Source: Flavobacterium notoginsengisoli
GTDB lineage: Bacteria; Bacteroidota; Bacteroidia; Flavobacteriales; Flavobacteriaceae
Length of the DNA: 64,000 nucleotides
Direction: 5' to 3'
Assembly: GCF_014207905.1 (NCBI RefSeq)
Contig: NZ_JACHLB010000001.1
Location: 694,676 to 758,675, forward strand
The translations under genes and the position numbers were made by a program. Numbering within the stretch: the stretch's first letter is position 1; the number at the start of each line of letters is the position of its first letter. This document shows positions 1 to 64,000 of the stretch, piece after piece. The notes beneath the pieces are model-generated. The model did no database searches. It saw nothing but the letters and a program-made list of their open reading frames with translations, and had not been told where the DNA came from.

Positions 1-201
1 TAGGTTTCCTGTCGCTGGGTCGATAGCGGTAGAAGAGATTCCTGTTCCTGTATCACCTTTCGCGCCGGTTTCGCCTTTCGCACCAGTGTCGCCTTTTACT
101 TTTCCTGCATCAAATGTTCTTCCGTCGGTGTAGGTAATTATTAGGTTTCCTGTCGCTGGGTCGATAGCGGTAGAAGAGATTCCGGTTCCAGTATCACCTT
201 T
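1..201 (-). repeat. In-frame 141-bp collagen-like coding repeat
   Basis: Bases 1-60 and 142-201 agree at 58 of 60 positions, giving a repeat period of 141 bp that keeps the frame. The array continues past the left edge, so the copy number cannot be seen. Confidence 0.85.
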
Positions 202-609
202 GTCTCCTTTTGAACCTTTTACATTACCTGCGTTATCGGTTGTTCCGTCAATATACTTAACGATTATATCACCAGTATCGGGATTGATGGTAATTTTAGA
301 AATGGCCTTAATCTCATCGGCAGCAGCCATTCTGTGCCACTTATCAATGTGCCAGTAGTAATATCCAGGCGTAATATCTGAAACAGTAGCAGTATTGAAT
401 ACTAACAGACTATTTATATTACCATTATACATTGTGGTTTCATCGCGACTTCCTGTAAGTGCTATCCTAGGAATCAATACACCTTTGTTTTTAGCATAAA
501 CTTCTAATTGAGAAGATTCAGATGTGGGAGTTACTTTTCCAACCACAACTTGCGAAAAAACGGTATAAGATCCTAGAATAAAAAACAATATTAATAATTT
601 GTGTTTCAT
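1..609 (-). CDS. Secreted collagen-like repeat protein, 3' end outside window
   Basis: The reading frame opens at ATG 609 on the minus strand and stays open for 203 codons to the window edge, so the C-terminus is missing. It starts with a signal peptide (hydrophobic segment ending near VFSQ, about residue 21), then a globular part of about 120 residues with YYYWHIDKWHRM, a type of sequence frequent in flavobacterial surface proteins. From about residue 130 it turns into Gly-x-y runs (GSKGDKGDTGTG, GDTGAKGETGAKGDTG) separated by a non-collagen spacer GISSTAIDPATGNLIITYTDG. The repeat is 141 bp (47 codons): bases 1-60 match 142-201 with two differences. Probably an exported filament or adhesin-like protein. 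Function unknown; a C-terminal sorting domain or cell-wall partner would lie outside the window. Confidence 0.8.
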   Translation of the reverse strand, partial: MKHKLLILFFILGSYTVFSQVVVGKVTPTSESSQLEVYAKNKGVLIPRIALTGSRDETTMYNGNINSLLVFNTATVSDITPGYYYWHIDKWHRMAAADEIKAISKITINPDTGDIIVKYIDGTTDNAGNVKGSKGDKGDTGTGISSTAIDPATGNLIITYTDGRTFDAGKVKGDTGAKGETGAKGDTGTGISSTAIDPATGNL

Positions 610-832
610 AGTAGAAATTATCGTTTAAATTTTTTGCAAATTTCTGTTCAAACTCAAGATTCTTTTGCTACTGCAAGTTTTTAAACTAGTATTTTAAGGT
701 TTTTTTTTAAGGTTTTGATTTTTAGATATTTGTGTTTTTTTTGTTCGTTTTTAGATATTATTTTCATTGTTTTTAATAAAAGACAGAAGCAAAATTGTAA
801 GATGTTAAAGAAGTTAATTGTGTAATTAATAT

Positions 833-840
833 TATTTTTG
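833..840 (+). promoter_or_regulatory. Flavobacterial -7 box for pth (TATTTTTG)
   Basis: TATTTTTG fits the TAnnTTTG -7 consensus and ends 4 nt before the pth ATG at 845, so the transcript would start at or next to the start codon. No well-spaced TTG -33 box is visible. Confidence 0.45.
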
Positions 841-844
841 CCAG

Positions 845-1522
845 ATGATAAAATGGATAACAAAACTGTTTTCATCAACACGAAAAGAAGAGAAGATAGA
901 AGACAATACGAAACTGGAGGTACATGAACACCAACAAAACAATATAAAAAGCGTGAGTAAAAAATATTTAATCGTAGGATTGGGAAATATTGGCGCCGAA
1001 TATGTAAACACAAGACACAATATCGGATTTAAAGTGTTAGACTTTTTAGCTAAAAAAGAAGGACTTTCGTTCGAAACCGTGAAATTGGGTGCTTTGGCTG
1101 AATATAAATTCAAAGGCAGAACATTTTTTCTGCTTAAGCCAAATACATATATGAATCTTAGTGGGAAAGCGGTAAAATACTGGATGGATAAAGAAAATAT
1201 TCCATTAGAAAATATTCTCGTAATTACTGACGATTTAAATCTTTCTTTCGGGACAATTAGAATTAAGCCAAAAGGAAGCGACGGTGGCCACAATGGACTA
1301 AAAAACATCAATTTGGTTTTAAATACACAAAACTATACTCGTTATAGATTTGGTATAAGCGATCAATTTAAAAAAGGACAACAGGTAGATTACGTTTTAG
1401 GAGAGTGGAATGCTGAAGAAGAAGCAAAACTAACAGAACGTTTAGAAATTTCTTCAGAAATTATTAGAACTTTTGGAACGGCAGGTTTAGAAAATACAAT
1501 GACAACTTTTAATGGAAAATAA
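845..1522 (+). CDS. pth: Peptidyl-tRNA hydrolase
   Basis: Hydrolyses the ester bond of peptidyl-tRNAs that fall off ribosomes, recycling tRNA in the cytoplasm. The family core starts at residue 41 (YLIVGLGNIG). By family alignment the visible active-site residues are Asn48 (GLGNIG), His58 (NTRHNIGF), Asn104 (TYMNLSGK) and Asp129 (ITDDLNL), and the glycine-rich GSDGGHNGLKN motif is present at about 144-154. At 225 aa it is longer than the usual ~190-195 aa because of a ~36-residue lysine/glutamate-rich N-terminal extension. A GTG at 953 would remove the extension and is the alternative start. Followed by sodA in the same direction after a gap holding its own -7 box. Confidence 0.93.
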   Translation: MIKWITKLFSSTRKEEKIEDNTKLEVHEHQQNNIKSVSKKYLIVGLGNIGAEYVNTRHNIGFKVLDFLAKKEGLSFETVKLGALAEYKFKGRTFFLLKPNTYMNLSGKAVKYWMDKENIPLENILVITDDLNLSFGTIRIKPKGSDGGHNGLKNINLVLNTQNYTRYRFGISDQFKKGQQVDYVLGEWNAEEEAKLTERLEISSEIIRTFGTAGLENTMTTFNGK

Positions 1523-1617
1523 AGATTTACAGTTGTTTATCTAATAAAAAAATAAATTATCAGTTAATTTAATTGAATTATAACGAAATAGTATTTTCAA
1601 TTCCAAAGTTAAATGTC

Positions 1618-1625
1618 TAAATTTG
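1618..1625 (+). promoter_or_regulatory. -7 box for superoxide dismutase (TAAATTTG)
   Basis: TAAATTTG fits TAnnTTTG and lies 37 nt before the ATG at 1663. The -33 region (TTTTC around 1594) is only a weak match. Confidence 0.4.
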
Positions 1626-1662
1626 GAATAAATTATTATAAACCATAAAAATTAGAAATATC

Positions 1663-2274
1663 ATGGCTTTTGAATTACCACAATTACCTTATGCATACGA
1701 TGCATTAGAACCACATATTGATGCGCGTACAATGGAAATTCACCATACTAAGCATCATAATGCGTATACTACAAATCTAAATGCAGCAATTGCAGGAACA
1801 GATTTAGAAGGAAAAACAATCGAAAATATCTTAATCAACTTAGATAAATCAAATGCAGCAGTTCGTAACAATGGTGGAGGTTTCTACAACCACAATTTAT
1901 TCTGGACTGTAATGTCTCCAAATGGAGGAGGATTACCAACAGGAGATTTATTAGCAGCTATCGAAGCTTCTTTCGGAACTTTCGAAGAATTTAAAGCAAA
2001 ATTTGCTAAAGCTGGTGCAACACAATTCGGTTCTGGATGGGCTTGGTTGACAGTTCAAAAAGGAGGGAAATTAGAAGTTGTAGGTACTCCAAATCAAGAT
2101 AATCCATTAATGCCAGAAGTTGCTGGTCACGGTGGAACTCCAATCTTAGGAATGGACGTTTGGGAGCACGCTTACTACTTAAACTACCAAAACAGAAGAC
2201 CAGATTATATTGAAGCTTTCTTTAGTGTAATTAACTGGACAGAAGTTGCAAGAAGATTTGCTTTAGATAAATAA
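1663..2274 (+). CDS. sodA: Superoxide dismutase, Fe/Mn family
   Basis: Converts superoxide to oxygen and hydrogen peroxide. The four metal ligands can be read off: His27 (EIHHTKHH), His77 (FYNHNLFW), Asp165 and His169 (DVWEHAYY). Length of 203 aa is normal for the family. The stretch QDNPLMPE before [29 protein letters not shown] resembles Mn-type more than Fe-type enzymes, but metal use cannot be fixed by sequence and cambialistic forms occur in Bacteroidetes. No signal peptide, so cytoplasmic. Monocistronic: own -7 box upstream and a strong terminator at 2300-2335. Confidence 0.95.
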
Positions 2275-2299
2275 GAAAATAGAGTAAAGAATAAAGACA

Positions 2300-2335
2300 A
2301 AAGACGAGTGCCGAAAGGTTCTCGTCTTTTTTTTT
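2300..2335 (+). terminator. Intrinsic terminator of sodA
   Basis: AAAGACGAG (2300-2308) pairs perfectly with CTCGTCTTT (2321-2329) and is followed by an unbroken T run. Confidence 0.9.
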
Positions 2336-2412
2336 ATCTATACATTTTATCTATACATTTTATCTATAATCTTTGTTCTATTTTCTTTTATCTATTCCCT
2401 CTAAAAAAAAGA

Positions 2413-2488
2413 AAAATAAAAAAGGTGGAATCTCTTCCACCTTTTTTGCCCCAAATCTACCATAAACTTAACCTACTAATGTTATGGT
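2413..2488 (-). ncRNA. Candidate small RNA, copy A
   Basis: A 76-bp block identical to 2706-2781. Read on the minus strand it has a 5' stem (ACCATAA pairing with TTATGGT, with an inner TTA/TAA extension), a single-stranded AGATTTGGGGC linker and a 3' terminator hairpin GGTGGAA-GAGA-TTCCACC followed by six T. Upstream of this copy the -7 position carries TACTTTTA (2500-2493) instead of TACTTTTG, and the -33 position has TTTT instead of TTTG, so it may be weakly expressed or silent. No coding potential: a 70-codon plus-strand frame over it starts inside the sodA terminator. Confidence 0.55.
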
Positions 2489-2705
2489 TTAGTAAAAGTA
2501 GTGAAGGATATTTCGAGTAGAAAAAAATTCAGATGAAATGTATTAATATCCGATAAATGGATTATAATTTATTAGGCTGTCCTTTTAAAGGAAAAATTTG
2601 GATAAAATAGCCTAAAGAGTCTATAATGAGGGATGTACGATAAAGATTATAAATAGTTCTCTTGTATGAAATGGTTCATTTTTTATTTTCTTTTCTAAAA
2701 AAGTT

Positions 2706-2781
2706 AAAATAAAAAAGGTGGAATCTCTTCCACCTTTTTTGCCCCAAATCTACCATAAACTTAACCTACTAATGTTATGGT
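2706..2781 (-). ncRNA. Candidate small RNA, copy B, with its own promoter and terminator
   Basis: Identical in sequence to 2413-2488. A full flavobacterial promoter precedes it on the minus strand (TTTG 2817-2814, 20-nt spacer, TACTTTTG 2793-2786). The conserved block starts at 2781, about where transcription should begin, and ends in a GC-rich hairpin with a GAGA tetraloop and U tail. The predicted transcript is about 75 nt with two stem-loops and a purine-rich linker. It lies just after the stop of the PurF-like gene on the same strand, so read-through from that gene is an alternative source. No known RNA family was recognised by eye. Confidence 0.7.
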
Positions 2782-2785
2782 ATCT

Positions 2786-2817
2786 CAAAAGTATCATTGC
2801 TTTTCAATTTTACCAAA
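2786..2817 (-). promoter_or_regulatory. Promoter of small RNA copy B
   Basis: On the minus strand TTTG (2817-2814), 20 nt, TACTTTTG (2793-2786): a near-perfect match to TTTG-N19-22-TAnnTTTG. Confidence 0.7.
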
Positions 2818-2881
2818 CAAACAGGATGAACGGCAAAAAAAACCGATGAAATGCACAAATTAACCTTTTATTAATACTTTT

Positions 2882-4780
2882 TTAATAAGCTCTAGCGTCT
2901 TTTCCTTCGTAAAAATTCATAAAAGCACGGTTTACAACTCGATTTCCACCAGGAGTAGGATAATCTCCAGTGAAGTACCAATCCCCTAAATTTTTAGGAC
3001 ACGCTTTATGAAGATCTTCTACTGTTTGGAAAATGATTTTCACTTCAGCATTGATCTCTGGAGAGCTTAACATTTCTGCAATTTTATCTGAAATCTCTTC
3101 ATCTGTAAATTGGCTGTAAATTTCTGTTACATAATTTACAACATCTTTATCTGCAAAATTTTCTTGAGCTTTACATTTTGCATAAACTTCGTCTACAATA
3201 TGGTAAAGATTTCTTTCTTTTAATAAAGCAAGTGCTGCTCTAAAAGCAACTAAACCTTCTAATTTCGCCATATCAATTCCGTAACAATCCGGATAACGAA
3301 TTTGTGGTGCTGATGAAACAATTACAATACGTTTTGGTTTTAAACGATCCATCATTTTAATGATGCTCATTTTCAATGTAGTACCACGAACGATACTGTC
3401 ATCGATAATAACCAAATTATCTTCTGGTTTGATTACGCCGTAAGTAACATCATAAACGTGAGCCACTAAATCGTCACGGCTGCTGTCTTCTGTAATAAAG
3501 GTTCTTAGCTTAGCATCTTTAATTGCAACTTTCTCTGTACGTATTTTTACAGCTAAAAGTTCCTGAAGTGTTTCAGCAGTAAGTGTATTTCTATTTTCTA
3601 AAATATAATTGTTCTTTCTCTGATTCAAGAAATCCTGAGCAGCTTCAACCAAACCATAAAATGAAGTTTCTGCTGTATTTGGAATATAAGAGAAAACAGT
3701 GTTATCTGTGTCGCTATCAATTGCTTTAAGAACGGCTGGCAAAATTAATTTACCTAAGTCTTTACGCTCTTGATAGATTTCAGCATCACTTCCTCTTGAG
3801 AAATAGATTCTTTCAAACGAACATGCTTTTTTAACAGTTGGTTCCAAAATCTGATTCATGGTAACTCTTCCGTTTTTCTTGATAATCAAGGCGTTTCCTG
3901 GGTCAATTTCCTGAACGCTTTCAAAAGGTACATTAAATACAGTTTGAATAACTGGTCTTTCAGAAGCAACAACTACTACTTCGTCATCTTGATAAAAGTA
4001 TGCTGGACGAATTCCTGCTGGGTCTCTAAAAACAAATGCGTCGCCATGACCTAATAATCCAGCCATTGCATAACCTCCATCTAAGTTTTTAGCCGAACGA
4101 GCTAAGATTTTTGCGATATCTAAACGTTCTGCAATTACTGGAGAAGCATTTCTTTTAGAATATCCTTCAGCTTTACAGTCTTGGTACAATTGCATTACTT
4201 CTTTATCTAAGAAGTGACCAATTTTTTCCATTACAGTAACCGTATCAGCCATTTCTTTAGGGTGCTGTCCAAGTTCAACAAGGTTTTCGAAAAGTTCTTT
4301 AACATTTGTCATATTAAAGTTTCCGGCTAAAATCAAATTACGGTGCATCCAGTTACTTTGACGTAAAAATGGGTGAACACTTTCGATGCTGTTTTTTCCG
4401 AAAGTTCCATAACGAACGTGTCCTAGAAACAATTCTCCAACATATGGAATTTCAGATTTGATTTTATTAATATCATCACCAATTTCTGGATTTGCTTTTA
4501 ACTCTTCGCTGATTCTTTCATTGATTTGTTTAAAAACGTCTTGTATTGGCTGTGAGTGATTTGAACGAACTCTGCTTATGTAGCGTTGTCCAGGATCAAC
4601 ATCCAATTTAATACTTGCAAAACCAGCACCGTCTTGTCCACGGTTGTGCTGTTTTTCCATCATTAAATACATTTTCTGAATTCCGTAAAATGCAGTTCCG
4701 TATTTTTCTTTATAATATTCAAGCGGTTTTAGTAGTCTAACTAAGGCTATACCACATTCGTGTTTTAAAGCGTCGCTCAT
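2882..4780 (-). CDS. purF: Amidophosphoribosyltransferase-type protein (PurF family, long form)
   Basis: PurF makes phosphoribosylamine from PRPP and glutamine, the first step of purine synthesis. The N-terminal glutamine amidotransferase shows Cys9 in HECGIAL, RGQDGAG (near 48), GHVRYGTFG (near 121) and a later RDPAGIRP. The phosphoribosyltransferase half carries the PRPP loop VIIDDSIVRGTTL at about 455-468. At 632 aa it is well above the usual 470-510 aa, with insertions in the first 120 residues and a ~100-residue C-terminal tail. The nucleophile Cys9 would need removal of eight residues to be N-terminal, as in enzymes with a propeptide. It may be the purine enzyme or a Bacteroidetes paralogue with another role. 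Downstream of a PfkB kinase on the same strand, but a terminator lies between them. Confidence 0.8.
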   Translation of the reverse strand: MSDALKHECGIALVRLLKPLEYYKEKYGTAFYGIQKMYLMMEKQHNRGQDGAGFASIKLDVDPGQRYISRVRSNHSQPIQDVFKQINERISEELKANPEIGDDINKIKSEIPYVGELFLGHVRYGTFGKNSIESVHPFLRQSNWMHRNLILAGNFNMTNVKELFENLVELGQHPKEMADTVTVMEKIGHFLDKEVMQLYQDCKAEGYSKRNASPVIAERLDIAKILARSAKNLDGGYAMAGLLGHGDAFVFRDPAGIRPAYFYQDDEVVVVASERPVIQTVFNVPFESVQEIDPGNALIIKKNGRVTMNQILEPTVKKACSFERIYFSRGSDAEIYQERKDLGKLILPAVLKAIDSDTDNTVFSYIPNTAETSFYGLVEAAQDFLNQRKNNYILENRNTLTAETLQELLAVKIRTEKVAIKDAKLRTFITEDSSRDDLVAHVYDVTYGVIKPEDNLVIIDDSIVRGTTLKMSIIKMMDRLKPKRIVIVSSAPQIRYPDCYGIDMAKLEGLVAFRAALALLKERNLYHIVDEVYAKCKAQENFADKDVVNYVTEIYSQFTDEEISDKIAEMLSSPEINAEVKIIFQTVEDLHKACPKNLGDWYFTGDYPTPGGNRVVNRAFMNFYEGKDARAY

Positions 4781-4826
4781 TGTTTTTTGTTATTTGTGTG
4801 TTGTTGTAAGTTGTGTGTATTAACGT

Positions 4827-4854
4827 AATAAAAAAGCCCCGTTTTATCGAGGCT
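4827..4854 (-). terminator. Intrinsic terminator of the PfkB kinase gene
   Basis: On the minus strand AGCCTCG (4854-4848) pairs with CGGGGCT (4841-4835), one G-U pair, followed by TTTTTATT. It separates the kinase from the PurF-type gene. Confidence 0.75.
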
Positions 4855-4862
4855 CTTAGGCA

Positions 4863-5786
4863 TTATATTTCTATGTCAAACTGAGTTAACGACTTAAATT
4901 GCTGTAATCGAATCGCTACTTCGGCTTTGCTTAAATTTTCCATCCTTTCGGTTCCAAATTTCTCCACGCAGAACGAAGCTAAATTTGAACCGTAAATAAT
5001 TGCATTCTTCATGTTTCCAAAAGAAATGTTTTCGCTTTGCGCAATAAATCCAGAAAAACCACCTGCAAAAGTATCTCCCGCTCCTGTTGGATCGAAAACT
5101 TCTTCTAATGGTAAAGCTGGTGCAAAGAATACTTCTCTATTGTGGAATAAAAGCGCTCCGTGTTCTCCTTTTTTGATCACCACATATTTTGGTCCCATAT
5201 CTTGGATTTTAGCAGCTGCTTTTACTAATGAATATTCACCAGAAAGTTGTCTTGCTTCTTCGTCATTGATTGTAATAACATCTACACGTTTAATAACGTC
5301 TAATAATTCTGGAAGAGCGCAATCCATCCAAAAGTTCATTGTATCTAAAACAACTAATTTTGGTTTTTTCTCCATTTGGTCTAAAACACTGCTTTGTACT
5401 AACGGATGTAAGTTTCCTAACATCACAACATCAGCATCTTTATAGTTTTGAGGAACTTTTGGCTGAAAATCAGCTAAAACATTCAACTCCGTTACAAGAG
5501 TGTCTCTAGAATTCAAATCGTTGTGGTATAAACCGCTCCAGAAAAAAGTTTTTCCTCCTTTTACAATTTCGATACCAGAGATATCGATATTTTTTGAAGT
5601 TAAAAGATCTAAATGTTCTTGAGGAAAATCGTCTCCAACTACAGAAACAATAGCCGATTGTAAGTTAAAAAATGACGCTGATAATCCGATGTAGGTTGCA
5701 GCACCACCTAAAATTTTATCTGTTTTTCCGAAAGGAGTTTCAATCGCGTCGAAAGCAACTGTTCCAACAATCAATAGTTTATTCAT
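4863..5786 (-). CDS. PfkB-family carbohydrate or nucleoside kinase
   Basis: A ribokinase-fold kinase of 307 aa that phosphorylates a sugar or nucleoside with ATP. Visible signatures are the N-terminal GG motif (KILGGAATYIGLSAS, about 25-38) and the C-terminal DPTGAGDTFAGGFSGF (about 232-247), whose GAGD aspartate is the catalytic base. The NDEEARQLSGE stretch fits the middle of the family. The substrate cannot be told; automatic annotations of relatives alternate between sugar kinase and adenosine kinase. It precedes the PurF-type gene on the same strand, which would fit a role in ribose/purine metabolism but is only context. A clear promoter lies at 5810-5841. Confidence 0.85.
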   Translation of the reverse strand: MNKLLIVGTVAFDAIETPFGKTDKILGGAATYIGLSASFFNLQSAIVSVVGDDFPQEHLDLLTSKNIDISGIEIVKGGKTFFWSGLYHNDLNSRDTLVTELNVLADFQPKVPQNYKDADVVMLGNLHPLVQSSVLDQMEKKPKLVVLDTMNFWMDCALPELLDVIKRVDVITINDEEARQLSGEYSLVKAAAKIQDMGPKYVVIKKGEHGALLFHNREVFFAPALPLEEVFDPTGAGDTFAGGFSGFIAQSENISFGNMKNAIIYGSNLASFCVEKFGTERMENLSKAEVAIRLQQFKSLTQFDIEI

Positions 5787-5809
5787 TTTATGAATTTCGA
5801 ATTAGGGTG

Positions 5810-5841
5810 CAAAGATACTTCATAAGTTACAATCTTGCAAC
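5810..5841 (-). promoter_or_regulatory. Promoter of the PfkB kinase gene
   Basis: On the minus strand GTTG (5841-5838), 20-nt spacer, TATCTTTG (5817-5810), matching the flavobacterial TTG/TAnnTTTG promoter. Confidence 0.6.
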
Positions 5842-5992
5842 GGTTTAGAGTCTCAAAATTTTCTTAAAAAAAAGAGAACGATTTGTGATTGAAATTACTG
5901 TAAATGAATAGGTTAAAAACTGTTTTTAATGAAGGTCAAAATAGGTTTTTCAGAATTAATCTGCAAGTTTTTCGAAAATAATTGCGAATATT

Positions 5993-6388
5993 TTACAAGT
6001 TGAACTTCTTATCAAAATAATTCTTTAAAACACCAATTTGAACCAATGCCATAAAAGGTACAATTAAAATAGCATACAATAAGGTTTTTGAAATATGGAT
6101 TCCAGAAATAACCGCAGAAATTTTATCTGTGTACGATTTTCCTATTTCTAAATTATTTTGAGTTCCTGCAAAAAACACATTATAAACAATTAAAATAGCC
6201 AAAGCAACTCCAATAAAAACCCATGTTGTAATAGAAATCAAAGGTTTGTAAGGTTTGATTTTTGCTTTTTCGGCAACAAGAATTTGCGACATTAAATTTG
6301 AAGTAAAGTCAGCAGATGGCGATTGCAAAGTGTTTTCGGCCATCATTTTCTCAATAAGATTTTCTAAGTTTTTATCTTCCTCTTTCAT
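5993..6388 (-). CDS. Small membrane protein, probable anti-sigma factor
   Basis: 131 aa with an acidic N-terminal cytoplasmic part of about 45 residues and two hydrophobic segments (about 51-69 and 102-120). Its start overlaps the end of the ECF sigma gene by 17 nt, the usual arrangement for translational coupling of a sigma factor and its membrane anti-sigma partner. No zinc-binding HxxxCxxC motif is present, so it is not a ZAS-type anti-sigma factor. Function is inferred from position and topology; sequence alone would only give a hypothetical membrane protein. Confidence 0.7.
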   Translation of the reverse strand: MKEEDKNLENLIEKMMAENTLQSPSADFTSNLMSQILVAEKAKIKPYKPLISITTWVFIGVALAILIVYNVFFAGTQNNLEIGKSYTDKISAVISGIHISKTLLYAILIVPFMALVQIGVLKNYFDKKFNL

Positions 6389-6959
6389 AATACTCTACTA
6401 TTTCGGGTTCTAACTGCTTTTTTAAAATAACGGCTAATTTTTGTCGGCTTCTAAACAATTTGACTTTTACGTTATTAGAGTTTAGGTTCATTATTTTTCC
6501 AATTTCCTCTAAATTCTGATCTTCAAAATAAAATAAAGTCAGCAGAAAATTATCTTCTCTTGGTAACAAATTTAAGCAATTTTGAATTGCCTGCTTTCGT
6601 TCTTTATCTTCCAAAGCGCTCAAAGCATTGTCCATTGTTTTGACCAAATGCGATGAAAATTCATCTATAGAAATATTTAAATCTTCTTTTTTGTTTTTCT
6701 TCAAACGATCTAAACAATTATTATAGGAGATTTTATAAATCCATGTTGAAAATTTAGAATCGCCTTTAAACTTATTTAAAGAATTAAATACCTTAATAAA
6801 AGTATCTTGTGCGGCTTCTTCAGCTTCTTCTCTGTTTTTAACCATTTTGAGCGACAATGTAAAAATCATATCCTTATAACGATCAACCAGCACGGCAAAC
6901 AAATTTGTCTCGCCCTGCAGAATTCTATCGATATAATGTTGATCATTCATTGTACTCAT
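6372..6959 (-). CDS. ECF-type RNA polymerase sigma factor
   Basis: 195 aa. Sigma region 2 spans about 20-90 (VDRYKDMIFTLSLKMV, AEEAAQDTFIKVF, KFSTWIYKISYN) and region 4 about 128-182 (LPREDNFLLTLFYFEDQNLEEIGKIMN, VKVKLFRSRQKL). There is no region 1 or 3, as expected for extracytoplasmic function sigma factors. The promoter in front of it carries TGTAACCT-N12-TGTCGTCCTAT, and the same element precedes the divergent DUF6249 gene, so it probably drives both its own operon and that gene. The anti-sigma-like partner follows with a 17-nt overlap. The signal it answers to is unknown. Confidence 0.93.
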   Translation of the reverse strand: MSTMNDQHYIDRILQGETNLFAVLVDRYKDMIFTLSLKMVKNREEAEEAAQDTFIKVFNSLNKFKGDSKFSTWIYKISYNNCLDRLKKNKKEDLNISIDEFSSHLVKTMDNALSALEDKERKQAIQNCLNLLPREDNFLLTLFYFEDQNLEEIGKIMNLNSNNVKVKLFRSRQKLAVILKKQLEPEIVEYYERGR

Positions 6960-6964
6960 ATTAT

Positions 6965-6995
6965 ATAGGACGACAGTTTGTTGTTTTAGGTTACA
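6965..6995 (-). promoter_or_regulatory. ECF-type promoter of the sigma factor operon
   Basis: Minus strand: TGTAACCT (6995-6988), 12 nt, TGTCGTCCTAT (6975-6965). The -35 GTAAC and -10 CGTC cores are the usual ECF pattern. The -10 element lies 5 nt before the sigma ATG at 6959. Confidence 0.75.
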
Positions 6996-7020
6996 GTGAA
7001 ATGAAATAAAAATTCAAAAA

Positions 7021-7140
7021 TTCCAAATTCCAATTTTGAGCTATACATATATTATAGCGTGAACTTTGTCAAAGTTTAGAGTTTACAAATTATTGCTTAT
7101 TCAAAATTAATTGATTATCAGTAAGTTTTGGAATTTGGAA
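7021..7140. repeat. 13-bp inverted repeat between the divergent ECF promoters
   Basis: TTCCAAATTCCAA (7021-7033) is the exact reverse complement of TTGGAATTTGGAA (7128-7140), inside the ~190-bp gap between the two ECF-type promoters. The same AATTCCAAATT word builds the hairpin after acpP (9698-9810). Confidence 0.6.
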
Positions 7141-7169
7141 TTTAAAAATTGAAATTTTTTTTAGAATCT

Positions 7170-7200
7170 TGTAACCTCAATTTAAAAGGTGTCGTCCTAT
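7170..7200 (+). promoter_or_regulatory. ECF-type promoter of the DUF6249 gene
   Basis: TGTAACCT (7170-7177), 12 nt, TGTCGTCCTAT (7190-7200): identical boxes and identical spacing to the sigma factor's own promoter on the other strand. Confidence 0.75.
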
Positions 7201-7233
7201 GGAGTATCAATCAATTATAAAAACATAAAAATT

Positions 7234-7584
7234 ATGGGACCACAAGTTTTAGTACCGTTTAGTCTTTTCGCAATGATATTTGGGATTGTCTATCTTTTTT
7301 ACTCAACAAGAAATAGAGAACGTTTAGCTCTTATAGAAAAAGGGGCAGATGCCAGTATATTTTTAAAAGGAAGAACAAAGGGAAGTTCGGCTTGGAAAAT
7401 TTTTGTTGTAAATCTAGCTTTTCTATTAATAGGAAGCGGTGTTGGAATTTTTCTTGCCTTAATAATCACAACCTATACTTCTCTTAATGATGGAGCTGTA
7501 TATCCTTCAATTATTTTTATAATGGCAGGTATCGGACTTTTGATCGGATTTAAAACGGCAAAAGATTTAGACAAAGAAGAATAA
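7234..7584 (+). CDS. DUF6249-type small membrane protein
   Basis: 116 aa from ATG 7234. An upstream ATG at 7189 falls inside the promoter's -10 element and is rejected as start. It has an N-terminal membrane segment (about 4-22), the cytoplasmic motif RNRERLALIEKGADASIF that marks the DUF6249 family, and two further hydrophobic segments (about 53-77 and 87-104). Function is unknown. Its promoter is the same as that of the adjacent ECF sigma factor, so it is a likely member of that sigma factor's regulon and may act in the same envelope response. A bidirectional terminator separates it from the convergent rnhA gene. Confidence 0.8.
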   Translation: MGPQVLVPFSLFAMIFGIVYLFYSTRNRERLALIEKGADASIFLKGRTKGSSAWKIFVVNLAFLLIGSGVGIFLALIITTYTSLNDGAVYPSIIFIMAGIGLLIGFKTAKDLDKEE

Positions 7585-7602
7585 GAGCTTTAAGTTAGAA
7601 AA

Positions 7603-7636
7603 GAAAAACGCATCAAATAGTTGATGCGTTTTTTTT
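7603..7636. terminator. Bidirectional intrinsic terminator (DUF6249 / rnhA)
   Basis: AACGCATCAA (7607-7616) pairs perfectly with TTGATGCGTT (7621-7630) around ATAG, with an A run before and a T run after, so it can work on both strands. Confidence 0.9.
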
Positions 7637-8111
7637 ATTCTTTAGATCCGATGGTCTCGTAATAAACATCTACAGAAAGTTTCGGCTGTTGTGATGCCAT
7701 AACGGCCAATTGATCACAACGTTCGTTTTGTGGATGATTGTTGTGACCTTTTATCCATTTAAAATCTACTTGATGTTTTCTGTATGCGATTAAAAAACGT
7801 TTCCATAAATCTGGATTTTTTTTATCCTTATAGCCTTTTTTTTCCCAGCCGAAAACCCATTTTTTTTCGACTGAATCTACGACATATTTAGAATCTGAAA
7901 CTATAAGCACTTTCATGTTTGGGTTTTTCAGTTTTTCTAAACCAACAATTACTGCCAAAAGTTCCATTCTATTATTTGTAGTCAAACGAAAACCTTCATA
8001 GAATTCTTTTTTATAAGGAGTGCCAACCAATTCCATGACTACTCCGTAACCCCCATTGCCAGGATTTCCTTTTGCCGCGCCATCTGTATATATATGTACT
8101 TCGTGATTCAT
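7635..8111 (-). CDS. rnhA: Ribonuclease HI
   Basis: Cuts the RNA strand of RNA-DNA hybrids, removing primers and R-loops. The catalytic carboxylates are Asp10 (YTDGAAKGNPG), Glu50 (NNRMELLAV), Asp73 (VSDSKYVVDS) and Asp133 (NERCDQLA), with His123 in the flexible KGHNNH loop. 158 aa is the normal length for the bacterial single-domain enzyme. It is the last gene of a minus-strand run purN, a small exported protein, rnhA; the gap to the preceding gene is 2 nt. Confidence 0.96.
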   Translation of the reverse strand: MNHEVHIYTDGAAKGNPGNGGYGVVMELVGTPYKKEFYEGFRLTTNNRMELLAVIVGLEKLKNPNMKVLIVSDSKYVVDSVEKKWVFGWEKKGYKDKKNPDLWKRFLIAYRKHQVDFKWIKGHNNHPQNERCDQLAVMASQQPKLSVDVYYETIGSKE

Positions 8112-8113
8112 TA

Positions 8114-8719
8114 TTATTTATCTGTCAATGAAATTGTTTTTATAAGATCTTCAAAAAGCAAACTGTTATCTTCTTTGCCAATTTCTTCTATAAAGTTTAA
8201 AGAAATATAGTAACCGTTTTTAAGTATATAATAACTTCTGCTACATATATTAAAAGAGTTATTTTCTTGTTTGAGACGAAACTGAACCGAAAACTTGACG
8301 ACTTTTTTTCCTGAAATCTCTACAACAGAAGGCGTGTCAATGTACTTAAAATCATTCAATGTTTTTTTTAGGTCTTCGCCAGATTGTTTAAGCTGACTTG
8401 CAAATTCTTGAATGTTTTTTGTTTTAACCTCTTGTGTTCTAATTTTTATTGTCGGAATTATTCCAGGATAAGTTTTAGGATCATATTTAACTAATGTTGC
8501 TAAACCTATAGAAGCATTAGTAGATTTTAATAAAGTCTCTAACTGTTTATCTGTAAAATTATAATTATCCAGATTTTTCAACACCTCTTCATTGCTGGTA
8601 AAAATCCATTTTTGTGGAATATCTATAGAAAATCCAATTCTCTTTATTTCTAATTTTTCTTGTGCATAAAAATTAGAAAAGATTATAAATGATATTAAGG
8701 TAAGGATAATTTTTCTCAT
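8114..8719 (-). CDS. Exported protein of unknown function (PsbP/DUF1795-like)
   Basis: 201 aa with a signal peptide (hydrophobic 3-18, ending NFYAQ) and a mature part that begins with IKRIGFSIDIPQKW and ends in LLFEDLIKTISL. A single alpha/beta domain opening with a 'polypeptide is not damaged by stress'-type FSIDIPxxW strand and closing with a helix is reminiscent of PsbP/DUF1795-type lipid- or protein-binding domains, but the match is by eye only. It sits between purN (4 nt upstream) and rnhA (2 nt downstream) and is probably cotranscribed with them. The context gives no hint at function. Confidence 0.7.
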   Translation of the reverse strand: MRKIILTLISFIIFSNFYAQEKLEIKRIGFSIDIPQKWIFTSNEEVLKNLDNYNFTDKQLETLLKSTNASIGLATLVKYDPKTYPGIIPTIKIRTQEVKTKNIQEFASQLKQSGEDLKKTLNDFKYIDTPSVVEISGKKVVKFSVQFRLKQENNSFNICSRSYYILKNGYYISLNFIEEIGKEDNSLLFEDLIKTISLTDK

Positions 8720-8723
8720 GAAA

Positions 8724-9287
8724 TTATTCCCCTAATATTCTATGAATAACCTCTGGAAAATGTTTTTGTTCCAATTCATGAATCTTCTCTGCAACTGTTT
8801 CTGGAGTATCTTCATCCGTTAATGCCACATTTGCCTGAAAAATAATTGCTCCTTCATCATAGTTTTCATTTACATAATGAATGGAGATTCCAGTCTCTTT
8901 TTCCTTGTTATTTACAATTGCTCTATGAATGTGCATTCCGTACATTCCTTTGCCTCCATAATTAGGTAAAAGCGCTGGATGAATGTTTATTATTTTATTT
9001 GGATACTGTTCAATTATGTTCTCAGGAAATTTTAAAAGAAAACCAGCAAGAACTATCAAATCCGGGTCGATTTTTTGTATTTTTTGTAAGACATTACGCT
9101 CTAAAAGTTCGTTTTTTGAGAAGATTTCGACAGGAATTTGATGATTTTTTGCTCTTTCGATCACTTTTGCCGAAGCATTATTTGTAAAAACAGAAACCAC
9201 CTTTGCAATTTCGATATTCGAAAAGTATTTTATAATGTTCTCTGCGTTAGTTCCTGATCCTGAGGCAAAAACGATAATTTTTTTCAT
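8724..9287 (-). CDS. purN: Phosphoribosylglycinamide formyltransferase
   Basis: Transfers a formyl group from 10-formyl-tetrahydrofolate to GAR, the third step of purine synthesis. 187 aa. The phosphate-binding N-terminus ASGSGTNAENI (8-18) and the catalytic set Asn101, His103 (NIHPALLPNYGGKGMYG) and Asp144 (NENYDEGAIIFQ) are intact. It heads the minus-strand run with the exported protein and rnhA and is divergent from acpP, an arrangement common in Flavobacterium. Confidence 0.95.
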   Translation of the reverse strand: MKKIIVFASGSGTNAENIIKYFSNIEIAKVVSVFTNNASAKVIERAKNHQIPVEIFSKNELLERNVLQKIQKIDPDLIVLAGFLLKFPENIIEQYPNKIINIHPALLPNYGGKGMYGMHIHRAIVNNKEKETGISIHYVNENYDEGAIIFQANVALTDEDTPETVAEKIHELEQKHFPEVIHRILGE

Positions 9288-9403
9288 AAAGTTGTGTGTT
9301 TTGAGACTGCAAAAAACGGAATAAAAATCGAAAATAAATAGCTTTGAAAGACCTTTCTTGAAATTAATTTTATAAATTAGTGTTACATTTATAAACTAAA
9401 TAG

Positions 9404-9432
9404 TTGTTTTAAAATAAAGTTTTTTATTTTTG
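9404..9432 (+). promoter_or_regulatory. Promoter of acpP
   Basis: TTG (9404-9406), 18-nt spacer, TATTTTTG (9425-9432), 30 nt before the ATG. Confidence 0.55.
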
Positions 9433-9462
9433 CCAACAAATTAAATTCTAAAATTAAAGATT

Positions 9463-9699
9463 ATGTCAGACATTGCATCAAGAGTAAAAGCGATTATCGT
9501 AGACAAATTAGGTGTTGACGAAAACGAAGTTGTAACAGAAGCAAGCTTCACTAATGATTTGGGAGCTGACTCATTAGACACTGTTGAGCTTATTATGGAA
9601 TTCGAAAAAGAATTTGATATTCAAATTCCAGACGATCAAGCAGAAAACATTGCTACTGTTGGTCAAGCTATTTCTTATATCGAGGAAGCTAAAAAATAA
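9463..9699 (+). CDS. acpP: Acyl carrier protein
   Basis: 78 aa acidic helical carrier of the growing acyl chain in type II fatty acid synthesis. The phosphopantetheine attachment site is Ser37 in [15 protein letters not shown]. It starts the acpP-fabF-rnc order typical of bacteria, but a long hairpin with a T run lies between it and fabF, so ACP can be made in excess of the ketosynthase. Confidence 0.97.
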
Positions 9700-9810
9700 T
9701 AATACCACACCCGATTTTTAAAAATTCCAAATTTAAATTTCCAAATCCCAAAATTGGAATTTGTTTTTTGAAAAATTGGAATTTTTAAAATCGGGTGTTA
9801 TTATTTTTTT
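9698..9810 (+). terminator. Long hairpin after acpP, probable (partial) terminator
   Basis: ACACCCGATTTTTAAAAATTCCAA (starting 9707) pairs with TTGGAATTTTTAAAATCGGGTGTT (9777-9800) with one bulge; the arms extend through TAATAATA/TTATTA to a T run at 9803-9810. A smaller AAATTTCCAA/TTGGAATTT stem sits inside. The arms are far longer than a normal terminator and share the AATTCCAAATT word with 7021-7140. Confidence 0.65.
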
Positions 9811-9936
9811 AAATTTAAAAGTTCGATTGATTTTCAATCAAAAAGATATATTTATATTGTAATTCCCATGGCTCTTACGTAACAAATAGTTAAGAAAGCG
9901 TGGGTTTTATTTGTTTAAAGTACAAAACACATATTT

Positions 9937-11190
9937 ATGGCATTAAGGCGAGTTGTTGTAACAGGATTAGGTGCACTTACTCCTATCGGGAATAATATCC
10001 AAGAATATTGGGATGCACTTGTGAATGGGGTTAGCGGAGCGGCTCCTATAACATATTATGATACAGAAAAGCATAAAACGAAATTTGCCTGCGAAGTGAA
10101 AAACTTCAATATTGAAGATTACATGGATCGCAAGGAATCTCGTAGATTAGATAAATTTGCACAATACGCTATTGCTGCTAGTGATGAAGCTATTAAAGAT
10201 GCTGGAATTACAAATGATAACGTAAACAAACAAAGAGTTGGTGTTATCTGGGGAGCAGGAATTGGAGGTTTAGAAACTTTCCAAGAAGAGGTATTGTATT
10301 ATGCAAAAGGTGATGGAACTCCAAAGTTTAATCCGTTCTTTATTCCAAAAATGATTGCCGATATTGCTCCTGCGCATATTTCTATGCGTAATGGTTATAT
10401 GGGACCAAATTATACTACGGTTTCTGCTTGTGCGTCTTCTGCAAATGCATTAATCGATGCTTTCAACTACATTCGTTTAGGAATGTGTGATGTTATTGTT
10501 TCTGGTGGTTCTGAAGCTGCTGTAACAATTGCAGGTATGGGTGGTTTCAGCTCAATGCACGCTTTATCTACAAGAAACGAAAGTCCAGAAACAGCTTCAA
10601 GACCTTTTGACGCAACTAGAGATGGTTTTGTTTTAGGAGAAGGAGCAGGAGCTTTGGTTCTTGAAGATTACGAACACGCTAAAGCAAGAGGTGCAAAAAT
10701 CTATTGCGAAATTGGCGGTGGCGGAATGTCATCTGATGCTTACCATTTAACAGCACCACATCCAGAAGGAATTGGAGTAATTGCAGTAATGGAAAATACT
10801 TTAAGAGATGCAGGAATGACTCCAGATCAAGTTGACCATATTAACACTCACGGAACTTCGACTCCATTAGGAGATGTTGCTGAGTTAAAAGCGATCAGTG
10901 CAGTTTTTGGTGATCATGCTAAAAATATCAATATCAATTCAACAAAATCAATGACAGGACACTTACTTGGTGCTGCTGGTGCTATTGAAGCAATTGCTTC
11001 TATTTTAGCAATGCAACACGGGATTGTTCCTCCAACGATTAACCATACAGTAGTTGACGAAAATATTGATCCATCTTTAAACCTTACTTTAAACAAACCT
11101 CAAAAAAGAGAGGTAAATGTTGCTATGAGTAATACATTTGGTTTTGGTGGACACAATGCTTGCGTATTGTTTAAAAAATTAGCTGACTAA
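9937..11190 (+). CDS. fabF: Beta-ketoacyl-ACP synthase II
   Basis: Condenses malonyl-ACP with acyl-ACP in fatty acid elongation. 417 aa, two-lobed thiolase fold. The Cys-His-His triad is visible: Cys165 (VSACASSANA), His305 (NTHGTSTPLGD) and His342 (KSMTGHLLGAAG). The C-terminal NTFGFGGHNACVLF motif is complete. ATG 9937 is preceded by an A-rich leader; rnc starts 9 nt after its stop. Confidence 0.97.
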   Translation: MALRRVVVTGLGALTPIGNNIQEYWDALVNGVSGAAPITYYDTEKHKTKFACEVKNFNIEDYMDRKESRRLDKFAQYAIAASDEAIKDAGITNDNVNKQRVGVIWGAGIGGLETFQEEVLYYAKGDGTPKFNPFFIPKMIADIAPAHISMRNGYMGPNYTTVSACASSANALIDAFNYIRLGMCDVIVSGGSEAAVTIAGMGGFSSMHALSTRNESPETASRPFDATRDGFVLGEGAGALVLEDYEHAKARGAKIYCEIGGGGMSSDAYHLTAPHPEGIGVIAVMENTLRDAGMTPDQVDHINTHGTSTPLGDVAELKAISAVFGDHAKNININSTKSMTGHLLGAAGAIEAIASILAMQHGIVPPTINHTVVDENIDPSLNLTLNKPQKREVNVAMSNTFGFGGHNACVLFKKLAD

Positions 11191-11199
11191 TTTCTGTAT

Positions 11200-11940
11200 A
11201 TGAATATTATCAAAAAAATATTTTCTAAATCCCGTTCTCTAGAAGACGGGATTTTTTTTGACACTATTCAGAAAATTCTTGGTTTTCAGCCAACAAACAT
11301 TGATTTTTATAGAAGAGCATTTACACATCGCTCGTCTAATAAGTTAGATCAAAATGGCCAGCCTATTAATTATGAGCGATTAGAATTTTTAGGAGATGCT
11401 ATGTTAAGTGCTGTCATTGCTGCACATTTATTTAATAAAGCTCCAAATGGCGACGAAGGTTATTTAACCAAAATGCGTTCAAAAATTGTAAGCCGTGAGC
11501 ATTTGAACGAATTAGGAAAGGATTTGAATTTAGTGCAATTTGTAGAGAGTAAAGTGCCAATTCAACATTTTGGAGAAAACATTCACGGTAATATTTTTGA
11601 ATCTTTAATTGGAGCAATTTACCTTGATAAGGGATATACTTTTTGCGAGAAATTTATCGAGAAAAGAGTGGTTACACCTTATGTTGATATTGCTCGATTG
11701 GAGGGTAAAGTTATAAGTTATAAAAGTCTTGTTATTGAATGGTGCCAAAAAGAAAAAAGAGTTTTTCATTATGACATTTTTGAAGATAACGGAATAGACG
11801 GACAGCGTTTATTTGGTGTAAAGCTTAGTATTGATGATAAAGTTGTTGCAAGAGCGAGAGCAACTTCTAAAAAGAAAGCTGAAGAAAAAGCATCACAAAG
11901 AGCTTATTTTGCGTTTCAAGAAAAAATTGACAAGAAATAG
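11200..11940 (+). CDS. rnc: Ribonuclease III
   Basis: Cleaves double-stranded RNA in rRNA and mRNA processing. 246 aa. The RNase III signature NYERLEFLGDAML (about 58-70) and the second acidic cluster HGNIFESLIGAIYLD (about 128-142) are intact, followed by a C-terminal double-stranded RNA-binding domain (about 170-240, ending in ATSKKKAEEKASQRAYF). Begins 9 nt after fabF, so coupled to it. Confidence 0.96.
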   Translation: MNIIKKIFSKSRSLEDGIFFDTIQKILGFQPTNIDFYRRAFTHRSSNKLDQNGQPINYERLEFLGDAMLSAVIAAHLFNKAPNGDEGYLTKMRSKIVSREHLNELGKDLNLVQFVESKVPIQHFGENIHGNIFESLIGAIYLDKGYTFCEKFIEKRVVTPYVDIARLEGKVISYKSLVIEWCQKEKRVFHYDIFEDNGIDGQRLFGVKLSIDDKVVARARATSKKKAEEKASQRAYFAFQEKIDKK

Positions 11941-12016
11941 CTGCAAAAATGTTGTAAGTATCACAAGGCTACATCGTTTTCGTTTATAATTTAACAAAAC
12001 AAGCATGTCATAACTG

Positions 12017-12046
12017 TTGATGCTCCGTTTAGAAATAGTATATTTA
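12017..12046 (+). promoter_or_regulatory. Promoter of the IPExxxVDY-pyk operon
   Basis: TTG (12017-12019), 19-nt spacer, TATATTTA (12039-12046; last base off consensus), 20 nt before ATG 12066. Confidence 0.4.
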
Positions 12047-12065
12047 CAACTTGATTTTTCAAGAC

Positions 12066-12554
12066 ATGGCTATTCATAAATTGGATTTAGACGAATTTGA
12101 CGAAATTGATTATTATTTAATGGCAATTCATACTTCATTAGAAGATTATAGATTAGCCTATTTTATCAATAAAATCCTTCCGATAAACTTAAGTAAGAGC
12201 AAAAACGAGATCCATGCTCAAACTAAGGAAGGTGAAGCAAATTTTTCCAGATTCTATTATTATGATGAAGAAAAAGCTGTTTCCTGGAATTTAATTCAGA
12301 ATAAAAATGAAATCATTTCGGTGAGTACAAATGATTTTCAGAATTTGTTTTCTAATGAAACAAGTGAGGTTTCGACAACAATTCATTTACTTCCTGAATT
12401 TAAAAAAGTCGATTTTTTCCTGAAAATTGATAATAGCGAAGAGGCGCTTGATTTTTCAGAAATTCAACAAAAATTAAAAACAATCGAAAGTATTGCAGCA
12501 ATTTATGCTGTTGATACGGACAATATAAAATCAAAAAACAATCTAATTTTTTAA
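12066..12554 (+). CDS. IPExxxVDY family protein
   Basis: 162 aa from ATG 12066; a TTG five codons earlier is a weaker start. It begins MAIHKLDLDEFDEIDYYLMAIHTSLEDYRLAYFINK and carries the family motif as LLPEFKKVDFFLKI near residue 113. This is a small Bacteroidetes family of unknown function, usually found directly before pyruvate kinase. Here pyk follows 5 nt after the stop, so the two are cotranscribed. The protein is acidic, has no signal peptide or membrane segment, and shows no catalytic motif that I recognise. Confidence 0.85.
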   Translation: MAIHKLDLDEFDEIDYYLMAIHTSLEDYRLAYFINKILPINLSKSKNEIHAQTKEGEANFSRFYYYDEEKAVSWNLIQNKNEIISVSTNDFQNLFSNETSEVSTTIHLLPEFKKVDFFLKIDNSEEALDFSEIQQKLKTIESIAAIYAVDTDNIKSKNNLIF

Positions 12555-12559
12555 AAAAA

Positions 12560-13993
12560 ATGCTAACAAACAAGAAAACCAAAATTGTTGCTACACTTGG
12601 CCCCGCTTGTAGTACAAGAGAGATCATTAAAGATATGATCGAAGCAGGTGTTAATGTGTTTAGAATCAATTTTTCGCATGCAGATTACGAAGGAGTAAAA
12701 GAAAAGATTAATATCATCAGAGGCCTAAACGAAGAGTTTGGTTACACTACAGCAATCTTAGGAGATTTGCAAGGACCAAAACTTAGAGTTGGTGTAATGG
12801 AAGAAGGAACTGTTGTAAATGATGGTGATGAAATTACTTTTACAACTGCAGAAGATATTATCGGAACATCAAAAAGAGTGTTCATGAAATATCAAAATTT
12901 CCCAAATGATGTTAACGCAGGAGAGCGCATTTTGCTTGACGACGGTAAACTTATTTTCGAAATTGTTTCAACAGATAAAAAAACAGAAGTTGTTGCTAAA
13001 GTTATTCAAGGAGGAGAATTAAAATCTAAAAAAGGGGTTAATCTTCCAAACACAAAAATTTCTTTACCAGCTTTAACTGAAAAAGATATTGCTGATGCGA
13101 TTTTCGCAATCGAGCAAAAAGTAGACTGGATCGCACTTTCATTCGTGAAAACTCCTCGCGATTTACAAGATTTACAAGAATTAATCGCTAAACATTCTGA
13201 GGTTAAAATTCCAATCGTAGCTAAAATTGAAATGCCAGAAGCTCTTGAGAATATGGATAAAATTGTAGCATATTGCGACGGTTTAATGGTTGCTCGTGGA
13301 GATCTTGGTGTTGAGCTTCCTGCTCACGAAGTGCCATTGGTACAAAAAGATTTGATCAGAAGAGCAAAAACTGCTAGAATTCCTGTTATCGTTGCTACAC
13401 AAATGATGGAAACAATGATTACAAGTTTAACTCCAACAAGAGCAGAGGTAAATGACGTTGCTAACTCAGTAATGGACGGAGCAGATGCTGTAATGTTGTC
13501 TGGAGAAACTGCAACTGGAAATTACCCAGTTCAAGTAATTCAAAGAATGGCACAAATTTGTGAGGCTGTTGAGAATTCACCACTTATTCAGGTACCTCAA
13601 AATACGCCACAAATTAAAACAAACCGTTTTGTAACTAAAACAGTTTGTCACCAAGCAGCTTTATTAGCTAACGAAATTGAAGCTAAAGCAATTTGTACTT
13701 TAACAAACAGCGGTTATACAGCTTTCCAAATTTCAGCTTGGAGACCATCTACAGCTCATATTTTAGTATTTACTTCAAACAGAAGAATCTTAACACAATT
13801 GAACTTATTATGGGGAGTTAAATCTTTCTACTATGATAATGACGAAAGTACAGATGATACTGTAACAGATGTAAATCAAATTGCAGTTGAAAAAGGATAT
13901 GCACAAAAAGGAGATTATTTAATCAATCTTGCTGCAATGCCAATTAAAGAAAAAGGAATGGTTAATACAATGAGAGTATCTCAAATCGACTAA
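12560..13993 (+). CDS. pyk: Pyruvate kinase
   Basis: Makes pyruvate and ATP from phosphoenolpyruvate and ADP, the last step of glycolysis. 477 aa. Visible family motifs: KIVATLGPACSTREII (8-23), RINFSHADYEG (35-45), GDLQGPKLRVG, IALSFVKTPRDL, the catalytic-lysine block VAKIEMPEALENMD (about 220-233), MVARGDLGVELP and MLSGETATGNYPV. The C-terminal domain is complete. Translationally close to the IPExxxVDY gene and closed by a strong terminator. Confidence 0.97.
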   Translation: MLTNKKTKIVATLGPACSTREIIKDMIEAGVNVFRINFSHADYEGVKEKINIIRGLNEEFGYTTAILGDLQGPKLRVGVMEEGTVVNDGDEITFTTAEDIIGTSKRVFMKYQNFPNDVNAGERILLDDGKLIFEIVSTDKKTEVVAKVIQGGELKSKKGVNLPNTKISLPALTEKDIADAIFAIEQKVDWIALSFVKTPRDLQDLQELIAKHSEVKIPIVAKIEMPEALENMDKIVAYCDGLMVARGDLGVELPAHEVPLVQKDLIRRAKTARIPVIVATQMMETMITSLTPTRAEVNDVANSVMDGADAVMLSGETATGNYPVQVIQRMAQICEAVENSPLIQVPQNTPQIKTNRFVTKTVCHQAALLANEIEAKAICTLTNSGYTAFQISAWRPSTAHILVFTSNRRILTQLNLLWGVKSFYYDNDESTDDTVTDVNQIAVEKGYAQKGDYLINLAAMPIKEKGMVNTMRVSQID

Positions 13994-14015
13994 TATTTCT
14001 TTATACAATATTTCG

Positions 14016-14049
14016 AAAAGGGCTGTCTTAAAAGACAGCCCTTTTTTTG
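14016..14049 (+). terminator. Intrinsic terminator of pyk
   Basis: GGGCTGTCT (14020-14028), TAAA loop, AGACAGCCC (14033-14041), then seven T. Confidence 0.92.
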
Positions 14050-14221
14050 TTTTAATACTTTTTTAATTATTATTTCAAGTTTAAATTATAATAAATCAGG
14101 TTTCATTTGATCAACTATTTAGAAATTTCCATTCCGTTTTGCCATAAAACATACTTTAAATAGTTTTTAATACAAGTTTATCTAAAAAAACAATTAGAGC
14201 TATTTTCCTGCATATTTACTG

Positions 14222-14420
14222 TGTTTCATTTTGTAAAATGAAACATTTTGGTGCAAATTCTAAATTTTTGTTGTTTCATTTTATAATATGAAACAAGCTC
14301 ATGCCGAATAAATACTGTTGTTCGCTTTTTTATTAGTTAATTTTGAGTCACTTAAAAAAAAGTTAAAAAATATTTTGTTTCAGATTTTAATTCAAAATGA
14401 ATTTGAAACATATAGAAAAA
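14222..14420. promoter_or_regulatory. Array of GTTTCAT/ATGAAAC operator-like palindromes before the sulfatase cluster
   Basis: The gap between pyk and the sulfatase (14050-14533) has no gene but holds repeated inverted sites. Site 1: TGTTTCATTTT (14222-14232) and AAAATGAAACA (14235-14245), perfect 11-bp arms. Site 2: TTGTTTCAT (14271-14279) and ATGAAACAA (14288-14296). Site 3 is looser: TGTTTCA near 14376 and TGAAACA ending near 14410; a single ATGAAAC follows near 14420. This looks like the control region of the whole downstream cluster. The regulator is not identified in the window. Confidence 0.65.
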
Positions 14421-14533
14421 TGAAACTTTAATTAAGAGATATTTTTCGAAAGCTTACCCATAATTTCCCATTTGTTTTTTTGGATTTACGATCTCATACA
14501 TATAACAAGAATCATTAACGAATTTTTATTATC

Positions 14534-16216
14534 ATGAAACAAATCAAATTAAAATGCGGATTTATAAATACTATAATGGTATTTACACTACTGTTTTTTG
14601 CAGGAGTTTCTGTTACGGCTCAGAGCAAGAAACCTAATATTTTGATTATCTGGGGAGATGATATCGGTACAACCAATATAAGTGCTTATAGTGATGGACT
14701 TATGGGTTTCACAACACCTAATATTGATCGACTTGCGAATGAAGGATTACGGTTCTTACATTATTATGGAGAACAGAGCTGTACAGCGGGACGTGCGGCA
14801 TTTTTAACAGGACAGCATGGTCTGAGAACCGGATTAACAAAAGTTGGCTTTCCTGGTGCACCAATGGGAATGAGCCAGTTAGATCCTTCTATAGGAGGAA
14901 TAATGAAAAACCTTGGCTATGTAACAGGACAATTTGGTAAAAACCACGTTGGTGATCGTAACGAAAGCTTGCCAACAGTAAATGGTTTTGATGAATTTTT
15001 TGGAAATCTGTATCACTTAAATGCAGAAGAAGAACCAGAATTGCCAGATTACCCTAAAGATCCTGAATACTTGAAAAAATTTGGACCAAGAGGAGTTCTA
15101 AAATGTACTGCAACCAATGTTGACGATCCGACAACTGACCCTCGTTTTGGAAGAGTAGGAAAACAAAAAATTGAAGATACAGGCGCATTAACTAAAAAAA
15201 GAATGGAAACTGTAGATGACGAAACATCTGCAGCTGCAATTGATTTTATAAAAAGACAAAATGCTGCTGGAAAACCATTTTTCTGCTGGTTTAATTCAAC
15301 TCGTATGCATTTCAGAACACATGTTAGAGCAGAACACAGAGGAAGATATACTCATGGCGACAGCGAATATATTGACGGTATGATCGAACATGATGAAACT
15401 ATTGGAAGTATTTTAAAAATCTTAGATGATTTAGGAATTGCTGATAATACTATAGTCGTGTATTCTACAGATAATGGTCCTCATATGAATACATGGCCAG
15501 ATGGTGCAATGACGCCATTTCGTTCAGAAAAAAACACGAACTGGGAAGGAGCTTTCCGTGTACCATGTATTGTACGTTGGCCTGGAGTTATTAAACCAGG
15601 AACTGTAACTACTGAATTAATGAGTCATAATGACTGGATGCCAACTTTAGCTTCTATAGCTGGTGAGCCAGATTTGACTAAAAAACTACTGACAGGTTAT
15701 ACAGCTAATGGCAAAAACTATAAAGTGCATTTAGACGGTTATGATCAAAGCGAATTTTTACGCGGTAAAACGAAAAAAAGTGCGAGAGATAAATTTTTCT
15801 ACACAGACGATGATGGTCTCTTGGTCGCGTTGAGAGAAGGAGATTATAAATACGTTTTTGCAGAGCAGCGTTTAGAAGGTACAATGGGAGTTTGGGCAGA
15901 ACCCTTTACGAAATTACGTTTGCAAAAAACATTCAATCTGTTTCAAGATCCTTTTGAAAGAGCAGATATCACTTCAAATACATTTTGGGACTGGCAGATG
16001 AATCATGTAGGTTCTATGTATGGTGCCATACAAGATGTAGTTGTTTTTGCCGAAACATTTAAAGAATATCCGCCTAGATCAATTCCGCCAAGTTTCTCAG
16101 CTTATACTATTATGGAAGAAGCCATAAAAGATATTAAAACAAAACAATATGTTGAAAAAAATGTATTGCCTAAAGTAAAAGAAGAAGCTCAAGAATCGGC
16201 CAAAAAGAAAAAATAA
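14534..16216 (+). CDS. Secreted sulfatase (formylglycine type)
   Basis: Hydrolyses sulfate esters, or possibly phosphonate esters, outside the cytoplasm. 560 aa with a signal peptide (hydrophobic 12-28, ending VTAQ at 30). The sulfatase fold begins PNILIIWGDDIGTTN with metal ligands Asp42 and Asp43. The maturation motif is Cys83-Thr-Ala-Gly-Arg87, the CxAxR form that needs a formylglycine-generating enzyme. No such enzyme is in the window. The second metal site is STDNGPH near 312. No TonB receptor/SusD pair or glycosidase is adjacent, so this is not a typical polysaccharide locus. First gene of a plus-strand cluster running to 23.8 kb. Confidence 0.92.
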   Translation: MKQIKLKCGFINTIMVFTLLFFAGVSVTAQSKKPNILIIWGDDIGTTNISAYSDGLMGFTTPNIDRLANEGLRFLHYYGEQSCTAGRAAFLTGQHGLRTGLTKVGFPGAPMGMSQLDPSIGGIMKNLGYVTGQFGKNHVGDRNESLPTVNGFDEFFGNLYHLNAEEEPELPDYPKDPEYLKKFGPRGVLKCTATNVDDPTTDPRFGRVGKQKIEDTGALTKKRMETVDDETSAAAIDFIKRQNAAGKPFFCWFNSTRMHFRTHVRAEHRGRYTHGDSEYIDGMIEHDETIGSILKILDDLGIADNTIVVYSTDNGPHMNTWPDGAMTPFRSEKNTNWEGAFRVPCIVRWPGVIKPGTVTTELMSHNDWMPTLASIAGEPDLTKKLLTGYTANGKNYKVHLDGYDQSEFLRGKTKKSARDKFFYTDDDGLLVALREGDYKYVFAEQRLEGTMGVWAEPFTKLRLQKTFNLFQDPFERADITSNTFWDWQMNHVGSMYGAIQDVVVFAETFKEYPPRSIPPSFSAYTIMEEAIKDIKTKQYVEKNVLPKVKEEAQESAKKKK

Positions 16217-16226
16217 TAATCCTATA

Positions 16227-16256
16227 AGAGACTCAGGCTGTTTGGTCTGAATCTCT
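16227..16256 (+). other. Intergenic stem-loop between sulfatase and phosphatase genes
   Basis: AGAGACTCAGGC (16227-16238) pairs with GTCTGAATCTCT (16245-16256) with two G-U type pairs. No T run follows, so an mRNA-stabilising or processing hairpin is more likely than a terminator. Confidence 0.45.
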
Positions 16257-16275
16257 TCCATAAAATAAAATCACC

Positions 16276-17289
16276 ATGAAGAAAAGAATATTTATTTTAT
16301 CAGCTGTCGTTTTATTTTTAGTTTCTTGTAAAAAATCAGAACCAGCAACTACAACTACGACAGAAACAAAACAAGCCGAAACAACTGTAAATGGTGATCC
16401 GTTACCAAGTTGGAATGATGGCGCTTTAAAAAAAGACATTATAGCTTATGTTGAAAAGGTAACCAAAGAAGGAAGTCCAGATTTTATTCCGGTAAATAAC
16501 AGAATTGCCACTTTTGATAATGATGGGACACTTTGGGCCGAAAAACCTTTAGTTCAGGAATTATTTGCTTTTTACCGAGTAAAAAAAATGGTTGAAGCCA
16601 ATCCTGCTTTAGCTCAAAAGCAACCTTTTAAAGCAGTATTAGAAAAAGATAAAAGCTATTTTGAAAAGGGTGGAGACAAAGCGCTTATCGAATTGGTAGC
16701 TTCTACTCATACCGGAATGTCTGAAGATGAATTTGAAACTTCGGTTACCGAATTTTTTAAAGATGCGAAAATTCCAGGAAAAGAAACAGCATTAAAAAAT
16801 ATACGCTATCAGCCGCAATTGGAATTGTTAAACTACTTGCGTGCCAACGGATTTAAAACATTTATTGTAACTGGAGGAACGATCGAAGTAGTTAGAGGCA
16901 TCTCTGAAGATTTTTATGGTATTCCGAAAGAACAAGTGGTTGGAACTTCATTTAAGTATAAATATGATCCTGCTAAAAATGTAGTGATGAGAGAACCGGC
17001 TTTGGATCTTTTTAATGATAAAGAAGCAAAACCTGTAGGCATACAACTTCATATCGGGCAACGTCCTGTTTTTGCCTGCGGAAATGAAGGCGCAGGAGGA
17101 GATCTTGCCATGCTGAAATATTCTCAAGGCAGTAAATATCCATCTTTTCAAATGCTGGTAAATCACAACGATTCGATTAGAGAATTTAATTATCAGGAAA
17201 AAGATAATTTATCACTTAGTACAGCAGCAAAAAACAAGTACCATGTCATCAATATGAAAGACGATTGGAAGAAAGTTTTTGCGGACTAA
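16276..17289 (+). CDS. HAD-superfamily phosphatase lipoprotein
   Basis: 337 aa. Lipoprotein signal with Cys18 (VLFLVSC) followed by a Thr-rich linker. The HAD motif I is FDNDGTLW with nucleophile Asp81 and Asp83 (DxDGT), motif II FIVTGGT near 198, and a later motif with GNEGAGGDLAML near 276. The cap region between motif I and II is helical. These features fit a periplasm-facing, membrane-anchored acid phosphatase or phosphoserine-phosphatase-like enzyme; substrate unknown. It follows the sulfatase by 59 nt. Confidence 0.85.
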   Translation: MKKRIFILSAVVLFLVSCKKSEPATTTTTETKQAETTVNGDPLPSWNDGALKKDIIAYVEKVTKEGSPDFIPVNNRIATFDNDGTLWAEKPLVQELFAFYRVKKMVEANPALAQKQPFKAVLEKDKSYFEKGGDKALIELVASTHTGMSEDEFETSVTEFFKDAKIPGKETALKNIRYQPQLELLNYLRANGFKTFIVTGGTIEVVRGISEDFYGIPKEQVVGTSFKYKYDPAKNVVMREPALDLFNDKEAKPVGIQLHIGQRPVFACGNEGAGGDLAMLKYSQGSKYPSFQMLVNHNDSIREFNYQEKDNLSLSTAAKNKYHVINMKDDWKKVFAD

Positions 17290-17360
17290 TGATCTAAAGG
17301 ATTGTTTGCAGATTGACGATTATAGATTTGAGTTGTTTTTAATCAATAAAATGAAGTCGT

Positions 17361-18164
17361 ATGAAATATTCTTTCCTCGTAATAATGCTGCTGTTATCAG
17401 TTCATTTTACAATTTCTGCACAAGAAGAAAAACCTGGAAACAGCGCGCAAGAGCTTGCAGATAAATTAGCGAACCCTGTAGCAAGTTTGATCAGTGTGCC
17501 GCTTCAGAATAATTTGAATTATGGAATTGGCCCTTATAATGGTGTAAAATACACTATTAATGTACAGCCAGTTATTCCCTTCAAATTAAGTGACAACTTA
17601 AATTTAATAAGCCGCTGGATTCTTCCTGTTGTAGATCAAAGAAATATTACAGGATTGAATACACACGAATTTGGTCTGAGTGATGCTACTGTTACGGCTT
17701 TTTTTGCTCCAAAAAGCGAAAAAATCATCTACGGAATTGGTCCCGCATTTTTAGTACCCACAGCAACAGACAAATTACTGGGAACAGAAAAATTTGGTGT
17801 TGGACCAAGTGTATTAGTAATGCATCAGGGAAAAGGTTTGTCGGTTGGTTTTATTGCCAATCAAATCTGGTCTGTTGCAGGAGCATCAGAACGTGCGGAT
17901 TTTAATAGCTTTTATACACAGATATTTATGTCTCATAGTTATAAAAGTGGTGCAAACTGGGGAGTCAACGCAGAAATTACCCAAAATTGGGAAGCCAATA
18001 CAACCTTAATTTCTCTCAATCCAATGATGGGAGGAATTACCAAATTTGGAGATCAGATTGTTCAATTTTCTGTACAGCCCTTAATTCCTATTGTCGGACA
18101 TCAAGCCATAAAACCAGATTGGGGATTAAGAGCGGTTGTTGCTTTTGTCTTTCCAGGATCTTAA
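17361..18164 (+). CDS. Outer-membrane beta-barrel-like exported protein
   Basis: 267 aa with a signal peptide (ending FTISAQ near 20). The mature part alternates hydrophobic and polar residues in strand-sized blocks, has many Gly and aromatic residues and ends in a hydrophobic strand (WGLRAVVAFVFPGS), as expected of a small outer-membrane barrel. The pattern (VQPVIPFKLSDNLNLISRWILPV, YGIGPAFLVPTATD) resembles the 'MetA-pathway of phenol degradation' putative transporter family. A role in uptake of a hydrophobic substrate is inference only. It lies between the phosphatase and the first DUF1254 gene (12 nt downstream). Confidence 0.7.
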   Translation: MKYSFLVIMLLLSVHFTISAQEEKPGNSAQELADKLANPVASLISVPLQNNLNYGIGPYNGVKYTINVQPVIPFKLSDNLNLISRWILPVVDQRNITGLNTHEFGLSDATVTAFFAPKSEKIIYGIGPAFLVPTATDKLLGTEKFGVGPSVLVMHQGKGLSVGFIANQIWSVAGASERADFNSFYTQIFMSHSYKSGANWGVNAEITQNWEANTTLISLNPMMGGITKFGDQIVQFSVQPLIPIVGHQAIKPDWGLRAVVAFVFPGS

Positions 18165-18176
18165 AAAAGTGAATTC

Positions 18177-19460
18177 ATGAAAAAAGTACTTTTTATTATC
18201 GTCATAAGTTTGTTTTTTATCAGTTGTAAAAAAGAAAAATCAACGGTAGAAGCTTCGCCTGCAGCAGCAGAAAGTAATTCATCTCCAACAGATCAAGATA
18301 TTATAGATGCTTATACTTATTTATATGGAAGATATCTTGTAATTCAGCAGGAAAATCATGATATAAATGTAGAAAAAGTTGGTTATAATAAGATCAAATA
18401 TAATCCGCTGGGATCAGCACAGTTTGTAAAATTAAATGTGCCTAAAATAGAAGGACGTTATTATACCGCACAAATATTAGATGGCTGGGGAGAAGTTATT
18501 GTAAATATCAATGAGCGTAATTTTCCGAAAACGCCTTATGGAAAATTTGCATTGGTTTTAAAAGGCTCAAATCCAACTATTCCTTCGGGTGCTGTTAAAA
18601 TTGAATTGCCATCTGAAAAAGCTAAAATGCTGGCAAGAGTTGAACTTAAAGGAACTTCGGCTACAGCCAAAAAACTTCAAGAGCAATTTACTTTTACTGT
18701 TCCAGATGGAATCAAAATCGCTCCACCAATAACAATTCCTGATTTTAGCCCAAAAGCGCCAATTGCAGGTGAAATATTTGATAAAGTAGAAGAAGTGCTG
18801 AATTCTTATCCTGATGTTATGCCAAAGGCAAAAGAATATCAAGAAAAAGCAATTATTGTTGGTGTTTATGCTAAAACAGATGAAAAGACAAAAGCACATG
18901 TTGATGAAGTTGTTAAAACAAAAGCAATACCTGCATTTTTAGCTGGAGCAAAAGGTTTTGGAACTCAAAAAGGAGGATGGTCTGTATCGTATGTTGCGGG
19001 AAAATTTGGCGATGATATTATGGCCAGAGATATTATTAATTATGGAGGTTTATGGGCAAATCAAATTGAGGAAGCCATTTATTTTGTTGGACTTACAGAC
19101 AGCAATAAAGAACTTTTAAGCGGAGATAAAGTCTACGAAATTAAATTCGCCAAAGACCAATTGCCAGATGCTTTTGTAAATGCATTTTGGTCTATTACTT
19201 TATACAGCGTTCCAGATTATAGAGTAGTCGATAATAAACTAAAAAGATATAATCTTAATAATGTTTCTGGACTAAAGAAAAACCCCGACGGTTCTCTGAG
19301 CATTTGGTTGGCATCTTCATTGCCTAAAAATGCTATTGAAAGCAATTGGTTGCCAACTCCGGCAGGAAAAGGTTTTGCTTTAACAATGAGAATGTATGTT
19401 TCTAAGAAACCAGTTCTTGATGGACAATGGTTTCCTGCACCAATTGAACAGATAAAATAA
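18177..19460 (+). CDS. DUF1254/DUF1214 lipoprotein, copy 1
   Basis: 427 aa, lipoprotein Cys17 (LFFISC). The N-terminal half (about 40-130) fits DUF1254 (DIIDAYTYLYGRYLVIQQENHD) and the C-terminal part (about 320-425) fits DUF1214 (FWSITLYSVPDY, then NWLPTP and a final RMYVSKKP block). The biochemical role of the family is unknown. It is the most divergent of three tandem paralogues here (also 19485 and 20985), all with lipoprotein signals, so the proteins probably work together at the membrane surface. Confidence 0.88.
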   Translation: MKKVLFIIVISLFFISCKKEKSTVEASPAAAESNSSPTDQDIIDAYTYLYGRYLVIQQENHDINVEKVGYNKIKYNPLGSAQFVKLNVPKIEGRYYTAQILDGWGEVIVNINERNFPKTPYGKFALVLKGSNPTIPSGAVKIELPSEKAKMLARVELKGTSATAKKLQEQFTFTVPDGIKIAPPITIPDFSPKAPIAGEIFDKVEEVLNSYPDVMPKAKEYQEKAIIVGVYAKTDEKTKAHVDEVVKTKAIPAFLAGAKGFGTQKGGWSVSYVAGKFGDDIMARDIINYGGLWANQIEEAIYFVGLTDSNKELLSGDKVYEIKFAKDQLPDAFVNAFWSITLYSVPDYRVVDNKLKRYNLNNVSGLKKNPDGSLSIWLASSLPKNAIESNWLPTPAGKGFALTMRMYVSKKPVLDGQWFPAPIEQIK

Positions 19461-19484
19461 TTCCCTATAAATAAAATCAGACTC

Positions 19485-20960
19485 ATGAAAAATCGATACT
19501 TATTTATTTCCGTCTTTTTTGCATTGATTCTTACGTATGGATGTAAAGAATCAACAATCAAAAATTCAGATACAGCAGAAACTGCTACACCATCTAGTTC
19601 TGATATAAAAATGGATGGAGATTTGCCTTCAAAAGAATCTATTTCGGCATTGTTTGACGAAATGGATTTACAACAGGCAACACAATCTTATTTATGGGGG
19701 CTTCCAATTGTGGCTTTCGCCGAATGGCAGCAACAACATTATAAAACATTCAATGCCACAAGCAATGATCTTGTATTGTATAACACTTATCATGACAGAT
19801 TAGGAATTTTAACGGCAAACGCCACAACTCCCTATGTCATGTCATTTATAGATTTAAAGGCAAATGGCCCAACTGTTATCGAAATGCCCGCTGGAAAAAC
19901 TGCCGGAGGACTTGGTGATTTCTGGCAGAGAGAACAAGCCACAATTGGCGAAATGGGCCCTGATAAAGGAAAAGGCGGAAAATATGTTCTAGTACCGCCA
20001 ACTTTAAAAGATTTTAAAGCAGATGGATATTATATAATTCCATGTGCTACAGTAAATATGTTTTTTGGATTTAGAACATTAGACCCAGATCCAAAAGTAA
20101 CAGAAGAATTGGTAAAAAAAGTAAAAATATATCCTTACGCCCAAAGAGCAAATCCGACTCCAACTAAAATAGTAAGCCCGCCTGCTGATAAAAATTGGTA
20201 CGGAATCCAACCGTCGGGAATTAAATATTGGGAACGTCTTCATGCTATTTTGCAAGATGAGCCGGTTGAAGACCGTGACCGTTTTTTTATGGCTTGGCTA
20301 AAAAATTTGGGTATTGAAAAAGGAAAACCTTTTGCTCCAGACGAACGTCAAAAAAAGATTTTAATCGAAGCTGCCAAAAAAGGAGAACAAATGGCAATTG
20401 CTAATTCTTTTAGTAAGCGTTTTGCAGATGTAAAACATTGGCCAGATAAAAAATGGGATTATGTTATGATTCTTTCAGATCCTTCGCAAAGGACAGCCAA
20501 TTATGATGAGTTTTTCGAAAGATCATCTTATTTCTATGAAGCGGTTACTTACTCAAAAGCGATGATGACCAAAATACCAAACGTAGGCCAAGCTTATTTA
20601 GGCGCTTATTTTGATAATAATGGAAATTGGTTAGACGGTGCTAAAAACTATACTTTAAATATTCCGGCAAATCCGCCTGCGGTTAATTTCTGGTCAATTA
20701 CGATTTATGATTCTGCAACACGTTGTTTGATTGATAATCCGCAGAAAAATGCTGATTTGTCTTCTCGTAAAGACTTAATCAAAAATAGCGATGGTTCGGT
20801 CGATTTGTATTTCGGACCAAAAGCTCCAGCGGGAAAAGAGAAAAACTGGGTGCAGACTTTACCAGGAAAACACTGGTTTACTTATATGCGTTTCTACGGT
20901 CCAACGGCTGCTTATTTTGATAAAAGCTGGAAAATGGATGATATCAAAGAAGTGAAATAG
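19485..20960 (+). CDS. DUF1254/DUF1214 lipoprotein, copy 2
   Basis: 491 aa, lipoprotein Cys20 (LILTYGC). DUF1254 part starts near 66 (ATQSYLWGLPIVAFAEWQQQH) and includes NTYHDRLGILTANATTPYVMSFIDL; DUF1214 closes the protein (FWSITIYDSATRCLIDNP, DGSVDLYFGPKAP, KNWVQTLPGKHWFTYMRFYGP). This is the fullest match to the family consensus among the three. It starts 24 nt after copy 1 and is followed after 24 nt by copy 3, so the three are one transcription unit. Confidence 0.92.
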   Translation: MKNRYLFISVFFALILTYGCKESTIKNSDTAETATPSSSDIKMDGDLPSKESISALFDEMDLQQATQSYLWGLPIVAFAEWQQQHYKTFNATSNDLVLYNTYHDRLGILTANATTPYVMSFIDLKANGPTVIEMPAGKTAGGLGDFWQREQATIGEMGPDKGKGGKYVLVPPTLKDFKADGYYIIPCATVNMFFGFRTLDPDPKVTEELVKKVKIYPYAQRANPTPTKIVSPPADKNWYGIQPSGIKYWERLHAILQDEPVEDRDRFFMAWLKNLGIEKGKPFAPDERQKKILIEAAKKGEQMAIANSFSKRFADVKHWPDKKWDYVMILSDPSQRTANYDEFFERSSYFYEAVTYSKAMMTKIPNVGQAYLGAYFDNNGNWLDGAKNYTLNIPANPPAVNFWSITIYDSATRCLIDNPQKNADLSSRKDLIKNSDGSVDLYFGPKAPAGKEKNWVQTLPGKHWFTYMRFYGPTAAYFDKSWKMDDIKEVK

Positions 20961-20984
20961 AAAGATCATTTAAAATCAATTAAG

Positions 20985-22388
20985 ATGAAAAAATTACTTT
21001 TTTTAGCATTAGTTTTTGTAGCTATTTTTTCTTGTAAAAAGAAAGAAACCGAAGATATAAAAGTAACCACAACAACTTCGATTACACAATATCCAGATTC
21101 AGCCAAAGCAATTGCAAAAGAAGCTTGGACTTATGCTTTTTCGATGGCAATGAATTATCGAACAATGCATTTGTATGCCTTAGATAAAACCTATTCTGAT
21201 TATGCGGGAGGGTTTAATAAGTTTAGACATTATGATAAAATTTTTACAGCAGCAGATACAGCAGTAGTTACACCAAATAATGATACACCTTATTCCTGGG
21301 CAACTTTAAATCTTAAAGATGAACCTGTCGTTTTGGAAGTGCCAGCAATTAAAGATCGATATTACTCTTTTCAGTTTGTTGATTTGTACACCTATAATTT
21401 TGCGTACATCGGAAGCCGTACAACTGGAGATAAAGCTGGAAAATATTTAATTGCAGGACCAGACTGGAAAGGCGAAAAGCCAGCAGGAATCATGGAGGTA
21501 ATTCAGTCTGAAACCTATTTGGTAACATTGTTAGGACGTACCGAACTAAAAATGGCTTCGGGAGATATTGAAAACGTAAAAAAAATACAAGCACAGTATA
21601 AACTGATGCCGTTTCATGAGTTTACAAAGACAGCAGCACCTCCACACAAAGATTTTGCACTGCCTTTCGCCGGTTTTGATCGTGCAGATTTAGGTTCTTC
21701 AAAGTTCATCGGATTAACCAATAATCTACTTCAATATACTTCTCCAAATCCTGTAGAGAAAGATTTGCTGGCAAAATTTGCGAGAATTGGAATTGTTTCT
21801 GGGAAAGAGTTTGACCCCAAAAGTTATACTCCGGAAGTCTTAAAAGCAATTGACGAGGGAGTTCAGGAAGCAAGCAAAGAACTCGAAGATGGTGCAAATA
21901 AACTGACCAATGCAACCTTTTTGTTTGGAACAAGACAAGATCTTAACGGAAATTATACCAACAGAGCTCTTGGCGCGGCAGCAGGGTTGTTTGGTAATAC
22001 TAAAGAAGAAGCCATTTATATTGGGACAAGAACAGATAAGGACAAAAACATTCTTTCTGGGCAGAATAAATACATTATTCGTTTCCCAAAAGGGCAAACG
22101 CCTCCGGCTCAATATTTTTGGAGTATTACGTTGTATAATCTTCCATCACGTTATTTGGTTGAAAATCCAATTAACAGATACTCAATTGGAGACCGAACAT
22201 CAGGATTGAAATACGAACCAAATGGAGATCTGATTATTTATATTCAAAATGAAGCTCCTAAAGGAAAAGAGTCCAATTGGCTTCCGGCTCCAAAAGAAGC
22301 ATTTTATTATTTAATTAGGGTTTATGGTCCTAAAGAGTCTTTGATAAGTGGCGCATGGAAAGCACCACAACCAGAACTTGTGAAGTAA
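20985..22388 (+). CDS. DUF1254/DUF1214 lipoprotein, copy 3
   Basis: 467 aa, lipoprotein Cys17 (VAIFSC). DUF1254 features: AKEAWTYAFSMAMNYRTMH near 45 and VTPNNDTPYSWATLNL near 94, the typical conserved N-D-T stretch of the family. DUF1214 features: FWSITLYNLPSRYLVENP near 374 and NWLPAPKEAFYYLIRVYGP near the end. Only 11 nt separate it from the DUF2252 gene. Confidence 0.92.
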   Translation: MKKLLFLALVFVAIFSCKKKETEDIKVTTTTSITQYPDSAKAIAKEAWTYAFSMAMNYRTMHLYALDKTYSDYAGGFNKFRHYDKIFTAADTAVVTPNNDTPYSWATLNLKDEPVVLEVPAIKDRYYSFQFVDLYTYNFAYIGSRTTGDKAGKYLIAGPDWKGEKPAGIMEVIQSETYLVTLLGRTELKMASGDIENVKKIQAQYKLMPFHEFTKTAAPPHKDFALPFAGFDRADLGSSKFIGLTNNLLQYTSPNPVEKDLLAKFARIGIVSGKEFDPKSYTPEVLKAIDEGVQEASKELEDGANKLTNATFLFGTRQDLNGNYTNRALGAAAGLFGNTKEEAIYIGTRTDKDKNILSGQNKYIIRFPKGQTPPAQYFWSITLYNLPSRYLVENPINRYSIGDRTSGLKYEPNGDLIIYIQNEAPKGKESNWLPAPKEAFYYLIRVYGPKESLISGAWKAPQPELVK

Positions 22389-22399
22389 AGTCGCTACAG

Positions 22400-23800
22400 A
22401 TGTCCGAAAAAACAGCAAATAGTACCGATAATTTTTTTGATCCATTAGCATCAAAAGCAGAACGTTACGACAAAGGCGCAGCGATCAGAAAAACAGTGCC
22501 TCGTTCTTCACATCAGGAATGGACGGCGCCAGAAGATCGAGAAGACCCAATTGCTGTTTTAATTAAAACAAGTATCGGACGAATTGAAGATTTACTTCCA
22601 ATTCGATACAGAAGAATGATCGAGTCGCCTTTTGCATTTTATAGAGGTGCTGCAGCGATTATGGCCGCAGATTTAGCCAAGACTCCCAATACGGGAATGC
22701 AATTACAGCTTTGCGGAGATTGTCATCTAATGAATTTCGGCGGATTTGCAACTCCAGAACGTAAACTGGTTTTTGATATCAATGATTTTGATGAAACTTT
22801 TCATGGCCCTTGGGAATGGGATGTAAAAAGGCTCGCCGTAAGTTTTGCCATTGCTGGAAAATGGAGAAAATTTTCCAATAAAGATTGTAAAGAATTTGCC
22901 TGGCATGTAGCAGATAGTTACAAAAGACATATGCTGGAATACAGTAAATTATCGGCACTTCAAATTTGGTATGCAGATCTTGATCTGGCTCAGCTTATTG
23001 AATTAGGTAAAGATGAAGAATTAAAAGAGTTTCAGCAGAAGCGAATAAAAAAAGCAGCAGAATCTACAGCTCATGAAAAAGAGTTTGCAAAAATGACCTA
23101 TCTCGATGGAGTTCGGGCAAAGATAAAAGATGATCCACCATTGATTTATCATCCGTCAGGGACCGATGAAAATTATACGTTAAGAGAAGCCAAGCTTATT
23201 CATAAGCGATATGTAGAATCGCTTCCAGAAGATAAGCAAGTTTTGCTAAGCCGTTACACTATGCACGATTTTGCTATAAAAGTTGTAGGTGTAGGAAGTG
23301 TCGGAACGCTTTGCGGTATAAGTTTATTGATGTCGGCAACGGGAGAACCTATTTTTTTACAATTTAAAGAAGCCAGACAAAGCGTTTTGGAACCGAATGT
23401 AAAAAACAAACCAAAATACAGTCATCAAGGCGAGCGTATTGTAATGGGACAAAAGTTAATGCAGTCGGCTTCGGATATGTTTTTAGGATGGACTAACGAT
23501 GATAGGGGAAGATATTTTTATATCCGTCAGCTTCGTGATGCTAAGATAAAACCTGTCATCGAAATCATGAAAGTAGAAAACATGGCAGATTATGCCAAAG
23601 CCTGTGGTTGGGCGCTTGCACGGGCTCATGCGCGATCTGGAGATCCGTCGATGCTGTCAGGTTATATTGGGAATAATAATGAATTTGCAAATGCAATCTC
23701 AAAATTCTCAATTTCCTATGCACACCAAAATGAACTCGATTATAATAAAATGGTCGAGGCTGTAAAAGAAGGAAGATTGCCTATTTCGGCAGAAATATAA
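22400..23800 (+). CDS. DUF2252 family protein
   Basis: 466 aa from ATG 22400. An in-frame ATG at 22355 would overlap the upstream gene by 34 nt and add 15 residues not expected for the family, so 22400 is preferred. Family hallmarks: RYRRMIESPFAFYRGAAAIMAADL (near 70-93), LCGDCHLMNFGGFATPERKLVFDINDFDET (near 100-130) and PWEWDVKRLAVS. The GDxHxxNFG and FDxNDFDE motifs recall the catalytic and metal sites of kinase-like (aminoglycoside-phosphotransferase-like) folds, but no substrate is known. No signal peptide, so cytoplasmic, unlike its lipoprotein neighbours. Last gene of the tight run that begins with the sulfatase. Confidence 0.9.
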   Translation: MSEKTANSTDNFFDPLASKAERYDKGAAIRKTVPRSSHQEWTAPEDREDPIAVLIKTSIGRIEDLLPIRYRRMIESPFAFYRGAAAIMAADLAKTPNTGMQLQLCGDCHLMNFGGFATPERKLVFDINDFDETFHGPWEWDVKRLAVSFAIAGKWRKFSNKDCKEFAWHVADSYKRHMLEYSKLSALQIWYADLDLAQLIELGKDEELKEFQQKRIKKAAESTAHEKEFAKMTYLDGVRAKIKDDPPLIYHPSGTDENYTLREAKLIHKRYVESLPEDKQVLLSRYTMHDFAIKVVGVGSVGTLCGISLLMSATGEPIFLQFKEARQSVLEPNVKNKPKYSHQGERIVMGQKLMQSASDMFLGWTNDDRGRYFYIRQLRDAKIKPVIEIMKVENMADYAKACGWALARAHARSGDPSMLSGYIGNNNEFANAISKFSISYAHQNELDYNKMVEAVKEGRLPISAEI

Positions 23801-23821
23801 TTTTTGAGGAATTAAAAGAGG

Positions 23822-23845
23822 TGCAAGACGTTCTGTAGTCTTGCA
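23822..23845 (+). other. Stem-loop after the DUF2252 gene
   Basis: TGCAAGAC (23822-23829) pairs perfectly with GTCTTGCA (23838-23845). There is no T run, so terminator function is uncertain. Confidence 0.4.
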
Positions 23846-23918
23846 AGGTAAATAACAAGTACAAGTCTTGAGAGTGTTGAAGAGCAAAAAAAAGCTAAGT
23901 AAGATTTTATTTGTTTAA

Positions 23919-23950
23919 TTGTGTTAATTAAATAAAATCGTTTATCTTTG
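23919..23950 (+). promoter_or_regulatory. Promoter upstream of the DUF4136 gene
   Basis: TTG (23919-23921), 21-nt spacer, TATCTTTG (23943-23950). Predicted 5' leader of about 135 nt before ATG 24092. Confidence 0.6.
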
Positions 23951-24091
23951 ATAATGACTTAATTTACTGTTTGTTAGTTGATTATAATCATTAAACAATT
24001 GTTAATTTAGTTTTCGCCCTTCATCCAAGATTTTTTAGATTTTAATACATTCGAGTTTAACTGATTTAATTATTAATTTAAATTTTAAAAG

Positions 24092-24670
24092 ATGAATATT
24101 AAAAGAACAAATCTTCGCATAATCCCAATGTTGTTTTTGGGTTTAATTTACAGTTGTTCCCCATCTGTAAAAGTAACAAGTGATTATGATCATGCAGCAA
24201 ATTTCGGTGAGTACAAAACTTTTGCGGTTTACGATTTAAAAGCGCAAGAAGGTCAAGTTAATCAGTTGAATGTTGATCGTGTAACAAAAGCAATTAAGAA
24301 CGAAATGTTGGCAAAAGGTTTTACAGAATCTGATAATCCAGACTTAAAAGTAAATGCCGTTTCGATCTTAAAAAACAAAACTTCGGTTAGTTCCAATACC
24401 AATTTTTACGGTTACGGAGGAATGTATCGCCCTTACGGATATTGGGGTGGAGGCGCTATGATGGGTGGTGCCAATACAACATTTAACACCTACGATTATG
24501 TAGACGGTTCGCTTATAATTGATATCGTATCTACAAAAACAGACAAATTGCTTTGGCAAGGAGTCGGAAACTCCGAAATTGACAGTAAACCAGATAATCC
24601 TGAAGAATTTATCAATGGAGCAATAAAGAAAATATTAGCCAATTTTCCTCCAGGATCAGAAAAGAAATAA
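24092..24670 (+). CDS. DUF4136 lipoprotein
   Basis: 192 aa, lipoprotein Cys22 (LGLIYSC). The DUF4136 domain covers the rest: it opens VTSDYDHAANFGEYKTFAVYD and has the middle block VDRVTKAIKNEMLAKGFTES with conserved aspartates, then a Gly/Tyr/Met-rich loop (about 108-128) and the closing strand DGSLIIDIVSTKTDKLLWQGVGNSEID. Role unknown; relatives are small outer-membrane lipoproteins. It has its own promoter and a good terminator and is therefore a separate unit. Confidence 0.88.
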   Translation: MNIKRTNLRIIPMLFLGLIYSCSPSVKVTSDYDHAANFGEYKTFAVYDLKAQEGQVNQLNVDRVTKAIKNEMLAKGFTESDNPDLKVNAVSILKNKTSVSSNTNFYGYGGMYRPYGYWGGGAMMGGANTTFNTYDYVDGSLIIDIVSTKTDKLLWQGVGNSEIDSKPDNPEEFINGAIKKILANFPPGSEKK

Positions 24671-24686
24671 TCTGATTGCGATACAG

Positions 24687-24729
24687 ACAAATGTGCTTGG
24701 TCTAATCAGCCTATAAGCACATTTGTTTT
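24687..24729 (+). terminator. Intrinsic terminator of the DUF4136 gene
   Basis: ACAAATGTGCTT (24687-24698) pairs perfectly with AAGCACATTTGT (24715-24726), followed by TTTTC. Confidence 0.8.
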
Positions 24730-24794
24730 CTAAACGAAAGCCCCCTTTCGAAGCACTTTTTAGAAAGTATACAAACAAATTAAGCTAAAAAAAC

Positions 24795-25973
24795 ATGATC
24801 GATATTTTACTTTCGCTATTCTTCTTTATAGCTACAATTGCTGGTTTTGCCACAGCTTTAATGGTTCTTTTGTCTAGGAAAAACTATTCGAAGAGTTTCT
24901 TTTTGGGTGTTTTTTTGCTGAGTTTGGCTGTTGTTAGTATTTATAATTTTTATTTATCTGCTAATATATTTAAAGACTTTCCAGATTTGATTACCATTAC
25001 CAAAGCATTCATTTTTCTAACAGCTCCTTGCTCGTTTTTGTATGTTAGAAATATTTTATCTCTTAAAAAAAGTTTTAGAAAATATGACTGGTTGCATTTT
25101 ATGCCATTTGTTATCTACTTTGTTTTAACTATCATAGTCTACATTGGAAGTTTCACCAATATAAAAGCGATTGATTATCTCGCGAACATAATTAAAAATC
25201 CATTTTCGATTCTCACACTTACACTTTGGTTGTGTTATGTTTTTTTTCAAACCATGTTGATTTTAAACTATGATCTGAAAAAATTCAAAGGAAACCAATT
25301 TCATAGAAGCAAAGTAATCAATTGGATTAAGGTTTATAACCTGATGATTTTATTTCTGTTTTCGGCGCTTTTTGTGCATCATTTTCTCCTTAGAAAAGTC
25401 GTTGCTGTTGATATTTCCTGTTATGTTTTAATTTCATCTGTCCTGTTTTTTACGGTTGGCTGGCTTTATTTTAAACCAAATATTTTTCATGATGAAGAAG
25501 AGACATTCGACTTTGTTGTTGACAATACTATTCTCGTAAAATCTAAAGAAGCAAAAAGCGTAATTCCGATAACGAACGAATTAACTGCTGAAAAAAAAGA
25601 AGATTACCTTTTAAAATTAGATTATGTCTTAAATTCTAAAAATCTTTTCCTTAAGAAGGATTTTGTAATTCGAGATTTATCAGACGAAACAGGAATCTCT
25701 GTCCATCATTTATCAAATTTAATCAATTCAGAATTCGGACTTCATTTTCAGGATTATATCAATCTAAAAAGAATTGAGTATTTCAGAGAAAAAATAAACG
25801 ATCCAGAATGGAAAGATTTATCATTGGAAGGAATGGCTTGGGGTTCAGGTTTTAAATCTCGCACAACTTGTTTTAGGGCATTTATAAAACATACCGGGAA
25901 ATCTCCTTCAGAATACTTCAAAACCATTAGAATAAATCCAGAGCATACTACAAGCACTTTTTATTTCAAATAA
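24795..25973 (+). CDS. Membrane-bound AraC-family transcriptional regulator
   Basis: 392 aa. The N-terminal ~235 residues hold about seven hydrophobic segments (the first at 3-27, the last ending near 230), and the C-terminal ~100 residues form an AraC DNA-binding domain with two helix-turn-helix units (FVIRDLSDETGISVHHLSNLINSEFGLHFQDYINLKRIEYF, then LSLEGMAWGSGFKSRTTCFRAFIKHTGKSPSEYF). Such 7-TM plus AraC proteins are frequent in Bacteroidetes and sense a signal at the membrane. It is the only regulator inside the 14.5-28 kb block and is the best local candidate to control it, but AraC proteins rarely bind palindromes like those at 14222. Confidence 0.9.
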   Translation: MIDILLSLFFFIATIAGFATALMVLLSRKNYSKSFFLGVFLLSLAVVSIYNFYLSANIFKDFPDLITITKAFIFLTAPCSFLYVRNILSLKKSFRKYDWLHFMPFVIYFVLTIIVYIGSFTNIKAIDYLANIIKNPFSILTLTLWLCYVFFQTMLILNYDLKKFKGNQFHRSKVINWIKVYNLMILFLFSALFVHHFLLRKVVAVDISCYVLISSVLFFTVGWLYFKPNIFHDEEETFDFVVDNTILVKSKEAKSVIPITNELTAEKKEDYLLKLDYVLNSKNLFLKKDFVIRDLSDETGISVHHLSNLINSEFGLHFQDYINLKRIEYFREKINDPEWKDLSLEGMAWGSGFKSRTTCFRAFIKHTGKSPSEYFKTIRINPEHTTSTFYFK

Positions 25974-26045
25974 ATCTCTCTTCTATTAAAATCTTATTTA
26001 TTAGCCGCAATTGTAAAGTATTAATTCATTTTAAAAAAATTTAGT

Positions 26046-27014
26046 ATGAAAGCAAAAAATACTAATTCAAAAAAAGTGTTGCAATCTGCTTTTACATTGA
26101 TGATACTGTTCGTTTCTTTTATTGGAAATGCACAATTGAAAGGCGGACATATTTTAGGAGCAATGGGATTGCAGTCGGGTACTCAGGCGCCGGAAAATAC
26201 TTTTAGTGTCTACGTGCCTGCCTATATTTATACTGCAAATTGCTTAAAAAATGCAGATGGAGATAAGATTGGAAATCCAGATTTAACGATGTTTATAACT
26301 GGTGTTGGAGGTAATTATGTAAGTGATTTCAAAATTTTGGGAGCCAATTACGGAGCTACAATTTTATTGGCAGGAGCTTCAAATACCATACAAGGAAGTT
26401 ATATAGATTCTAAAAGTAATTTTGCTTTTACAGATATGTACATTCAGCCTGTTCAGTTGGGCTGGCATAACAAAAAAGCCGATTTTGTATTTAGTTATCA
26501 AATGTATATTCCAACAGGAAAATATGAATTGGGCGGAAGCGATAACAGCGGATTAGGAATGTTTATGAACGAGTTTTCAGCGGGAACAACATTATTTTTT
26601 AATGATAAAAAAACGTTCCATTTTTCAGCTTTAGCGTCTTATGAAATCAATGGAAAAAAGAAAGATACTGATATAAAAACAGGAGATATTTTAAGTATTG
26701 AAGGAGGTTTAGGAAAAACATTCTATTGCATGAATGCCGAGAAAACAGCTCCAAAAGGAATATTGAATGCAGGATTAATCTATTATTTCCAGTACAAAGT
26801 TTCAGACGATAAAATTCCGGTTGGAGAATTTTTAGTTCTTGAACCAGACAAAGATCATGTAGGCGCATTGGGTGCTGAGGTCAATTATCTTCATATTGGC
26901 TGTATGACGCAAGCTGGTTTTAGATGGGTTTCCGAATTTGGAGCCGAAAATAGATTTCAGGGAAATACTTTTTTCATCACTCTAGCCCATGTTTTCAGCC
27001 TCAAGAAAAAGTAA
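26046..27014 (+). CDS. Putative outer-membrane transporter (phenol MetA-pathway type)
   Basis: 322 aa with a signal peptide ending FIGNAQ near 29. The mature protein has the features of the MetA-pathway putative transporter family: GGHILGAMGLQSGTQAPENTFSVYVPAYIYTA at the start, repeating amphipathic strands (YMYIPTGKYELGG-like near 155, FSALASYEINGKK near 195) and a hydrophobic terminal strand FITLAHVFSLKKK. Family members are thought to move hydrophobic compounds through the outer membrane; the substrate here is unknown. It precedes the Omp85-like gene by 50 nt. Confidence 0.8.
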   Translation: MKAKNTNSKKVLQSAFTLMILFVSFIGNAQLKGGHILGAMGLQSGTQAPENTFSVYVPAYIYTANCLKNADGDKIGNPDLTMFITGVGGNYVSDFKILGANYGATILLAGASNTIQGSYIDSKSNFAFTDMYIQPVQLGWHNKKADFVFSYQMYIPTGKYELGGSDNSGLGMFMNEFSAGTTLFFNDKKTFHFSALASYEINGKKKDTDIKTGDILSIEGGLGKTFYCMNAEKTAPKGILNAGLIYYFQYKVSDDKIPVGEFLVLEPDKDHVGALGAEVNYLHIGCMTQAGFRWVSEFGAENRFQGNTFFITLAHVFSLKKK

Positions 27015-27064
27015 TGTTTTTTAGAATAAGGTAAATTTAATTGTAATTAAAGATTCAGATTCTT

Positions 27065-28225
27065 ATGAAAAACGGCAAACTATCAAGAAAAAATATCTTA
27101 TTCTCGCTTTTGATTCTGTTGTTATTTAATACTTTAAATGCTCAGAAATATAAAATCAGTGTAAAAGATTCCTTAGACGGAGCTTTCGATTTGAGCGATT
27201 ACATTATTTATGCCCATGGTTTTATTGTAGTTCCCACTATTATTACAGAACCCGCTTTAGGAAATATTGGAGGTGCATTGGTTCCTATTTTTCTAAAAAA
27301 ACACGCTCCAGTAATTGATGAAGATGGTAAAAAACGATTTGTAAACCCAGATATCACAGGAGGAATCGGAATGTATACGGGAAACAAAAGCTGGATGGTT
27401 GGTGCTTTTCGTTCGGCAACTCTTGTAAAACCAAGAATCTTATATCGTGTTGCCGCGGGTTACGGAGACGTGAATTTATCATTTTATGCGAATAATAGAC
27501 CCAATCTGCCAGACGAAGAATTCAAGCTAAATTTTAGATCCACCATTTTTTATACACAATGGCTCAAACAATTCAAAAATGCAAAATGGAGCGCTGGGCC
27601 TCAGTATATGTTTTTGAATTCAAAAATAAACCTTCCAGATTTTAATTTACCACCGCCATTTGTAAAACCTGGCGACATAAAAAGTACGGTGAGTCAGTTG
27701 GGAGGAGCCGTTCAGTTTGATAACAGAGACAATATTTTTACACCAGATAAAGGAATCCGAATTCAATCAGATTTCTTTTGGTCAGATAACGCAATAGGAA
27801 GTGACTACGATGCCTGGCGCGTTAATTTATCGGCAATAGGATATTATCCATTAGCAAAAACATTAATTGGCGGGCTTAGGGTAGAGGGAGAGCAGGCGTT
27901 TGGGAGTCCGCCTTTTTATTTGAGGCCAGGAATTAATTTAAGAGGAATTCCCGCAGCGCGCTACCAAGGCAAAACCAGCATTGTAACCGAAGCCGAATTA
28001 AGATGGGACGTCTACAAAAGATGGAGCGTAATGGGTTTTGGCGGACTAGCAAGTGCTTTTAACGACTGGGATCAGGCTTTTGCAAAACCTGTTGTATACA
28101 GTTACGGAACTGGTTTTAGGTATTTAATGGCGCGAAAATTCAAACTCAGAATGGGTATAGATGTTGCCAAAGGAAATGAAGACTGGGCTTACTATATCGT
28201 TTTTGGAAGCAATTGGATGAGGTAG
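27065..28225 (+). CDS. Omp85/BamA-TamA superfamily barrel without POTRA domains
   Basis: 386 aa with a signal peptide ending NTLNAQ near 27. The C-terminal ~250 residues are a bacterial surface antigen (Omp85) barrel: QFDNRDNIFTPDKGIRIQSDFFW and the LRGIPAARYQGKTSIVTEAELRWDVYKRW block with the lid-loop RG motif of the superfamily. The part before the barrel is only about 150 residues and shows no POTRA repeats, so it is a short patatin-less, POTRA-less variant; its role in protein assembly is doubtful. A surface-lipid or solute function is possible. Confidence 0.82.
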   Translation: MKNGKLSRKNILFSLLILLLFNTLNAQKYKISVKDSLDGAFDLSDYIIYAHGFIVVPTIITEPALGNIGGALVPIFLKKHAPVIDEDGKKRFVNPDITGGIGMYTGNKSWMVGAFRSATLVKPRILYRVAAGYGDVNLSFYANNRPNLPDEEFKLNFRSTIFYTQWLKQFKNAKWSAGPQYMFLNSKINLPDFNLPPPFVKPGDIKSTVSQLGGAVQFDNRDNIFTPDKGIRIQSDFFWSDNAIGSDYDAWRVNLSAIGYYPLAKTLIGGLRVEGEQAFGSPPFYLRPGINLRGIPAARYQGKTSIVTEAELRWDVYKRWSVMGFGGLASAFNDWDQAFAKPVVYSYGTGFRYLMARKFKLRMGIDVAKGNEDWAYYIVFGSNWMR

Positions 28226-28265
28226 AAAAAGTTGTAAGAAGTTGATTTATAAAAAAATAGTGCAC

Positions 28266-28298
28266 AAAAGCCTTTATATAACGTTATAGAGGCTTTTT
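28266..28298 (+). terminator. Intrinsic terminator after the Omp85-like gene
   Basis: AAAAGCCTTTATA (28266-28278) pairs with TATAGAGGCTTTT (28285-28297) with one G-U pair, ending in TTTTT. Confidence 0.8.
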
Positions 28299-28407
28299 GT
28301 CGTAAATAACTTAATAATTAGCTCCGTTAAGAAAATATTAACAAATTTGGAGCACACAAATTGTATAATATTTAATTGTTTTGTAACAAATTAGAAACAT
28401 TGCAGAC

Positions 28408-28415
28408 TAATTTTG
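28408..28415 (+). promoter_or_regulatory. -7 box for the C1 peptidase gene (TAATTTTG)
   Basis: TAATTTTG fits TAnnTTTG, 20 nt before the ATG. A TTTG lies at 28380-28383 with a slightly long 24-nt spacer. Confidence 0.45.
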
Positions 28416-28435
28416 TTAAATCTTAAACATAAATT

Positions 28436-29632
28436 ATGAATACATTTTCATTCAAATCAATGTTTGCAGCTTCAGTATTTTTAGCTGGAACAGCAGGCTG
28501 TTTTGCGCAGGACATTTTAGTAAATTCACTAAAACTAAATGCAAGCGACAAAAGCAAAGAGAACTTTAAATTTACAGAAGTAATTAACTTAGGAACAACC
28601 TCAGTGAAAACTCAAGGATCATCTGGAACTTGCTGGAGTTACTCAACAAACTCATTCTTAGAGTCAGAAATGATTCGTTTAGGAAAACAGCCAGTAGAAC
28701 TATCTCAAATTTATTCTGCAAGAAATGTATATGTTGAGAAAGGTATCAATTATGTTCGTATGCACGGTGCCATTACACTTGGTGACGGAGGAGCTCTTCA
28801 CGATGTAATTAATATGTACAAAAAATACGGAACTGTTCCTAGAGAAGTTTACACAGGTCTAAACTACGGAACAGACAAAAACAAATTTGCGGAAATGAGT
28901 GCTCTTATAGAAGGTGTTTTGGCAGCAGTGGTGAAAAACCCGAACGGAGAATTGACTCCAAACTGGCAAAAAGCATACTCAGCTGTAATTGATTCTTACT
29001 TAGGAAAAGTGCCAGATAACTTTACATACAAAGGAAAAAACTATACGCCACAATCTTTTGCTAAAGAAGTAGTAGGAATTAACCCTGACGATTATGTAGA
29101 AATGTCATCTTTTACCAATACGCCATACTACCAAAAAACAACTATGATGGTGCCAGACAACTGGTCATTAGATCAAGTTTACAACGTAAAATTGAACGAT
29201 ATGACAGATGTTATCGACAACGCGTTGAAAAAAGGATACACAGTAGCTTGGGCAACAGATGTTAGCGAAAAAACATTCAGCTGGAAAAATGGTGTTGCTT
29301 ATGTAGCGACTAAAAAATTCGACGATATGACTGCAGAAGAAAAAGCAGACTTATTTAACGGACCAAAAGCAGAGCCAGAAATTACTCCAGAAATGCGCCA
29401 GGCAGCGTTTGATAACTACACTACAACAGACGACCACGGAATGCACATTATTGGTTTAGCAAAAGACCAAACTGGAAAAGAATATTATATCGTAAAAAAT
29501 TCTTGGGGAGAAACAAACGACTACAAAGGTTTCTTGTTTGTAACTAAGAACTTCGTAAAATATAAAACTACTGCATTACTAGTAAACAAAGGAGGAATTC
29601 CTGCTGAGATTGCTAAGAAATTAGGGGTTTAA
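28436..29632 (+). CDS. Exported C1B (bleomycin hydrolase/PepC-type) aminopeptidase
   Basis: 398 aa papain-fold cysteine peptidase of the bleomycin hydrolase family. The catalytic residues are Cys66 (QGSSGTCWSYS), His334 (DDHGMHIIG) and Asn355 (VKNSWGE). Unlike the cytosolic PepC of Firmicutes it carries a signal peptide (hydrophobic 8-24, cleavage after CFAQ), so it works in the periplasm or outside. Cys22 just before the cleavage site does not fit a lipobox well. The likely role is trimming of peptides from outside. It is a single-gene unit between two terminators. Confidence 0.93.
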   Translation: MNTFSFKSMFAASVFLAGTAGCFAQDILVNSLKLNASDKSKENFKFTEVINLGTTSVKTQGSSGTCWSYSTNSFLESEMIRLGKQPVELSQIYSARNVYVEKGINYVRMHGAITLGDGGALHDVINMYKKYGTVPREVYTGLNYGTDKNKFAEMSALIEGVLAAVVKNPNGELTPNWQKAYSAVIDSYLGKVPDNFTYKGKNYTPQSFAKEVVGINPDDYVEMSSFTNTPYYQKTTMMVPDNWSLDQVYNVKLNDMTDVIDNALKKGYTVAWATDVSEKTFSWKNGVAYVATKKFDDMTAEEKADLFNGPKAEPEITPEMRQAAFDNYTTTDDHGMHIIGLAKDQTGKEYYIVKNSWGETNDYKGFLFVTKNFVKYKTTALLVNKGGIPAEIAKKLGV

Positions 29633-29655
29633 TAACCAAAAGTTTTAAGAAATAG

Positions 29656-29691
29656 AAAAGCGCCGTAATCTTTAGGATTGTGGCGCTTTTT
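29656..29691 (+). terminator. Intrinsic terminator of the C1 peptidase gene
   Basis: AAAAGCGCC (29656-29664) pairs with GGCGCTTTTT (29682-29691), with AATC/GATT extending the stem after a mismatch. Confidence 0.85.
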
Positions 29692-29787
29692 GTTTTTATG
29701 AATAAAATTTTCAATAAGATCTTTCCTTTTAATATTCGAGAATATTAAAAAATATCTCTAAATTGAAATCCTAAAAAAATTTAATAA

Positions 29788-31178
29788 ATGAAAATTTTAA
29801 ATTCAAAGGATTTATTGCAATTAATGAATAATGCTATTCAAAATAGTATTAAGATAAATGATTTTGAAATAGAAATTGAAGATCATTTAGATATTAATTT
29901 AAATATTGATTCAATTGAATTTAATAATTGTTTTTTTAGGGGAGGTAGAATCGATTTCTCTGATTTTGTTAGAAATGATGACATTAAAGATCAATTTTGT
30001 AGTTTGTCATTTGTTGACTGTATTTTTGGAAATGATTTATATATTAAAAATTGTAGTCTTTATAGTCTTGAATTTAAAAATGTTCATATCGTTTCAAATA
30101 ATTTTTCTATATCTTCATCTGATATAAATAGAATAAGTATTGTAGGAAGTCCAGGAAAATATAATAAAATATATAGCTTAACATTGAATGATTTATCGTT
30201 TAAAAAAACATCTATAGATATAAGATTAAATAAATTTGAGAGGATGATTTATATTAATAATTCCATCTTTAAAGAGAAGTTACTATTAATACAAACATAA
30301 TTGATAGAATTCACATTTCAGATTCTGTTTTTGAGGGAAGTTTTAGTTTTTGGCGGAATCAATTAATTTCACAATCTTTTATTAAAAATTGCTCATTTAG
30401 TGAATTAAGAGGTTACAATTCTAATTATGGGAATTCAATGAATTTTGATGAAATAAAATTTTTAGGAAACTGCAATTTCGAAAGTGTACAAAATAAAAGG
30501 ACATTGTTCAAATTTTCTAAATGTAATTTTGATAAATATGTATACTTCGATAAATCTGATTTTTTTGAAATAAGTTTTGACACAACTTTTTTTAAAGAAA
30601 TTGTTTCATTTCAAAACTTGAGTTGTGATAAAATAAAACTCAACAGAACTCATTTTGATAAAGTTGCGTTCTTTAATGATATAAATATTAGAAACCCAGA
30701 TAATTGTGATTTAAAAACAATTAGGCTGATAAAAAATCACTTACTTAAAGTTGAAAATAAAATTGATTATTTGAAATACAATGCGATTGAGCATAATAAT
30801 CTTTTGAGAAATTCAAAATTAAGTGTAAATGACAGAATATTACTTAACTTAAATAAACAGTCGAATGATTTTGGGAATAATTGGATTTTGGGAATAAAGT
30901 TTACAATTAAAATAGGAGTTCAGTTTTTTTTATTGCTTTTGATTGTAAATAGTTTCGTGATTTCTAGATATCCACTTTATTTTAATTTCAAAGAAGAAAT
31001 TGCTTCCTACTCTCAAATACTTACAGAATTTTTAAAGTTTATTTTCTCTTTTGGATTTGATAATAAAGAGATACAGAGTAATGGTTTTTTATATTTGATA
31101 TTTATTGCTTCTAAAATTTTTATTGGATATGGGATTTATCAAACAATTTCTGCATTTAGAAAGTATGGAAAAAGTTGA
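29788..31178 (+). pseudogene. Pentapeptide-like repeat membrane protein, split by a frameshift near 30273-30300
   Basis: Two frames form one protein. The first (29788-30300, 170 aa) is rich in strand repeats such as FNNCFFRGGRIDFSDF. The second reads from about 30273 in the next frame (TINTNIIDRIHISDSVFEGSFSFW) through to 31178; an ATG at 30438 inside it is not a natural start, since good coding sequence precedes it. A single missing base in AAAGAGAAGTTACT would explain the break. The restored protein of about 463 aa has an N-terminal beta-helix of pentapeptide-like repeats and two C-terminal membrane segments (FTIKIGVQFFLLLLIVNSFVI; GFLYLIFIASKIFIGYGIYQTI). Base composition is clearly more AT-rich than the neighbours, a sign of transfer. 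A sequencing error or programmed shift cannot be excluded. Confidence 0.75.
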
Positions 31179-31204
31179 TATACTGTATAACTTAAAATAA
31201 AAAT

Positions 31205-31229
31205 AGGCGCAATCAATGCGCCTCTTTCT
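31205..31229. terminator. Intrinsic terminator between the pentapeptide-like gene and the XRE gene
   Basis: AGGCGCA (31205-31211), ATCAA, TGCGCCT (31217-31223), followed by CTTTCT; the A-rich side before it may serve the minus strand. Confidence 0.65.
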
Positions 31230-31255
31230 ATTATATATTTTTCAAAAACCAGAAA

Positions 31256-31651
31256 TTACTTCTCCTTCATCAACCTCTCCAAATACTCCACTTTATCCTT
31301 TTCAGCCTGAACCAAACGCTCATAAAGTTCCACAATTTTATCAAGTGGATTAAAATTAGGTTGAACATTGATTGCATTTATAGTTGAGCTATCATGACTA
31401 GTAAAATTATTGTTGATGATGTTTAAAACATTTTCATCACTGTAATTTTCAATAGCTTCAGTCGAAACACCTAAAACAGCTGCAATAGAATTTAGTTTTT
31501 CCTTTTCAACCGTTTCGCTTCCTTCAAGAGTCGAAATATATTGCTGGCTTACGCCGATAGCAATGGCAAGTGCTTCTTGTTTCATTCCTCTAAGCTCGCG
31601 AATGCGGCTTATGTTTCTCCCGATATGTTTTGGTTTTGTTGCTGTGCTCAT
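31256..31651 (-). CDS. XRE-family helix-turn-helix regulator
   Basis: 131 aa. Residues 10-65 form a Cro/C1-type HTH (GRNISRIRELRGMKQEALAIAIGVSQQYISTLEGSE). The rest is a polar linker and a C-terminal coiled coil (LVQAEKDKVEYLERLMKEK), probably for dimerisation. The type is seen in stand-alone regulators as well as antitoxins; no toxin gene is adjacent. Its -7 box TATCTTTG (31663-31656) ends 4 nt before the ATG, and two direct copies and one inverted copy of AAATACAATCT lie behind it, suggesting self-regulation together with the divergent 92-aa gene. Confidence 0.9.
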   Translation of the reverse strand: MSTATKPKHIGRNISRIRELRGMKQEALAIAIGVSQQYISTLEGSETVEKEKLNSIAAVLGVSTEAIENYSDENVLNIINNNFTSHDSSTINAINVQPNFNPLDKIVELYERLVQAEKDKVEYLERLMKEK

Positions 31652-31655
31652 ACTT

Positions 31656-31663
31656 CAAAGATA
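31656..31663 (-). promoter_or_regulatory. -7 box of the XRE gene (TATCTTTG)
   Basis: TATCTTTG on the minus strand matches TAnnTTTG and ends 4 nt before the ATG at 31651, suggesting a leaderless or nearly leaderless mRNA. Confidence 0.5.
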
Positions 31664-31694
31664 TTAAAAATCCTTAAAAATTAGGAATATAGTA

Positions 31695-31751
31695 AAATAC
31701 AATCTTTCTACTTGTGAAATACAATCTAGAAACGTTTTGCCAGATTGTATT
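31695..31751. promoter_or_regulatory. Operator-like repeats in the XRE divergent region
   Basis: AAATACAATCT occurs at 31695-31705 and again at 31717-31727, exactly 22 bp apart (two helical turns), and in inverted form as AGATTGTATT at 31742-31751. They lie between the XRE gene and the divergent gene at 31808. Confidence 0.6.
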
Positions 31752-31777
31752 CTATTGTTTAATTAGGTGAAACAAAA

Positions 31778-31793
31778 ATACGATTTTTCGTAT
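31778..31793 (+). promoter_or_regulatory. Inverted repeat just upstream of the 92-aa gene
   Basis: ATACGA (31778-31783), TTTT, TCGTAT (31788-31793), 14 nt before the ATG at 31808. Could be an operator or a leader hairpin. Confidence 0.35.
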
Positions 31794-31807
31794 AATAAAT
31801 AAACGCC

Positions 31808-32086
31808 ATGAAAACAGAAAACAACGCCATTCTTAGCCAGAACAATGTATTAGAATCTTTGTATCAATTTGTCTCAGACATTTGTTTTGAGGGAGAATTT
31901 AAAAATTATCCTAATTACTTAACCGAAATCTTCGAGCACATTTTAGAAACCGAAACAGGCAACAATCTCAGATTGCGAACCAAGATGCTGAGCTGTATTA
32001 AAACCAGTAAAATGCTCGCAAAAGCCTTAGAACCATTTTCGGAGGAACAAATTGAGGAAGCTTTTTCCGTAATCAGGAACGCTTAA
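31808..32086 (+). CDS. Small protein of unknown function
   Basis: 92 aa, acidic, mostly helical by composition, no signal peptide and no membrane segment (starts MKTENNAILSQNNVLESLYQF; ends EPFSEEQIEEAFSVIRNA). I do not recognise a family. It is divergent from the XRE regulator and shares its operator-bearing gap, so it may be regulated by it. Codon use looks like that of housekeeping neighbours. Confidence 0.65.
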   Translation: MKTENNAILSQNNVLESLYQFVSDICFEGEFKNYPNYLTEIFEHILETETGNNLRLRTKMLSCIKTSKMLAKALEPFSEEQIEEAFSVIRNA

Positions 32087-32206
32087 CAGAAAAAAAGCAT
32101 TTTAACGTTTTTTCGAGTTGTTTGCGGAAAATATTTAGCAAAACTTCAGCAATGCAATATTTTTGATAAAATTTTAAGACAAACCGTTAATTTTATTGAA
32201 TTGTTT

Positions 32207-32878
32207 ATGAAAAAGCATGAAACGTTTCTGAGCGCATTTTTATTGATTATTTCTCTTAATTGTTTTGCTCAACGCGCAGCAAATGCTTCCGAATCAGTAA
32301 AAGGACAAACGATATTATTGACCGATAATAGATCAAATGAGGATTGGTATATAAAGTCTTATTATGTAGAAGAGCGAATTAATAAATTGTTTGGTGGAAG
32401 AATTATAACCTACGAAGTTTCCAAACTCGATATGGTCGATACTTACGATTTAGGTCCGAATAATGTTCGAACGATAATCCCGAAATATATAAAAAGAAAA
32501 CAAAAGGTAACTGCAGTTGCTGAAACAAAACCTCAGACGGGAAATCTAACAGCAGCATTGCAACCAGTCAAAATCGACATTAAAGCTCCTGCTAAAGAAA
32601 CGCAATACACAAACGTTGATGTAACGGCAACGTATGAAAAAGTCTTAGAGAAAGGCTATAAATCGCCAGAAATGCTTCAAAAAGTAGCCGACCGACTTTA
32701 CTTTGAAGGAAACCTAAATACAGCAGCAGGTTATTATGAGCAGTTGTTTATTTTGGTAAAAGATCCAGATGTTATTTATTACTACAGATATGCTCAGTCT
32801 TTAAAAGCAATCAATCAAATTGACAAGGCAAATATTTTGATGAAAAGATTTAAAAGTGAGACTTTGGTGGTGAAGTAA
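32207..32878 (+). CDS. Exported protein with TPR-like C-terminus
   Basis: 223 aa from ATG 32207 (a TTG two codons upstream is less likely). Signal peptide ends NCFAQ near 22. The middle is a Thr/Lys/Pro-rich linker, and the last ~75 residues (YKSPEMLQKVADRLYFEGNLNTAAGYYEQLFILVKDPDVIYYYRYAQSLKAINQIDKA) read as two tetratricopeptide-like helical hairpins. This resembles the N-terminal module of flavobacterial OmpA/PD40 envelope proteins, but the OmpA domain is missing. Probably a periplasmic scaffold; function unknown. Confidence 0.7.
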   Translation: MKKHETFLSAFLLIISLNCFAQRAANASESVKGQTILLTDNRSNEDWYIKSYYVEERINKLFGGRIITYEVSKLDMVDTYDLGPNNVRTIIPKYIKRKQKVTAVAETKPQTGNLTAALQPVKIDIKAPAKETQYTNVDVTATYEKVLEKGYKSPEMLQKVADRLYFEGNLNTAAGYYEQLFILVKDPDVIYYYRYAQSLKAINQIDKANILMKRFKSETLVVK

Positions 32879-32881
32879 TTT

Positions 32882-32983
32882 TTTAACCGCAAAGTACACA
32901 AAGTAAAAGCGCCAAGGTCGCAAAGTTTAATAATTAAGCTTTGCGACCTTGGCGTATAAACCCTTGCGCTCTTTGCGGTTAAA
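32882..32983. repeat. Nested inverted repeat of GCAAAG/CTTTGCG words (site A1)
   Basis: Outer arms TTTAACCGCAAAG (32882-32894) and CTTTGCGGTTAAA (32971-32983). Inner arms CGCCAAGGTCGCAAAG (32910-32925) and CTTTGCGACCTTGGCG (32939-32954), perfect over 16 bp. Same word family at 50027-50161 and 56405-56500. Between convergent transcription units. Confidence 0.75.
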
Positions 32984-32991
32984 TTTAAAGC

Positions 32992-33025
32992 AAAAAAAAG
33001 ACGATCAATTTGATCGTCTTTTTTT
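32992..33025. terminator. Bidirectional terminator after the tRNA genes
   Basis: AAGACGATCAA pairs with TTGATCGTCTT (centre near 33010), with A run before and T run after; on the minus strand it ends the tRNA-Asn transcript. Confidence 0.85.
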
Positions 33026-33028
33026 AAG

Positions 33029-33102
33029 CTCCCCCTCTTGGGCTCGAACCAAGGACCCTCTGATTAACAGTCAGATGCTCTAACCAACTGAGCTAAGGAG
33101 GA
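33029..33102 (-). tRNA. tRNA-Asn (GTT), copy 1
   Basis: 74 nt on the minus strand. Acceptor TCCTCCT pairs with AGGGGGA, discriminator G; D arm GCTCAGTTGGTTAGAGC; anticodon loop CTGTTAA with anticodon GTT; T arm GGTTCGAGCC. CCA is not encoded. Confidence 0.97.
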
Positions 33103-33140
33103 ATCACCTTAAAGGTAAATATGTTTGCTAAAAAAAGTTG

Positions 33141-33214
33141 CTCCCCCTCTTGGGCTCGAACCAAGGACCCTCTGATTAACAGTCAGATGCTCTAACCAAC
33201 TGAGCTAAGGAGGA
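33141..33214 (-). tRNA. tRNA-Asn (GTT), copy 2
   Basis: Identical in sequence to the copy at 33029-33102, 38 bp upstream of it on the minus strand, so the two are probably one transcript. Confidence 0.97.
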
Positions 33215-33297
33215 AGTTGTTGCTCTTTTTAGCGAGTGCAAATATAAAACTATTTTTAGTTTCTCAAAAACATTTTTACTCTTTTTTTGACTTTTTT

Positions 33298-34641
33298 TTA
33301 CTTGCCTACAATTGCCTTGTAAATGTCGTTACCATTAGCAAACAGTAGTAGTGAAATAAGTAAAACAAAACCAACCATTTGCGCATTCTCTAGGAATTTA
33401 TCGCTTGGTTTTTTGCCGCTAATCATTTCATACAATAAAAACATTACGTGTCCACCATCAAGAGCAGGAATTGGCAATAAATTCATAACTCCAAGCATAA
33501 TTGATAACAAAGCAGTGATTGACCAGAAAACTTCCCAGCTCCAAGAAGTAGGGAAAATATTGAAAATTGCCGCAAAACCACCTACTTGTTTGTACGCTTT
33601 GGTTTCTGGATTAAAAATCATTTTCAATTGTTTTCCGTAACCCACCAACTGATCTTTTCCTTTTTCAAGACCAACCGGAATAGATTCGAAGAAACCATAT
33701 TCTTTAGTACTGATTTTATAGTATCCTAATTTCTCTAATGATTTTAAATCTAAACCACCAGCAACAACACCTAATTTTCCGTCATTAGTAACTTTTAAAG
33801 AAATTGGAGTTTCTTTTAAATCACGTAAAACAACAGCTGGAATTTGTTTTCCTTTATTAGCTTCTAAAACTGTTTTTGCTTCATCAAAATATTTAATTTT
33901 TTGTCCGTTAAGAGAAAGAATCAAATCTTTTGGCTTTAAATTTTGGTTTGGAGAATCTTCAGCTACTTGTCCAATTGCAAAAGGTCTGCGTATTCCGATA
34001 AGAAGGCCTTTTTCCGTTTTAGAAAGTTGGTCTACAAAATCAGTTGGCATTGTAATAGTCTGTTGTTTTCCGTCTCTTTCTATTAAAACATGCTTTGCCA
34101 TGATCACATTCATGTTCATGTCGCTGTCGTAGTTTTCTACCGCTTTTCCGTCAATAGAAATGATTTTGTCACCAGTTTTAAAACCAGCTTTAATCATTGC
34201 AGGATTTTCAATTGCCACACCATCTTTTAAGTCAGCATTAGCAATATAAGTATCCCCATAAGCGAAAGCCATTCCTATATAAATAATAAAAGCCAAAATA
34301 AAGTTTACTGTAACACCGCCAAGCATAATAATTAAACGTTGCCAAGCTGGTTTAGTACGAAATTCCCAAGGCTGTGGTTCTTGAGCCATTTGCTCTTTGT
34401 CCATACTTTCATCGATCATTCCAGAAATTTTCACATAACCTCCAAGCGGAAGCCATCCGATACCGTATTCTGTTTCTCCGATTTTCTTTTTGAAAAGTGA
34501 ATATTTAACATCAAAAAACAAATAAAATTTTTCGACTCTTGTTTTAAATAATTTAGCAGGGATAAAATGCCCTAATTCGTGAAGAATAATAAGTAAAGAT
34601 AAACTCAATAGAAATTGAGAGAGTTTGATAACTATATCCAT
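33298..34641 (-). CDS. rseP: Site-2 intramembrane zinc protease RseP
   Basis: 447 aa M50 protease that cuts membrane proteins, typically anti-sigma factors after a first cut, within the inner membrane. The zinc site is His21-Glu-Leu-Gly-His25 in the first membrane segment, the third ligand motif NLLPIPALDGGHV lies near 395, and PDZ domain(s) lie between (about 120-290). The C-terminus has two further membrane segments. An ECF sigma with membrane anti-sigma is elsewhere in the window (6-7 kb), a possible but unproven client. Divergent from the peptide-export cluster. Confidence 0.95.
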   Translation of the reverse strand: MDIVIKLSQFLLSLSLLIILHELGHFIPAKLFKTRVEKFYLFFDVKYSLFKKKIGETEYGIGWLPLGGYVKISGMIDESMDKEQMAQEPQPWEFRTKPAWQRLIIMLGGVTVNFILAFIIYIGMAFAYGDTYIANADLKDGVAIENPAMIKAGFKTGDKIISIDGKAVENYDSDMNMNVIMAKHVLIERDGKQQTITMPTDFVDQLSKTEKGLLIGIRRPFAIGQVAEDSPNQNLKPKDLILSLNGQKIKYFDEAKTVLEANKGKQIPAVVLRDLKETPISLKVTNDGKLGVVAGGLDLKSLEKLGYYKISTKEYGFFESIPVGLEKGKDQLVGYGKQLKMIFNPETKAYKQVGGFAAIFNIFPTSWSWEVFWSITALLSIMLGVMNLLPIPALDGGHVMFLLYEMISGKKPSDKFLENAQMVGFVLLISLLLFANGNDIYKAIVGK

Positions 34642-34669
34642 TTTTTATTTTTAGTTCGTATTTAACGCA

Positions 34670-34677
34670 CAAAAGTA
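34670..34677 (-). promoter_or_regulatory. -7 box of rseP (TACTTTTG)
   Basis: TACTTTTG on the minus strand, 28 nt before the ATG at 34641; the -33 box is not clear. Confidence 0.45.
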
Positions 34678-34961
34678 GCGTTTTCTATTTTAATATAAGT
34701 GTGCAAGATAATGTTTAAGATTTTAAATGTTTGTTAATAATTGTCTTAGTTTTTATTAAACAATAAAGTAGTCTTGATTCTTGTCTCGATAGAATTAGTA
34801 ATTAATCTGTCCAAATTGTTACAATTGTCTTATTCTGATATTTTAAAAACTTTATGAGGAACATTTTTTAGAATAACACTTTTAATTTTATCACAGCGAA
34901 AACGTTCTCGAGAAAATGATTTTGTTAAACTTTATTAATTAACCATTTAAATTTTAAAATT
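34678..34961. other. Divergent non-coding region between rseP and the peptide cluster
   Basis: No gene is seen in this AT-rich gap. It holds a perfect 10-bp palindrome TTCTCGAGAA (34905-34914) about 50 nt before the first peptide gene, and a possible promoter at 34921-34955. The palindrome could be an operator. Confidence 0.4.
34921..34955 (+). promoter_or_regulatory. Possible promoter of the peptide operon
   Basis: TTTG (34921-34924), 23-nt spacer, TAAATTTT (34948-34955, last base off consensus), 6 nt before ATG 34962. Weak because the region is very AT-rich. Confidence 0.3.
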
Positions 34962-35123
34962 ATGAATTTAGAAGAATTGAATTTAGTAGAGCTTAATGCT
35001 CAAGAAGTACAAGAGGTTGAAGGTGGGATTTTATCTTTAGCTTTAAGTATTATTGCAATTACAAGCGCAACTTATTATGGGAGTAAGGAAGTAGGAAAGG
35101 CAATATATTTATTAACTCATTAA
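34962..35123 (+). CDS. Double-glycine leader peptide 1 (bacteriocin or signal precursor)
   Basis: 53 aa. The first 22 residues form a classic double-glycine leader: acidic, with regularly placed hydrophobic residues (Leu3, Leu6, Leu8, Leu11, Val16, Val19) and ending EVEGG at 18-22, the cut site of C39 peptidases. The mature part would be 31 residues: a hydrophobic stretch (23-36) and then YYGSKEVGKAIYLL. No Cys, Ser/Thr-rich core or modifying enzyme nearby, so an unmodified (class II-like) peptide is likely. First of six tiny genes that precede the HlyD and C39-ABC genes. Too short for usual gene callers. Confidence 0.82.
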   Translation: MNLEELNLVELNAQEVQEVEGGILSLALSIIAITSATYYGSKEVGKAIYLLTH

Positions 35124-35133
35124 TATAAATATC

Positions 35134-35259
35134 ATGGAATTAAAAGAATTAACATTAGAAGAGCAAAAAGAAATTAATGGAGGAGCTCTATTATTATGGG
35201 CTGCAATGCTAGGGCTTTACATGGGATATAAAGAAATGGAAAGAGAAGTAGCAAAATAA
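35134..35259 (+). CDS. Double-glycine leader peptide 2 (bacteriocin or signal precursor)
   Basis: 41 aa, starting 10 nt after peptide 1. The leader is 17 residues, MELKELTLEEQKEINGG, a textbook match to bacteriocin-type double-glycine leaders (Leu-Glu-Glu-Gln, Ile-Asn-Gly-Gly). The mature part would be 24 residues, hydrophobic at first (ALLLWAAMLGLYMG) and charged at the end (YKEMEREVAK). With peptide 1 it may form a two-peptide pair. Processed and exported most likely by the C39-ABC protein at 37142. Confidence 0.85.
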   Translation: MELKELTLEEQKEINGGALLLWAAMLGLYMGYKEMEREVAK

Positions 35260-35263
35260 AAAA

Positions 35264-35374
35264 ATGAAAACTAGTACTAGATTAGAAATTGTAGCCACTA
35301 TTATAGCGTTAGTAATTTTTGCATATTACAGTGGGAAAGTAATTGGAAAAGCTATTTATTACTTAGTTAATTAA
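35264..35374 (+). CDS. Mini-membrane peptide 3, no leader
   Basis: 36 aa, starts 4 nt after peptide 2. A short polar start (MKTSTRLE), one hydrophobic segment (9-20) and the tail YYSGKVIGKAIYYLVN, which closely matches the end of peptide 1 (YYGSKEVGKAIYLLTH). There is no double-glycine site. It may be an immunity peptide, a leaderless active peptide or a decoy. The likeness to peptide 1 supports that it is a real gene. Confidence 0.7.
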   Translation: MKTSTRLEIVATIIALVIFAYYSGKVIGKAIYYLVN

Positions 35375-35390
35375 GCTTTAATGATATTTA

Positions 35391-35436
35391 ATTTTGAGAT
35401 ATTTTAGGTGGTATTTTGAGATATCGCCTAAAATAT
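35391..35436 (+). promoter_or_regulatory. Direct repeat and stem-loop between peptides 3 and 4
   Basis: ATTTTGAGATAT occurs at 35391-35402 and 35413-35424, 22 bp apart. Overlapping it, ATATTTTAGGTG (35399-35410) pairs with CGCCTAAAATAT (35425-35436) with one G-U pair. No T run follows. Spaced direct repeats two turns apart are the usual site form for LytTR-type regulators, but no such gene is in the window. Confidence 0.45.
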
Positions 35437-35493
35437 TCTTGAGAATACGGTTTAAATTATGTGTATATATTATGAATAAGATAAATTAATAAT

Positions 35494-35625
35494 ATGAAGA
35501 AAGTATCATATAAAGTTGCTCTTTATGCAAGAGAAAATACATTTAATTTTATTTCTTATCTCTTTATTATAGCATTTGTTTTATTCTATTTAGGGTTTTA
35601 TTTAGGAAGAATCGTGGCAAAATAA
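35494..35625 (+). CDS. Mini-membrane peptide 4, no leader
   Basis: 43 aa. A basic, polar first part (MKKVSYKVALYARENT), one membrane segment (about 17-38) and the tail motif FYLGFYLGRIVAK. The G-x-x-x-G pair and the final Arg/Lys match peptides 5 and 6. It is preceded by the repeat/hairpin region, so it may begin a second transcript. Function unknown; immunity or export-substrate role inferred from context. Confidence 0.65.
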   Translation: MKKVSYKVALYARENTFNFISYLFIIAFVLFYLGFYLGRIVAK

Positions 35626-35672
35626 AATTGTTAAAATGTCAATTTTTTTTTTGAAAACAAATTACAGTAAGC

Positions 35673-35712
35673 ATAGAATTAAAAGAAATTCATCTTAATT
35701 ACAATCTAATTT
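35673..35712 (+). other. Possible relic of a peptide leader
   Basis: ATAGAATTAAAAGAAATTCA (from 35673) resembles the start of peptide 2 (ATGGAATTAAAAGAATTAAC, from 35134) but has ATA for ATG and no Gly-Gly further on. It may be a decayed leader copy; the AT-rich background makes this uncertain. Confidence 0.25.
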
Positions 35713-35713
35713 T

Positions 35714-35812
35714 ATGGAATCATCCAAATTTTTAAAACAAATAAGACTTGGAATATTTGTATGCTTGTCTTTATACATTTTGGGTTATGCAATTGGTTCC
35801 ATTTTAAAATAA
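35714..35812 (+). CDS. Mini-membrane peptide 5, no leader
   Basis: 32 aa, the shortest of the set: MESSKFLKQIRLG, then a hydrophobic segment (13-31) with YILGYAIGSILK. The tail motif Y-x-L-G-Y-x-I-G is shared with peptides 4 and 6. It contains one Cys (residue 18). Only 5 nt separate it from peptide 6. Judged real because the motif recurs in neighbours, not because of length. Confidence 0.62.
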   Translation: MESSKFLKQIRLGIFVCLSLYILGYAIGSILK

Positions 35813-35817
35813 TTAAT

Positions 35818-35925
35818 ATGATAAAAAAGAAAATCTATACAATTGAAAGCATAATTTATATAACGTTTGCATTATATGTTTTAGGTTATATAATTGGTAG
35901 AGTATGCCATTATTTTTTCAATTAA
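35818..35925 (+). CDS. Mini-membrane peptide 6, no leader
   Basis: 35 aa: a lysine-rich start (MIKKKIYTIES), a hydrophobic segment (12-28) and YVLGYIIGRVCHYFFN. Same Y-x-L-G-Y-x-I-G-R tail as peptides 4 and 5. The last gene before the stem-loop at 35932 that separates the peptide genes from the exporter genes. Confidence 0.65.
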   Translation: MIKKKIYTIESIIYITFALYVLGYIIGRVCHYFFN

Positions 35926-35931
35926 ATTGTT

Positions 35932-35974
35932 AAACACTACAATAGTTAAAAACCTAATTGTAGTGTTTCTTTTT
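35932..35974 (+). terminator. Stem-loop terminator or attenuator between peptide genes and exporter genes
   Basis: AAACACTACAAT (35932-35943) pairs perfectly with ATTGTAGTGTTT (35957-35968), followed by CTTTTT. It ends 25 nt before the HlyD ATG, so partial read-through would give many peptide transcripts and few exporter transcripts. Confidence 0.7.
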
Positions 35975-35998
35975 AAAAGGAATATTAGAATAATATTT

Positions 35999-37141
35999 AT
36001 GAATTTTACTTCAGATCCAATAAACACATTAGAAAACCTGATTTCAAGAAACAAAACTAAAAGCTACTCAATTTATCTGATAATTCTTTTGGCTCTAATT
36101 ACTTTTTTAGCACTGCTCCCCATAATTAAAATGGACATTAGCAGCCAAAGTCGTGGAATAATTCGTAGTAAAACAGACAATGTTCCTGTCACAACAATTG
36201 TTAGCGGCAAGATAAATTGGATAGCATTAAAAAATAACGTATTTGTAAATAAAGGTGACACACTTCTTAAAATCTCTAAAGAAAATCTGGAAAGTGACAA
36301 AAGAACTCAAGATGTATTATCAGATTCAGTTTCTTTATTATTAAGTGATATTAATAATTTACTTCAGGATCAAACAATACATTTGCAGACTTCTACAGCA
36401 CGAGAAGATTTTTTTAAATTTCAATCAGGAAAAAATGAACTTCAAAGCAAAATCTCGCAGGCTAAAATAAATTGTGATCGAAATAAGATTTTGTACGATA
36501 AAGATATAATCGCTAAAGCAGATTTTGAAAAGTATGAATATGAATTGCGTTTGGCAAAACAAAAAATGCAAAGTTTTATAAGTCAGCAAAAAGCAACGTG
36601 GGAAAATCAAAAAAGAGATTTAGAAGATCGCTTAAAAAATCTTAACGGAACGGTTGCTAAAATAAATGCCGAATCAAATAATTATTTTGTTTTGGCTCCT
36701 ATTTCTGGGACAATAGAAAATTTTTCGGGCATTCAAAAAGGATCTTTTATAAATGCTTCACAATCTATTGCAACAATTTCTTCAGTAGACCATCTTATTG
36801 TTGAGAATAGTGTTGCTCCAAATGATATTGGATTAATAAAGAAAAATCAAAAAGTAAAATTCCAGTTAGATGCTTTCAATTACAATCAATGGGGTTTACT
36901 GGAAGGGAAAGTAATAGATATTGATCATAATATAACCATACAGGGAGAGCAGGCTTTTTTTAAGGTTCGCTGTTCCTTAAATTCTAATGCTTTACATCTT
37001 AAATCAGGTTACAAAACCGATGTATCAAAAGGAATGACCTTAACGACAAGATATATAATTACACGCCGAAGTTTATTCGATTTGCTATTTGATAAAATAG
37101 ACAATTGGTTAAACCCAAAACAATTATCAGCTAAAAAATAA
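35999..37141 (+). CDS. HlyD-family membrane fusion protein of the peptide exporter
   Basis: 380 aa from ATG 35999. A longer frame from TTG 35894 would run through peptide gene 6 and the stem-loop and is rejected. One membrane segment (about 23-44), then a split lipoyl/barrel-sandwich domain (IIRSKTDNVPVTTIVSGKINWI near 53 and FVLAPISGTIENFSGIQKGSFIN near 229), with a long coiled-coil hairpin between (about 100-215). It links the inner-membrane ABC protein to the outer membrane in type I secretion. The stop is directly followed by the start of the ABC gene. An outer-membrane TolC partner is not in the window. Confidence 0.93.
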   Translation: MNFTSDPINTLENLISRNKTKSYSIYLIILLALITFLALLPIIKMDISSQSRGIIRSKTDNVPVTTIVSGKINWIALKNNVFVNKGDTLLKISKENLESDKRTQDVLSDSVSLLLSDINNLLQDQTIHLQTSTAREDFFKFQSGKNELQSKISQAKINCDRNKILYDKDIIAKADFEKYEYELRLAKQKMQSFISQQKATWENQKRDLEDRLKNLNGTVAKINAESNNYFVLAPISGTIENFSGIQKGSFINASQSIATISSVDHLIVENSVAPNDIGLIKKNQKVKFQLDAFNYNQWGLLEGKVIDIDHNITIQGEQAFFKVRCSLNSNALHLKSGYKTDVSKGMTLTTRYIITRRSLFDLLFDKIDNWLNPKQLSAKK

Positions 37142-39292
37142 ATGGCTTCCATAAAAATAAAACAACATGATATTAAAGATTGTGGTGCTGCTTGTTTGGC
37201 TTCTATTGGAAACCATTTCAAAGTTAATCTTCCTATAGCGAGAATTCGTCAATATGCTAATACTGATAAACGTGGTACAAATGTCTTAGGGATAATTGAA
37301 GCTGCAGAAAAAATGGGTTTTACGGCAAAAGGAGTAAAAGGCGGTTTAGATGTTTTAGATAAAATTCCACTTCCAGCCATTGCGCATATTATAACAAAAG
37401 AGCAGTATCATCATTATCTAGTTATTTACAAAGTTGCAAAATCTACCATTACAGTTATGGATCCAGGTTTTGGAAAAATGGAAACCTATACTTTTGAAGA
37501 ATTTCAAAAAGTATGGTCAAGTGTTTTAATTCTTTTTGCACCAAATGATGATTTTAAAACTAGAAATGAAAAAACTTCGCCTTTAAAAAGGTTTTGGAAT
37601 TTAATTCAGCCACACAAAACTATTTTAATTCAGGCTTTAATTGGGGCAATAGTATTTACTGTTTTAGGATTGGCTATGTCAATTTATATTCAAAAAATTA
37701 CAGATTATGTTTTAGTAGATGGCAATAGAAATCTACTCAATTTACTGAGTGTTTCAATGATTGCGATAATTTTACTTCAGGCATATATTGGTTCAAAGAA
37801 AAGTGTATTTGTTATGAAAACGGGGCAATTAATAGATGCTAAATTAATTCTGGGATATTACAAACATCTATTACACCTTCCACAACGATTTTTTGATACC
37901 ATGCAAATAGGTGAAGTTACTTCAAGAATAAATGATGCTGTAAAAATTCGCTCTTTTATAAATGAAACGGCGATAGAAATGATTGTGAATATTTTTATAG
38001 TCATTTTTTCGTTTACCTTAATGTTTACGTACTATTGGAAGTTGGCTTTGGTAATTGTTGTGGTTATTCCTTTTTATGTTTTAATTTATTTTCTGCTTAA
38101 TAAATTCAATAAAAAGGTTGAAAGAAACATCATGGAAAATGCGGCAGAACTGCAAACTCAATTAGTCGAAAGTATTACTCATGTAAGAACGGTAAAAGAA
38201 TTTGGGATTGAAGAATTTTCAAACTTAAAAACAGAAAACAAATTTGTAAAACTTTTATTTACCACTTATAAATCAGGATTAAATGTAGTTTTTGCTACTA
38301 CTTCGACACAGTTTTTAGCTTCTGCTTTTACTGTGATTCTAATGTGGATTGGTTCTGGCTATGTAATTGACAGAGCCATTACTCCTGGAGAATTATTTTC
38401 ATTTTATGCCTTAATAGGATATTTTACTTCGCCAGTTGCCTCTCTTATTAATATGAATAAAACAGCCCAAAATGCTTTGATTGCTGCAGACAGGCTTTTT
38501 GAAATTATGGATTTAGAAAGAGAGGAAACTGAAAATAAAGTGGAGCTATCAAAAGAAAATTTAGGAGATATAAAATTTGAAAACGTCTCTTTTCGCTATG
38601 GATCTCGTACTGAAGTTTTCAAAAATTTTAATGCAGTATTTAAGAAAAACCAAACAACAGCTATAGTTGGAGAAAGTGGAAGCGGAAAAACAACTTTGAT
38701 TTCGCTGCTTCAAAATTTATATCCGATAAAAGAGGGTAAAATTTATATTGGAGATTACGATACAAAATTTATCCATTATCAAAGTTTAAGAAAAATAGTA
38801 GGGGTTATTCCACAGCAGCTTAATCTGTTTTCTGGAAATATCATCGAAAATATTGCTTTAGGAGATTCGTTTCCTAACATACAGAGAATTTTAGATTTGT
38901 CAAAACAATTAGGAATAACTGAATTTGTAGAAAAACTGCCAAATGGTTTTGAAACTCAAATTGGAGAAAATGGGGCTATGCTTTCGGGAGGTCAAAAACA
39001 AAGAATTGCAATTGCAAGAGCATTATATAAAAATCCTGAAATTTTACTGATGGATGAAGCAACAGCTTCTTTAGATACAAATTCAGAACAAATTGTAAAA
39101 GATGTGATTGATAATTTTAAAGCTCAAGGAAAAACGATAATTGTTATTGCACATCGTTTAAGTACAATTGCCAATGCAGATACAATTCTAGTAATGAAAG
39201 ACGGAATGATTGTAGAATCTGGAAATCATTTTGATCTTTTAGAACAAAAGTCAGAATACTATAATCTTTGGAATAAACAGAATTTGATTTAA
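37142..39292 (+). CDS. Peptidase-containing ABC transporter (C39, bacteriocin-type)
   Basis: 716 aa. It removes double-glycine leaders and exports the peptides with ATP. Residues 1-125 are a C39 peptidase: Gln8 (oxyanion), Cys14 in DIKDCGAACL, His91 in HHYLVIYK and Asp107 in VMDPGFG. About 160-440 is the six-helix membrane domain. The nucleotide-binding domain (about 475-716) shows Walker A GESGSGKTTLI, signature LSGGQKQRIAIARAL, Walker B ILLMDEATASLD and the switch His in IAHRLSTI. It abuts the HlyD gene with no gap. Complete and apparently active; the natural substrates are the peptides at 34962 and 35134. Confidence 0.96.
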   Translation: MASIKIKQHDIKDCGAACLASIGNHFKVNLPIARIRQYANTDKRGTNVLGIIEAAEKMGFTAKGVKGGLDVLDKIPLPAIAHIITKEQYHHYLVIYKVAKSTITVMDPGFGKMETYTFEEFQKVWSSVLILFAPNDDFKTRNEKTSPLKRFWNLIQPHKTILIQALIGAIVFTVLGLAMSIYIQKITDYVLVDGNRNLLNLLSVSMIAIILLQAYIGSKKSVFVMKTGQLIDAKLILGYYKHLLHLPQRFFDTMQIGEVTSRINDAVKIRSFINETAIEMIVNIFIVIFSFTLMFTYYWKLALVIVVVIPFYVLIYFLLNKFNKKVERNIMENAAELQTQLVESITHVRTVKEFGIEEFSNLKTENKFVKLLFTTYKSGLNVVFATTSTQFLASAFTVILMWIGSGYVIDRAITPGELFSFYALIGYFTSPVASLINMNKTAQNALIAADRLFEIMDLEREETENKVELSKENLGDIKFENVSFRYGSRTEVFKNFNAVFKKNQTTAIVGESGSGKTTLISLLQNLYPIKEGKIYIGDYDTKFIHYQSLRKIVGVIPQQLNLFSGNIIENIALGDSFPNIQRILDLSKQLGITEFVEKLPNGFETQIGENGAMLSGGQKQRIAIARALYKNPEILLMDEATASLDTNSEQIVKDVIDNFKAQGKTIIVIAHRLSTIANADTILVMKDGMIVESGNHFDLLEQKSEYYNLWNKQNLI

Positions 39293-39364
39293 ATGTTTGT
39301 TAATTAATAAACATTTAAATATCTCGTTTTAAGAAGATACTGTAACTTTACTTTTTCAACATTA

Positions 39365-39387
39365 TTTATACTAATAGGTAGTATAAA
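39365..39387. promoter_or_regulatory. Operator-like inverted repeat before namA
   Basis: TTTATACTA (39365-39373), ATAGG, TAGTATAAA (39379-39387): perfect 9-bp arms 20 nt before the ATG. The TACTA-N5-TAGTA core is like sites of redox-sensing HxlR/MarR regulators, which often control such reductases. No such regulator is adjacent. Confidence 0.55.
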
Positions 39388-39406
39388 ACCATTTAAAGTT
39401 ACAATT

Positions 39407-40477
39407 ATGGCTTCACAATTATTTTCTCCTTTAACTATAAAAAACATTACCTTAAAAAATAGAATTGCTATTTCGCCCATGTGTCAATATTCTGCCGAAG
39501 ACGGTTTTGCAAACAATTGGCATTTGGTTCATTTAGGAAGCCGTGCTAGCGGTGGCGCAGGTTTAATCATTCAAGAAGCAACGGCTGTTTCTCCCGAAGC
39601 TAGAATTTCTCCTTCAGATCTTGGAATCTGGAAAGACGAGCATATCGAAAAATTAAAAGAAATTAATCAATTTATTGTTTCTCAAAATTCTATTCCTGGA
39701 ATTCAATTGGCTCATGCAGGGCGAAAAGCTAGTGTTTCGGCTCCGTGGTTGGGCAATAAAAAGTTGGATTTCGCTCAAGGCGGATGGCAGACGGTTTCTG
39801 CAAGTGCAATTCCGTATCATGATGACGAACCTTTTCTTCCAGAAGCTTTAGACAAAAACGGAATCCAAAAAGTAATTTCAGATTTTAAAACAGCAACCAA
39901 AAGAGTGGTCGAAGCTGGATATCAGGTTTTAGAAATTCATGCTGCCCATGGTTATTTACTACATCAGTTTTTATCTCCATTAACCAATGTAAGAACAGAT
40001 GAATACGGAGGAAGTTTTGAAAACAGAATTCGTTTTACGCTAGAAATTGTTGAAGCAGTTCAAACGGAATGGCCTTCTAATTTTCCATTATTCGTTAGAA
40101 TTTCAGCAACAGATTGGGCAGAAAACGGTTGGAACCCAGAAGAATCTGTGCAGCTTTCTAAAATATTAAAAGAAAAAGGAGTAGATTTAATCGATGTTTC
40201 GTCAGGTGGATTGGTTTCGCATCAAAAAATTACGCTTGGACCAGGTTATCAAGTTCCTTTTGCTGAAAAAGTAAAGAAAGAATCGGGAATTGCAACTGGC
40301 GCAGTTGGTTTAATTACCGAAGCCAAACAAGCCGAAGAAATTTTAAATAACGGTCAAGCCGATTTAATTTTATTTGCCAGAGAATCATTGAGAAATCCGA
40401 ATTTGCCTTTGGATTTTGCCAAAGAACTAGAAAGCGATATTCAATGGCCAAAACAATACGAAAGAGCTAAACTTTAA
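39407..40477 (+). CDS. namA: NADPH-dependent flavin oxidoreductase, YqjM/NamA type
   Basis: 356 aa old-yellow-enzyme family member with FMN that reduces activated C=C bonds in enones and electrophiles. YqjM-type markers: Cys26 and Tyr28 in SPMCQYSA, WHLVHLGSRASGGAGLIIQEATAV, the substrate-binding His pair in EIHAAHGYLLHQFLSPLTNVRTDEYGG (near 165-190), and the C-terminal RESLRNPNLP. No signal peptide. The operator-like palindrome upstream suggests induction by electrophile or oxidative stress. Followed by a Gfo/Idh gene after a short hairpin. Confidence 0.93.
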   Translation: MASQLFSPLTIKNITLKNRIAISPMCQYSAEDGFANNWHLVHLGSRASGGAGLIIQEATAVSPEARISPSDLGIWKDEHIEKLKEINQFIVSQNSIPGIQLAHAGRKASVSAPWLGNKKLDFAQGGWQTVSASAIPYHDDEPFLPEALDKNGIQKVISDFKTATKRVVEAGYQVLEIHAAHGYLLHQFLSPLTNVRTDEYGGSFENRIRFTLEIVEAVQTEWPSNFPLFVRISATDWAENGWNPEESVQLSKILKEKGVDLIDVSSGGLVSHQKITLGPGYQVPFAEKVKKESGIATGAVGLITEAKQAEEILNNGQADLILFARESLRNPNLPLDFAKELESDIQWPKQYERAKL

Positions 40478-40489
40478 TATTTTTTTTCC

Positions 40490-40537
40490 GCCACGAATTC
40501 ACGAATTATAAATTTTATTTAAAAATAAATTCGTGGC
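40490..40537. repeat. GCCACGAATT inverted repeat (site B1)
   Basis: GCCACGAATT (40490-40499) and AATTCGTGGC (40528-40537); the same word forms the 19-bp arms at 52208-52267. Confidence 0.65.
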
Positions 40538-40554
40538 TAAAAAACCATAACAAC

Positions 40555-41595
40555 ATGCAGAAAATAAAAACAGCATTATTATCATACGGAATGTCGGGAA
40601 AAGTTTTTCACGCTCCGTTTTTAGATATTCATCAAGGATTTGAATTATTAGGTTCTTGGGAAAGAAGCAAAAAATTAATTCAGGAAGATTATCCATACGT
40701 AAAAAGTTATGCCACTCTAGACGAACTTTTAGCAGACGATGTCGATTTGGTAATTGTAAATACGCCAGTTGGCACGCATTACGAATATGCTAAAAAAGTG
40801 CTTTTGGCAGGAAAACATGCCGTTGTAGAAAAAGCGTTCACAACAACGGTCGATGAAGCAAAAGAACTGGCAAAGATTGCAAAAGATAAAGGATTGAAAT
40901 TAGCCGTTTTTCAAAACAGAAGATGGGATAGCGATTTTAAAACCATTAAGAAAATTATCGATGATGGCGTTTTAGGAGATTTAGTAGAAGCAGAATTTCA
41001 TTTTGACAGATACAATCCACTATTGAGTCCGAAAGCACATAAAGAAACAGCCAATGATGGTGCAGGAGTTTTAAAAGACTTAGGGCCTCATATTATTGAC
41101 CAAGCTATAAGTTTATTTGGTTGCCCAAAAGCTGTTTTTGGAGACATTAGAGTAACAAGAGAAAACTCAGTTGTAGACGACTGGATCGATTTGACTTTGT
41201 TTTATTCTAATTTTAGGGTAAGACTAAAAGCAGGTTTTTTTGTTAGAGAAGCGAATCCGGCTTACGTGCTTCACGGAAAAAAAGGCTCTTTCTTAAAACC
41301 TCGTGGAGATGTTCAGGAAGATGATTTAAAAGTGGGTAAAAAACCAAATTTAGAAGCTTGGGGAACAGAAGACGAAAGTTTACAAGGACTTTTGCATACC
41401 GAGATAAACGGAAAAATTGTGAGAGAAAAAGTGCCGACACTTCAAGGTAATTATTTCAGTTTCTTTGATGGCGTTTACGATTCGATTGCAAACCATAAAG
41501 AGGAACCTGTTACGGCACAAGATGGCGTAAAAGTAATGCAGGTTATAGAAGCTGCAATTGCAAGCAATGCCCAACAAAAGGTAATCAGTATATAG
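40555..41595 (+). CDS. Gfo/Idh/MocA-family dehydrogenase
   Basis: 346 aa NAD(P)-dependent oxidoreductase, probably acting on a sugar or inositol derivative. The Rossmann start ALLSYGMSGKVFHAPF (8-23) is the variant seen in the YvaA/IolW/YhhX subgroup. The catalytic region holds EKAFTTTVDEA (near 92) and KDLGPHIIDQA (near 178), with His184 as a likely catalytic residue by analogy. No signal peptide. A stand-alone gene with its own terminator at 41810. The exact substrate cannot be inferred. Confidence 0.88.
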   Translation: MQKIKTALLSYGMSGKVFHAPFLDIHQGFELLGSWERSKKLIQEDYPYVKSYATLDELLADDVDLVIVNTPVGTHYEYAKKVLLAGKHAVVEKAFTTTVDEAKELAKIAKDKGLKLAVFQNRRWDSDFKTIKKIIDDGVLGDLVEAEFHFDRYNPLLSPKAHKETANDGAGVLKDLGPHIIDQAISLFGCPKAVFGDIRVTRENSVVDDWIDLTLFYSNFRVRLKAGFFVREANPAYVLHGKKGSFLKPRGDVQEDDLKVGKKPNLEAWGTEDESLQGLLHTEINGKIVREKVPTLQGNYFSFFDGVYDSIANHKEEPVTAQDGVKVMQVIEAAIASNAQQKVISI

Positions 41596-41618
41596 TAAGA
41601 CATTCATAAAGCTATCAT

Positions 41619-41798
41619 TCCATAGGAATGTTTCGTCGGTAGAAATAAATAGTGTTTATCCGTATTTACGTTCCGTAGGAACGTTTGATTTGCGCGTCAA
41701 TTTTTTACAATCTAAATGCACCAAACGTTCCTACGGAACGTAAAACATAACAACGATATAATTTTTCTACCGACGAAATGTTCCTACGGAACATAAAA
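41619..41798. repeat. Long nested inverted repeat with GTTCCGTAGGAAC palindromes (site C)
   Basis: Fills most of the 440-bp gap after the Gfo/Idh gene. Outer arms: TTTCGTCGGTAGAAA (from 41631) and TTTTCTACCGACGAAAT (from 41763). Inner arms: TTTACGTTCCGTAGGAACG (from 41665) and CGTTCCTACGGAACGTAAA (from 41727). Each arm also holds a self-complementary GTTCCGTAGGAAC, or a variant of it. The structure looks like a REP or MITE-type cruciform. Confidence 0.75.
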
Positions 41799-41809
41799 TG
41801 CATAAAATC

Positions 41810-41846
41810 AAAAGGAGCTTTTTCAAAAATGGAGAGCTCCTTTTTT
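41810..41846 (+). terminator. Intrinsic terminator of the Gfo/Idh gene
   Basis: AAAAGGAGCT (41810-41819) pairs perfectly with AGCTCCTTTT (41835-41844) and ends in a T run. The 190 bp from here to the MFS gene hold only the -7 box below. Confidence 0.85.
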
Positions 41847-42003
41847 AGCTTTGCTTAAAAATGAAGCAAATTATATTCTACTAAAGCCGAAATGTTGTAA
41901 TTTTAATAAGAAGAAATCAATCGAAAACTTCTTAATTTATAAACAATAACGTTGTAAATTGTGCATAACATTAGACTCTATAGGCTTTGAAGTACGTTTT
42001 TAG

Positions 42004-42011
42004 TATTTTTG
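42004..42011 (+). promoter_or_regulatory. -7 box of the MFS gene (TATTTTTG)
   Basis: TATTTTTG matches TAnnTTTG and lies 23 nt before ATG 42035; the -33 box is not clear. Confidence 0.45.
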
Positions 42012-42034
42012 ACAATATCCAATAAAAATTCAAT

Positions 42035-43255
42035 ATGCTGATAAATTTTAATCCATTAGCGCTTTTTCAGACCAAAGGAAAAATCAAGAAAGTATTTAGA
42101 GAAGCAAAAGCCTCTTATTTAAACCGAATTCGATTTGCCGTTGGAATGTTTTATTTCGGAATGGGTTTAAGTTTTGCAACTTGGGCGAGTAGAATTCCAG
42201 ATATCAAAACAGCCTTGCATTTAACAGAAGGAGATTTAGGTTCGATACTTTTTGCACTTCCAGTTGGACAATTGGCTATTATGCCTTTTTCTGGAAAGAT
42301 GGTAACGAAATTTGGAAGTCATCGTATCTTGATCTTTTCATTAATTATGTATGTTTTTTGTCTAATCAATTTAGGTTTGGCAACAACCGCATTGCAATTA
42401 TCGCTCGGATTATTCTTATTCGGATTATTTGGAAACTTAGCCAACATCGCTGTAAATACACAAGGAGTTTATACAGAAGTTCTATTTAAAAAAACAATCA
42501 TGTCATCTTTTCACGGAATGTGGAGTTTTGCAGGATTTACCGGCGCATTGGTCGGTTTAGGAATGCTGGCTTTAAACTTGAGTCCGTTGCATCATTTTAT
42601 AATTGTTGCGGTAATTGTTTTAATTATGGTAGGGCTTAATTTTAGATTTTTGGTGAGAGCCAAAGAAAAAGCAAAACCTAAAGAAGAAGGAAAAAAATTA
42701 TTTGTAAAGCCGGATTCAGCTTTACTTTGGTTAGGGGTTATCGGATTTTGCAGTATGGCAAGTGAAGGTGTTATGTTCGATTGGAGCGGTGTCTATTTTA
42801 AAGATATTGTGCAAGCGCCAGGACCTTTAGTAGTTTTAGGATATACTTCATTCATGATTATGATGGCAAGTGGAAGATTCTTAGGCGACGGATTAATCAA
42901 TAAATTTGGACGTGAACGCGTTATGCAGATTAGTGGCGTTATGATTTCGGCGGGACTTTTTACAGCAGTTTTTCTTCCTTATTTAATTCCATGTACTATC
43001 GCATTTATGTTTGTAGGTTTAGGAGTTGCTACTATTGTTCCTACTGTTTATAGTATTGCAGGAAAAAATCCGACCGTTCCTGCGGGAGAGGCTTTAACGA
43101 TTGTTTCGAGTGTAAGTTTCTTAGGTTTCTTAATGGGACCGCCAGTAATTGGACACATTGCACAAAATTTCGGATTACGATTTTCTTTTGCTTTTATCGG
43201 AATCTTCGGTGTTCTAATCGCCTTTATGGTTTCTAAAATTAGAACAACGTCGTAA
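42035..43255 (+). CDS. MFS transporter (YbjJ/FucP-like)
   Basis: 406 aa with about twelve membrane segments from residue 30 on and a cytoplasmic basic N-terminus. FYFGMGLSFATWASRIPDIKTALHLTEGDLGSILFALPVG is typical of the YbjJ-type branch of the major facilitator superfamily; the central loop (about 210-230) is lysine-rich. Substrate unknown. It is a single gene between the repeat-filled gap and the TonB receptor gene. Confidence 0.88.
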   Translation: MLINFNPLALFQTKGKIKKVFREAKASYLNRIRFAVGMFYFGMGLSFATWASRIPDIKTALHLTEGDLGSILFALPVGQLAIMPFSGKMVTKFGSHRILIFSLIMYVFCLINLGLATTALQLSLGLFLFGLFGNLANIAVNTQGVYTEVLFKKTIMSSFHGMWSFAGFTGALVGLGMLALNLSPLHHFIIVAVIVLIMVGLNFRFLVRAKEKAKPKEEGKKLFVKPDSALLWLGVIGFCSMASEGVMFDWSGVYFKDIVQAPGPLVVLGYTSFMIMMASGRFLGDGLINKFGRERVMQISGVMISAGLFTAVFLPYLIPCTIAFMFVGLGVATIVPTVYSIAGKNPTVPAGEALTIVSSVSFLGFLMGPPVIGHIAQNFGLRFSFAFIGIFGVLIAFMVSKIRTTS

Positions 43256-43328
43256 TTACGTTTTCTGATTAGAATTATAAAATATTAAACAAATTTGTAA
43301 GAATTTATTTAATATTAAATATTTTGTT

Positions 43329-43336
43329 TATATTTG
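43329..43336 (+). promoter_or_regulatory. -7 box of the TonB receptor operon (TATATTTG)
   Basis: TATATTTG matches TAnnTTTG; predicted leader of about 100 nt before ATG 43441. Confidence 0.45.
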
Positions 43337-43440
43337 AATTTATAAGTGTATACTTATCATTAATTTTTTCAAAAACCAATTTTATCTTTTGAATTCAGGA
43401 TTGATATCCTAAAATTATTTTCAAAGTAAATTGGATTTTA

Positions 43441-46257
43441 ATGATAAAAAAATACGCAGTCTTTCTTATTTTTTTGCTTTTTAATTTTGCATCTGCACAA
43501 CGAAAAATAACAGTTTCTGGAGTTGTTATTGACACGAGAACGCAAAATCCGTTAGAAAATGTAGTGGTTACAATACAGAATACGGCCGTAATGCAACTCA
43601 CTTCAAAAACGGGGAAATTTGAACTTCATATATTTCCACAAAAAGAGCAACTGCTTTTACTAAGAAGTCAGGGCTATAAAGATTTTCTTTTAAAGATAAA
43701 ATCCAATTCTGACCAAAATATTAATCTCGGAATATTACAATTAGAAGACACTTATTCTGATGAAGTTCCAGCGGCACTAATTACTTTATCAGACAGTGAT
43801 TTCTCTGAAGATAATGGTTCATCCGAAATGACTTCTGGGCTTTTACAATCTTCCAAAGATGCCTTTATGCAGACTTCCGCATTCAATTGGGGTCAGGCTC
43901 GATTTCGTGTTCGTGGTTTAGACAGTGAAAACGGAACGATGATGCTCAACGGAATTGTAATGAATAAAATCTACGATGGAAGACCACAGTGGAACAATTG
44001 GGGAGGTTTGAATAATGTACTTCGAAATCAAGAATTTTCGGTTGGTACAGCAGCATCTAACTATACTTTTGGCGGAATTTTAGGCACACAGCAAATTTTT
44101 ACTCGTGCTTCATTATATAGAAAAGGAACTTCGCTCACATTTTCAGGAAGTAACACTACTTATATTTTACGTGGAATTGGAACTTACGCTTCAGGTATGA
44201 ATGAAGCGGGTTGGGCGTATGTAATTTCAGCTGGAAAACGTTGGGCTGATGAAGGATATTTTGAAGGAACCAACTTCAATGCAGATTCTTTTTTTCTCAG
44301 CATAGAAAAAAAATTAAACAGTAAAAATGCTCTAAATTTTACGGGATTTTACACGCCAAATTCGAGAGGTAAAAATTCGGCAAATACAGCTGAGGTGAGC
44401 CATTTAATGGGAGAAAATTATAATTCATATTGGGGATTTCAGAATGGAAAAAAACGAAATGCACGAGTTAAAAATGTTGCTGAACCGTTATTAATGGTTA
44501 ATCATTATTACAAAATTGATGAAAAGACAAATCTGAATTCTGTTCTAATGTATCAATTTGGGAAAGTAGGCAATAGTAATATTGATTATCAAAATGCCGA
44601 TAGCCCAGATCCTGTCTACTACAAAAAGATGCCAAGTTATTTTAGTTCGCTTTATGCAAAAGACCATGGAGAATTTTCTGGAGAATTTACACCAGACTAT
44701 GAAAATGCAGAGAAAAATAGAATTGCTTTTTTATCTAATTCTCAAATCAATTGGAATGAGATGTATTTTGCGAATCAGCAATCGACAGAAAATGGTTTTC
44801 AGCCTTCGAAAAGCCATTATGTTTTGTATGAAGACCGAACTGATGATCGAACTTTTGCGGTCAATTCAAACTTAAATACACAAATAACATCAAATGTTTT
44901 TTTTGATGGAGGTTTTACTTTTAAGAAATTGAAATCGCATAATTTTCAGAATCTATTGGATCTTCTTGGAGGAGAATATTTTGAAGATATTGATGCATTT
45001 TATAAAGGAAGCTATTCGCAATCAGATTTACAGCATCCAAATCGTCAAGTAAAACAAGGAGATACTTATGGTTATAATTACAATTTATTTGGCAATACTT
45101 TAGATGCTTTTACACAGTTTAAATTTACTTACAATAAAACAGAATTCTATTTTTCGCAGTTGTATTCTATTTCAGATTATCAAAGAGAAGGACTTTATCA
45201 AAACGGACTTTATCCAAACAATTCTCTAGGAAAAAGCGAGAAAGTAAATTTTGAAAATTTTGGATTCAAAGGCGGATTCACGTATAAAATTTCAGGGAAA
45301 CAATCGTTGTTTTTTAATGGTGCACATTTTACACGAGCACCTTCACTTCGAAATACATTTTCAAATTCAAGATTAAATAATACAATCGTTAATGGACTTG
45401 AAAGTGAAAATATAACTAGTGGAGAAGCAAATTACAGCTATCACTCGCCGAAATTGAAATTGAGAATGACAGTTTATTATTCATTAATTAAAAACACTTC
45501 CAAAACTTCTTATTTCTACGCTGAAGGAATTTTTGATAATGGAGCAGGTTATGACCCTACAGATGCTTTTGTCAGTCAGACCTTGACAAAATTAGACAAG
45601 AAAAATATAGGTTTGGAATTGGGTTCAGAATATCAAATTTCCTCAACGCTTAAAGCTACTTTATCAGCCGCTTTTGGAAATTATGTTTATAGCAGCAATC
45701 CGAATGTAAGTATTACAAATGACGCAAATGCTGCAAAAAGTATGTCAACAACATTTGACTTCGGACCAGCATATCTTAAAAATTACAAACAATCTGGAAC
45801 TCCTCAAAAAGCATATTCATTCGGACTAGAATATCGGGATCCTAAATTTTGGTGGATTGGAGCTAATATTAATTACCTGATGGATAGTTATATTGATGTT
45901 TCTCCAATTTCTAGAACTTCACAATTTTACATTAATCCAGTAAACGGATTTCCTTTTCCCGAAGCCACTTCAGAAAGAGGAAATGAATTATTGAAGCAAG
46001 AAAAGTTTGATCCAATTATGCTTTTGAATTTAAGTGGCGGCAAATCGTGGCGCATTTACAAAAAATACGTCGGACTTTTTGCTAGCGTAAATAATGTTCT
46101 GAATTTAATCTATAAAACTGGTGGTTTTGAACAGGCGCGAAATGCCAACTTTAGAGCTTTAAATCAAGATGTTTCTAGTGGCACTCCTTCTTTTGGGCCT
46201 AAATATTATTATGGATATGGACGAACTTATTTTCTAAATCTCACAATCGGGTTATAA
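43441..46257 (+). CDS. TonB-dependent outer-membrane receptor with carboxypeptidase-regulatory domain
   Basis: 938 aa. Signal peptide ends NFASAQ near 20; residues 21-100 are a carboxypeptidase-regulatory-like beta-sandwich (KITVSGVVIDTRTQNPLENVVVTIQNT); the plug follows (about 125-235, with RFRVRGLDSENGTMMLNGIVMN), then the barrel, ending in an aromatic-rich strand FLNLTIGL. No SusD-type gene is next to it; instead a DUF5689 lipoprotein follows by 18 nt. Takes up an unknown ligand using TonB energy. Confidence 0.92.
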   Translation: MIKKYAVFLIFLLFNFASAQRKITVSGVVIDTRTQNPLENVVVTIQNTAVMQLTSKTGKFELHIFPQKEQLLLLRSQGYKDFLLKIKSNSDQNINLGILQLEDTYSDEVPAALITLSDSDFSEDNGSSEMTSGLLQSSKDAFMQTSAFNWGQARFRVRGLDSENGTMMLNGIVMNKIYDGRPQWNNWGGLNNVLRNQEFSVGTAASNYTFGGILGTQQIFTRASLYRKGTSLTFSGSNTTYILRGIGTYASGMNEAGWAYVISAGKRWADEGYFEGTNFNADSFFLSIEKKLNSKNALNFTGFYTPNSRGKNSANTAEVSHLMGENYNSYWGFQNGKKRNARVKNVAEPLLMVNHYYKIDEKTNLNSVLMYQFGKVGNSNIDYQNADSPDPVYYKKMPSYFSSLYAKDHGEFSGEFTPDYENAEKNRIAFLSNSQINWNEMYFANQQSTENGFQPSKSHYVLYEDRTDDRTFAVNSNLNTQITSNVFFDGGFTFKKLKSHNFQNLLDLLGGEYFEDIDAFYKGSYSQSDLQHPNRQVKQGDTYGYNYNLFGNTLDAFTQFKFTYNKTEFYFSQLYSISDYQREGLYQNGLYPNNSLGKSEKVNFENFGFKGGFTYKISGKQSLFFNGAHFTRAPSLRNTFSNSRLNNTIVNGLESENITSGEANYSYHSPKLKLRMTVYYSLIKNTSKTSYFYAEGIFDNGAGYDPTDAFVSQTLTKLDKKNIGLELGSEYQISSTLKATLSAAFGNYVYSSNPNVSITNDANAAKSMSTTFDFGPAYLKNYKQSGTPQKAYSFGLEYRDPKFWWIGANINYLMDSYIDVSPISRTSQFYINPVNGFPFPEATSERGNELLKQEKFDPIMLLNLSGGKSWRIYKKYVGLFASVNNVLNLIYKTGGFEQARNANFRALNQDVSSGTPSFGPKYYYGYGRTYFLNLTIGL

Positions 46258-46275
46258 AAATTAAGATGTATTGTT

Positions 46276-47625
46276 ATGAAAAAGATTCTTTTAAATGTAA
46301 TTTATTCACTACCATTATTATTTATTTTCGGGTGTAATAATGAAATTGAAACACCAAAACTAGTTTGTACACAACCCGACTTTATAGCAAATCAATCGGT
46401 CGAAAAAGTCTATGAACTTTCTGCCGCAACAGCCAAACAATATGTATACGATGATGTTATTGAAGCCTATGTAGTTTCAAGCGATGAAGAAGGCAATTTT
46501 TTCAAAAGTATTTATTTGCAGACAAAATCTTCAGACAACAGTCCTTCAATTGGCTTTAATGTCCCAGTTGATGTTTCTAACACTTATATCGATTATAGAA
46601 TTGGCAATAAGGTTTATGTGAAATTAAAAAATCAATTTACCGATTTGTATTTTGGAGGATTAAGAATAGGAAGCTTATATGTAAGTAATGCAGGAGATCC
46701 TACAATTGGAAGAGTTTCTCAAAATGAGTTTAGAAATGTTCTGAATGTTTCATGCACAATTTTGGATGAAAATCGATTGGTTGAGTCACTTTCTATTGAA
46801 GAAGCTCTTTCTGATTCTAAACTTAATACATTGATCGAATTAAATGATGTTGAGTTTACAGAAGTTGCTTTGGGGCGACATTATTTTGAAGAATCTAATA
46901 ATGTCGGAGGCTCAACAAATTGGAATTTAAGAGATAGAACAGGAAATCAAATTATATTTAGAACCAGTGCTTACGCAAAATTTGCAGATCATTTAGTGCC
47001 TGAAGGAAGCGGAAAAGTAAGAGGTATTTTGACTAAATACGGTACAGATTATCAGTTTATGGTTCGTTCGGAAAAAGATATTGAAATGAATGGAAAAAGA
47101 AATACGCCATTTTTTTCTGAAGATTTTCAATCGGTTAAAAACAATGTGAATTTCGTTCTTCCAGGCTGGAGCAATATTGTTGAAAAAGCAAGTAAGCTCT
47201 GGAAAAGCATGGTATATTCTGGCAATGGTTATGCAGAATTCAATACAACCAGCACGACCGCGGCCGAAAATGTTGCATGGCTAGTTTCTCCAAAAATTAA
47301 TTTGGCAGGATATAAAAATGCAGTACTTTCTTTTAGAAGTGCGCAACACGATTTAAAACTGGATTCACCATTAAACACTTTAGAAGTTTACGTTTCAAAC
47401 AATTTTGATGGTTCTAGTGTCACCAAAGCAAAATGGACAAAATTGGAAGCCAAAATTCCTTCCTTAGAAACACCGGCGAAAACTTTTATAAGCTCAGGAG
47501 GAATTGATCTTTCTGCTTATTCGGGAAATATTAATATCGCTTTTAAATATATTGGTTCTGGAAAAGACAAAACACTCAACGGCGCTTTTATGGTAGATGA
47601 TATTAAGATATTTGGAGAAAAATAA
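46276..47625 (+). CDS. DUF5689 lipoprotein with choice-of-anchor-J-like C-terminal domain
   Basis: 449 aa, lipoprotein Cys20 (LFIFGC). Residues about 50-270 fit DUF5689 (AYVVSSDEEGNFFKSIYLQTK, IDYRIGNKVYVKLKNQFTDLYFGG, GKVRGILTKYGTDYQFMVRSEKDIEM), an OB-like fold frequent in Bacteroidetes surface lipoproteins. The last ~170 residues are a jelly-roll binding domain with FFSEDFQS at its start and IAFKYIGSGKDKTLNGAFMVDDIKI at its end. As the partner of the TonB receptor upstream it probably binds the ligand at the cell surface, like SusD without homology. Confidence 0.85.
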   Translation: MKKILLNVIYSLPLLFIFGCNNEIETPKLVCTQPDFIANQSVEKVYELSAATAKQYVYDDVIEAYVVSSDEEGNFFKSIYLQTKSSDNSPSIGFNVPVDVSNTYIDYRIGNKVYVKLKNQFTDLYFGGLRIGSLYVSNAGDPTIGRVSQNEFRNVLNVSCTILDENRLVESLSIEEALSDSKLNTLIELNDVEFTEVALGRHYFEESNNVGGSTNWNLRDRTGNQIIFRTSAYAKFADHLVPEGSGKVRGILTKYGTDYQFMVRSEKDIEMNGKRNTPFFSEDFQSVKNNVNFVLPGWSNIVEKASKLWKSMVYSGNGYAEFNTTSTTAAENVAWLVSPKINLAGYKNAVLSFRSAQHDLKLDSPLNTLEVYVSNNFDGSSVTKAKWTKLEAKIPSLETPAKTFISSGGIDLSAYSGNINIAFKYIGSGKDKTLNGAFMVDDIKIFGEK

Positions 47626-47761
47626 AATACGATTTGGGAATTAATAAATAATAAATTGGTTTTTAGAGTTTTATTGAAAAGTTTGTAGTTTTTGTACTTC
47701 AAATTCCTAAAATTTAATGGAATTTTGTATTTTGGTCATCCCAAATCAATACAAATATCAC

Positions 47762-48622
47762 ATGAAAACCTACTTTCTTGCCATCTTAATGATGGTTTTT
47801 CCATGCGTAATACACAGTCAGGACGCTCCTGTACGATTAAAACAAATCAACGTTGTAAAGACAAATTACCAAAACTCTAAAGACGGCGAAATTGTAAATA
47901 AAACGTTTGCATTTAAAGATGGTAAACTTCAAACAGTAACAACTTCAGACGTTGTACAACATTTCTTTTACAATAAAAGCGGTTTGCTGGATATGACCGT
48001 CAAAGATAAAGTAGGAAGCGACTGGAAAGAAGTGGTAAACTATACTTATAACGCTGACAACAACATTACTAAGTTTGTAAAAAAATATCAGGAAGGACCA
48101 AATTATATCACAAAAACGGTTTCATTTTTTTATGAAGGCGCTAGAGTAAAAGTAACAACGAAAAAGAGCACCAATCACCAGAATTTAGTTGATGATATTG
48201 AATACCTTGTTGAAAATGGCTTAATCGTTAGAAGAACTTCACGCGACAGAAATAAAGCAATTATTGGGAAGTTAGAATATGTTTATGTAAACGATAATGT
48301 GTCTAAACATAAAGGTTTGGTTGGTGACAAAATCTCTAAAACATATACTTATGATGACAAAAAATCAGTAGATCAATTGATTGTTCAAAGTCTGTTTGGA
48401 GATAATTATAAGGTTATTGTACCCATGATTTCTTATCATGAAGATGAATTTGCTTTTGAATCTATTTCTTATAATAATGAAATGAATTTTAGCCCTTCTT
48501 CTACAGCTCTAGTTGCAGTAAGCAGAAAATACAAATACAACAAATTGAATTTTCCAATTTCTTGCTCACAAATTGAGGAAAACGGAATTGTAAAAACAGA
48601 GAAAACATTTATTTACGAATAA
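47762..48622 (+). CDS. Exported protein of unknown function
   Basis: 286 aa from ATG 47762. An upstream in-frame ATG (47717) would add residues that break the signal peptide and is rejected. Signal peptide ends VIHSQ near 19. The mature part is rich in YTY/YNADN-type strands (FFYNKSGLLDMTVKDKVG, NYTYNADNNITKFVKKYQ, YEYVYVNDNVSKHK-like), recalling YD/RHS-like strand repeats, but the spacing is irregular and I do not assign a family. It may follow the TonB/DUF5689 pair as a third gene, 136 nt downstream. Confidence 0.7.
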   Translation: MKTYFLAILMMVFPCVIHSQDAPVRLKQINVVKTNYQNSKDGEIVNKTFAFKDGKLQTVTTSDVVQHFFYNKSGLLDMTVKDKVGSDWKEVVNYTYNADNNITKFVKKYQEGPNYITKTVSFFYEGARVKVTTKKSTNHQNLVDDIEYLVENGLIVRRTSRDRNKAIIGKLEYVYVNDNVSKHKGLVGDKISKTYTYDDKKSVDQLIVQSLFGDNYKVIVPMISYHEDEFAFESISYNNEMNFSPSSTALVAVSRKYKYNKLNFPISCSQIEENGIVKTEKTFIYE

Positions 48623-48736
48623 AGTTTTTTAAATAATACCATTCAGAGGTGGAATTTTGTCGAGGTAAATCTTGATGGAGTTCCATCTTTTTTATGATAA
48701 TCATTTGGATATAAATTTAAAAACCAAATTGTGTAA

Positions 48737-48766
48737 TTGATTGTAGCTGACAAATGATTAAATTTG
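48737..48766 (+). promoter_or_regulatory. Promoter of hflX
   Basis: TTG (48737-48739), 19-nt spacer, TAAATTTG (48759-48766), 16 nt before ATG 48783. Confidence 0.6.
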
Positions 48767-48782
48767 CACCTTATTCAAGAAT

Positions 48783-50018
48783 ATGTTAGAAAAAGAAGTT
48801 ATAAATTTTGAGAGAACGGTAATTGTTGGAATCGTTACTCAAAGTCAAAGTGAAGAAAAGCTAAATGAATATTTAGACGAATTGGAGTTTTTGACATTTA
48901 CCGCAGGCGGTGAGGTGATAAAACGCTTTTCGCAGAAAATGGAACGCCCAAATCCGAAGACTTTTGTAGGTACGGGAAAAATTGACGACATCAATCTTTT
49001 TGTAAAAGAGAACAAAATATCGACTGTAATTTTTGATGATGAATTAACGCCTTCACAGCAAAAAAATATTTCAAGAATCATAGACTGTAAAATTCTAGAC
49101 AGAACCAATTTGATTCTAGATATTTTTGCGCAGAGAGCTGAAACTTCATACGCAAGAACACAGGTAGAATTGGCGCAGTGCCAATATTTGTTGCCAAGAC
49201 TTTCTGGTTTATGGACGCACCTTGAACGCCAAAAAGGGGGAATTGGTATGCGTGGACCTGGAGAGACAGAGATTGAGACAGATAGACGTATCGTTCGTGA
49301 CAGAATTTCGTTATTGAAAGAGAAAATCAAAACTATCGACAAACAGATGGGTATTCAGAGAAGTAACCGTGGCGCAATGGTTCGTGTCGCACTTGTTGGT
49401 TATACCAATGTTGGAAAATCGACTCTGATGAATGCAATCGGAAAAAGTGACGTTTTTGTTGAGAATAAATTGTTTGCAACTTTAGATACGACAGTTAGAA
49501 AAGTAGTGATCAAAAACCTTCCATTTTTACTTTCAGACACAGTAGGTTTTATTAGAAAATTGCCAACGCAATTGGTAGATTCTTTTAAAAGTACATTAGA
49601 TGAGGTTCGTGAAGCAGATTTACTTTTGCACGTTGTAGATATTTCGCATCCTGATTTTGAAGATCATATTGAATCGGTTAATAAGATTTTGCAAGAAATT
49701 AAAAGCAATGACAAACCAACCATCATGGTTTTCAATAAAATCGATACTTACAAGCATCTTACCATAGACGAAGACGATCTAATTACAGAAAGAACTCGTA
49801 AACATTATACTCTTGACGAATGGAAACAAACTTGGATGAGTAATGTTGGAGAAGATAAAGCATTGTTTATTTCGGCAAGACAAAAAGAAAATTTTGAAGA
49901 ATTTAGAGAAAGAGTTTATGAAGCAGTTCGACAAATTCATATAACGCGTTTTCCTTATAATAAATTCTTGTATCCTGATTATAAAGATGCAATTGAAAAA
50001 GAAGAAGAGCAGGAATAA
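48783..50018 (+). CDS. hflX: Ribosome-associated GTPase HflX
   Basis: 411 aa. The N-terminal HflX domain (about 10-190) includes PNPKTFVGTGKIDDI and the glycine-rich GGIGMRGPGETEIETDRR motif. The G domain (about 200-370) has G1 GYTNVGKSTLM, G3 DTVGFIRKLPTQLVDSF and G4 NKID. HflX splits stalled ribosomes under heat or antibiotic stress. Single gene with its own promoter; its downstream gap contains a terminator inside the A2 inverted repeat. Confidence 0.96.
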   Translation: MLEKEVINFERTVIVGIVTQSQSEEKLNEYLDELEFLTFTAGGEVIKRFSQKMERPNPKTFVGTGKIDDINLFVKENKISTVIFDDELTPSQQKNISRIIDCKILDRTNLILDIFAQRAETSYARTQVELAQCQYLLPRLSGLWTHLERQKGGIGMRGPGETEIETDRRIVRDRISLLKEKIKTIDKQMGIQRSNRGAMVRVALVGYTNVGKSTLMNAIGKSDVFVENKLFATLDTTVRKVVIKNLPFLLSDTVGFIRKLPTQLVDSFKSTLDEVREADLLLHVVDISHPDFEDHIESVNKILQEIKSNDKPTIMVFNKIDTYKHLTIDEDDLITERTRKHYTLDEWKQTWMSNVGEDKALFISARQKENFEEFRERVYEAVRQIHITRFPYNKFLYPDYKDAIEKEEEQE

Positions 50019-50026
50019 ATTAATTT

Positions 50027-50161
50027 TAACGCAAAGGGCGCTAAGATTTTATATAATAAGCTCTTATTAAAATACTAAGTTCGCAAAGCTAAATCTATAT
50101 ATCTTTGCGAACTTTTTTTATACAAAAACTAACTAATAAAATCTTAGCGCCCTTTGCGTTA
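50027..50161. repeat. Nested inverted repeat of GCAAAG words (site A2)
   Basis: Perfect 26-bp arms at 50027-50052 and 50136-50161 (beginning TAACGCAAAGGGCGC and ending CTTTGCGTTA). An inner hairpin (50077-50119) acts as terminator. Lies between convergent hflX and the DUF3078 gene. Confidence 0.8.
50077..50119. terminator. Terminator hairpin inside repeat A2
   Basis: AAGTTCGCAAAG (50077-50088) pairs perfectly with CTTTGCGAACTT (50103-50114), followed by TTTTT. Confidence 0.75.
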
Positions 50162-50188
50162 GAAATTTAAGCGTTTTAGAGAGGCAAA

Positions 50189-51139
50189 TTAAAATCCAAA
50201 ATTAACTCCTAAACCAAATACTTCTCTGGTTTGAAGACCTTCAAAAGCATTATCGTCATAAATCGCTTGGAAAGCAAGATTCGCCGACAGAAATTTGTTG
50301 ATTTTCATTATAATGTTTAACGAATAATTAATGTCTACATTTTGAGGATCTTCTAAATAATTAGAATATAAGTTTAGCGTATTTTCTGCCGTTACATTGG
50401 TCATAATGGCCAATTTGTAATAAACAGATGCATAGAAACCTAGCTCATAACGCATGGTTTTGCCTTCGTCAACTCCAAAATAATCACCATCTACATAAGG
50501 CAGACCTGTAAATCTATCAATTCCACTTGTGTAGGCATTGTCTACAAAAGTGAATTTTGATGTTAAAGGAGCAAAGTTAATTTTTAAATTTTCGTCTTTA
50601 GACCAGTAAATACCAGGACCAGCTGTAAGATAACCAGGTGACATAAACTTGGTTTGTTCTGTTCTAATTTCTTTTCCGTTGGCATCTTGCCCATAAATGT
50701 AACCCGTTGTAAATTGGGTTCTGAAATTTAGAAAGAAAGAGTAATACCATTCGCCAAAAGCCCTTTTACCAAGAATAGAGTTGAATTCTAATCTATCGTC
50801 GGTTTTTTTGCTAAAATCGGTATTTTTGGTTTGTAATATACCGTAAGAAGCCAAGACTTTATTGTCCCAAGTTACATCGTCTTTTTTGTAATTAAAATCA
50901 TAATTGATTCCGAGTGTTCCTGAGAAACTGTCTTCACCACCAGCAATCCAGTTGTTAAAACTTGATTGGTTTAGTAAAAGCGATACAGTTCCTTTTGCTT
51001 TCCAGCCTTCTTTTTCAATGGTATCATTGAGTTTTTTTACGGCTTTTTCGGTATTTTGAGCTAATTCTTTTTCTGTGTTTTGGGCTTGAACAAAAGTAAG
51101 ATTTGCTAAAACGAAGAGTAATAAAAAGATCTTTCTCAT
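50189..51139 (-). CDS. DUF3078 outer-membrane protein
   Basis: 316 aa from ATG 51139; a start 14 codons earlier would break the signal peptide. Signal peptide ends FVQAQ near 20. The mature sequence fits DUF3078: GWKAKGTVSLLLNQSSFNNWIAGGEDSFSGTLGINYDFNYKKDDVTWDN and the last strand VFGLGVNFGF. It is predicted to be a small barrel; function unknown. It is the last gene of the minus-strand SUF run, behind DUF2480. Confidence 0.85.
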   Translation of the reverse strand: MRKIFLLLFVLANLTFVQAQNTEKELAQNTEKAVKKLNDTIEKEGWKAKGTVSLLLNQSSFNNWIAGGEDSFSGTLGINYDFNYKKDDVTWDNKVLASYGILQTKNTDFSKKTDDRLEFNSILGKRAFGEWYYSFFLNFRTQFTTGYIYGQDANGKEIRTEQTKFMSPGYLTAGPGIYWSKDENLKINFAPLTSKFTFVDNAYTSGIDRFTGLPYVDGDYFGVDEGKTMRYELGFYASVYYKLAIMTNVTAENTLNLYSNYLEDPQNVDINYSLNIIMKINKFLSANLAFQAIYDDNAFEGLQTREVFGLGVNFGF

Positions 51140-51216
51140 GGTATCTAGTTTAAGTGTGTAATCAAATATACTAAAAACCAATCGAAAGATAAAGGTTGAA
51201 TGCCTGTTAATGCAGG

Positions 51217-51726
51217 TTATTTCTTAGATTCTTTGTATAAAGGTACCGCCGAACACGCTTCTCCATACATAATACTTCTTGCAAAGGGCTGCAAATAGTT
51301 TGTCGCTAATATATAAGCGCGCATTGGGACAGGTTTTCTTGAACAGCCTTTTACAATTACAGGCTTACTTTGATAAACAGAATAATCTATTTTGCTCAAA
51401 ATTTCTTCGTACAAACTTCCGTCTAAATCTTCTATTGTTCCATTAACCACTTTTTTTGCAAAAGGGGCTAAATGAACACTCACTAAAATTAATGCCCAAG
51501 CAGGAATAATAGCGTCTGTACTGCAATGTACCGCCACATATTGGTCTTGATATTGCGACCAATCATGATTTTTAAGATGCTCTCTAAAGTCTTTTTCTTT
51601 CAAAAGAAAACCTTCCAAAAGCCATTGAGAAATATCAATCTGCACACGCATTCCTTTTGGATAATAATCCTCTAAATCAAAAACTTCTAAAGCACTATTG
51701 GCAACTTTATTGATGATTTCTTCCAT
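51217..51726 (-). CDS. DUF2480 family protein
   Basis: 169 aa, cytoplasmic. Fits DUF2480, a Bacteroidetes family often beside the suf genes: IINKVANSALEVFDLEDYYPKGMRVQIDISQWL, then IVKGCSRKPVPMRAYILATNYLQPFARSIMYGEACSAVPLYK at the end, with two conserved Cys (in KGCSR and EACSAV) that could touch iron-sulfur chemistry. The role is not known. Located 135 bp after the DUF59 gene with repeat E between. Confidence 0.85.
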   Translation of the reverse strand: MEEIINKVANSALEVFDLEDYYPKGMRVQIDISQWLLEGFLLKEKDFREHLKNHDWSQYQDQYVAVHCSTDAIIPAWALILVSVHLAPFAKKVVNGTIEDLDGSLYEEILSKIDYSVYQSKPVIVKGCSRKPVPMRAYILATNYLQPFARSIMYGEACSAVPLYKESKK

Positions 51727-51740
51727 TTCTTTTGAGTTTT

Positions 51741-51859
51741 CAGTCGCAGTCTCAGTCGCAGTTGATCACTGTGATTGAGACTGAAAACTGTATACGTTTC
51801 TAAAGTGTTTTTTAGTCACAGTTAATTACTGAAAACTGTGACTGAAAACTGAACACTTT
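51741..51859. repeat. Inverted repeats of CAGT/ACTG words (site E)
   Basis: AAAGTGTT (51802-51809) with AACACTTT (51852-51859); AGTCACAGTT (51814-51823) with AACTGTGACT (51834-51843); repeated CAGTCGCAGT and ACTGAAAACTG words fill the rest. Between the DUF59 and DUF2480 genes. Confidence 0.65.
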
Positions 51860-51860
51860 A

Positions 51861-52184
51861 TTAAAGCATTCCTAATTCTAACTTAGCTTCTTCGCTCATT
51901 AAATCTTTACTCCAAGGCGGATCGAAGGTAATTTCAACCTCTACATCTTTTACGTATTCGATTGTTTTTACTTTTTCTTCTACTTCTCTTGGTAAGCTTT
52001 CTGCAACTGGGCAGTTTGGCGAAGTAAGTGTCATAAGGATTTTTACTTCGTAATCTGTATTTACCATTACGTCGTAAATTAATCCTAATTCATAAATATC
52101 TACAGGAATCTCAGGATCGTAAATTCCTTTTAAGATTCTTACGATAGATTCTCCTAATTCGTTTGTGTCTATTTCTTGTTCCAT
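51861..52184 (-). CDS. SUF-associated DUF59/MIP18-family protein
   Basis: 107 aa from ATG 52184 (MEQEIDTNELGESIV); a start 13 codons upstream begins in repeat B2 and is rejected. The domain carries LKGIYDPEIPVDIYELGLIYDV and the conserved TSPNCPVAESLPREVEEKV, whose Cys is the hallmark of the family, then DVEVEITFDPPWSKDLMSEEAKLELGML. These proteins assist iron-sulfur assembly or transfer. Between sufE and DUF2480 in the SUF run. Confidence 0.9.
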   Translation of the reverse strand: MEQEIDTNELGESIVRILKGIYDPEIPVDIYELGLIYDVMVNTDYEVKILMTLTSPNCPVAESLPREVEEKVKTIEYVKDVEVEITFDPPWSKDLMSEEAKLELGML

Positions 52185-52207
52185 TTTGTGTATTTGTTTT
52201 TTTTCTT

Positions 52208-52267
52208 TTGCCACGAATTTCACAAATTCACACTAATTTTTAATTCGGGAAATTTGTGAAATTCGTG
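52208..52267. repeat. GCCACGAATT inverted repeat (site B2)
   Basis: Perfect 19-bp arms: GCCACGAATTTCACAAATT (52208-52226) and its reverse complement (52249-52267). Same core word as site B1 at 40490. Inside the SUF run, between sufE and the DUF59 gene. Confidence 0.75.
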
Positions 52268-52277
52268 GCGAAAAAAC

Positions 52278-52703
52278 TTAGTTTTTATTCTTAGCATCAA
52301 AAGCCAAAGCGTACATTTTGATGTTTTTGATCATTGATACCAAACCGTTTGCACGTGTTGCTGATAAATGTTCTTTTAAACCGATTTCGTCTATAAAATC
52401 AGTATTTGCATTTATAATGTCAGATGCTTTCTGATTAGAAAAAGCGCGAATTAAAATCGCAATAATTCCTTTTGTCAAAATCGCATCACTATCTGCGGTG
52501 AAAACAATTTTATCGTCGTTTTGCTCGCCTTGCAACCAAACTTTCGACTGGCATCCTTTAATTAGATTTTCGTCTACTTTGTATTCTTCTTTAATTAACG
52601 GAAGACTTTTTCCTAGTTCGATGATGTATTCATAACGCTGCATCCAGTCGTCGAACATTGAAAATTCATCTATTATTTCGTCTTGTATTTCTTTTATAGT
52701 CAT
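52278..52703 (-). CDS. sufE: SufE family sulfur acceptor
   Basis: 141 aa. Takes persulfide sulfur from SufS and passes it to the SufBCD scaffold. The acceptor Cys51 lies in NLIKGCQSKVWL, at the same number as in E. coli SufE. The N-terminal FSMFDDWMQRYEYIIELGKSLP is typical. Only 2 nt from the upstream lipoprotein gene. Confidence 0.95.
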   Translation of the reverse strand: MTIKEIQDEIIDEFSMFDDWMQRYEYIIELGKSLPLIKEEYKVDENLIKGCQSKVWLQGEQNDDKIVFTADSDAILTKGIIAILIRAFSNQKASDIINANTDFIDEIGLKEHLSATRANGLVSMIKNIKMYALAFDAKNKN

Positions 52704-52705
52704 AA

Positions 52706-53131
52706 TTATTCTTTAGCAAAATCAACTAATAAATTTACTAGTTTTTCGATTTCTTTTGGAGGAAAACCATTGTCAAAACCTGGAGTTTCGTAGATTTTTC
52801 CATCTTTAGTTATTTTTAAATTTCCTATCGCGGCGCCATCGTAAGTACGTTTATTAGTTGGAGCTTTTAGAGAAGAAAGATTGTCTAAATTTACTTTTGA
52901 ATATGCAGTAATAATCTCATTCCATTTCGCATCATCAATAGTGATTTTTTCAGGCTCTGCATTACGTTGTTTAGTAATCAAAACAGTTTTGTTTTGTGCA
53001 ACTATAGTTTTGTAATAACCTCTGGACATGGCAGAATATTCAATTTGAGTCGAAGCCATATCTATTTTTTTCTGACTACAGCATCCAGTTGCAATAAAGA
53101 CTGTTAAAAGCAATAAAGACAATATTCTCAT
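52706..53131 (-). CDS. Small lipoprotein of unknown function
   Basis: 141 aa with a lipoprotein-like signal (LLLLTVFIATGC, Cys17 followed by Cys18). The rest reads MSRGYYKTIVAQNKTVLITKQ, KWNEIITAYSKVNLDNLSSL and ends KEIEKLVNLLVDFAKE. I do not assign a family with certainty. It lies between sufS (11 nt upstream) and sufE (2 nt downstream), so it is cotranscribed with iron-sulfur genes even though it is exported; no cofactor motif is seen. Confidence 0.75.
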   Translation of the reverse strand: MRILSLLLLTVFIATGCCSQKKIDMASTQIEYSAMSRGYYKTIVAQNKTVLITKQRNAEPEKITIDDAKWNEIITAYSKVNLDNLSSLKAPTNKRTYDGAAIGNLKITKDGKIYETPGFDNGFPPKEIEKLVNLLVDFAKE

Positions 53132-53142
53132 ACAATAGATTT

Positions 53143-54357
53143 TTAGCTTAACATAGTTTGTGCCTTCTTAACAGCATCAACCATTGCATCGATTTCTTCT
53201 TTTGTATTATAAAAAGAAAAAGAAGCTCGAATGGTTCCTGGAATACAGAAGAAGTTCATGATAGGCTGTGCGCAATGATGCCCAGTTCTAACAGCAATTC
53301 CTAGTTTATCTATAATAGAACCAACATCATACGGATGAATTCCATCAATATTAAACGAAACTACAGAAGCTTTATTTTTAGTGTTTCCGTAAATTCTAAT
53401 GCCTTCAATTTCGTTAAGACGTTTTGTTGCATGTTCCAACAATTCATTTTCGTATTCCTGAATTTTATCAAAACCAATTTCATTTAAATAATCAATTGCA
53501 GTTCCTAAAACAATTCCACCAGCAATATTTGGCGTTCCAGCTTCAAATTTATGAGGTAAATCTGCGTAAGTTGTTTTCTCGAAAGTAACTTCTTTAATCA
53601 TTTCGCCACCACCTTGATAAGGAGGAAGTTTGTTCAGCCATTCTTCTTTTCCGTAAAGAATTCCAGTTCCTGTTGGACCGCACATTTTATGTCCTGAAAA
53701 AGCATAAAAATCACAATCTAATTCTTGAACATCTGGTTTCAAATGTGGAACAGCCTGAGCACCGTCAATTAAAACTGCAGCGCCAACAGCGTGCGCTTTG
53801 TCAATAATATATTTGATTGGATTGATTACACCCAACGCATTCGAAATATGATTTACGGTAACAATTTTCGTTTTTTCAGAAAGTAAAGCATCAAATTCTG
53901 AAATTATTAATTCTCCATTTTCATCAATTGGAATTACTCTCAAAACAGCTCCAGTTTTTTCACATAACATCTGCCAAGGCACAATGTTGCTGTGGTGTTC
54001 TAATGAAGAAACCACAACTTCGTCACCAGTTTTTAATATTGATGCAAAACCGTTTGCAACTAAGTTAATTCCGTGCGTTGTTCCTGAAGTAAAAAGTACT
54101 TCATGAGCATGTTTTGCGTTAATATGGTCTTTTACTTTTCCGCGAGAAATCTCATAAGCGTCAGTAGCTAACTGGCTTAAAGTATGAACGCCACGATGGA
54201 TATTGGCGTTGATTTCGTGATAATATTTTACTTCAGCATCGATCACAATTTGTGGTTTTTGCGAAGTAGCTCCGTTGTCGAAATATACTAATGGCTTTCC
54301 GTTTACAGTTTGTGAAAGTATCGGGAAATCAGCTCTTATTTTTTGAATATCTAGCAT
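53143..54357 (-). CDS. sufS: Cysteine desulfurase SufS
   Basis: 404 aa PLP enzyme that takes sulfur from cysteine. PLP lysine is Lys224 (DFYAFSGHKMCGPTG) and the persulfide Cys is Cys362 (RTGHHCAQPIM). The N-terminal YFDNGATSQKP and IHRGVHTLS motifs are group II (SufS) features. The gene starts a second minus-strand suf unit, separated from sufD by two plus-strand genes, and has about 220 bp of leader DNA before it without a clear TAnnTTTG box. Confidence 0.96.
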   Translation of the reverse strand: MLDIQKIRADFPILSQTVNGKPLVYFDNGATSQKPQIVIDAEVKYYHEINANIHRGVHTLSQLATDAYEISRGKVKDHINAKHAHEVLFTSGTTHGINLVANGFASILKTGDEVVVSSLEHHSNIVPWQMLCEKTGAVLRVIPIDENGELIISEFDALLSEKTKIVTVNHISNALGVINPIKYIIDKAHAVGAAVLIDGAQAVPHLKPDVQELDCDFYAFSGHKMCGPTGTGILYGKEEWLNKLPPYQGGGEMIKEVTFEKTTYADLPHKFEAGTPNIAGGIVLGTAIDYLNEIGFDKIQEYENELLEHATKRLNEIEGIRIYGNTKNKASVVSFNIDGIHPYDVGSIIDKLGIAVRTGHHCAQPIMNFFCIPGTIRASFSFYNTKEEIDAMVDAVKKAQTMLS

Positions 54358-54576
54358 GTCTTATTTAGAAAAAATCTATCTACAAAAGTACTAAAACTAA
54401 ATTTGTTTATACAGTAATTCTATAATTTCCTTTTATGGTGCGATTGTCAGCGACTGTAAATGCTGATTCTCTAAAAAACAAATCAGTTTTCTGCATTATC
54501 CGAATTGTATTTATGATTTGAGTTCGAATATCGTGAACATAAATTATTTATATTGCAGGAAAAATAACATATCATC

Positions 54577-55926
54577 ATGAAAAAAATTCTCAAAGTACTT
54601 GCTCTTGTTTTGGTTCTTGCTTTTTTGTATTTCGGGTTTACGACTTATCCGAAATTGGATTTGATTTCCGGTTTTTCTGCTAAAAGTGTTGCCTCAGGAC
54701 ATTTTATGGATCATCGTTCGCTTGATTTAATTCAGAAAACAGACAATGATATTCCTTTGTTAGATCTTGCAACTAATACAATTAATGACGCAGGGAAATT
54801 GGCAACATCGGCAGTTTATGGACTAAAAGAAAGAAAAGCGATTTACAGAGAAGGTTTGGGAGCTTTATTGATTAATGATGATTATGATATTTCAAAACCG
54901 TATTTGCTTCCAAAAAGAACAAAATTGGTTAATAATCTTCCTTTTCCATACGGAAATAATGAACCAAAAGATACCGCTTTCGCGAATGTGGATTACTCAA
55001 AATTGAAGAAAGCAATCGACGATTCTTTTGATAAAAACGGTGGAAAAGCAAAACGCACGCGCGCTGTTGTGGTTTTGTATAAAGACAAATTGATTGGAGA
55101 AAAATACGATACAGGTTTCAACAAAGACAGTAAAATTTTGGGTTGGTCAATGACAAAAAGTATTACCAGTTCTGCTTTTGGAGTCTTGGCGAAACAAGGA
55201 AAAATCGATATTTATAAACCTGCTCCAGTTGCAGAATGGCAGAATGATGAACGTAAAATTATTACACTTAATGATCTTCTTCATATGAATTCGGGTTTAG
55301 AATGGGAAGAGAATTACAGCACAATCTGCGACGCAACAAAAATGCTTTTTCAGGCAGAAGATATGGGAAAAGTACAATTGGATAAACCAGCTCAGTTCAA
55401 GCCTAACACACATTGGAATTATTCGTCAGGAACTACGAATCTTTTGTCTCTTATTTTAAGAAGACAATTCAAAACACAGCAAGAATATCTTGATTTTTGG
55501 TACAGCGCTGTAATCGACAAAATCGGAATGAACTCGATGATTGTCGAGCAAGATATGTCGGGAACTTTTGTGGGTTCATCTTACGGATGGGCGACGCCGC
55601 GCGACTGGTCAAAATTCGGATTATTATACCTTCATAAAGGAAACTGGAACGGCGAACAAATCCTTGACGAAAGCTGGGTAAAATATACTTCAACGCCTAC
55701 GAATACTTCAGAAGGAAAATACGGAGCACAATTCTGGCTAAACGCAGGCGGAAAATTCCCAGATGTTCCTCGTGATATGTTTTACTGCAGTGGTTACCAA
55801 GGTCAAATGGTGGCGATTATTCCGTCTAAAGACATGGTAATTGTGAGAATGGGAGTGAGAGAAGAAGAACCTGGATTTGATTTTAATGGGTTTTTGAAGG
55901 GGATTATTGAGAGTGTGAAGAAATAG
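54577..55926 (+). CDS. Serine hydrolase, beta-lactamase class C fold
   Basis: 449 aa with an N-terminal membrane anchor (4-24). The fold shows SMTK (SxxK, in LGWSMTKSITSSAFG near 189), the YSS motif in HWNYSSGTTN near 287 (YxN-like position) and a C-terminal domain with GAQFWLNAGGKF. This is the family of penicillin-binding-protein-like esterases and peptidases; substrate unknown. It lies on the plus strand inside the otherwise minus-strand SUF region and is followed after 3 nt by the EF-Tu-domain-like gene. Confidence 0.88.
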   Translation: MKKILKVLALVLVLAFLYFGFTTYPKLDLISGFSAKSVASGHFMDHRSLDLIQKTDNDIPLLDLATNTINDAGKLATSAVYGLKERKAIYREGLGALLINDDYDISKPYLLPKRTKLVNNLPFPYGNNEPKDTAFANVDYSKLKKAIDDSFDKNGGKAKRTRAVVVLYKDKLIGEKYDTGFNKDSKILGWSMTKSITSSAFGVLAKQGKIDIYKPAPVAEWQNDERKIITLNDLLHMNSGLEWEENYSTICDATKMLFQAEDMGKVQLDKPAQFKPNTHWNYSSGTTNLLSLILRRQFKTQQEYLDFWYSAVIDKIGMNSMIVEQDMSGTFVGSSYGWATPRDWSKFGLLYLHKGNWNGEQILDESWVKYTSTPTNTSEGKYGAQFWLNAGGKFPDVPRDMFYCSGYQGQMVAIIPSKDMVIVRMGVREEEPGFDFNGFLKGIIESVKK

Positions 55927-55929
55927 TAA

Positions 55930-56400
55930 ATGGCAATTTTAAAAAGAATAGAAAATGATGAGCTTTATTTATATATGAATGGAGTTTTGATATTTAAGCG
56001 TTGGCTAAGTTCTGGAAATTCTATAATAATTGATGTTATGGCTTATGACAAATATACCTTGATGAGTTATAAAGATTTGCAATATGAGAATTCAAATGAA
56101 TTGTTTTCAGTAAAAGCGAAGATTAAACTTAAAGGAACTAATGAAGGAGGAAGGAAACTTGGTATTGCTAGCGGTTATAGACCTGATCATATTTTTGAGT
56201 ATGGAAATGATGGAAAAGTAAATCAAGCCTTTATGGGAGATATTATTTTTGAAAATCAATCGACTATTGAACCGGGCGAAGAAAAAATAGTTACAGTCAG
56301 ATTTCTACTTAATCAACCAATTGAAAAATATCTTAATAAAGGACAAGTCTGGTGGATTCATGAAGGTCCTAATTTAATTGGTACTGCCGAAATTTTATAG
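55930..56400 (+). CDS. Stand-alone EF-Tu domain III-like protein
   Basis: 156 aa, no signal peptide. From about residue 60 the sequence follows the third domain of elongation factor Tu: VKAKIKLKGTNEGGRKLGIASGYRPDHIF (EF-Tu has EGGRxxP...YRPQF), then a GDI strand, EPGEEKIVTVRFLLNQPI (EF-Tu MPGDN..., PIA), and GQVWWIHEGPNLIGTAEIL (EF-Tu FAIREGGRTVGAGVV). The first ~55 residues show no GTPase motifs. So it is a domain-III fragment fused to a short unknown N-terminus. Its gene starts 3 nt after the serine hydrolase and is a little AT-rich. Confidence 0.75.
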   Translation: MAILKRIENDELYLYMNGVLIFKRWLSSGNSIIIDVMAYDKYTLMSYKDLQYENSNELFSVKAKIKLKGTNEGGRKLGIASGYRPDHIFEYGNDGKVNQAFMGDIIFENQSTIEPGEEKIVTVRFLLNQPIEKYLNKGQVWWIHEGPNLIGTAEIL

Positions 56401-56404
56401 AAAA

Positions 56405-56500
56405 TTAACCGCAAAGGCGCAAAGTAAAAAGCGCAAAGTTCGCAAAGTTTTGTAATAAACCTTTGCGAACTTTGCGTAACCTTTGTGTCTTTGCGGTAAA
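56405..56500. repeat. Nested inverted repeat of GCAAAG words (site A3)
   Basis: Inner arms CGCAAAGTTCGCAAAG (56432-56447) and CTTTGCGAACTTTGCG (56461-56476), perfect over 16 bp; outer arms TTAACCGCAAAG and CTTTGCGGTAAAA. Between the convergent EF-Tu-like gene and sufD. Confidence 0.78.
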
Positions 56501-56506
56501 ACCTGA

Positions 56507-57823
56507 CTACAAATCAAATCCTAAATTCACGCCCAATTTCATGGCAATAATTTTAGTAATTCTTTGTTTTAATTCTGGTATTTTGATGCTTTCGATAACG
56601 GCATTTGAGAATGCGTACATCAATAAAGCTTTAGCTTCTTTTTTCGGGATTCCGCGTGACTGCATGTAGAACATTGCTGTTTCGTCAAGCTGTCCAACAG
56701 TGCATCCGTGAGAACATTTTACGTCATCAGCAAAAATCTCTAATTGAGGTTTTGCGTTGATTGTCGCTTTATCACTCAATAAAATGTTGTTGCTTTTTTG
56801 GAAAGCATTTGTTTTTTGAGCTTCTTTTTCTACTAAAACTTTTCCGTTGAAAACTCCAGTCGAACGATCAGAGAAGATTCCTTTATAATCTTGGAAGCTT
56901 TCGCAGTTTGGCTGTGCGTGGTTTACTAAAGTATAATGATCAACGTGTTGTTTGTCATTCAAGATAGAAATTCCGTTAAGCGTACTTGTTAATCTTTCTC
57001 CGAAATGGTAAAAGTTTAAGTTGTTACGAGTTAAATTTCCTCCAAATGAGAAAGTATGAACAGAAGCGTGGCTTTCTTGCTGTTGAGAAACGTAAGTATT
57101 GTCTATTAAATTCGCTTCGCTGTTATCGTTTTGAATTTTGTAATAATCAACAATCGCACGTTTTTGAGCAAAAATCTCTGTAACAGAGTTTGTTAAAACC
57201 GGATTTTCATTCAAACTTTGGTGACGCTCAATAATTTGAACATGTGAATTTTCACCCACAATAACCAAGTTTCTTGGTTGAACCATTAAAGCTGCTTCAT
57301 TTCCAGTTGAGAAATACATAATCTCAATTGGTTTGTCAGCCACTTTTTTCTTCGGAATATTGATAAAAGCACCTTCAATTGCAAAAGCAGTATTCAATGA
57401 AGTCAAGCTATCATCTTTACTAGCAATTTGATTGAAGTACGTATCAATAACCATTTTGTATTTTGGTTTTGTTAATGCCGAAGACATTAAACAAACGTCA
57501 ATTCCGTCGTGAGTTGTAGAAGACAAATGCGAACTGAAAACCCCGTCAATAAATACTAATTTGTATGTATCAATTTCGTGTAAAAAGTATTTTTTTACCT
57601 GATTGAATTCGATTGCATTTTCCTGCTTTGGAAAAACCGTAAAGTCATTTTTTAGGATGGCGTTTAGCGATGTGTATTTCCAAGCTTCTTCTTTTTTGGT
57701 TGGGAAACCTTTATTTTCGAAGTTTTTTAAAGCATTTGTGCGTATGTCATGTAAATCTGAATGTACATCGACACGCTCTTCAAAAGCCATAAAAGACGAT
57801 ACTAATTTTTCTTTTAAATCCAT
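56507..57823 (-). CDS. sufD: SufD, Fe-S cluster assembly scaffold subunit
   Basis: 438 aa. Partner of SufB and SufC in the SufBC2D scaffold. Shows the SufD core: GVFNGKVLVEKEAQKTNAFQKSNNILLSDKATINAKPQLEIFADDVKCSHGCTVGQLDETAMFYMQSRGIP, with the conserved Cys/His pair of the family. The N-terminal helical domain begins about residue 10. Follows the four-helix-bundle gene; its stop lies beside repeat A3. Confidence 0.95.
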   Translation of the reverse strand: MDLKEKLVSSFMAFEERVDVHSDLHDIRTNALKNFENKGFPTKKEEAWKYTSLNAILKNDFTVFPKQENAIEFNQVKKYFLHEIDTYKLVFIDGVFSSHLSSTTHDGIDVCLMSSALTKPKYKMVIDTYFNQIASKDDSLTSLNTAFAIEGAFINIPKKKVADKPIEIMYFSTGNEAALMVQPRNLVIVGENSHVQIIERHQSLNENPVLTNSVTEIFAQKRAIVDYYKIQNDNSEANLIDNTYVSQQQESHASVHTFSFGGNLTRNNLNFYHFGERLTSTLNGISILNDKQHVDHYTLVNHAQPNCESFQDYKGIFSDRSTGVFNGKVLVEKEAQKTNAFQKSNNILLSDKATINAKPQLEIFADDVKCSHGCTVGQLDETAMFYMQSRGIPKKEAKALLMYAFSNAVIESIKIPELKQRITKIIAMKLGVNLGFDL

Positions 57824-57834
57824 TGTTCTTTTTA

Positions 57835-57955
57835 GTCTTAAAGTCGAAAGTCGAAAGTCGAAAGACTTTAGATTGTCGACTATTTTTGTGAAAAAATCAT
57901 AAATTAAGCTGAGTCTAAAAAGACTTTACAACTTTCGACTTTATGACTTTTGACT
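57835..57955. repeat. CGAAAGT/CGACTTT word repeats before sufD (site D1)
   Basis: Three tandem TCGAAAG units (57843-57863) face AACTTTCGACTTTATGACTTTTGACT (from 57929) as an imperfect inverted repeat. The same words flank the four-helix-bundle gene on the other side (58320-58352) and recur at 61089-61146. Confidence 0.65.
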
Positions 57956-58309
57956 CAAATATTTAATGAAACCGCTTAATAGTTTCGAAATCTCTGTGAT
58001 CGATTCTAAAAGCATTTCAAATTCTTCTTTTATAATATATTCTAAATCAAAAGCTAGATATAATTGAGATCTAACTTCTCCTGCTGAGGCTTTGGCAACA
58101 TATAAAAAATAAACAAATTCTTTATCTGTATTTCTCTCAAAACCTTCTGCTATATTTGATGATATAGAAAGTGATGCACGTCTTATTTGTCTAACAAAAT
58201 CAAAGTCTTTTTTGAAAGTAGAATTTTCAGTAATCAAATATATTTTCTTATTGAAGATTCGAGATTTTTGCCAAGAATTTATTTCCTCAAAAGATTTGAA
58301 TTTACTCAT
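57941..58309 (-). CDS. Four-helix bundle protein (23S rRNA intervening-sequence type)
   Basis: 122 aa. The signature FVRQIRRASLSISSNIAEGFERNTDKEFVYFLYVAKASAGEVRSQLYLAFDLEYI matches the S23/four-helix-bundle family first known from 23S rRNA intervening sequences. It lies between sufC and sufD, flanked on both sides by CGACTTT repeats that are shared by no other gene here, suggesting insertion into the operon. The members form pentamers; their role is unknown, and some lie beside retroelements in other genomes. Confidence 0.9.
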   Translation of the reverse strand: MSKFKSFEEINSWQKSRIFNKKIYLITENSTFKKDFDFVRQIRRASLSISSNIAEGFERNTDKEFVYFLYVAKASAGEVRSQLYLAFDLEYIIKEEFEMLLESITEISKLLSGFIKYLSQKS

Positions 58310-58319
58310 ATTGTATTTT

Positions 58320-58352
58320 CGACTTTACGACTTTTGACTTTCGACTTTCAGA
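58320..58352. repeat. CGACTTT word repeats before the four-helix-bundle gene (site D2)
   Basis: CGACTTTACGACTTTTGACT followed by TTCGACTTTC in direct tandem; with site D1 it brackets the four-helix-bundle gene. Confidence 0.6.
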
Positions 58353-58356
58353 CTGA

Positions 58357-59103
58357 CTAATTCTCTGCTTTGATCCAGTCGTATCCTTTTTCTTCTAATT
58401 CGTAAGCCAATTCTTTTCCTCCAGATTTTACTATACGACCGTTGTAAAGAACGTGAACGAAATCAGGAACGATATAATCTAATAAACGTTGGTAGTGCGT
58501 GATCACGATAATAGCGTTTTTGTCGCTTTTTAATTTGTTTACACCATTTGCAACGATTCTTAAAGCATCGATATCAAGACCAGAATCGGTTTCGTCAAGG
58601 ATAGCCAATTTTGGCTCTAACATTGCCATTTGAAAAATCTCGTTTCTTTTTTTCTCTCCTCCAGAAAAACCTTCATTTAAAGAACGAGATAAAAATTTAC
58701 GATCGATTTCTAATAATTCCGATTTCTCACGAATTACTTTCAGCATTTCGTTAGCAGGCATTTCTTCCTGTCCGTTTGCTTTACGAGTTTCGTTGATAGC
58801 CGTTTTCATGAAGTTAGTAACGCTAACTCCAGGAATTTCTACCGGATATTGAAAAGAAAGGAAAACACCTTTATGTGCTCTTTCTTCTGGAGCTAAATCA
58901 GCAAGATCTTCTCCGTCAAGAATTACCTCTCCGTCTGTAACTTCGTAGTTTTCGTTTCCTGCAATAACAGCAGAAAGTGTACTTTTTCCAGAACCGTTTG
59001 GTCCCATTATCGCGTGAACTTCTCCAGCTTTAACTTCTATATTAATTCCCTTAAGGATTTCTTTATCACCAATCGCGGCGTGAAGGTTTTTTATTGATAA
59101 CAT
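58357..59103 (-). CDS. sufC: SufC, ATPase of the Fe-S scaffold
   Basis: 248 aa ABC-type ATPase. Walker A GPNGSGKSTLSAV (near 34-46), signature LNEGFSGGEKKRNEIFQ (near 143), Walker B LAILDETDSGLDIDAL (near 170), switch His in VITHYQRLLDYI. The FSGGEKKRNE variant is specific to SufC. It drives shape changes of SufBD. Upstream gene is the flavodoxin-like one, 11 nt away. Confidence 0.97.
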   Translation of the reverse strand: MLSIKNLHAAIGDKEILKGINIEVKAGEVHAIMGPNGSGKSTLSAVIAGNENYEVTDGEVILDGEDLADLAPEERAHKGVFLSFQYPVEIPGVSVTNFMKTAINETRKANGQEEMPANEMLKVIREKSELLEIDRKFLSRSLNEGFSGGEKKRNEIFQMAMLEPKLAILDETDSGLDIDALRIVANGVNKLKSDKNAIIVITHYQRLLDYIVPDFVHVLYNGRIVKSGGKELAYELEEKGYDWIKAEN

Positions 59104-59114
59104 TGTTCTTTATT

Positions 59115-59603
59115 TTATATAAATGTCAATTCTATTTTTGTTTGTTGGTTTAGGATGTTGGCATTAAAATGCGCGTGTCCTAAATATTCCATGCCTAAAT
59201 AATCGGCGGTTTTTTTAAACGGAATGTAAAAGCTCTCTTCAATTTCATTGTCGTGTGAATTGGATATCACACCAATTTTCTTTCCTCTCAGTTTTCTTCC
59301 AGTTTCTTTTTCAATTCGGATCAAATCTGAAATCCTGTCGAAAAAGACTTTCATTATTCCGCTCATATTGTACCAATAAATGGGCGTTGCAAAAATTAAG
59401 GTGTCATATTTTTCGATAATTCCTCTAATTAAAGGCAAAAAATCATCGTCTATATTTTTGCTTTCGTAATCATAATACGAAATATTATAATCACTTAAAT
59501 TAACGACATCAATATTATGTTCTTTTGAAAGGATATCTACAATTTTTGTTGTGTTTCCATTTTTTCGGGAAGAACCTAAAATGATGACTTTTTTGTTTTC
59601 CAT
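59115..59603 (-). CDS. Flavodoxin-fold NAD(P)H-dependent FMN reductase-like protein
   Basis: 162 aa from ATG 59603. It begins NKKVIILGSSRKNGNTTKIVDIL, the FMN phosphate-binding loop of the WrbA/FMN reductase superfamily, and continues IFATPIYWYNMSGIMKVFFDRISDL, the second flavin-binding block. It sits between sufB (7 nt upstream) and sufC, an unusual place, and is cotranscribed with them. It may give electrons for iron or sulfur handling, but that is only context. Confidence 0.88.
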   Translation of the reverse strand: MENKKVIILGSSRKNGNTTKIVDILSKEHNIDVVNLSDYNISYYDYESKNIDDDFLPLIRGIIEKYDTLIFATPIYWYNMSGIMKVFFDRISDLIRIEKETGRKLRGKKIGVISNSHDNEIEESFYIPFKKTADYLGMEYLGHAHFNANILNQQTKIELTFI

Positions 59604-59610
59604 CTTCAAA

Positions 59611-61059
59611 TTATCCTACAGAACCTTCTAAAGAAATCTCTAATAATTTTTGAGCTTCAACAGCAAATTCCATTGGCAATTTGTTCAAGACATCTTTACT
59701 GAAACCGTTTACAATTAAGGCAATCGCTTTTTCAGTCGGGATACCTCTTTGGTTGCAATAGAAAACCTGATCTTCTCCAATTTTACTTGTAGTTGCTTCG
59801 TGCTCAATTTTTGCAGATGGATTTTTACTTTCGATATAAGGGAAAGTATGCGCCCCACAATTGTTACCCATTAATAATGAATCACATTGAGAAAAGTTTC
59901 TTGCATTTTCTGCTCTTGGCGAAATCTGCACTAAACCACGGTAGCTATTTTGAGATTTTCCAGCCGAAATACCTTTCGAAATAATAGTCGATTTAGTGTT
60001 TTTTCCTAAATGGATCATTTTTGTTCCAGTATCTGCTTGTTGGAAATTATTAGTTACAGCAATAGAATAAAATTCTCCTACTGAATTGTCTCCTTTTAAT
60101 ACACAAGAAGGGTATTTCCAAGTTACAGCAGAACCTGTTTCAACTTGTGTCCAAGAAATTTTAGCGTTTGTTTCGCATAAACCTCTTTTTGTAACGAAGT
60201 TGTAAACTCCACCTTTTCCTTCTTTATTTCCAGGGAACCAGTTTTGAACTGTAGAATATTTAATTTCAGCATCATCAAGTGCAATCAATTCAACTACAGC
60301 AGCGTGTAATTGATTTTCGTCACGGCTTGGAGCAGTACATCCTTCAAGGTAAGAAACGTAGCTTCCTTCATCAGCAATAACTAGAGTTCTTTCGAATTGT
60401 CCAGTTCCCGCTTGGTTGATTCTGAAATAAGTTGAAAGTTCCATCGGACATTTAACCCCTTTTGGAATATAACAGAAACTTCCGTCAGAGAAAACAGCTG
60501 AGTTTAATGCTGCGTAGAAGTTGTCTTTTTGAGGTACAACAGTTCCTAAATATTTTTTTACTAATTCTGGATGCTCTTTAATAGCTTCAGAAATTGGGCA
60601 GAAAATAATTCCTTTTTCTGCCAATGTTTTCTTGAAAGTTGTAGCTACAGAAACAGAATCGACTACAATATCCATAGCGATATTGTTCATTTTTTTCTGT
60701 TCGTCTACAGAGATTCCCAACTTTTTGTACATTTCTAATAATTCCGGATCAACATCATCCAAAGTTTTATTAGGATCTACTTGTTTTGGAGCTGAATAAT
60801 ATGAAATAGCCTGAAAATCTGGTTTTTCATAATTTACATTTGCCCATTCTGGTTCGATCATTTCTTTCCATGCGCGGAAAGCTTCGATACGCCACTCAGT
60901 CATCCACTCTGGTTCTTCTTTTTTAAGAGAAATTGCGCGGACGATTTCTTCGTTTAAGCCCACAGGGAATGTTTCAGATTCTATATTAGTATAAAATCCG
61001 TATTCGTATTCTTTAGTTTCGAGTTCGATTTTTAAATCGTCTTCTGTGTATTTGCTCAT
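59611..61059 (-). CDS. sufB: SufB, Fe-S scaffold subunit
   Basis: 482 aa, typical length. Family features: [74 protein letters not shown], the [30 protein letters not shown] block with the scaffold Cys, and [28 protein letters not shown] at the end. Cluster-binding Cys and Glu residues are present. Second gene of the suf run. Confidence 0.97.
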
Positions 61060-61088
61060 TATTTTGTTTATTGTCTAAAGTTTTGGAG

Positions 61089-61146
61089 TCTAAAGGTCGA
61101 AAGTCAAAAAGCAGTTTTAAGACTTTAGGACTTTCGGCTTTTGACT
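61089..61146. repeat. CGAAAGTC word repeats between sufA and sufB (site D3)
   Basis: AGTCTAAAGGTCGAAAGTCA (from 61088) faces GACTTTAGGACTTTCGGCTTTTGACT (from 61121) as an imperfect inverted repeat made of the same words as sites D1 and D2. Confidence 0.55.
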
Positions 61147-61474
61147 AAAGAGAGAATGATTCTCCACATCCACAAGTTCTGCTTGCATTCGGATTATTGA
61201 AAACAAATCCTTTTCCGTTTAATCCTCCAGAAAATTCTAAAATTGTTCCGGCTAAATAAAGGAATGATTTTTTTTCAACAGCAATTTGGATATCGTTATC
61301 TACGAATATTTTATCGTCTTCTCCTTTGGTTTTGTCAAATTTTAAATCATAAGACAAACCAGAGCATCCACCGCTTTTTACACCTACTCTCACGTAGTCG
61401 CTAGCAGCGTCAAAACCATCATCAGTCATCAGGTCGATGATTTTCTTTTTGGCAGTATCTGAAACTTTTATCAT
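61145..61474 (-). CDS. sufA: A-type iron-sulfur carrier (HesB/IscA family)
   Basis: 109 aa. The three cluster-binding cysteines are Cys37 (VKSGGCSGL), Cys101 and Cys103 (RTCGCGESF). It carries Fe-S clusters from the scaffold to target proteins. First gene of the suf run; -7 box at 61572-61579. Which of sufA, iscA or erpA names fits is unclear; sufA by context. Confidence 0.93.
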   Translation of the reverse strand: MIKVSDTAKKKIIDLMTDDGFDAASDYVRVGVKSGGCSGLSYDLKFDKTKGEDDKIFVDNDIQIAVEKKSFLYLAGTILEFSGGLNGKGFVFNNPNASRTCGCGESFSL

Positions 61475-61571
61475 TGTTCTTAGATGTTTAATTTAATGAG
61501 CATTTTTCTTCTGTAGTGAAATTAGTACAGATTTAAAACGCTAATTTTCAATGTTAAATAGAAATTGTCTG

Positions 61572-61579
61572 CAAAGATA
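61572..61579 (-). promoter_or_regulatory. -7 box of the suf operon (TATCTTTG)
   Basis: TATCTTTG on the minus strand, matching TAnnTTTG, about 97 nt before the sufA ATG. The -33 is not clear. No IscR-type box was recognised in the leader. Confidence 0.5.
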
Positions 61580-61806
61580 CGACTTAAAAACCTTTTTCCA
61601 TAACGGTTCACATTATTATAACAAATGTTAAAATAGATAATAGTTATTTTGCTAAAATCAGACCCGAAAATGACCCTATAAATACTAAAAATATTTATTT
61701 TCTTACTTTTTTTTATAATTACACACTTTAAATGTTAAAAAACCAGTATTTATACTGATGTAACTCTATGATTATTTGGTATTTTTGCGAAAAATTGTGA
61801 CTAATT

Positions 61807-62733
61807 ATGAAAAAACAAAATACAATAAAGTGGTTTAAACCGATGGTTGCTTTAATTTTTGTTTTAGGAGTAGGTGCTACAGTATTGGTTTTTAGCAGCG
61901 AAACAGATAATGAAGAAAAAGTGGCAAAAGAAGAAGTTGTCGCTAAAACAAATCCTATTATCAAGCCGGAATTAAGTGAGCAAATGAATATTTTAGATTC
62001 TTTAAATACTTTAAAGGAAGCTTACGACGTTGCTATTCTTGAAAAAAACACTATGTCCAGAGAGCTGGAATTAGAACGCAAAAATGTCGAAAATTTAATG
62101 CAGTTAATTAAAGTTTCTCAAAATCCGACGGCGGCTCAAATAAAAATCTACAGAAATCAACTTTTAGATTTGAAAAACTCTTTAGATACTAGAGTGCAGG
62201 AAATTAAGAAGCTGAAATTTCAAAATAAGAATCTTTTAACAGAAATAGAAAGTCAGAATGTTGTCATGTATCAGCAGAAAGCAGAAAATGACACTTTAGT
62301 TTCTAAACAAAAAAAGTTGGAATCAACTTTAAAAGATGCTTCTAAACTTTCTTTAAGCAATTTTAAAGTAGTTGCACTTCGCGAAAAAAGCTCTGGAAAA
62401 GAACTGGAAACCACAAAATCTAAAAGTGCGGATAAGCTTAAAATTAGTTTTACTATTAACGGAAATGCTGTAGCAAAAACAGGAAAAAAAGTATATTATA
62501 TTCAAGTATTAGATCAGAAAAATACTGTTTTAGGAGATGATAAACTGATTGAATTTGGAAATAATAAGGCTTTGGTTTATAGTTTTATTGTGGCATCAGA
62601 TTTTCAGGGCAAATCTGTAAATGTGTACGGAATTTTAAATGCAAATGAAAATCATTTTAAGAAAGGCACCTATTTTGTGAATTATTTCGACAAGCAGGAA
62701 ATAATGGGAAGCACTTCAATCACATTAGAATAA
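61807..62733 (+). CDS. Membrane-anchored coiled-coil protein
   Basis: 308 aa. A membrane segment (about 12-30, VALIFVLGVGATVLVF) near the N-terminus is followed by a long heptad-rich coiled coil (about 55-180, LDSLNTLKEAYDVAILEKNTMSRELELERKNVENLMQLI) and a C-terminal beta-rich domain of about 110 residues (LKISFTINGNAVAKTGKKVYYIQVLDQ). Relatives are often annotated as chromosome partitioning proteins without support. An envelope scaffold role is more plausible; function unknown. Confidence 0.8.
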   Translation: MKKQNTIKWFKPMVALIFVLGVGATVLVFSSETDNEEKVAKEEVVAKTNPIIKPELSEQMNILDSLNTLKEAYDVAILEKNTMSRELELERKNVENLMQLIKVSQNPTAAQIKIYRNQLLDLKNSLDTRVQEIKKLKFQNKNLLTEIESQNVVMYQQKAENDTLVSKQKKLESTLKDASKLSLSNFKVVALREKSSGKELETTKSKSADKLKISFTINGNAVAKTGKKVYYIQVLDQKNTVLGDDKLIEFGNNKALVYSFIVASDFQGKSVNVYGILNANENHFKKGTYFVNYFDKQEIMGSTSITLE

Positions 62734-62755
62734 AGCAAAAGTTTTTAGGGTAAAA

Positions 62756-62789
62756 TTGTAGTAAAAAGTGATGGGATTTCCTAGCTTTG
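62756..62789 (+). promoter_or_regulatory. Promoter of the MBL-fold gene
   Basis: TTG (62756-62758), 23-nt spacer, TAGCTTTG (62782-62789), 21 nt before ATG 62811. Confidence 0.5.
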
Positions 62790-62810
62790 TTCTTTTACAA
62801 AACTACTCTC

Positions 62811-63668
62811 ATGAAACTTTACCCTATAGAATCTGGAAATTTCAAATTAGATGGAGGCGCTATGTTTGGCGTTGTTCCTAAAACTATTTGGAACAAAACA
62901 AATCCTGCAGACGCTAATAATTTAATTGATATCGCCGCAAGATGTTTATTAATTGAAGATGGAAAACGTCTCATTTTAATTGACACGGGAATGGGCGATA
63001 AACAATCAGAAAAATTCTTTGGATATTATTCTCTTTGGGGTTCTCATTCTATTGATAAATCCTTAGCAAAATATGGTTTTAACCGTGATGATATTACGGA
63101 TGTTTTTATGACGCATCTTCATTTTGATCATTGCGGTGGAAGTGTTCAATGGAATTCTGCTAAAACGGGTTACGAACCAGCTTTTAAAAATGCCAAATTC
63201 TGGACAAACGAAAATCATTGGGAATGGGCGACAAAACCGAATGCTCGTGAAAAAGCTTCTTTTTTGTCTGAAAATATATTACCAATGCAAGAAAGCGGAC
63301 AATTGAATTTTATTGAAAGGCCAGAAACTGATTTTGGTTTTTCAAAAGAATTAAATTTTGATATTTTCTACGTTGACGGCCATACCGAAAAACAAATGAT
63401 TCCGTACATCAAATACCAAGATAAAACCATTGTTTTTTGTGCCGATTTATTGGCAACAGCCGGACACATTCCGTTGCCTTATGTTATGGGTTACGATACT
63501 CGACCTCTACTGACAATGCCAGAAAAATCAAAATTTTTGAATGCTGCGGCAGATCATAATCATTATTTGTTTTTAGAACATGATGCACACAATCAAATTA
63601 TAACGGTAGAACATACAGAAAAAGGTGTTCGTTTAAAAGACGTTTTTACTTGCGAAGCTATTTTTTAA
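62811..63668 (+). CDS. MBL-fold metallo-hydrolase
   Basis: 285 aa from ATG 62811; a longer frame from TTG 62787 begins inside the promoter and is rejected. Metal-binding motif MTHLHFDHCGG near 101-111 (HxHxDH), with further ligands in IFYVDGHTEKQMIPYI (His) and FCADLLATAGH (Asp). Such enzymes include quorum-quenching lactonases and other hydrolases; no secretion signal is present, and the substrate is unknown. Confidence 0.9.
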   Translation: MKLYPIESGNFKLDGGAMFGVVPKTIWNKTNPADANNLIDIAARCLLIEDGKRLILIDTGMGDKQSEKFFGYYSLWGSHSIDKSLAKYGFNRDDITDVFMTHLHFDHCGGSVQWNSAKTGYEPAFKNAKFWTNENHWEWATKPNAREKASFLSENILPMQESGQLNFIERPETDFGFSKELNFDIFYVDGHTEKQMIPYIKYQDKTIVFCADLLATAGHIPLPYVMGYDTRPLLTMPEKSKFLNAAADHNHYLFLEHDAHNQIITVEHTEKGVRLKDVFTCEAIF

Positions 63669-63684
63669 ACGAAAAGCAAAACAT

Positions 63685-63723
63685 AAAAAAATCCCATTTC
63701 AAATATTGAAGATGGGATTTTTT
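63685..63723. terminator. Bidirectional terminator between convergent genes
   Basis: AAATCCCAT pairs with ATGGGATTT around a TTCAA/TTGAA inner stem (one bulge), with an A run before and a T run after. Confidence 0.8.
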
Positions 63724-63744
63724 AATTGAACTAAATTGGATGGT

Positions 63745-64000
63745 TTATTCTAGGATTATTTTTTTCGCAGAAGCGGCATCTCCATTAATCAAATAGACAT
63801 AATAAACGCCTCTTGGCAAACCAGATAAGTTTATATTGTTATTGCTTTCGCCATTGTTAAAAGAGAACGATTTTACTAATTGACCTAACGAATTGTAAAC
63901 GTTTGCTTTTTCTAAAACAAGGTTATTAATATGAACTTCACCTTTCGTCGGATTTGGATAAACTAATGCTTTTTCAAAAACAGAATCTTCAATACCTAAA
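63745..64000 (-). CDS. C-terminus of a type IX secretion cargo protein (sorting domain), 5' part outside window
   Basis: 85 codons from the right edge to the stop at 63745. The sequence holds the type A T9SS sorting domain: VYPNPTKGEVHI, NVYNSLGQLVKSF, INLSGLPRGVYYVYLI and a lysine-rich end (AAS AKKIILE). The domain directs the protein through the type IX machinery to the cell surface or outside. The catalytic part is to the right of the window, so the function cannot be told. Confidence 0.93.
   Translation of the reverse strand, partial: LGIEDSVFEKALVYPNPTKGEVHINNLVLEKANVYNSLGQLVKSFSFNNGESNNNINLSGLPRGVYYVYLINGDAASAKKIILE

Follow-up and report, generated by a model that had tools for sequence, protein, structure and literature searches.

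Between a gene for a site-2 protease, which we take to be rseP, and one for an oxidoreductase, presumably of the old-yellow-enzyme (OYE) type, the window (the whole 64,000-nucleotide stretch analysed here) carries a compact cassette of six very short and two long genes bounded by a 17-bp direct repeat (Table 1). The genes, coordinates, lengths and motifs given in the initial annotation all proved correct, and no gene contains an internal stop. Scans for promoter-like sites (30, against 28.8 in shuffled sequence) and for terminators (none found) were uninformative. Two double-glycine precursors, together with an HlyD adaptor and an ABC exporter carrying a C39 peptidase, make up a class II bacteriocin cassette, probably of the two-peptide type. 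The closest named relatives support the assignment to a Flavobacterium made in the initial annotation.

Table 1. Positions of the cassette genes, the boundary repeats and the flanking genes within the window.
Feature	Position	Strand	Evidence
rseP-like site-2 protease, left flank of the insertion site	33298..34641	-	Sequence comparison
Left 17-bp direct repeat TTTAAATGTTTGTTAAT, cassette boundary	34722..34738	+	Repeat comparison; single copy in empty relatives
tox1 precursor, 53 aa: 22-aa leader ending EVEGG, 31-aa mature peptide	34962..35123	+	ORF, motif, TIGR03949
tox2 precursor, 41 aa: 17-aa leader ending EINGG, 24-aa mature peptide	35134..35259	+	ORF, motif, TIGR03949
T1, single-helix peptide of 36 aa that mimics mature tox1; proposed immunity peptide	35264..35374	+	Likeness, dN/dS, fold prediction
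T2, 43-aa single-helix peptide, weakly like tox2; proposed immunity peptide	35494..35625	+	Likeness, dN/dS
T3, 32-aa peptide; proposed orphan immunity	35714..35812	+	Family membership, dN/dS
T4, 35-aa peptide, weakly like tox1; proposed orphan immunity	35818..35925	+	Likeness, dN/dS
HlyD-type membrane fusion protein, 380 aa	35999..37141	+	Domain and family profiles
C39 peptidase-ABC exporter (PCAT type), 716 aa	37142..39292	+	Domain and family profiles, PDB match, motifs
Right 17-bp direct repeat, forming the left half of an imperfect 33-bp palindrome and overlapping the stop codon of the exporter gene	39288..39304	+	Repeat comparison
OYE-type oxidoreductase, right flank of the insertion site	39407..40477	+	Sequence comparison

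The export role proposed earlier for the two long genes is consistent with their domains and with the presence of the catalytic and nucleotide-binding motifs. The exporter has PF03412 (1.4e-34), PF00664 and PF00005 domains, and we located C14, H91, D107, Walker A (510), LSGGQ (614), Walker B (634) and the H-loop (670). Its best PDB match, over residues 5-712, is the PCAT1-type transporter 4ry2, which comes from another phylum. Despite a TIGR01193 score of 513.8 bits, under the cut-off of 523.85, the domains and the PDB match assign the protein to the wider C39-ABC (PCAT) family.

For comparison we used 118 loci, having set aside L001-L031 and L122-L128, which were paralogs from the same genome, duplicates or loci with short flanks, and the duplicates L131 and L134. 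ORF calling and class rules were heuristic, and the strict rule filed as toxins an evident mimic, that of L085, and a few spurious frames. The initial annotation had suggested reading the 1.5 kb upstream of such exporter pairs, and double-glycine precursors are found there in 52 of the 53 close relatives for which that length of upstream sequence was available. Its assignment to two-peptide class II bacteriocins is borne out by the 65 of 118 loci with two double-glycine genes less than 300 bp apart. In the window, tox1 and tox2 are likewise two different, adjacent Gly-Gly precursors, the arrangement expected of class IIb, and score 21.4 and 18.1 bits with the class IIb model TIGR03949, just under its cut-off of 21.5; a relative in L040 reaches 29.3 bits. 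The Gly-Gly leader, the two short adjacent precursors and the C39-ABC and HlyD-type genes are shared with the lactobin A/cerein 7B family described by that model, whereas the window system belongs to Bacteroidota and its immunity candidates resemble its toxins. Bacteroidetocins share the phylum, the Gly-Gly leader and C39-ABC export, but are described as 42-aa mature peptides with four cysteines (PMC6671954, available text). The mature peptides in the window, 31 and 24 aa long and cysteine-free, fall outside that definition, and they are accompanied by immunity candidates.

Each of the four small ORFs that follow the toxins appears as a real gene in the comparison with relatives. The initial annotation had named random substitution in these frames as evidence against its reading; dN/dS is instead 0.13-0.53, each comparison containing 9-16 synonymous changes (T1 0.30 against L078, T2 0.25 against L032, T3 0.13 against L078 and T4 0.29 against L036), and the mini-peptides evolve under purifying selection. 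A longer in-frame ATG for T4 exists at 35761, and the L036 relative favours the start at 35818. All four peptides are at most 55 aa long and have no C39 leader, and for T1 the predicted fold is a single helix (residues 3-35, pLDDT 90.6).

T1 aligns with mature tox1 without gaps and with both C-termini flush, 13 of 30 residues being identical (score 66, reached by none of 2000 shuffles). The other matches in the window are weaker: T2 with tox2 scores 25 (P 0.05) and T4 with tox1 scores 29 (P 0.02), and T3 has no partner at its own locus. The T2 family nevertheless includes the own-locus mimic of L057, and the T3 family has a toxin partner in L043 and L116. Over 63 loci, the mean best score of mini-peptides against toxins of their own locus was 30.03, compared with 22.38 when loci were permuted (sd 0.67, maximum 25.98, 20,000 permutations; P<=5e-5). 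Pairs scoring at least 45 made up 9 of 309 same-locus comparisons (in 8 loci) and 45 of 30,395 between loci, an odds ratio of 20. Because the likeness had first been spotted by eye in some of the tested loci, we repeated the test on 18 held-out loci that were retrieved once the idea had been recorded (P 0.00015); with all eye-spotted pairs removed, 52 loci gave P 0.00005. Reversed and shuffled mini-peptides had mean scores of 20.8 and 19.8, and scores of at least 40 occurred in 14 of 61 loci for real peptides, compared with 0 for reversed and 0.06 for shuffled ones. In the 14 same-locus pairs at this level, the match stops 0-8 residues before the toxin C-terminus, and in 11 of them within one residue. 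Likeness this strong is limited to 13 of 63 loci, so that most toxins have no recognised mimic and other immunity genes may serve them.

The properties of the mimics were examined in 63 mimic-like peptides, a set without T3 of the window and in which three Gly-Gly peptides from L139 and L143 were counted as mini-peptides, at most two of them mimic-like. The 19-residue hydrophobicity mean is 2.18 in the mini-peptide helix and 1.18 in mature toxins, and GxxxG occurs in 44 of the 63, against 6.4 in shuffles. Lysine and arginine are in excess N-terminal to the helix in 43 peptides and C-terminal to it in 12, with equal numbers in 8; because of these 12, membrane topology is not uniform across the mimics. 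One group, of the KYPENH type, has a long C-terminus that is positively charged. For 47 of the 63, no partner was found at the own locus.

Comparison of the insertion site, in a survey that covered 62 of the 72 OYE matches (the other 10 having 56-62% identity), revealed three states. The site between rseP and OYE is empty in 42 other genomes. In G109 (two mimics), G094 (one) and G102 (one), mini-peptides stand alone there between two exact repeats, and toxin, HlyD and ABC genes are all absent from the site. The G094 genome has no C39 domain at all, and those of G102 and G109 have C39 domains solely more than 140 kb away. A separate island of three mimics lies about 830 kb from the cassette of its own genome (G063). 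We consider the unit between the repeats to be a candidate mobile or exchangeable element. The boundary common to all cassettes seen here, the approximately 150 bp of leader common to many, and the lack of an integrase in the window cassette would also suit one old inherited insertion, the 17-bp repeats then not being marks of integration, with empty and immunity-only sites arising as deletions by homologous recombination, through the repeats or within the row; we rate this account at somewhat below even chances, as the immunity-only inserts (404-515 bp) and an unrelated 1651-bp insert in G015 use the same two repeats.

The initial annotation had treated the four leaderless peptides as further export products. 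Their likeness to the C-terminal half of the toxins, their more hydrophobic helix, the lack of a leader and their occurrence without this exporter make immunity the better reading. Small size, a place in the same gene row and the toxin-like sequence are what one would expect if T1-T4 were leaderless bacteriocins or additional subunits of a multi-peptide toxin exported with tox1 and tox2. We regard this as improbable given that the peptides carry no signal for C39 cleavage, have a helix more hydrophobic than that of the mature toxins, predicted for T1 to be of the single membrane-spanning type, and are kept alone at sites or in genomes that lack the exporter.

We thus favour, with reasonable though not high confidence and from comparison of sequences, a reading in which T1-T4 are membrane-anchored mimics of toxin tails that confer immunity within an exchangeable two-peptide bacteriocin cassette. 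Under this model, tox1 and tox2 would be cleaved after Gly-Gly, exported by the C39-ABC and HlyD proteins, probably through a TolC-like porin encoded elsewhere, and kill susceptible cells. T1-T4 would stay in the cell, each with a short N-terminus bearing lysine or arginine, one strongly hydrophobic GxxxG helix and a C-terminal tail copied from that of a toxin; the charge distribution suggests an inner-membrane position in which this tail faces the periplasm. As stand-ins for the toxin, they may either spoil the assembly of toxin helices or block the partner on which the toxin docks in the membrane. T1 would guard against tox1, T2 probably against tox2, and T3 and T4 may be retained against toxins of other strains.

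Immunity need not involve mimicry. The 55-aa class IIb immunity protein of ABP-118, presumably AbpIM to judge by its length, shows no toxin likeness (P 0.87 and 0.40); there is thus no proven precedent for immunity by toxin mimicry, and this result counts against generality beyond Bacteroidota. Like T1-T4 (32-43 aa), known immunity peptides of two-peptide bacteriocins can be short, at 42-55 aa; one of these known peptides, CbnZ (42 aa), has a single transmembrane segment and is described, in the available part of the source, without reference to mimicry (PMC6957408). The mini-peptides may likewise be immunity peptides that act in another way, for example via a receptor, their likeness reflecting shared ancestry or membrane context, as the many mimic-like peptides lacking an own-locus partner would allow. 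We consider this rather unlikely: the likeness is cognate, stronger within than between loci, and is located in the tail as well as in the helix.

In the sources we could consult in part, our literature search found no report of toxin-mimic bacteriocin immunity or of this Flavobacterium cassette. Caulobacter Cdz is a similar Gram-negative system, in which a two-peptide toxin with glycine-zipper motifs leaves the cell by a type I route and the small immunity protein CdzI resides in the inner membrane; it differs in forming cell-surface aggregates and killing by contact, and mimicry is not mentioned in the available text (PMC5380434). In the wtf genes of fission yeast, the antidote has sequence in common with the poison and antidote-only alleles suppress, as the immunity-only alleles here may do, but these are eukaryotic genes, each with two transcripts and no secretion (PMC6283613, available text).

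There is perhaps an even chance that the model describes a general mode of class II self-immunity in Bacteroidota, in which each antidote reproduces the tail of the poison in membrane-anchored form, can be made anew at little cost when the toxin changes, and adds to a heritable repertoire that builds up within an exchangeable slot between rseP and the oxidoreductase that is empty, antidote-only or full. If confirmed by experiment, self-protection by a membrane look-alike would be a new kind of immunity, and antidotes would be predictable from toxins in any genome. It would fit two gaps stated in the available parts of the literature: the immunity mechanism of two-peptide bacteriocins has been termed a mystery (PMC6957408), and no immunity protein was found for bacteroidetocins (PMC6671954). 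Since toxins and candidate antidotes can be paired from sequence, peptides of 24-43 residues would allow direct tests of specificity, of tail exchange and of dominant interference, and the three states of one site would be a natural experiment in which the weapon is lost and resistance kept. A plasmid search with T1 as query gave no match.

C39 exporters also serve pheromones, as in the case of ComA. This function, a match of that kind in the exporter search and an HTH gene beside the toxins in many relatives would suit a signalling system, proposed in the initial annotation as the alternative to a bacteriocin, with tox1 and tox2 as pheromones and the mini-peptides as membrane receptors or modulators. 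We found no positive support for a signalling role, which we consider improbable: by eye, neither a kinase nor a response regulator is seen in the ORF lists from rseP (33298) to 41595, the HTH protein has no match in the window genome, and the extreme diversity of toxins among neighbours, the rows of orphan mimics and the immunity-only alleles are better suited to toxin and immunity.

The HTH protein of the relatives (106 aa) ends in EIFGG/SNFRPxLLDGTxISLL, and at first this tail suggested a pheromone released by the C39 peptidase. The idea is weakened by the finding that FRPxLLDG is the translation of a palindromic sequence, TTCCGTCCAA-N5-TTGGACGGAA and variants, which is also seen where the HTH body is missing and at positions downstream of the exporter. 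An operator or hairpin would explain the tail better, although Gly-Gly is present in 51 of 73 distinct tails and leaves the pheromone reading a lower probability. Neither the palindrome (up to three mismatches) nor the HTH gene was found in the window or its genome. Among relatives, the palindrome and its variants occur in 27 copies at 19 loci, 8 of the copies having no called toxin downstream in the stretch. Of the 19 copies with a toxin downstream, 17 lie 104-111 bp ahead of its start; for the remaining two the distance is 64 bp, and the toxin start was probably placed there at an ATG that lies too far upstream.

The initial annotation had described two Gly-Gly precursors, four mini-peptides, HlyD and a C39-ABC exporter in the window; all are intact and in place (table), and the catalytic and nucleotide-binding residues claimed for the exporter are present. 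Both toxin precursors (tox1 and tox2) carry Gly-Gly leaders. They score 21.4 and 18.1 bits against the NCBIfam class IIb model, both below its cut-off of 21.5 bits, so by the curated rule they fall near, not inside, this family; scores with Pfam Bacteriocin_IIc are far under its cut-off. Pfam domains are clear in both HlyD and the C39-ABC protein, and the top PDB match of the latter is PCAT1. The same genome encodes a second, different C39 system with small Gly-Gly peptides, a 735-aa ABC protein (35% identical) and a partial C39 match.

Locations of the features discussed (single positions are gene starts)
Feature	Location	Remark
Left 17-bp direct repeat	window 34722-34738	perfect copy
tox1	window 34962	toxin precursor
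tox2	window 35134	toxin precursor
T1, T2, T3, T4	window 35264, 35494, 35714, 35818	leaderless mini-peptides
HlyD	window 35999	
C39-ABC	window 37142	exporter
Right 17-bp direct repeat	window 39288-39304	perfect copy
DUF1254/DUF1214 proteins, three in tandem, then DUF2252 protein	window 18177-22388	DUF2252 protein at 22355
Second C39 system, same genome	C1:871710-876338 (L122, L002)	
Orphan mimic row of G063	L214 6986-7484	three mimics of three families
106-aa HTH protein	L078 1631-1951; L040 2729-3049; L048 2607-2927	also in others

Close orthologs of the exporter occur in 21 of 150 Flavobacterium genomes (E ≤ 1e-150) and, family-wide, in 31 of 397 genomes at 1e-200. Scanning of named genomes confirmed the exporter in 431 stretches; the best 80, which were retained, are chiefly from Flavobacterium, with Cellulophaga, Chryseobacterium, Capnocytophaga, Sphingobacterium, Pedobacter and others also represented. 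Among the 118 distinct loci retained for comparison, HlyD is directly upstream of the exporter in 103, and paired Gly-Gly precursors less than 300 bp apart occur in 65. The initial annotation had proposed reading the 1.5 kb upstream of such C39-ABC/HlyD pairs for 30-60-aa frames. A Gly-Gly precursor is present in 84 of the 102 loci that have 1.5 kb or more of upstream DNA (52 of 53 with an exporter at least 80% alike, 32 of 49 below 80%). The mature peptides diverge strongly from locus to locus.

The mini-peptides T1-T4 are genes. Comparison with relatives gave dN/dS values of 0.30 for T1, 0.25 and 0.53 for T2, 0.13 and 0.31 for T3 and 0.29 for T4, and eight more comparisons among relatives' toxins and mini-peptides gave 0.10-0.69; the samples are small, yet every value is below 1.

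On inspection by eye, several loci have small frames without a leader whose ends look like that of the adjoining toxin. In the window, T1 and mature tox1 align over 30 ungapped residues, 13 identical, both reaching the C-terminus, with a BLOSUM62 score of 66 that none of 2000 T1 shuffles reached. Other strong same-locus pairs are in L074 (84), L094 (75), L040 (67) and L085 (66), followed by L137 (59), L048 (54), L073 (50) and L069 (45). Across the 63 loci with both classes, the mean best score was 30.03 within the own locus vs 22.38 (sd 0.67, maximum 25.98) in 20,000 locus permutations, and this excess held when loci were thinned, three times, to one per related-toxin cluster (47 loci). Scores of at least 45 were found for 9 of 309 same-locus pairs (one L094 mini-peptide being present twice) vs 45 of 30,395 other-locus pairs. 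As the idea of mimicry had been recorded before further loci were gathered, the 18 later loci serve as a held-out test, in which own-locus likeness had P 0.00015; with all by-eye pairs excluded (52 loci) it had P 0.00005. The signal vanishes with reversed or shuffled mini-peptides.

An own-locus score of 40 is reached in only 13 of the 63 loci. Within the window, likeness is weak between tox2 and T2 (score 25, P 0.05) and between tox1 and T4 (29, P 0.02), and T3 has no toxin partner there. The T2 family includes a member in L057 that resembles that locus's own toxin (43), and T3 relatives in L043 and L116 resemble theirs (44 and 38). Of the 154 mini-peptides in the first class list, which includes a small number of misfiled Gly-Gly peptides, 63 reach a score of at least 38 with some toxin (16 in their own locus, 47 only elsewhere) vs 14 reversed sequences; at 45 or more the counts are 36 vs 0. 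Mini-proteins of 56-59 aa of the type ...LRKYPENHICSFLIGxSxxLTVVFF, found in L042, L035, L043, L116 and L111, are possibly a two-helix mimic family; in L035 and L042, their likeness to the second toxin of the locus scores 41 in each case.

Mimics, as we term the toxin-like mini-peptides, are more hydrophobic in their helix than mature toxins (2.18 vs 1.18). Lysine and arginine lie on the N-side in 43 of 63 mimics, on the C-side in 12 and equally in 8. G-x-x-x-G is more frequent than in shuffles, both in mimics (44 of these 63 vs 6.4) and in toxins (111 of 177 vs 58.7). Run on six T1 relatives, AlphaFold2 predicted a single helix over residues 3-35 (pLDDT 90.6). Judging from charge, the mimics would sit with the N-terminus in and the tail out, a topology at odds with one group whose C-terminus is long and positive.

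Profiles of three mimic families match 4, 9 and 5 of the 150 Flavobacterium genomes, 12 together, of which 8 have an exporter ortholog (E ≤ 1e-150). The remaining four are G004, G094, G102 and G109. In G004, two mimics directly follow a divergent C39-ABC gene at a different site. Exactly between rseP and an oxidoreductase gene, the insertion site of the window's cassette, G109 has two mimics and G094 and G102 one each, with no toxin, HlyD or exporter at this site; G094 lacks a C39 domain in its whole genome, and those of G102 and G109 are >140 kb from their mimics. In G063, three orphan mimics form a row ~830 kb away from the cassette; this row has no C39 domain near it, and no HlyD is visible in the ORF list. 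These mimics were absent from the search profiles, except that two members of the G063 row are in profiles A3 and A4.

Gene content, selection and cognate likeness are observed here; beyond them, we infer a likely mechanism. The C39-ABC/HlyD pair would cut the toxins and carry them out of the cell. In relatives, the toxins would insert into the inner membrane as helices that come together via their glycine faces. The mimic, a toxin's tail on a permanent anchor, would join and spoil this assembly or hold the partner site, and orphan mimics would confer resistance against others' toxins. Between loci, the tails of toxin and mimic change in parallel, which favours a tail-dependent interaction. 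Immunity peptides of this general kind, short and with one helix, are already known from two-peptide bacteriocins, such as CbnZ (42 aa; PMC6957408). The literature searched, listings and some passages, yielded no description of mimicry as an immunity design. Unlike the mimics here, the ABP-118 immunity protein shows no toxin mimicry; the nearest logic known to us is the wtf antidote (PMC6283613).

The survey of the site across the 150 genomes covered 62 genes for the oxidoreductase with identities of 71% or more. An exporter cassette is directly upstream of 10, with rseP confirmed on the far side in 7, and rseP is only 153-239 bp away from 42. The rest comprise three immunity-only sites (mimics without toxin or exporter), one unrelated 1651-bp insert, four mimic-free gaps of 346-618 bp and two at contig ends. 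In the window, alignment with an empty relative extends on the left flank through the end of the first 17-bp repeat and resumes on the right flank where the second one starts. Within the stretch examined, 17 of 19 full cassettes with an exact left repeat have an exact right one; in L116 the second copy is just beyond that stretch. Other cassettes at this site, in L040 and L093, have one exact repeat and a left copy with 2 mismatches. The immunity-only inserts (515, 444 and 404 bp) and the unrelated insert (L313 of G015, between the two repeats at the rseP site) have two exact copies each. Among the 42 empty sites, 26 have an exact copy and 11 more a copy with 1-2 mismatches. Two exact copies of the 17-mer are present in 13 of the 150 genomes, flanking the rseP-oxidoreductase site in 12, and its backward control pattern has 5 matches altogether. 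The right repeat of the window is the left half of an imperfect 33-bp palindrome. Together, this palindrome and the repeats suggest site-specific integration of the cassette; recombination between the repeats would produce identical traces, and no recombinase is encoded within the window's cassette.

A different palindrome, TTCCGTCCAA-N5-TTGGACGGAA, is absent from the window but present in 19 loci, L037 and L043 among them, with 27 copies in total. It lies ~108 bp before toxin starts and within the 3′ end of the gene for a 106-aa HTH protein, and is likely an operator or hairpin and a module junction. The HTH protein, encoded just before toxin genes, has no Pfam or NCBIfam match; Gly-Gly is near the C-terminus in 51 of its 73 distinct tails, and 12 of 13 strong matches among the 150 genomes fall in exporter-bearing genomes.
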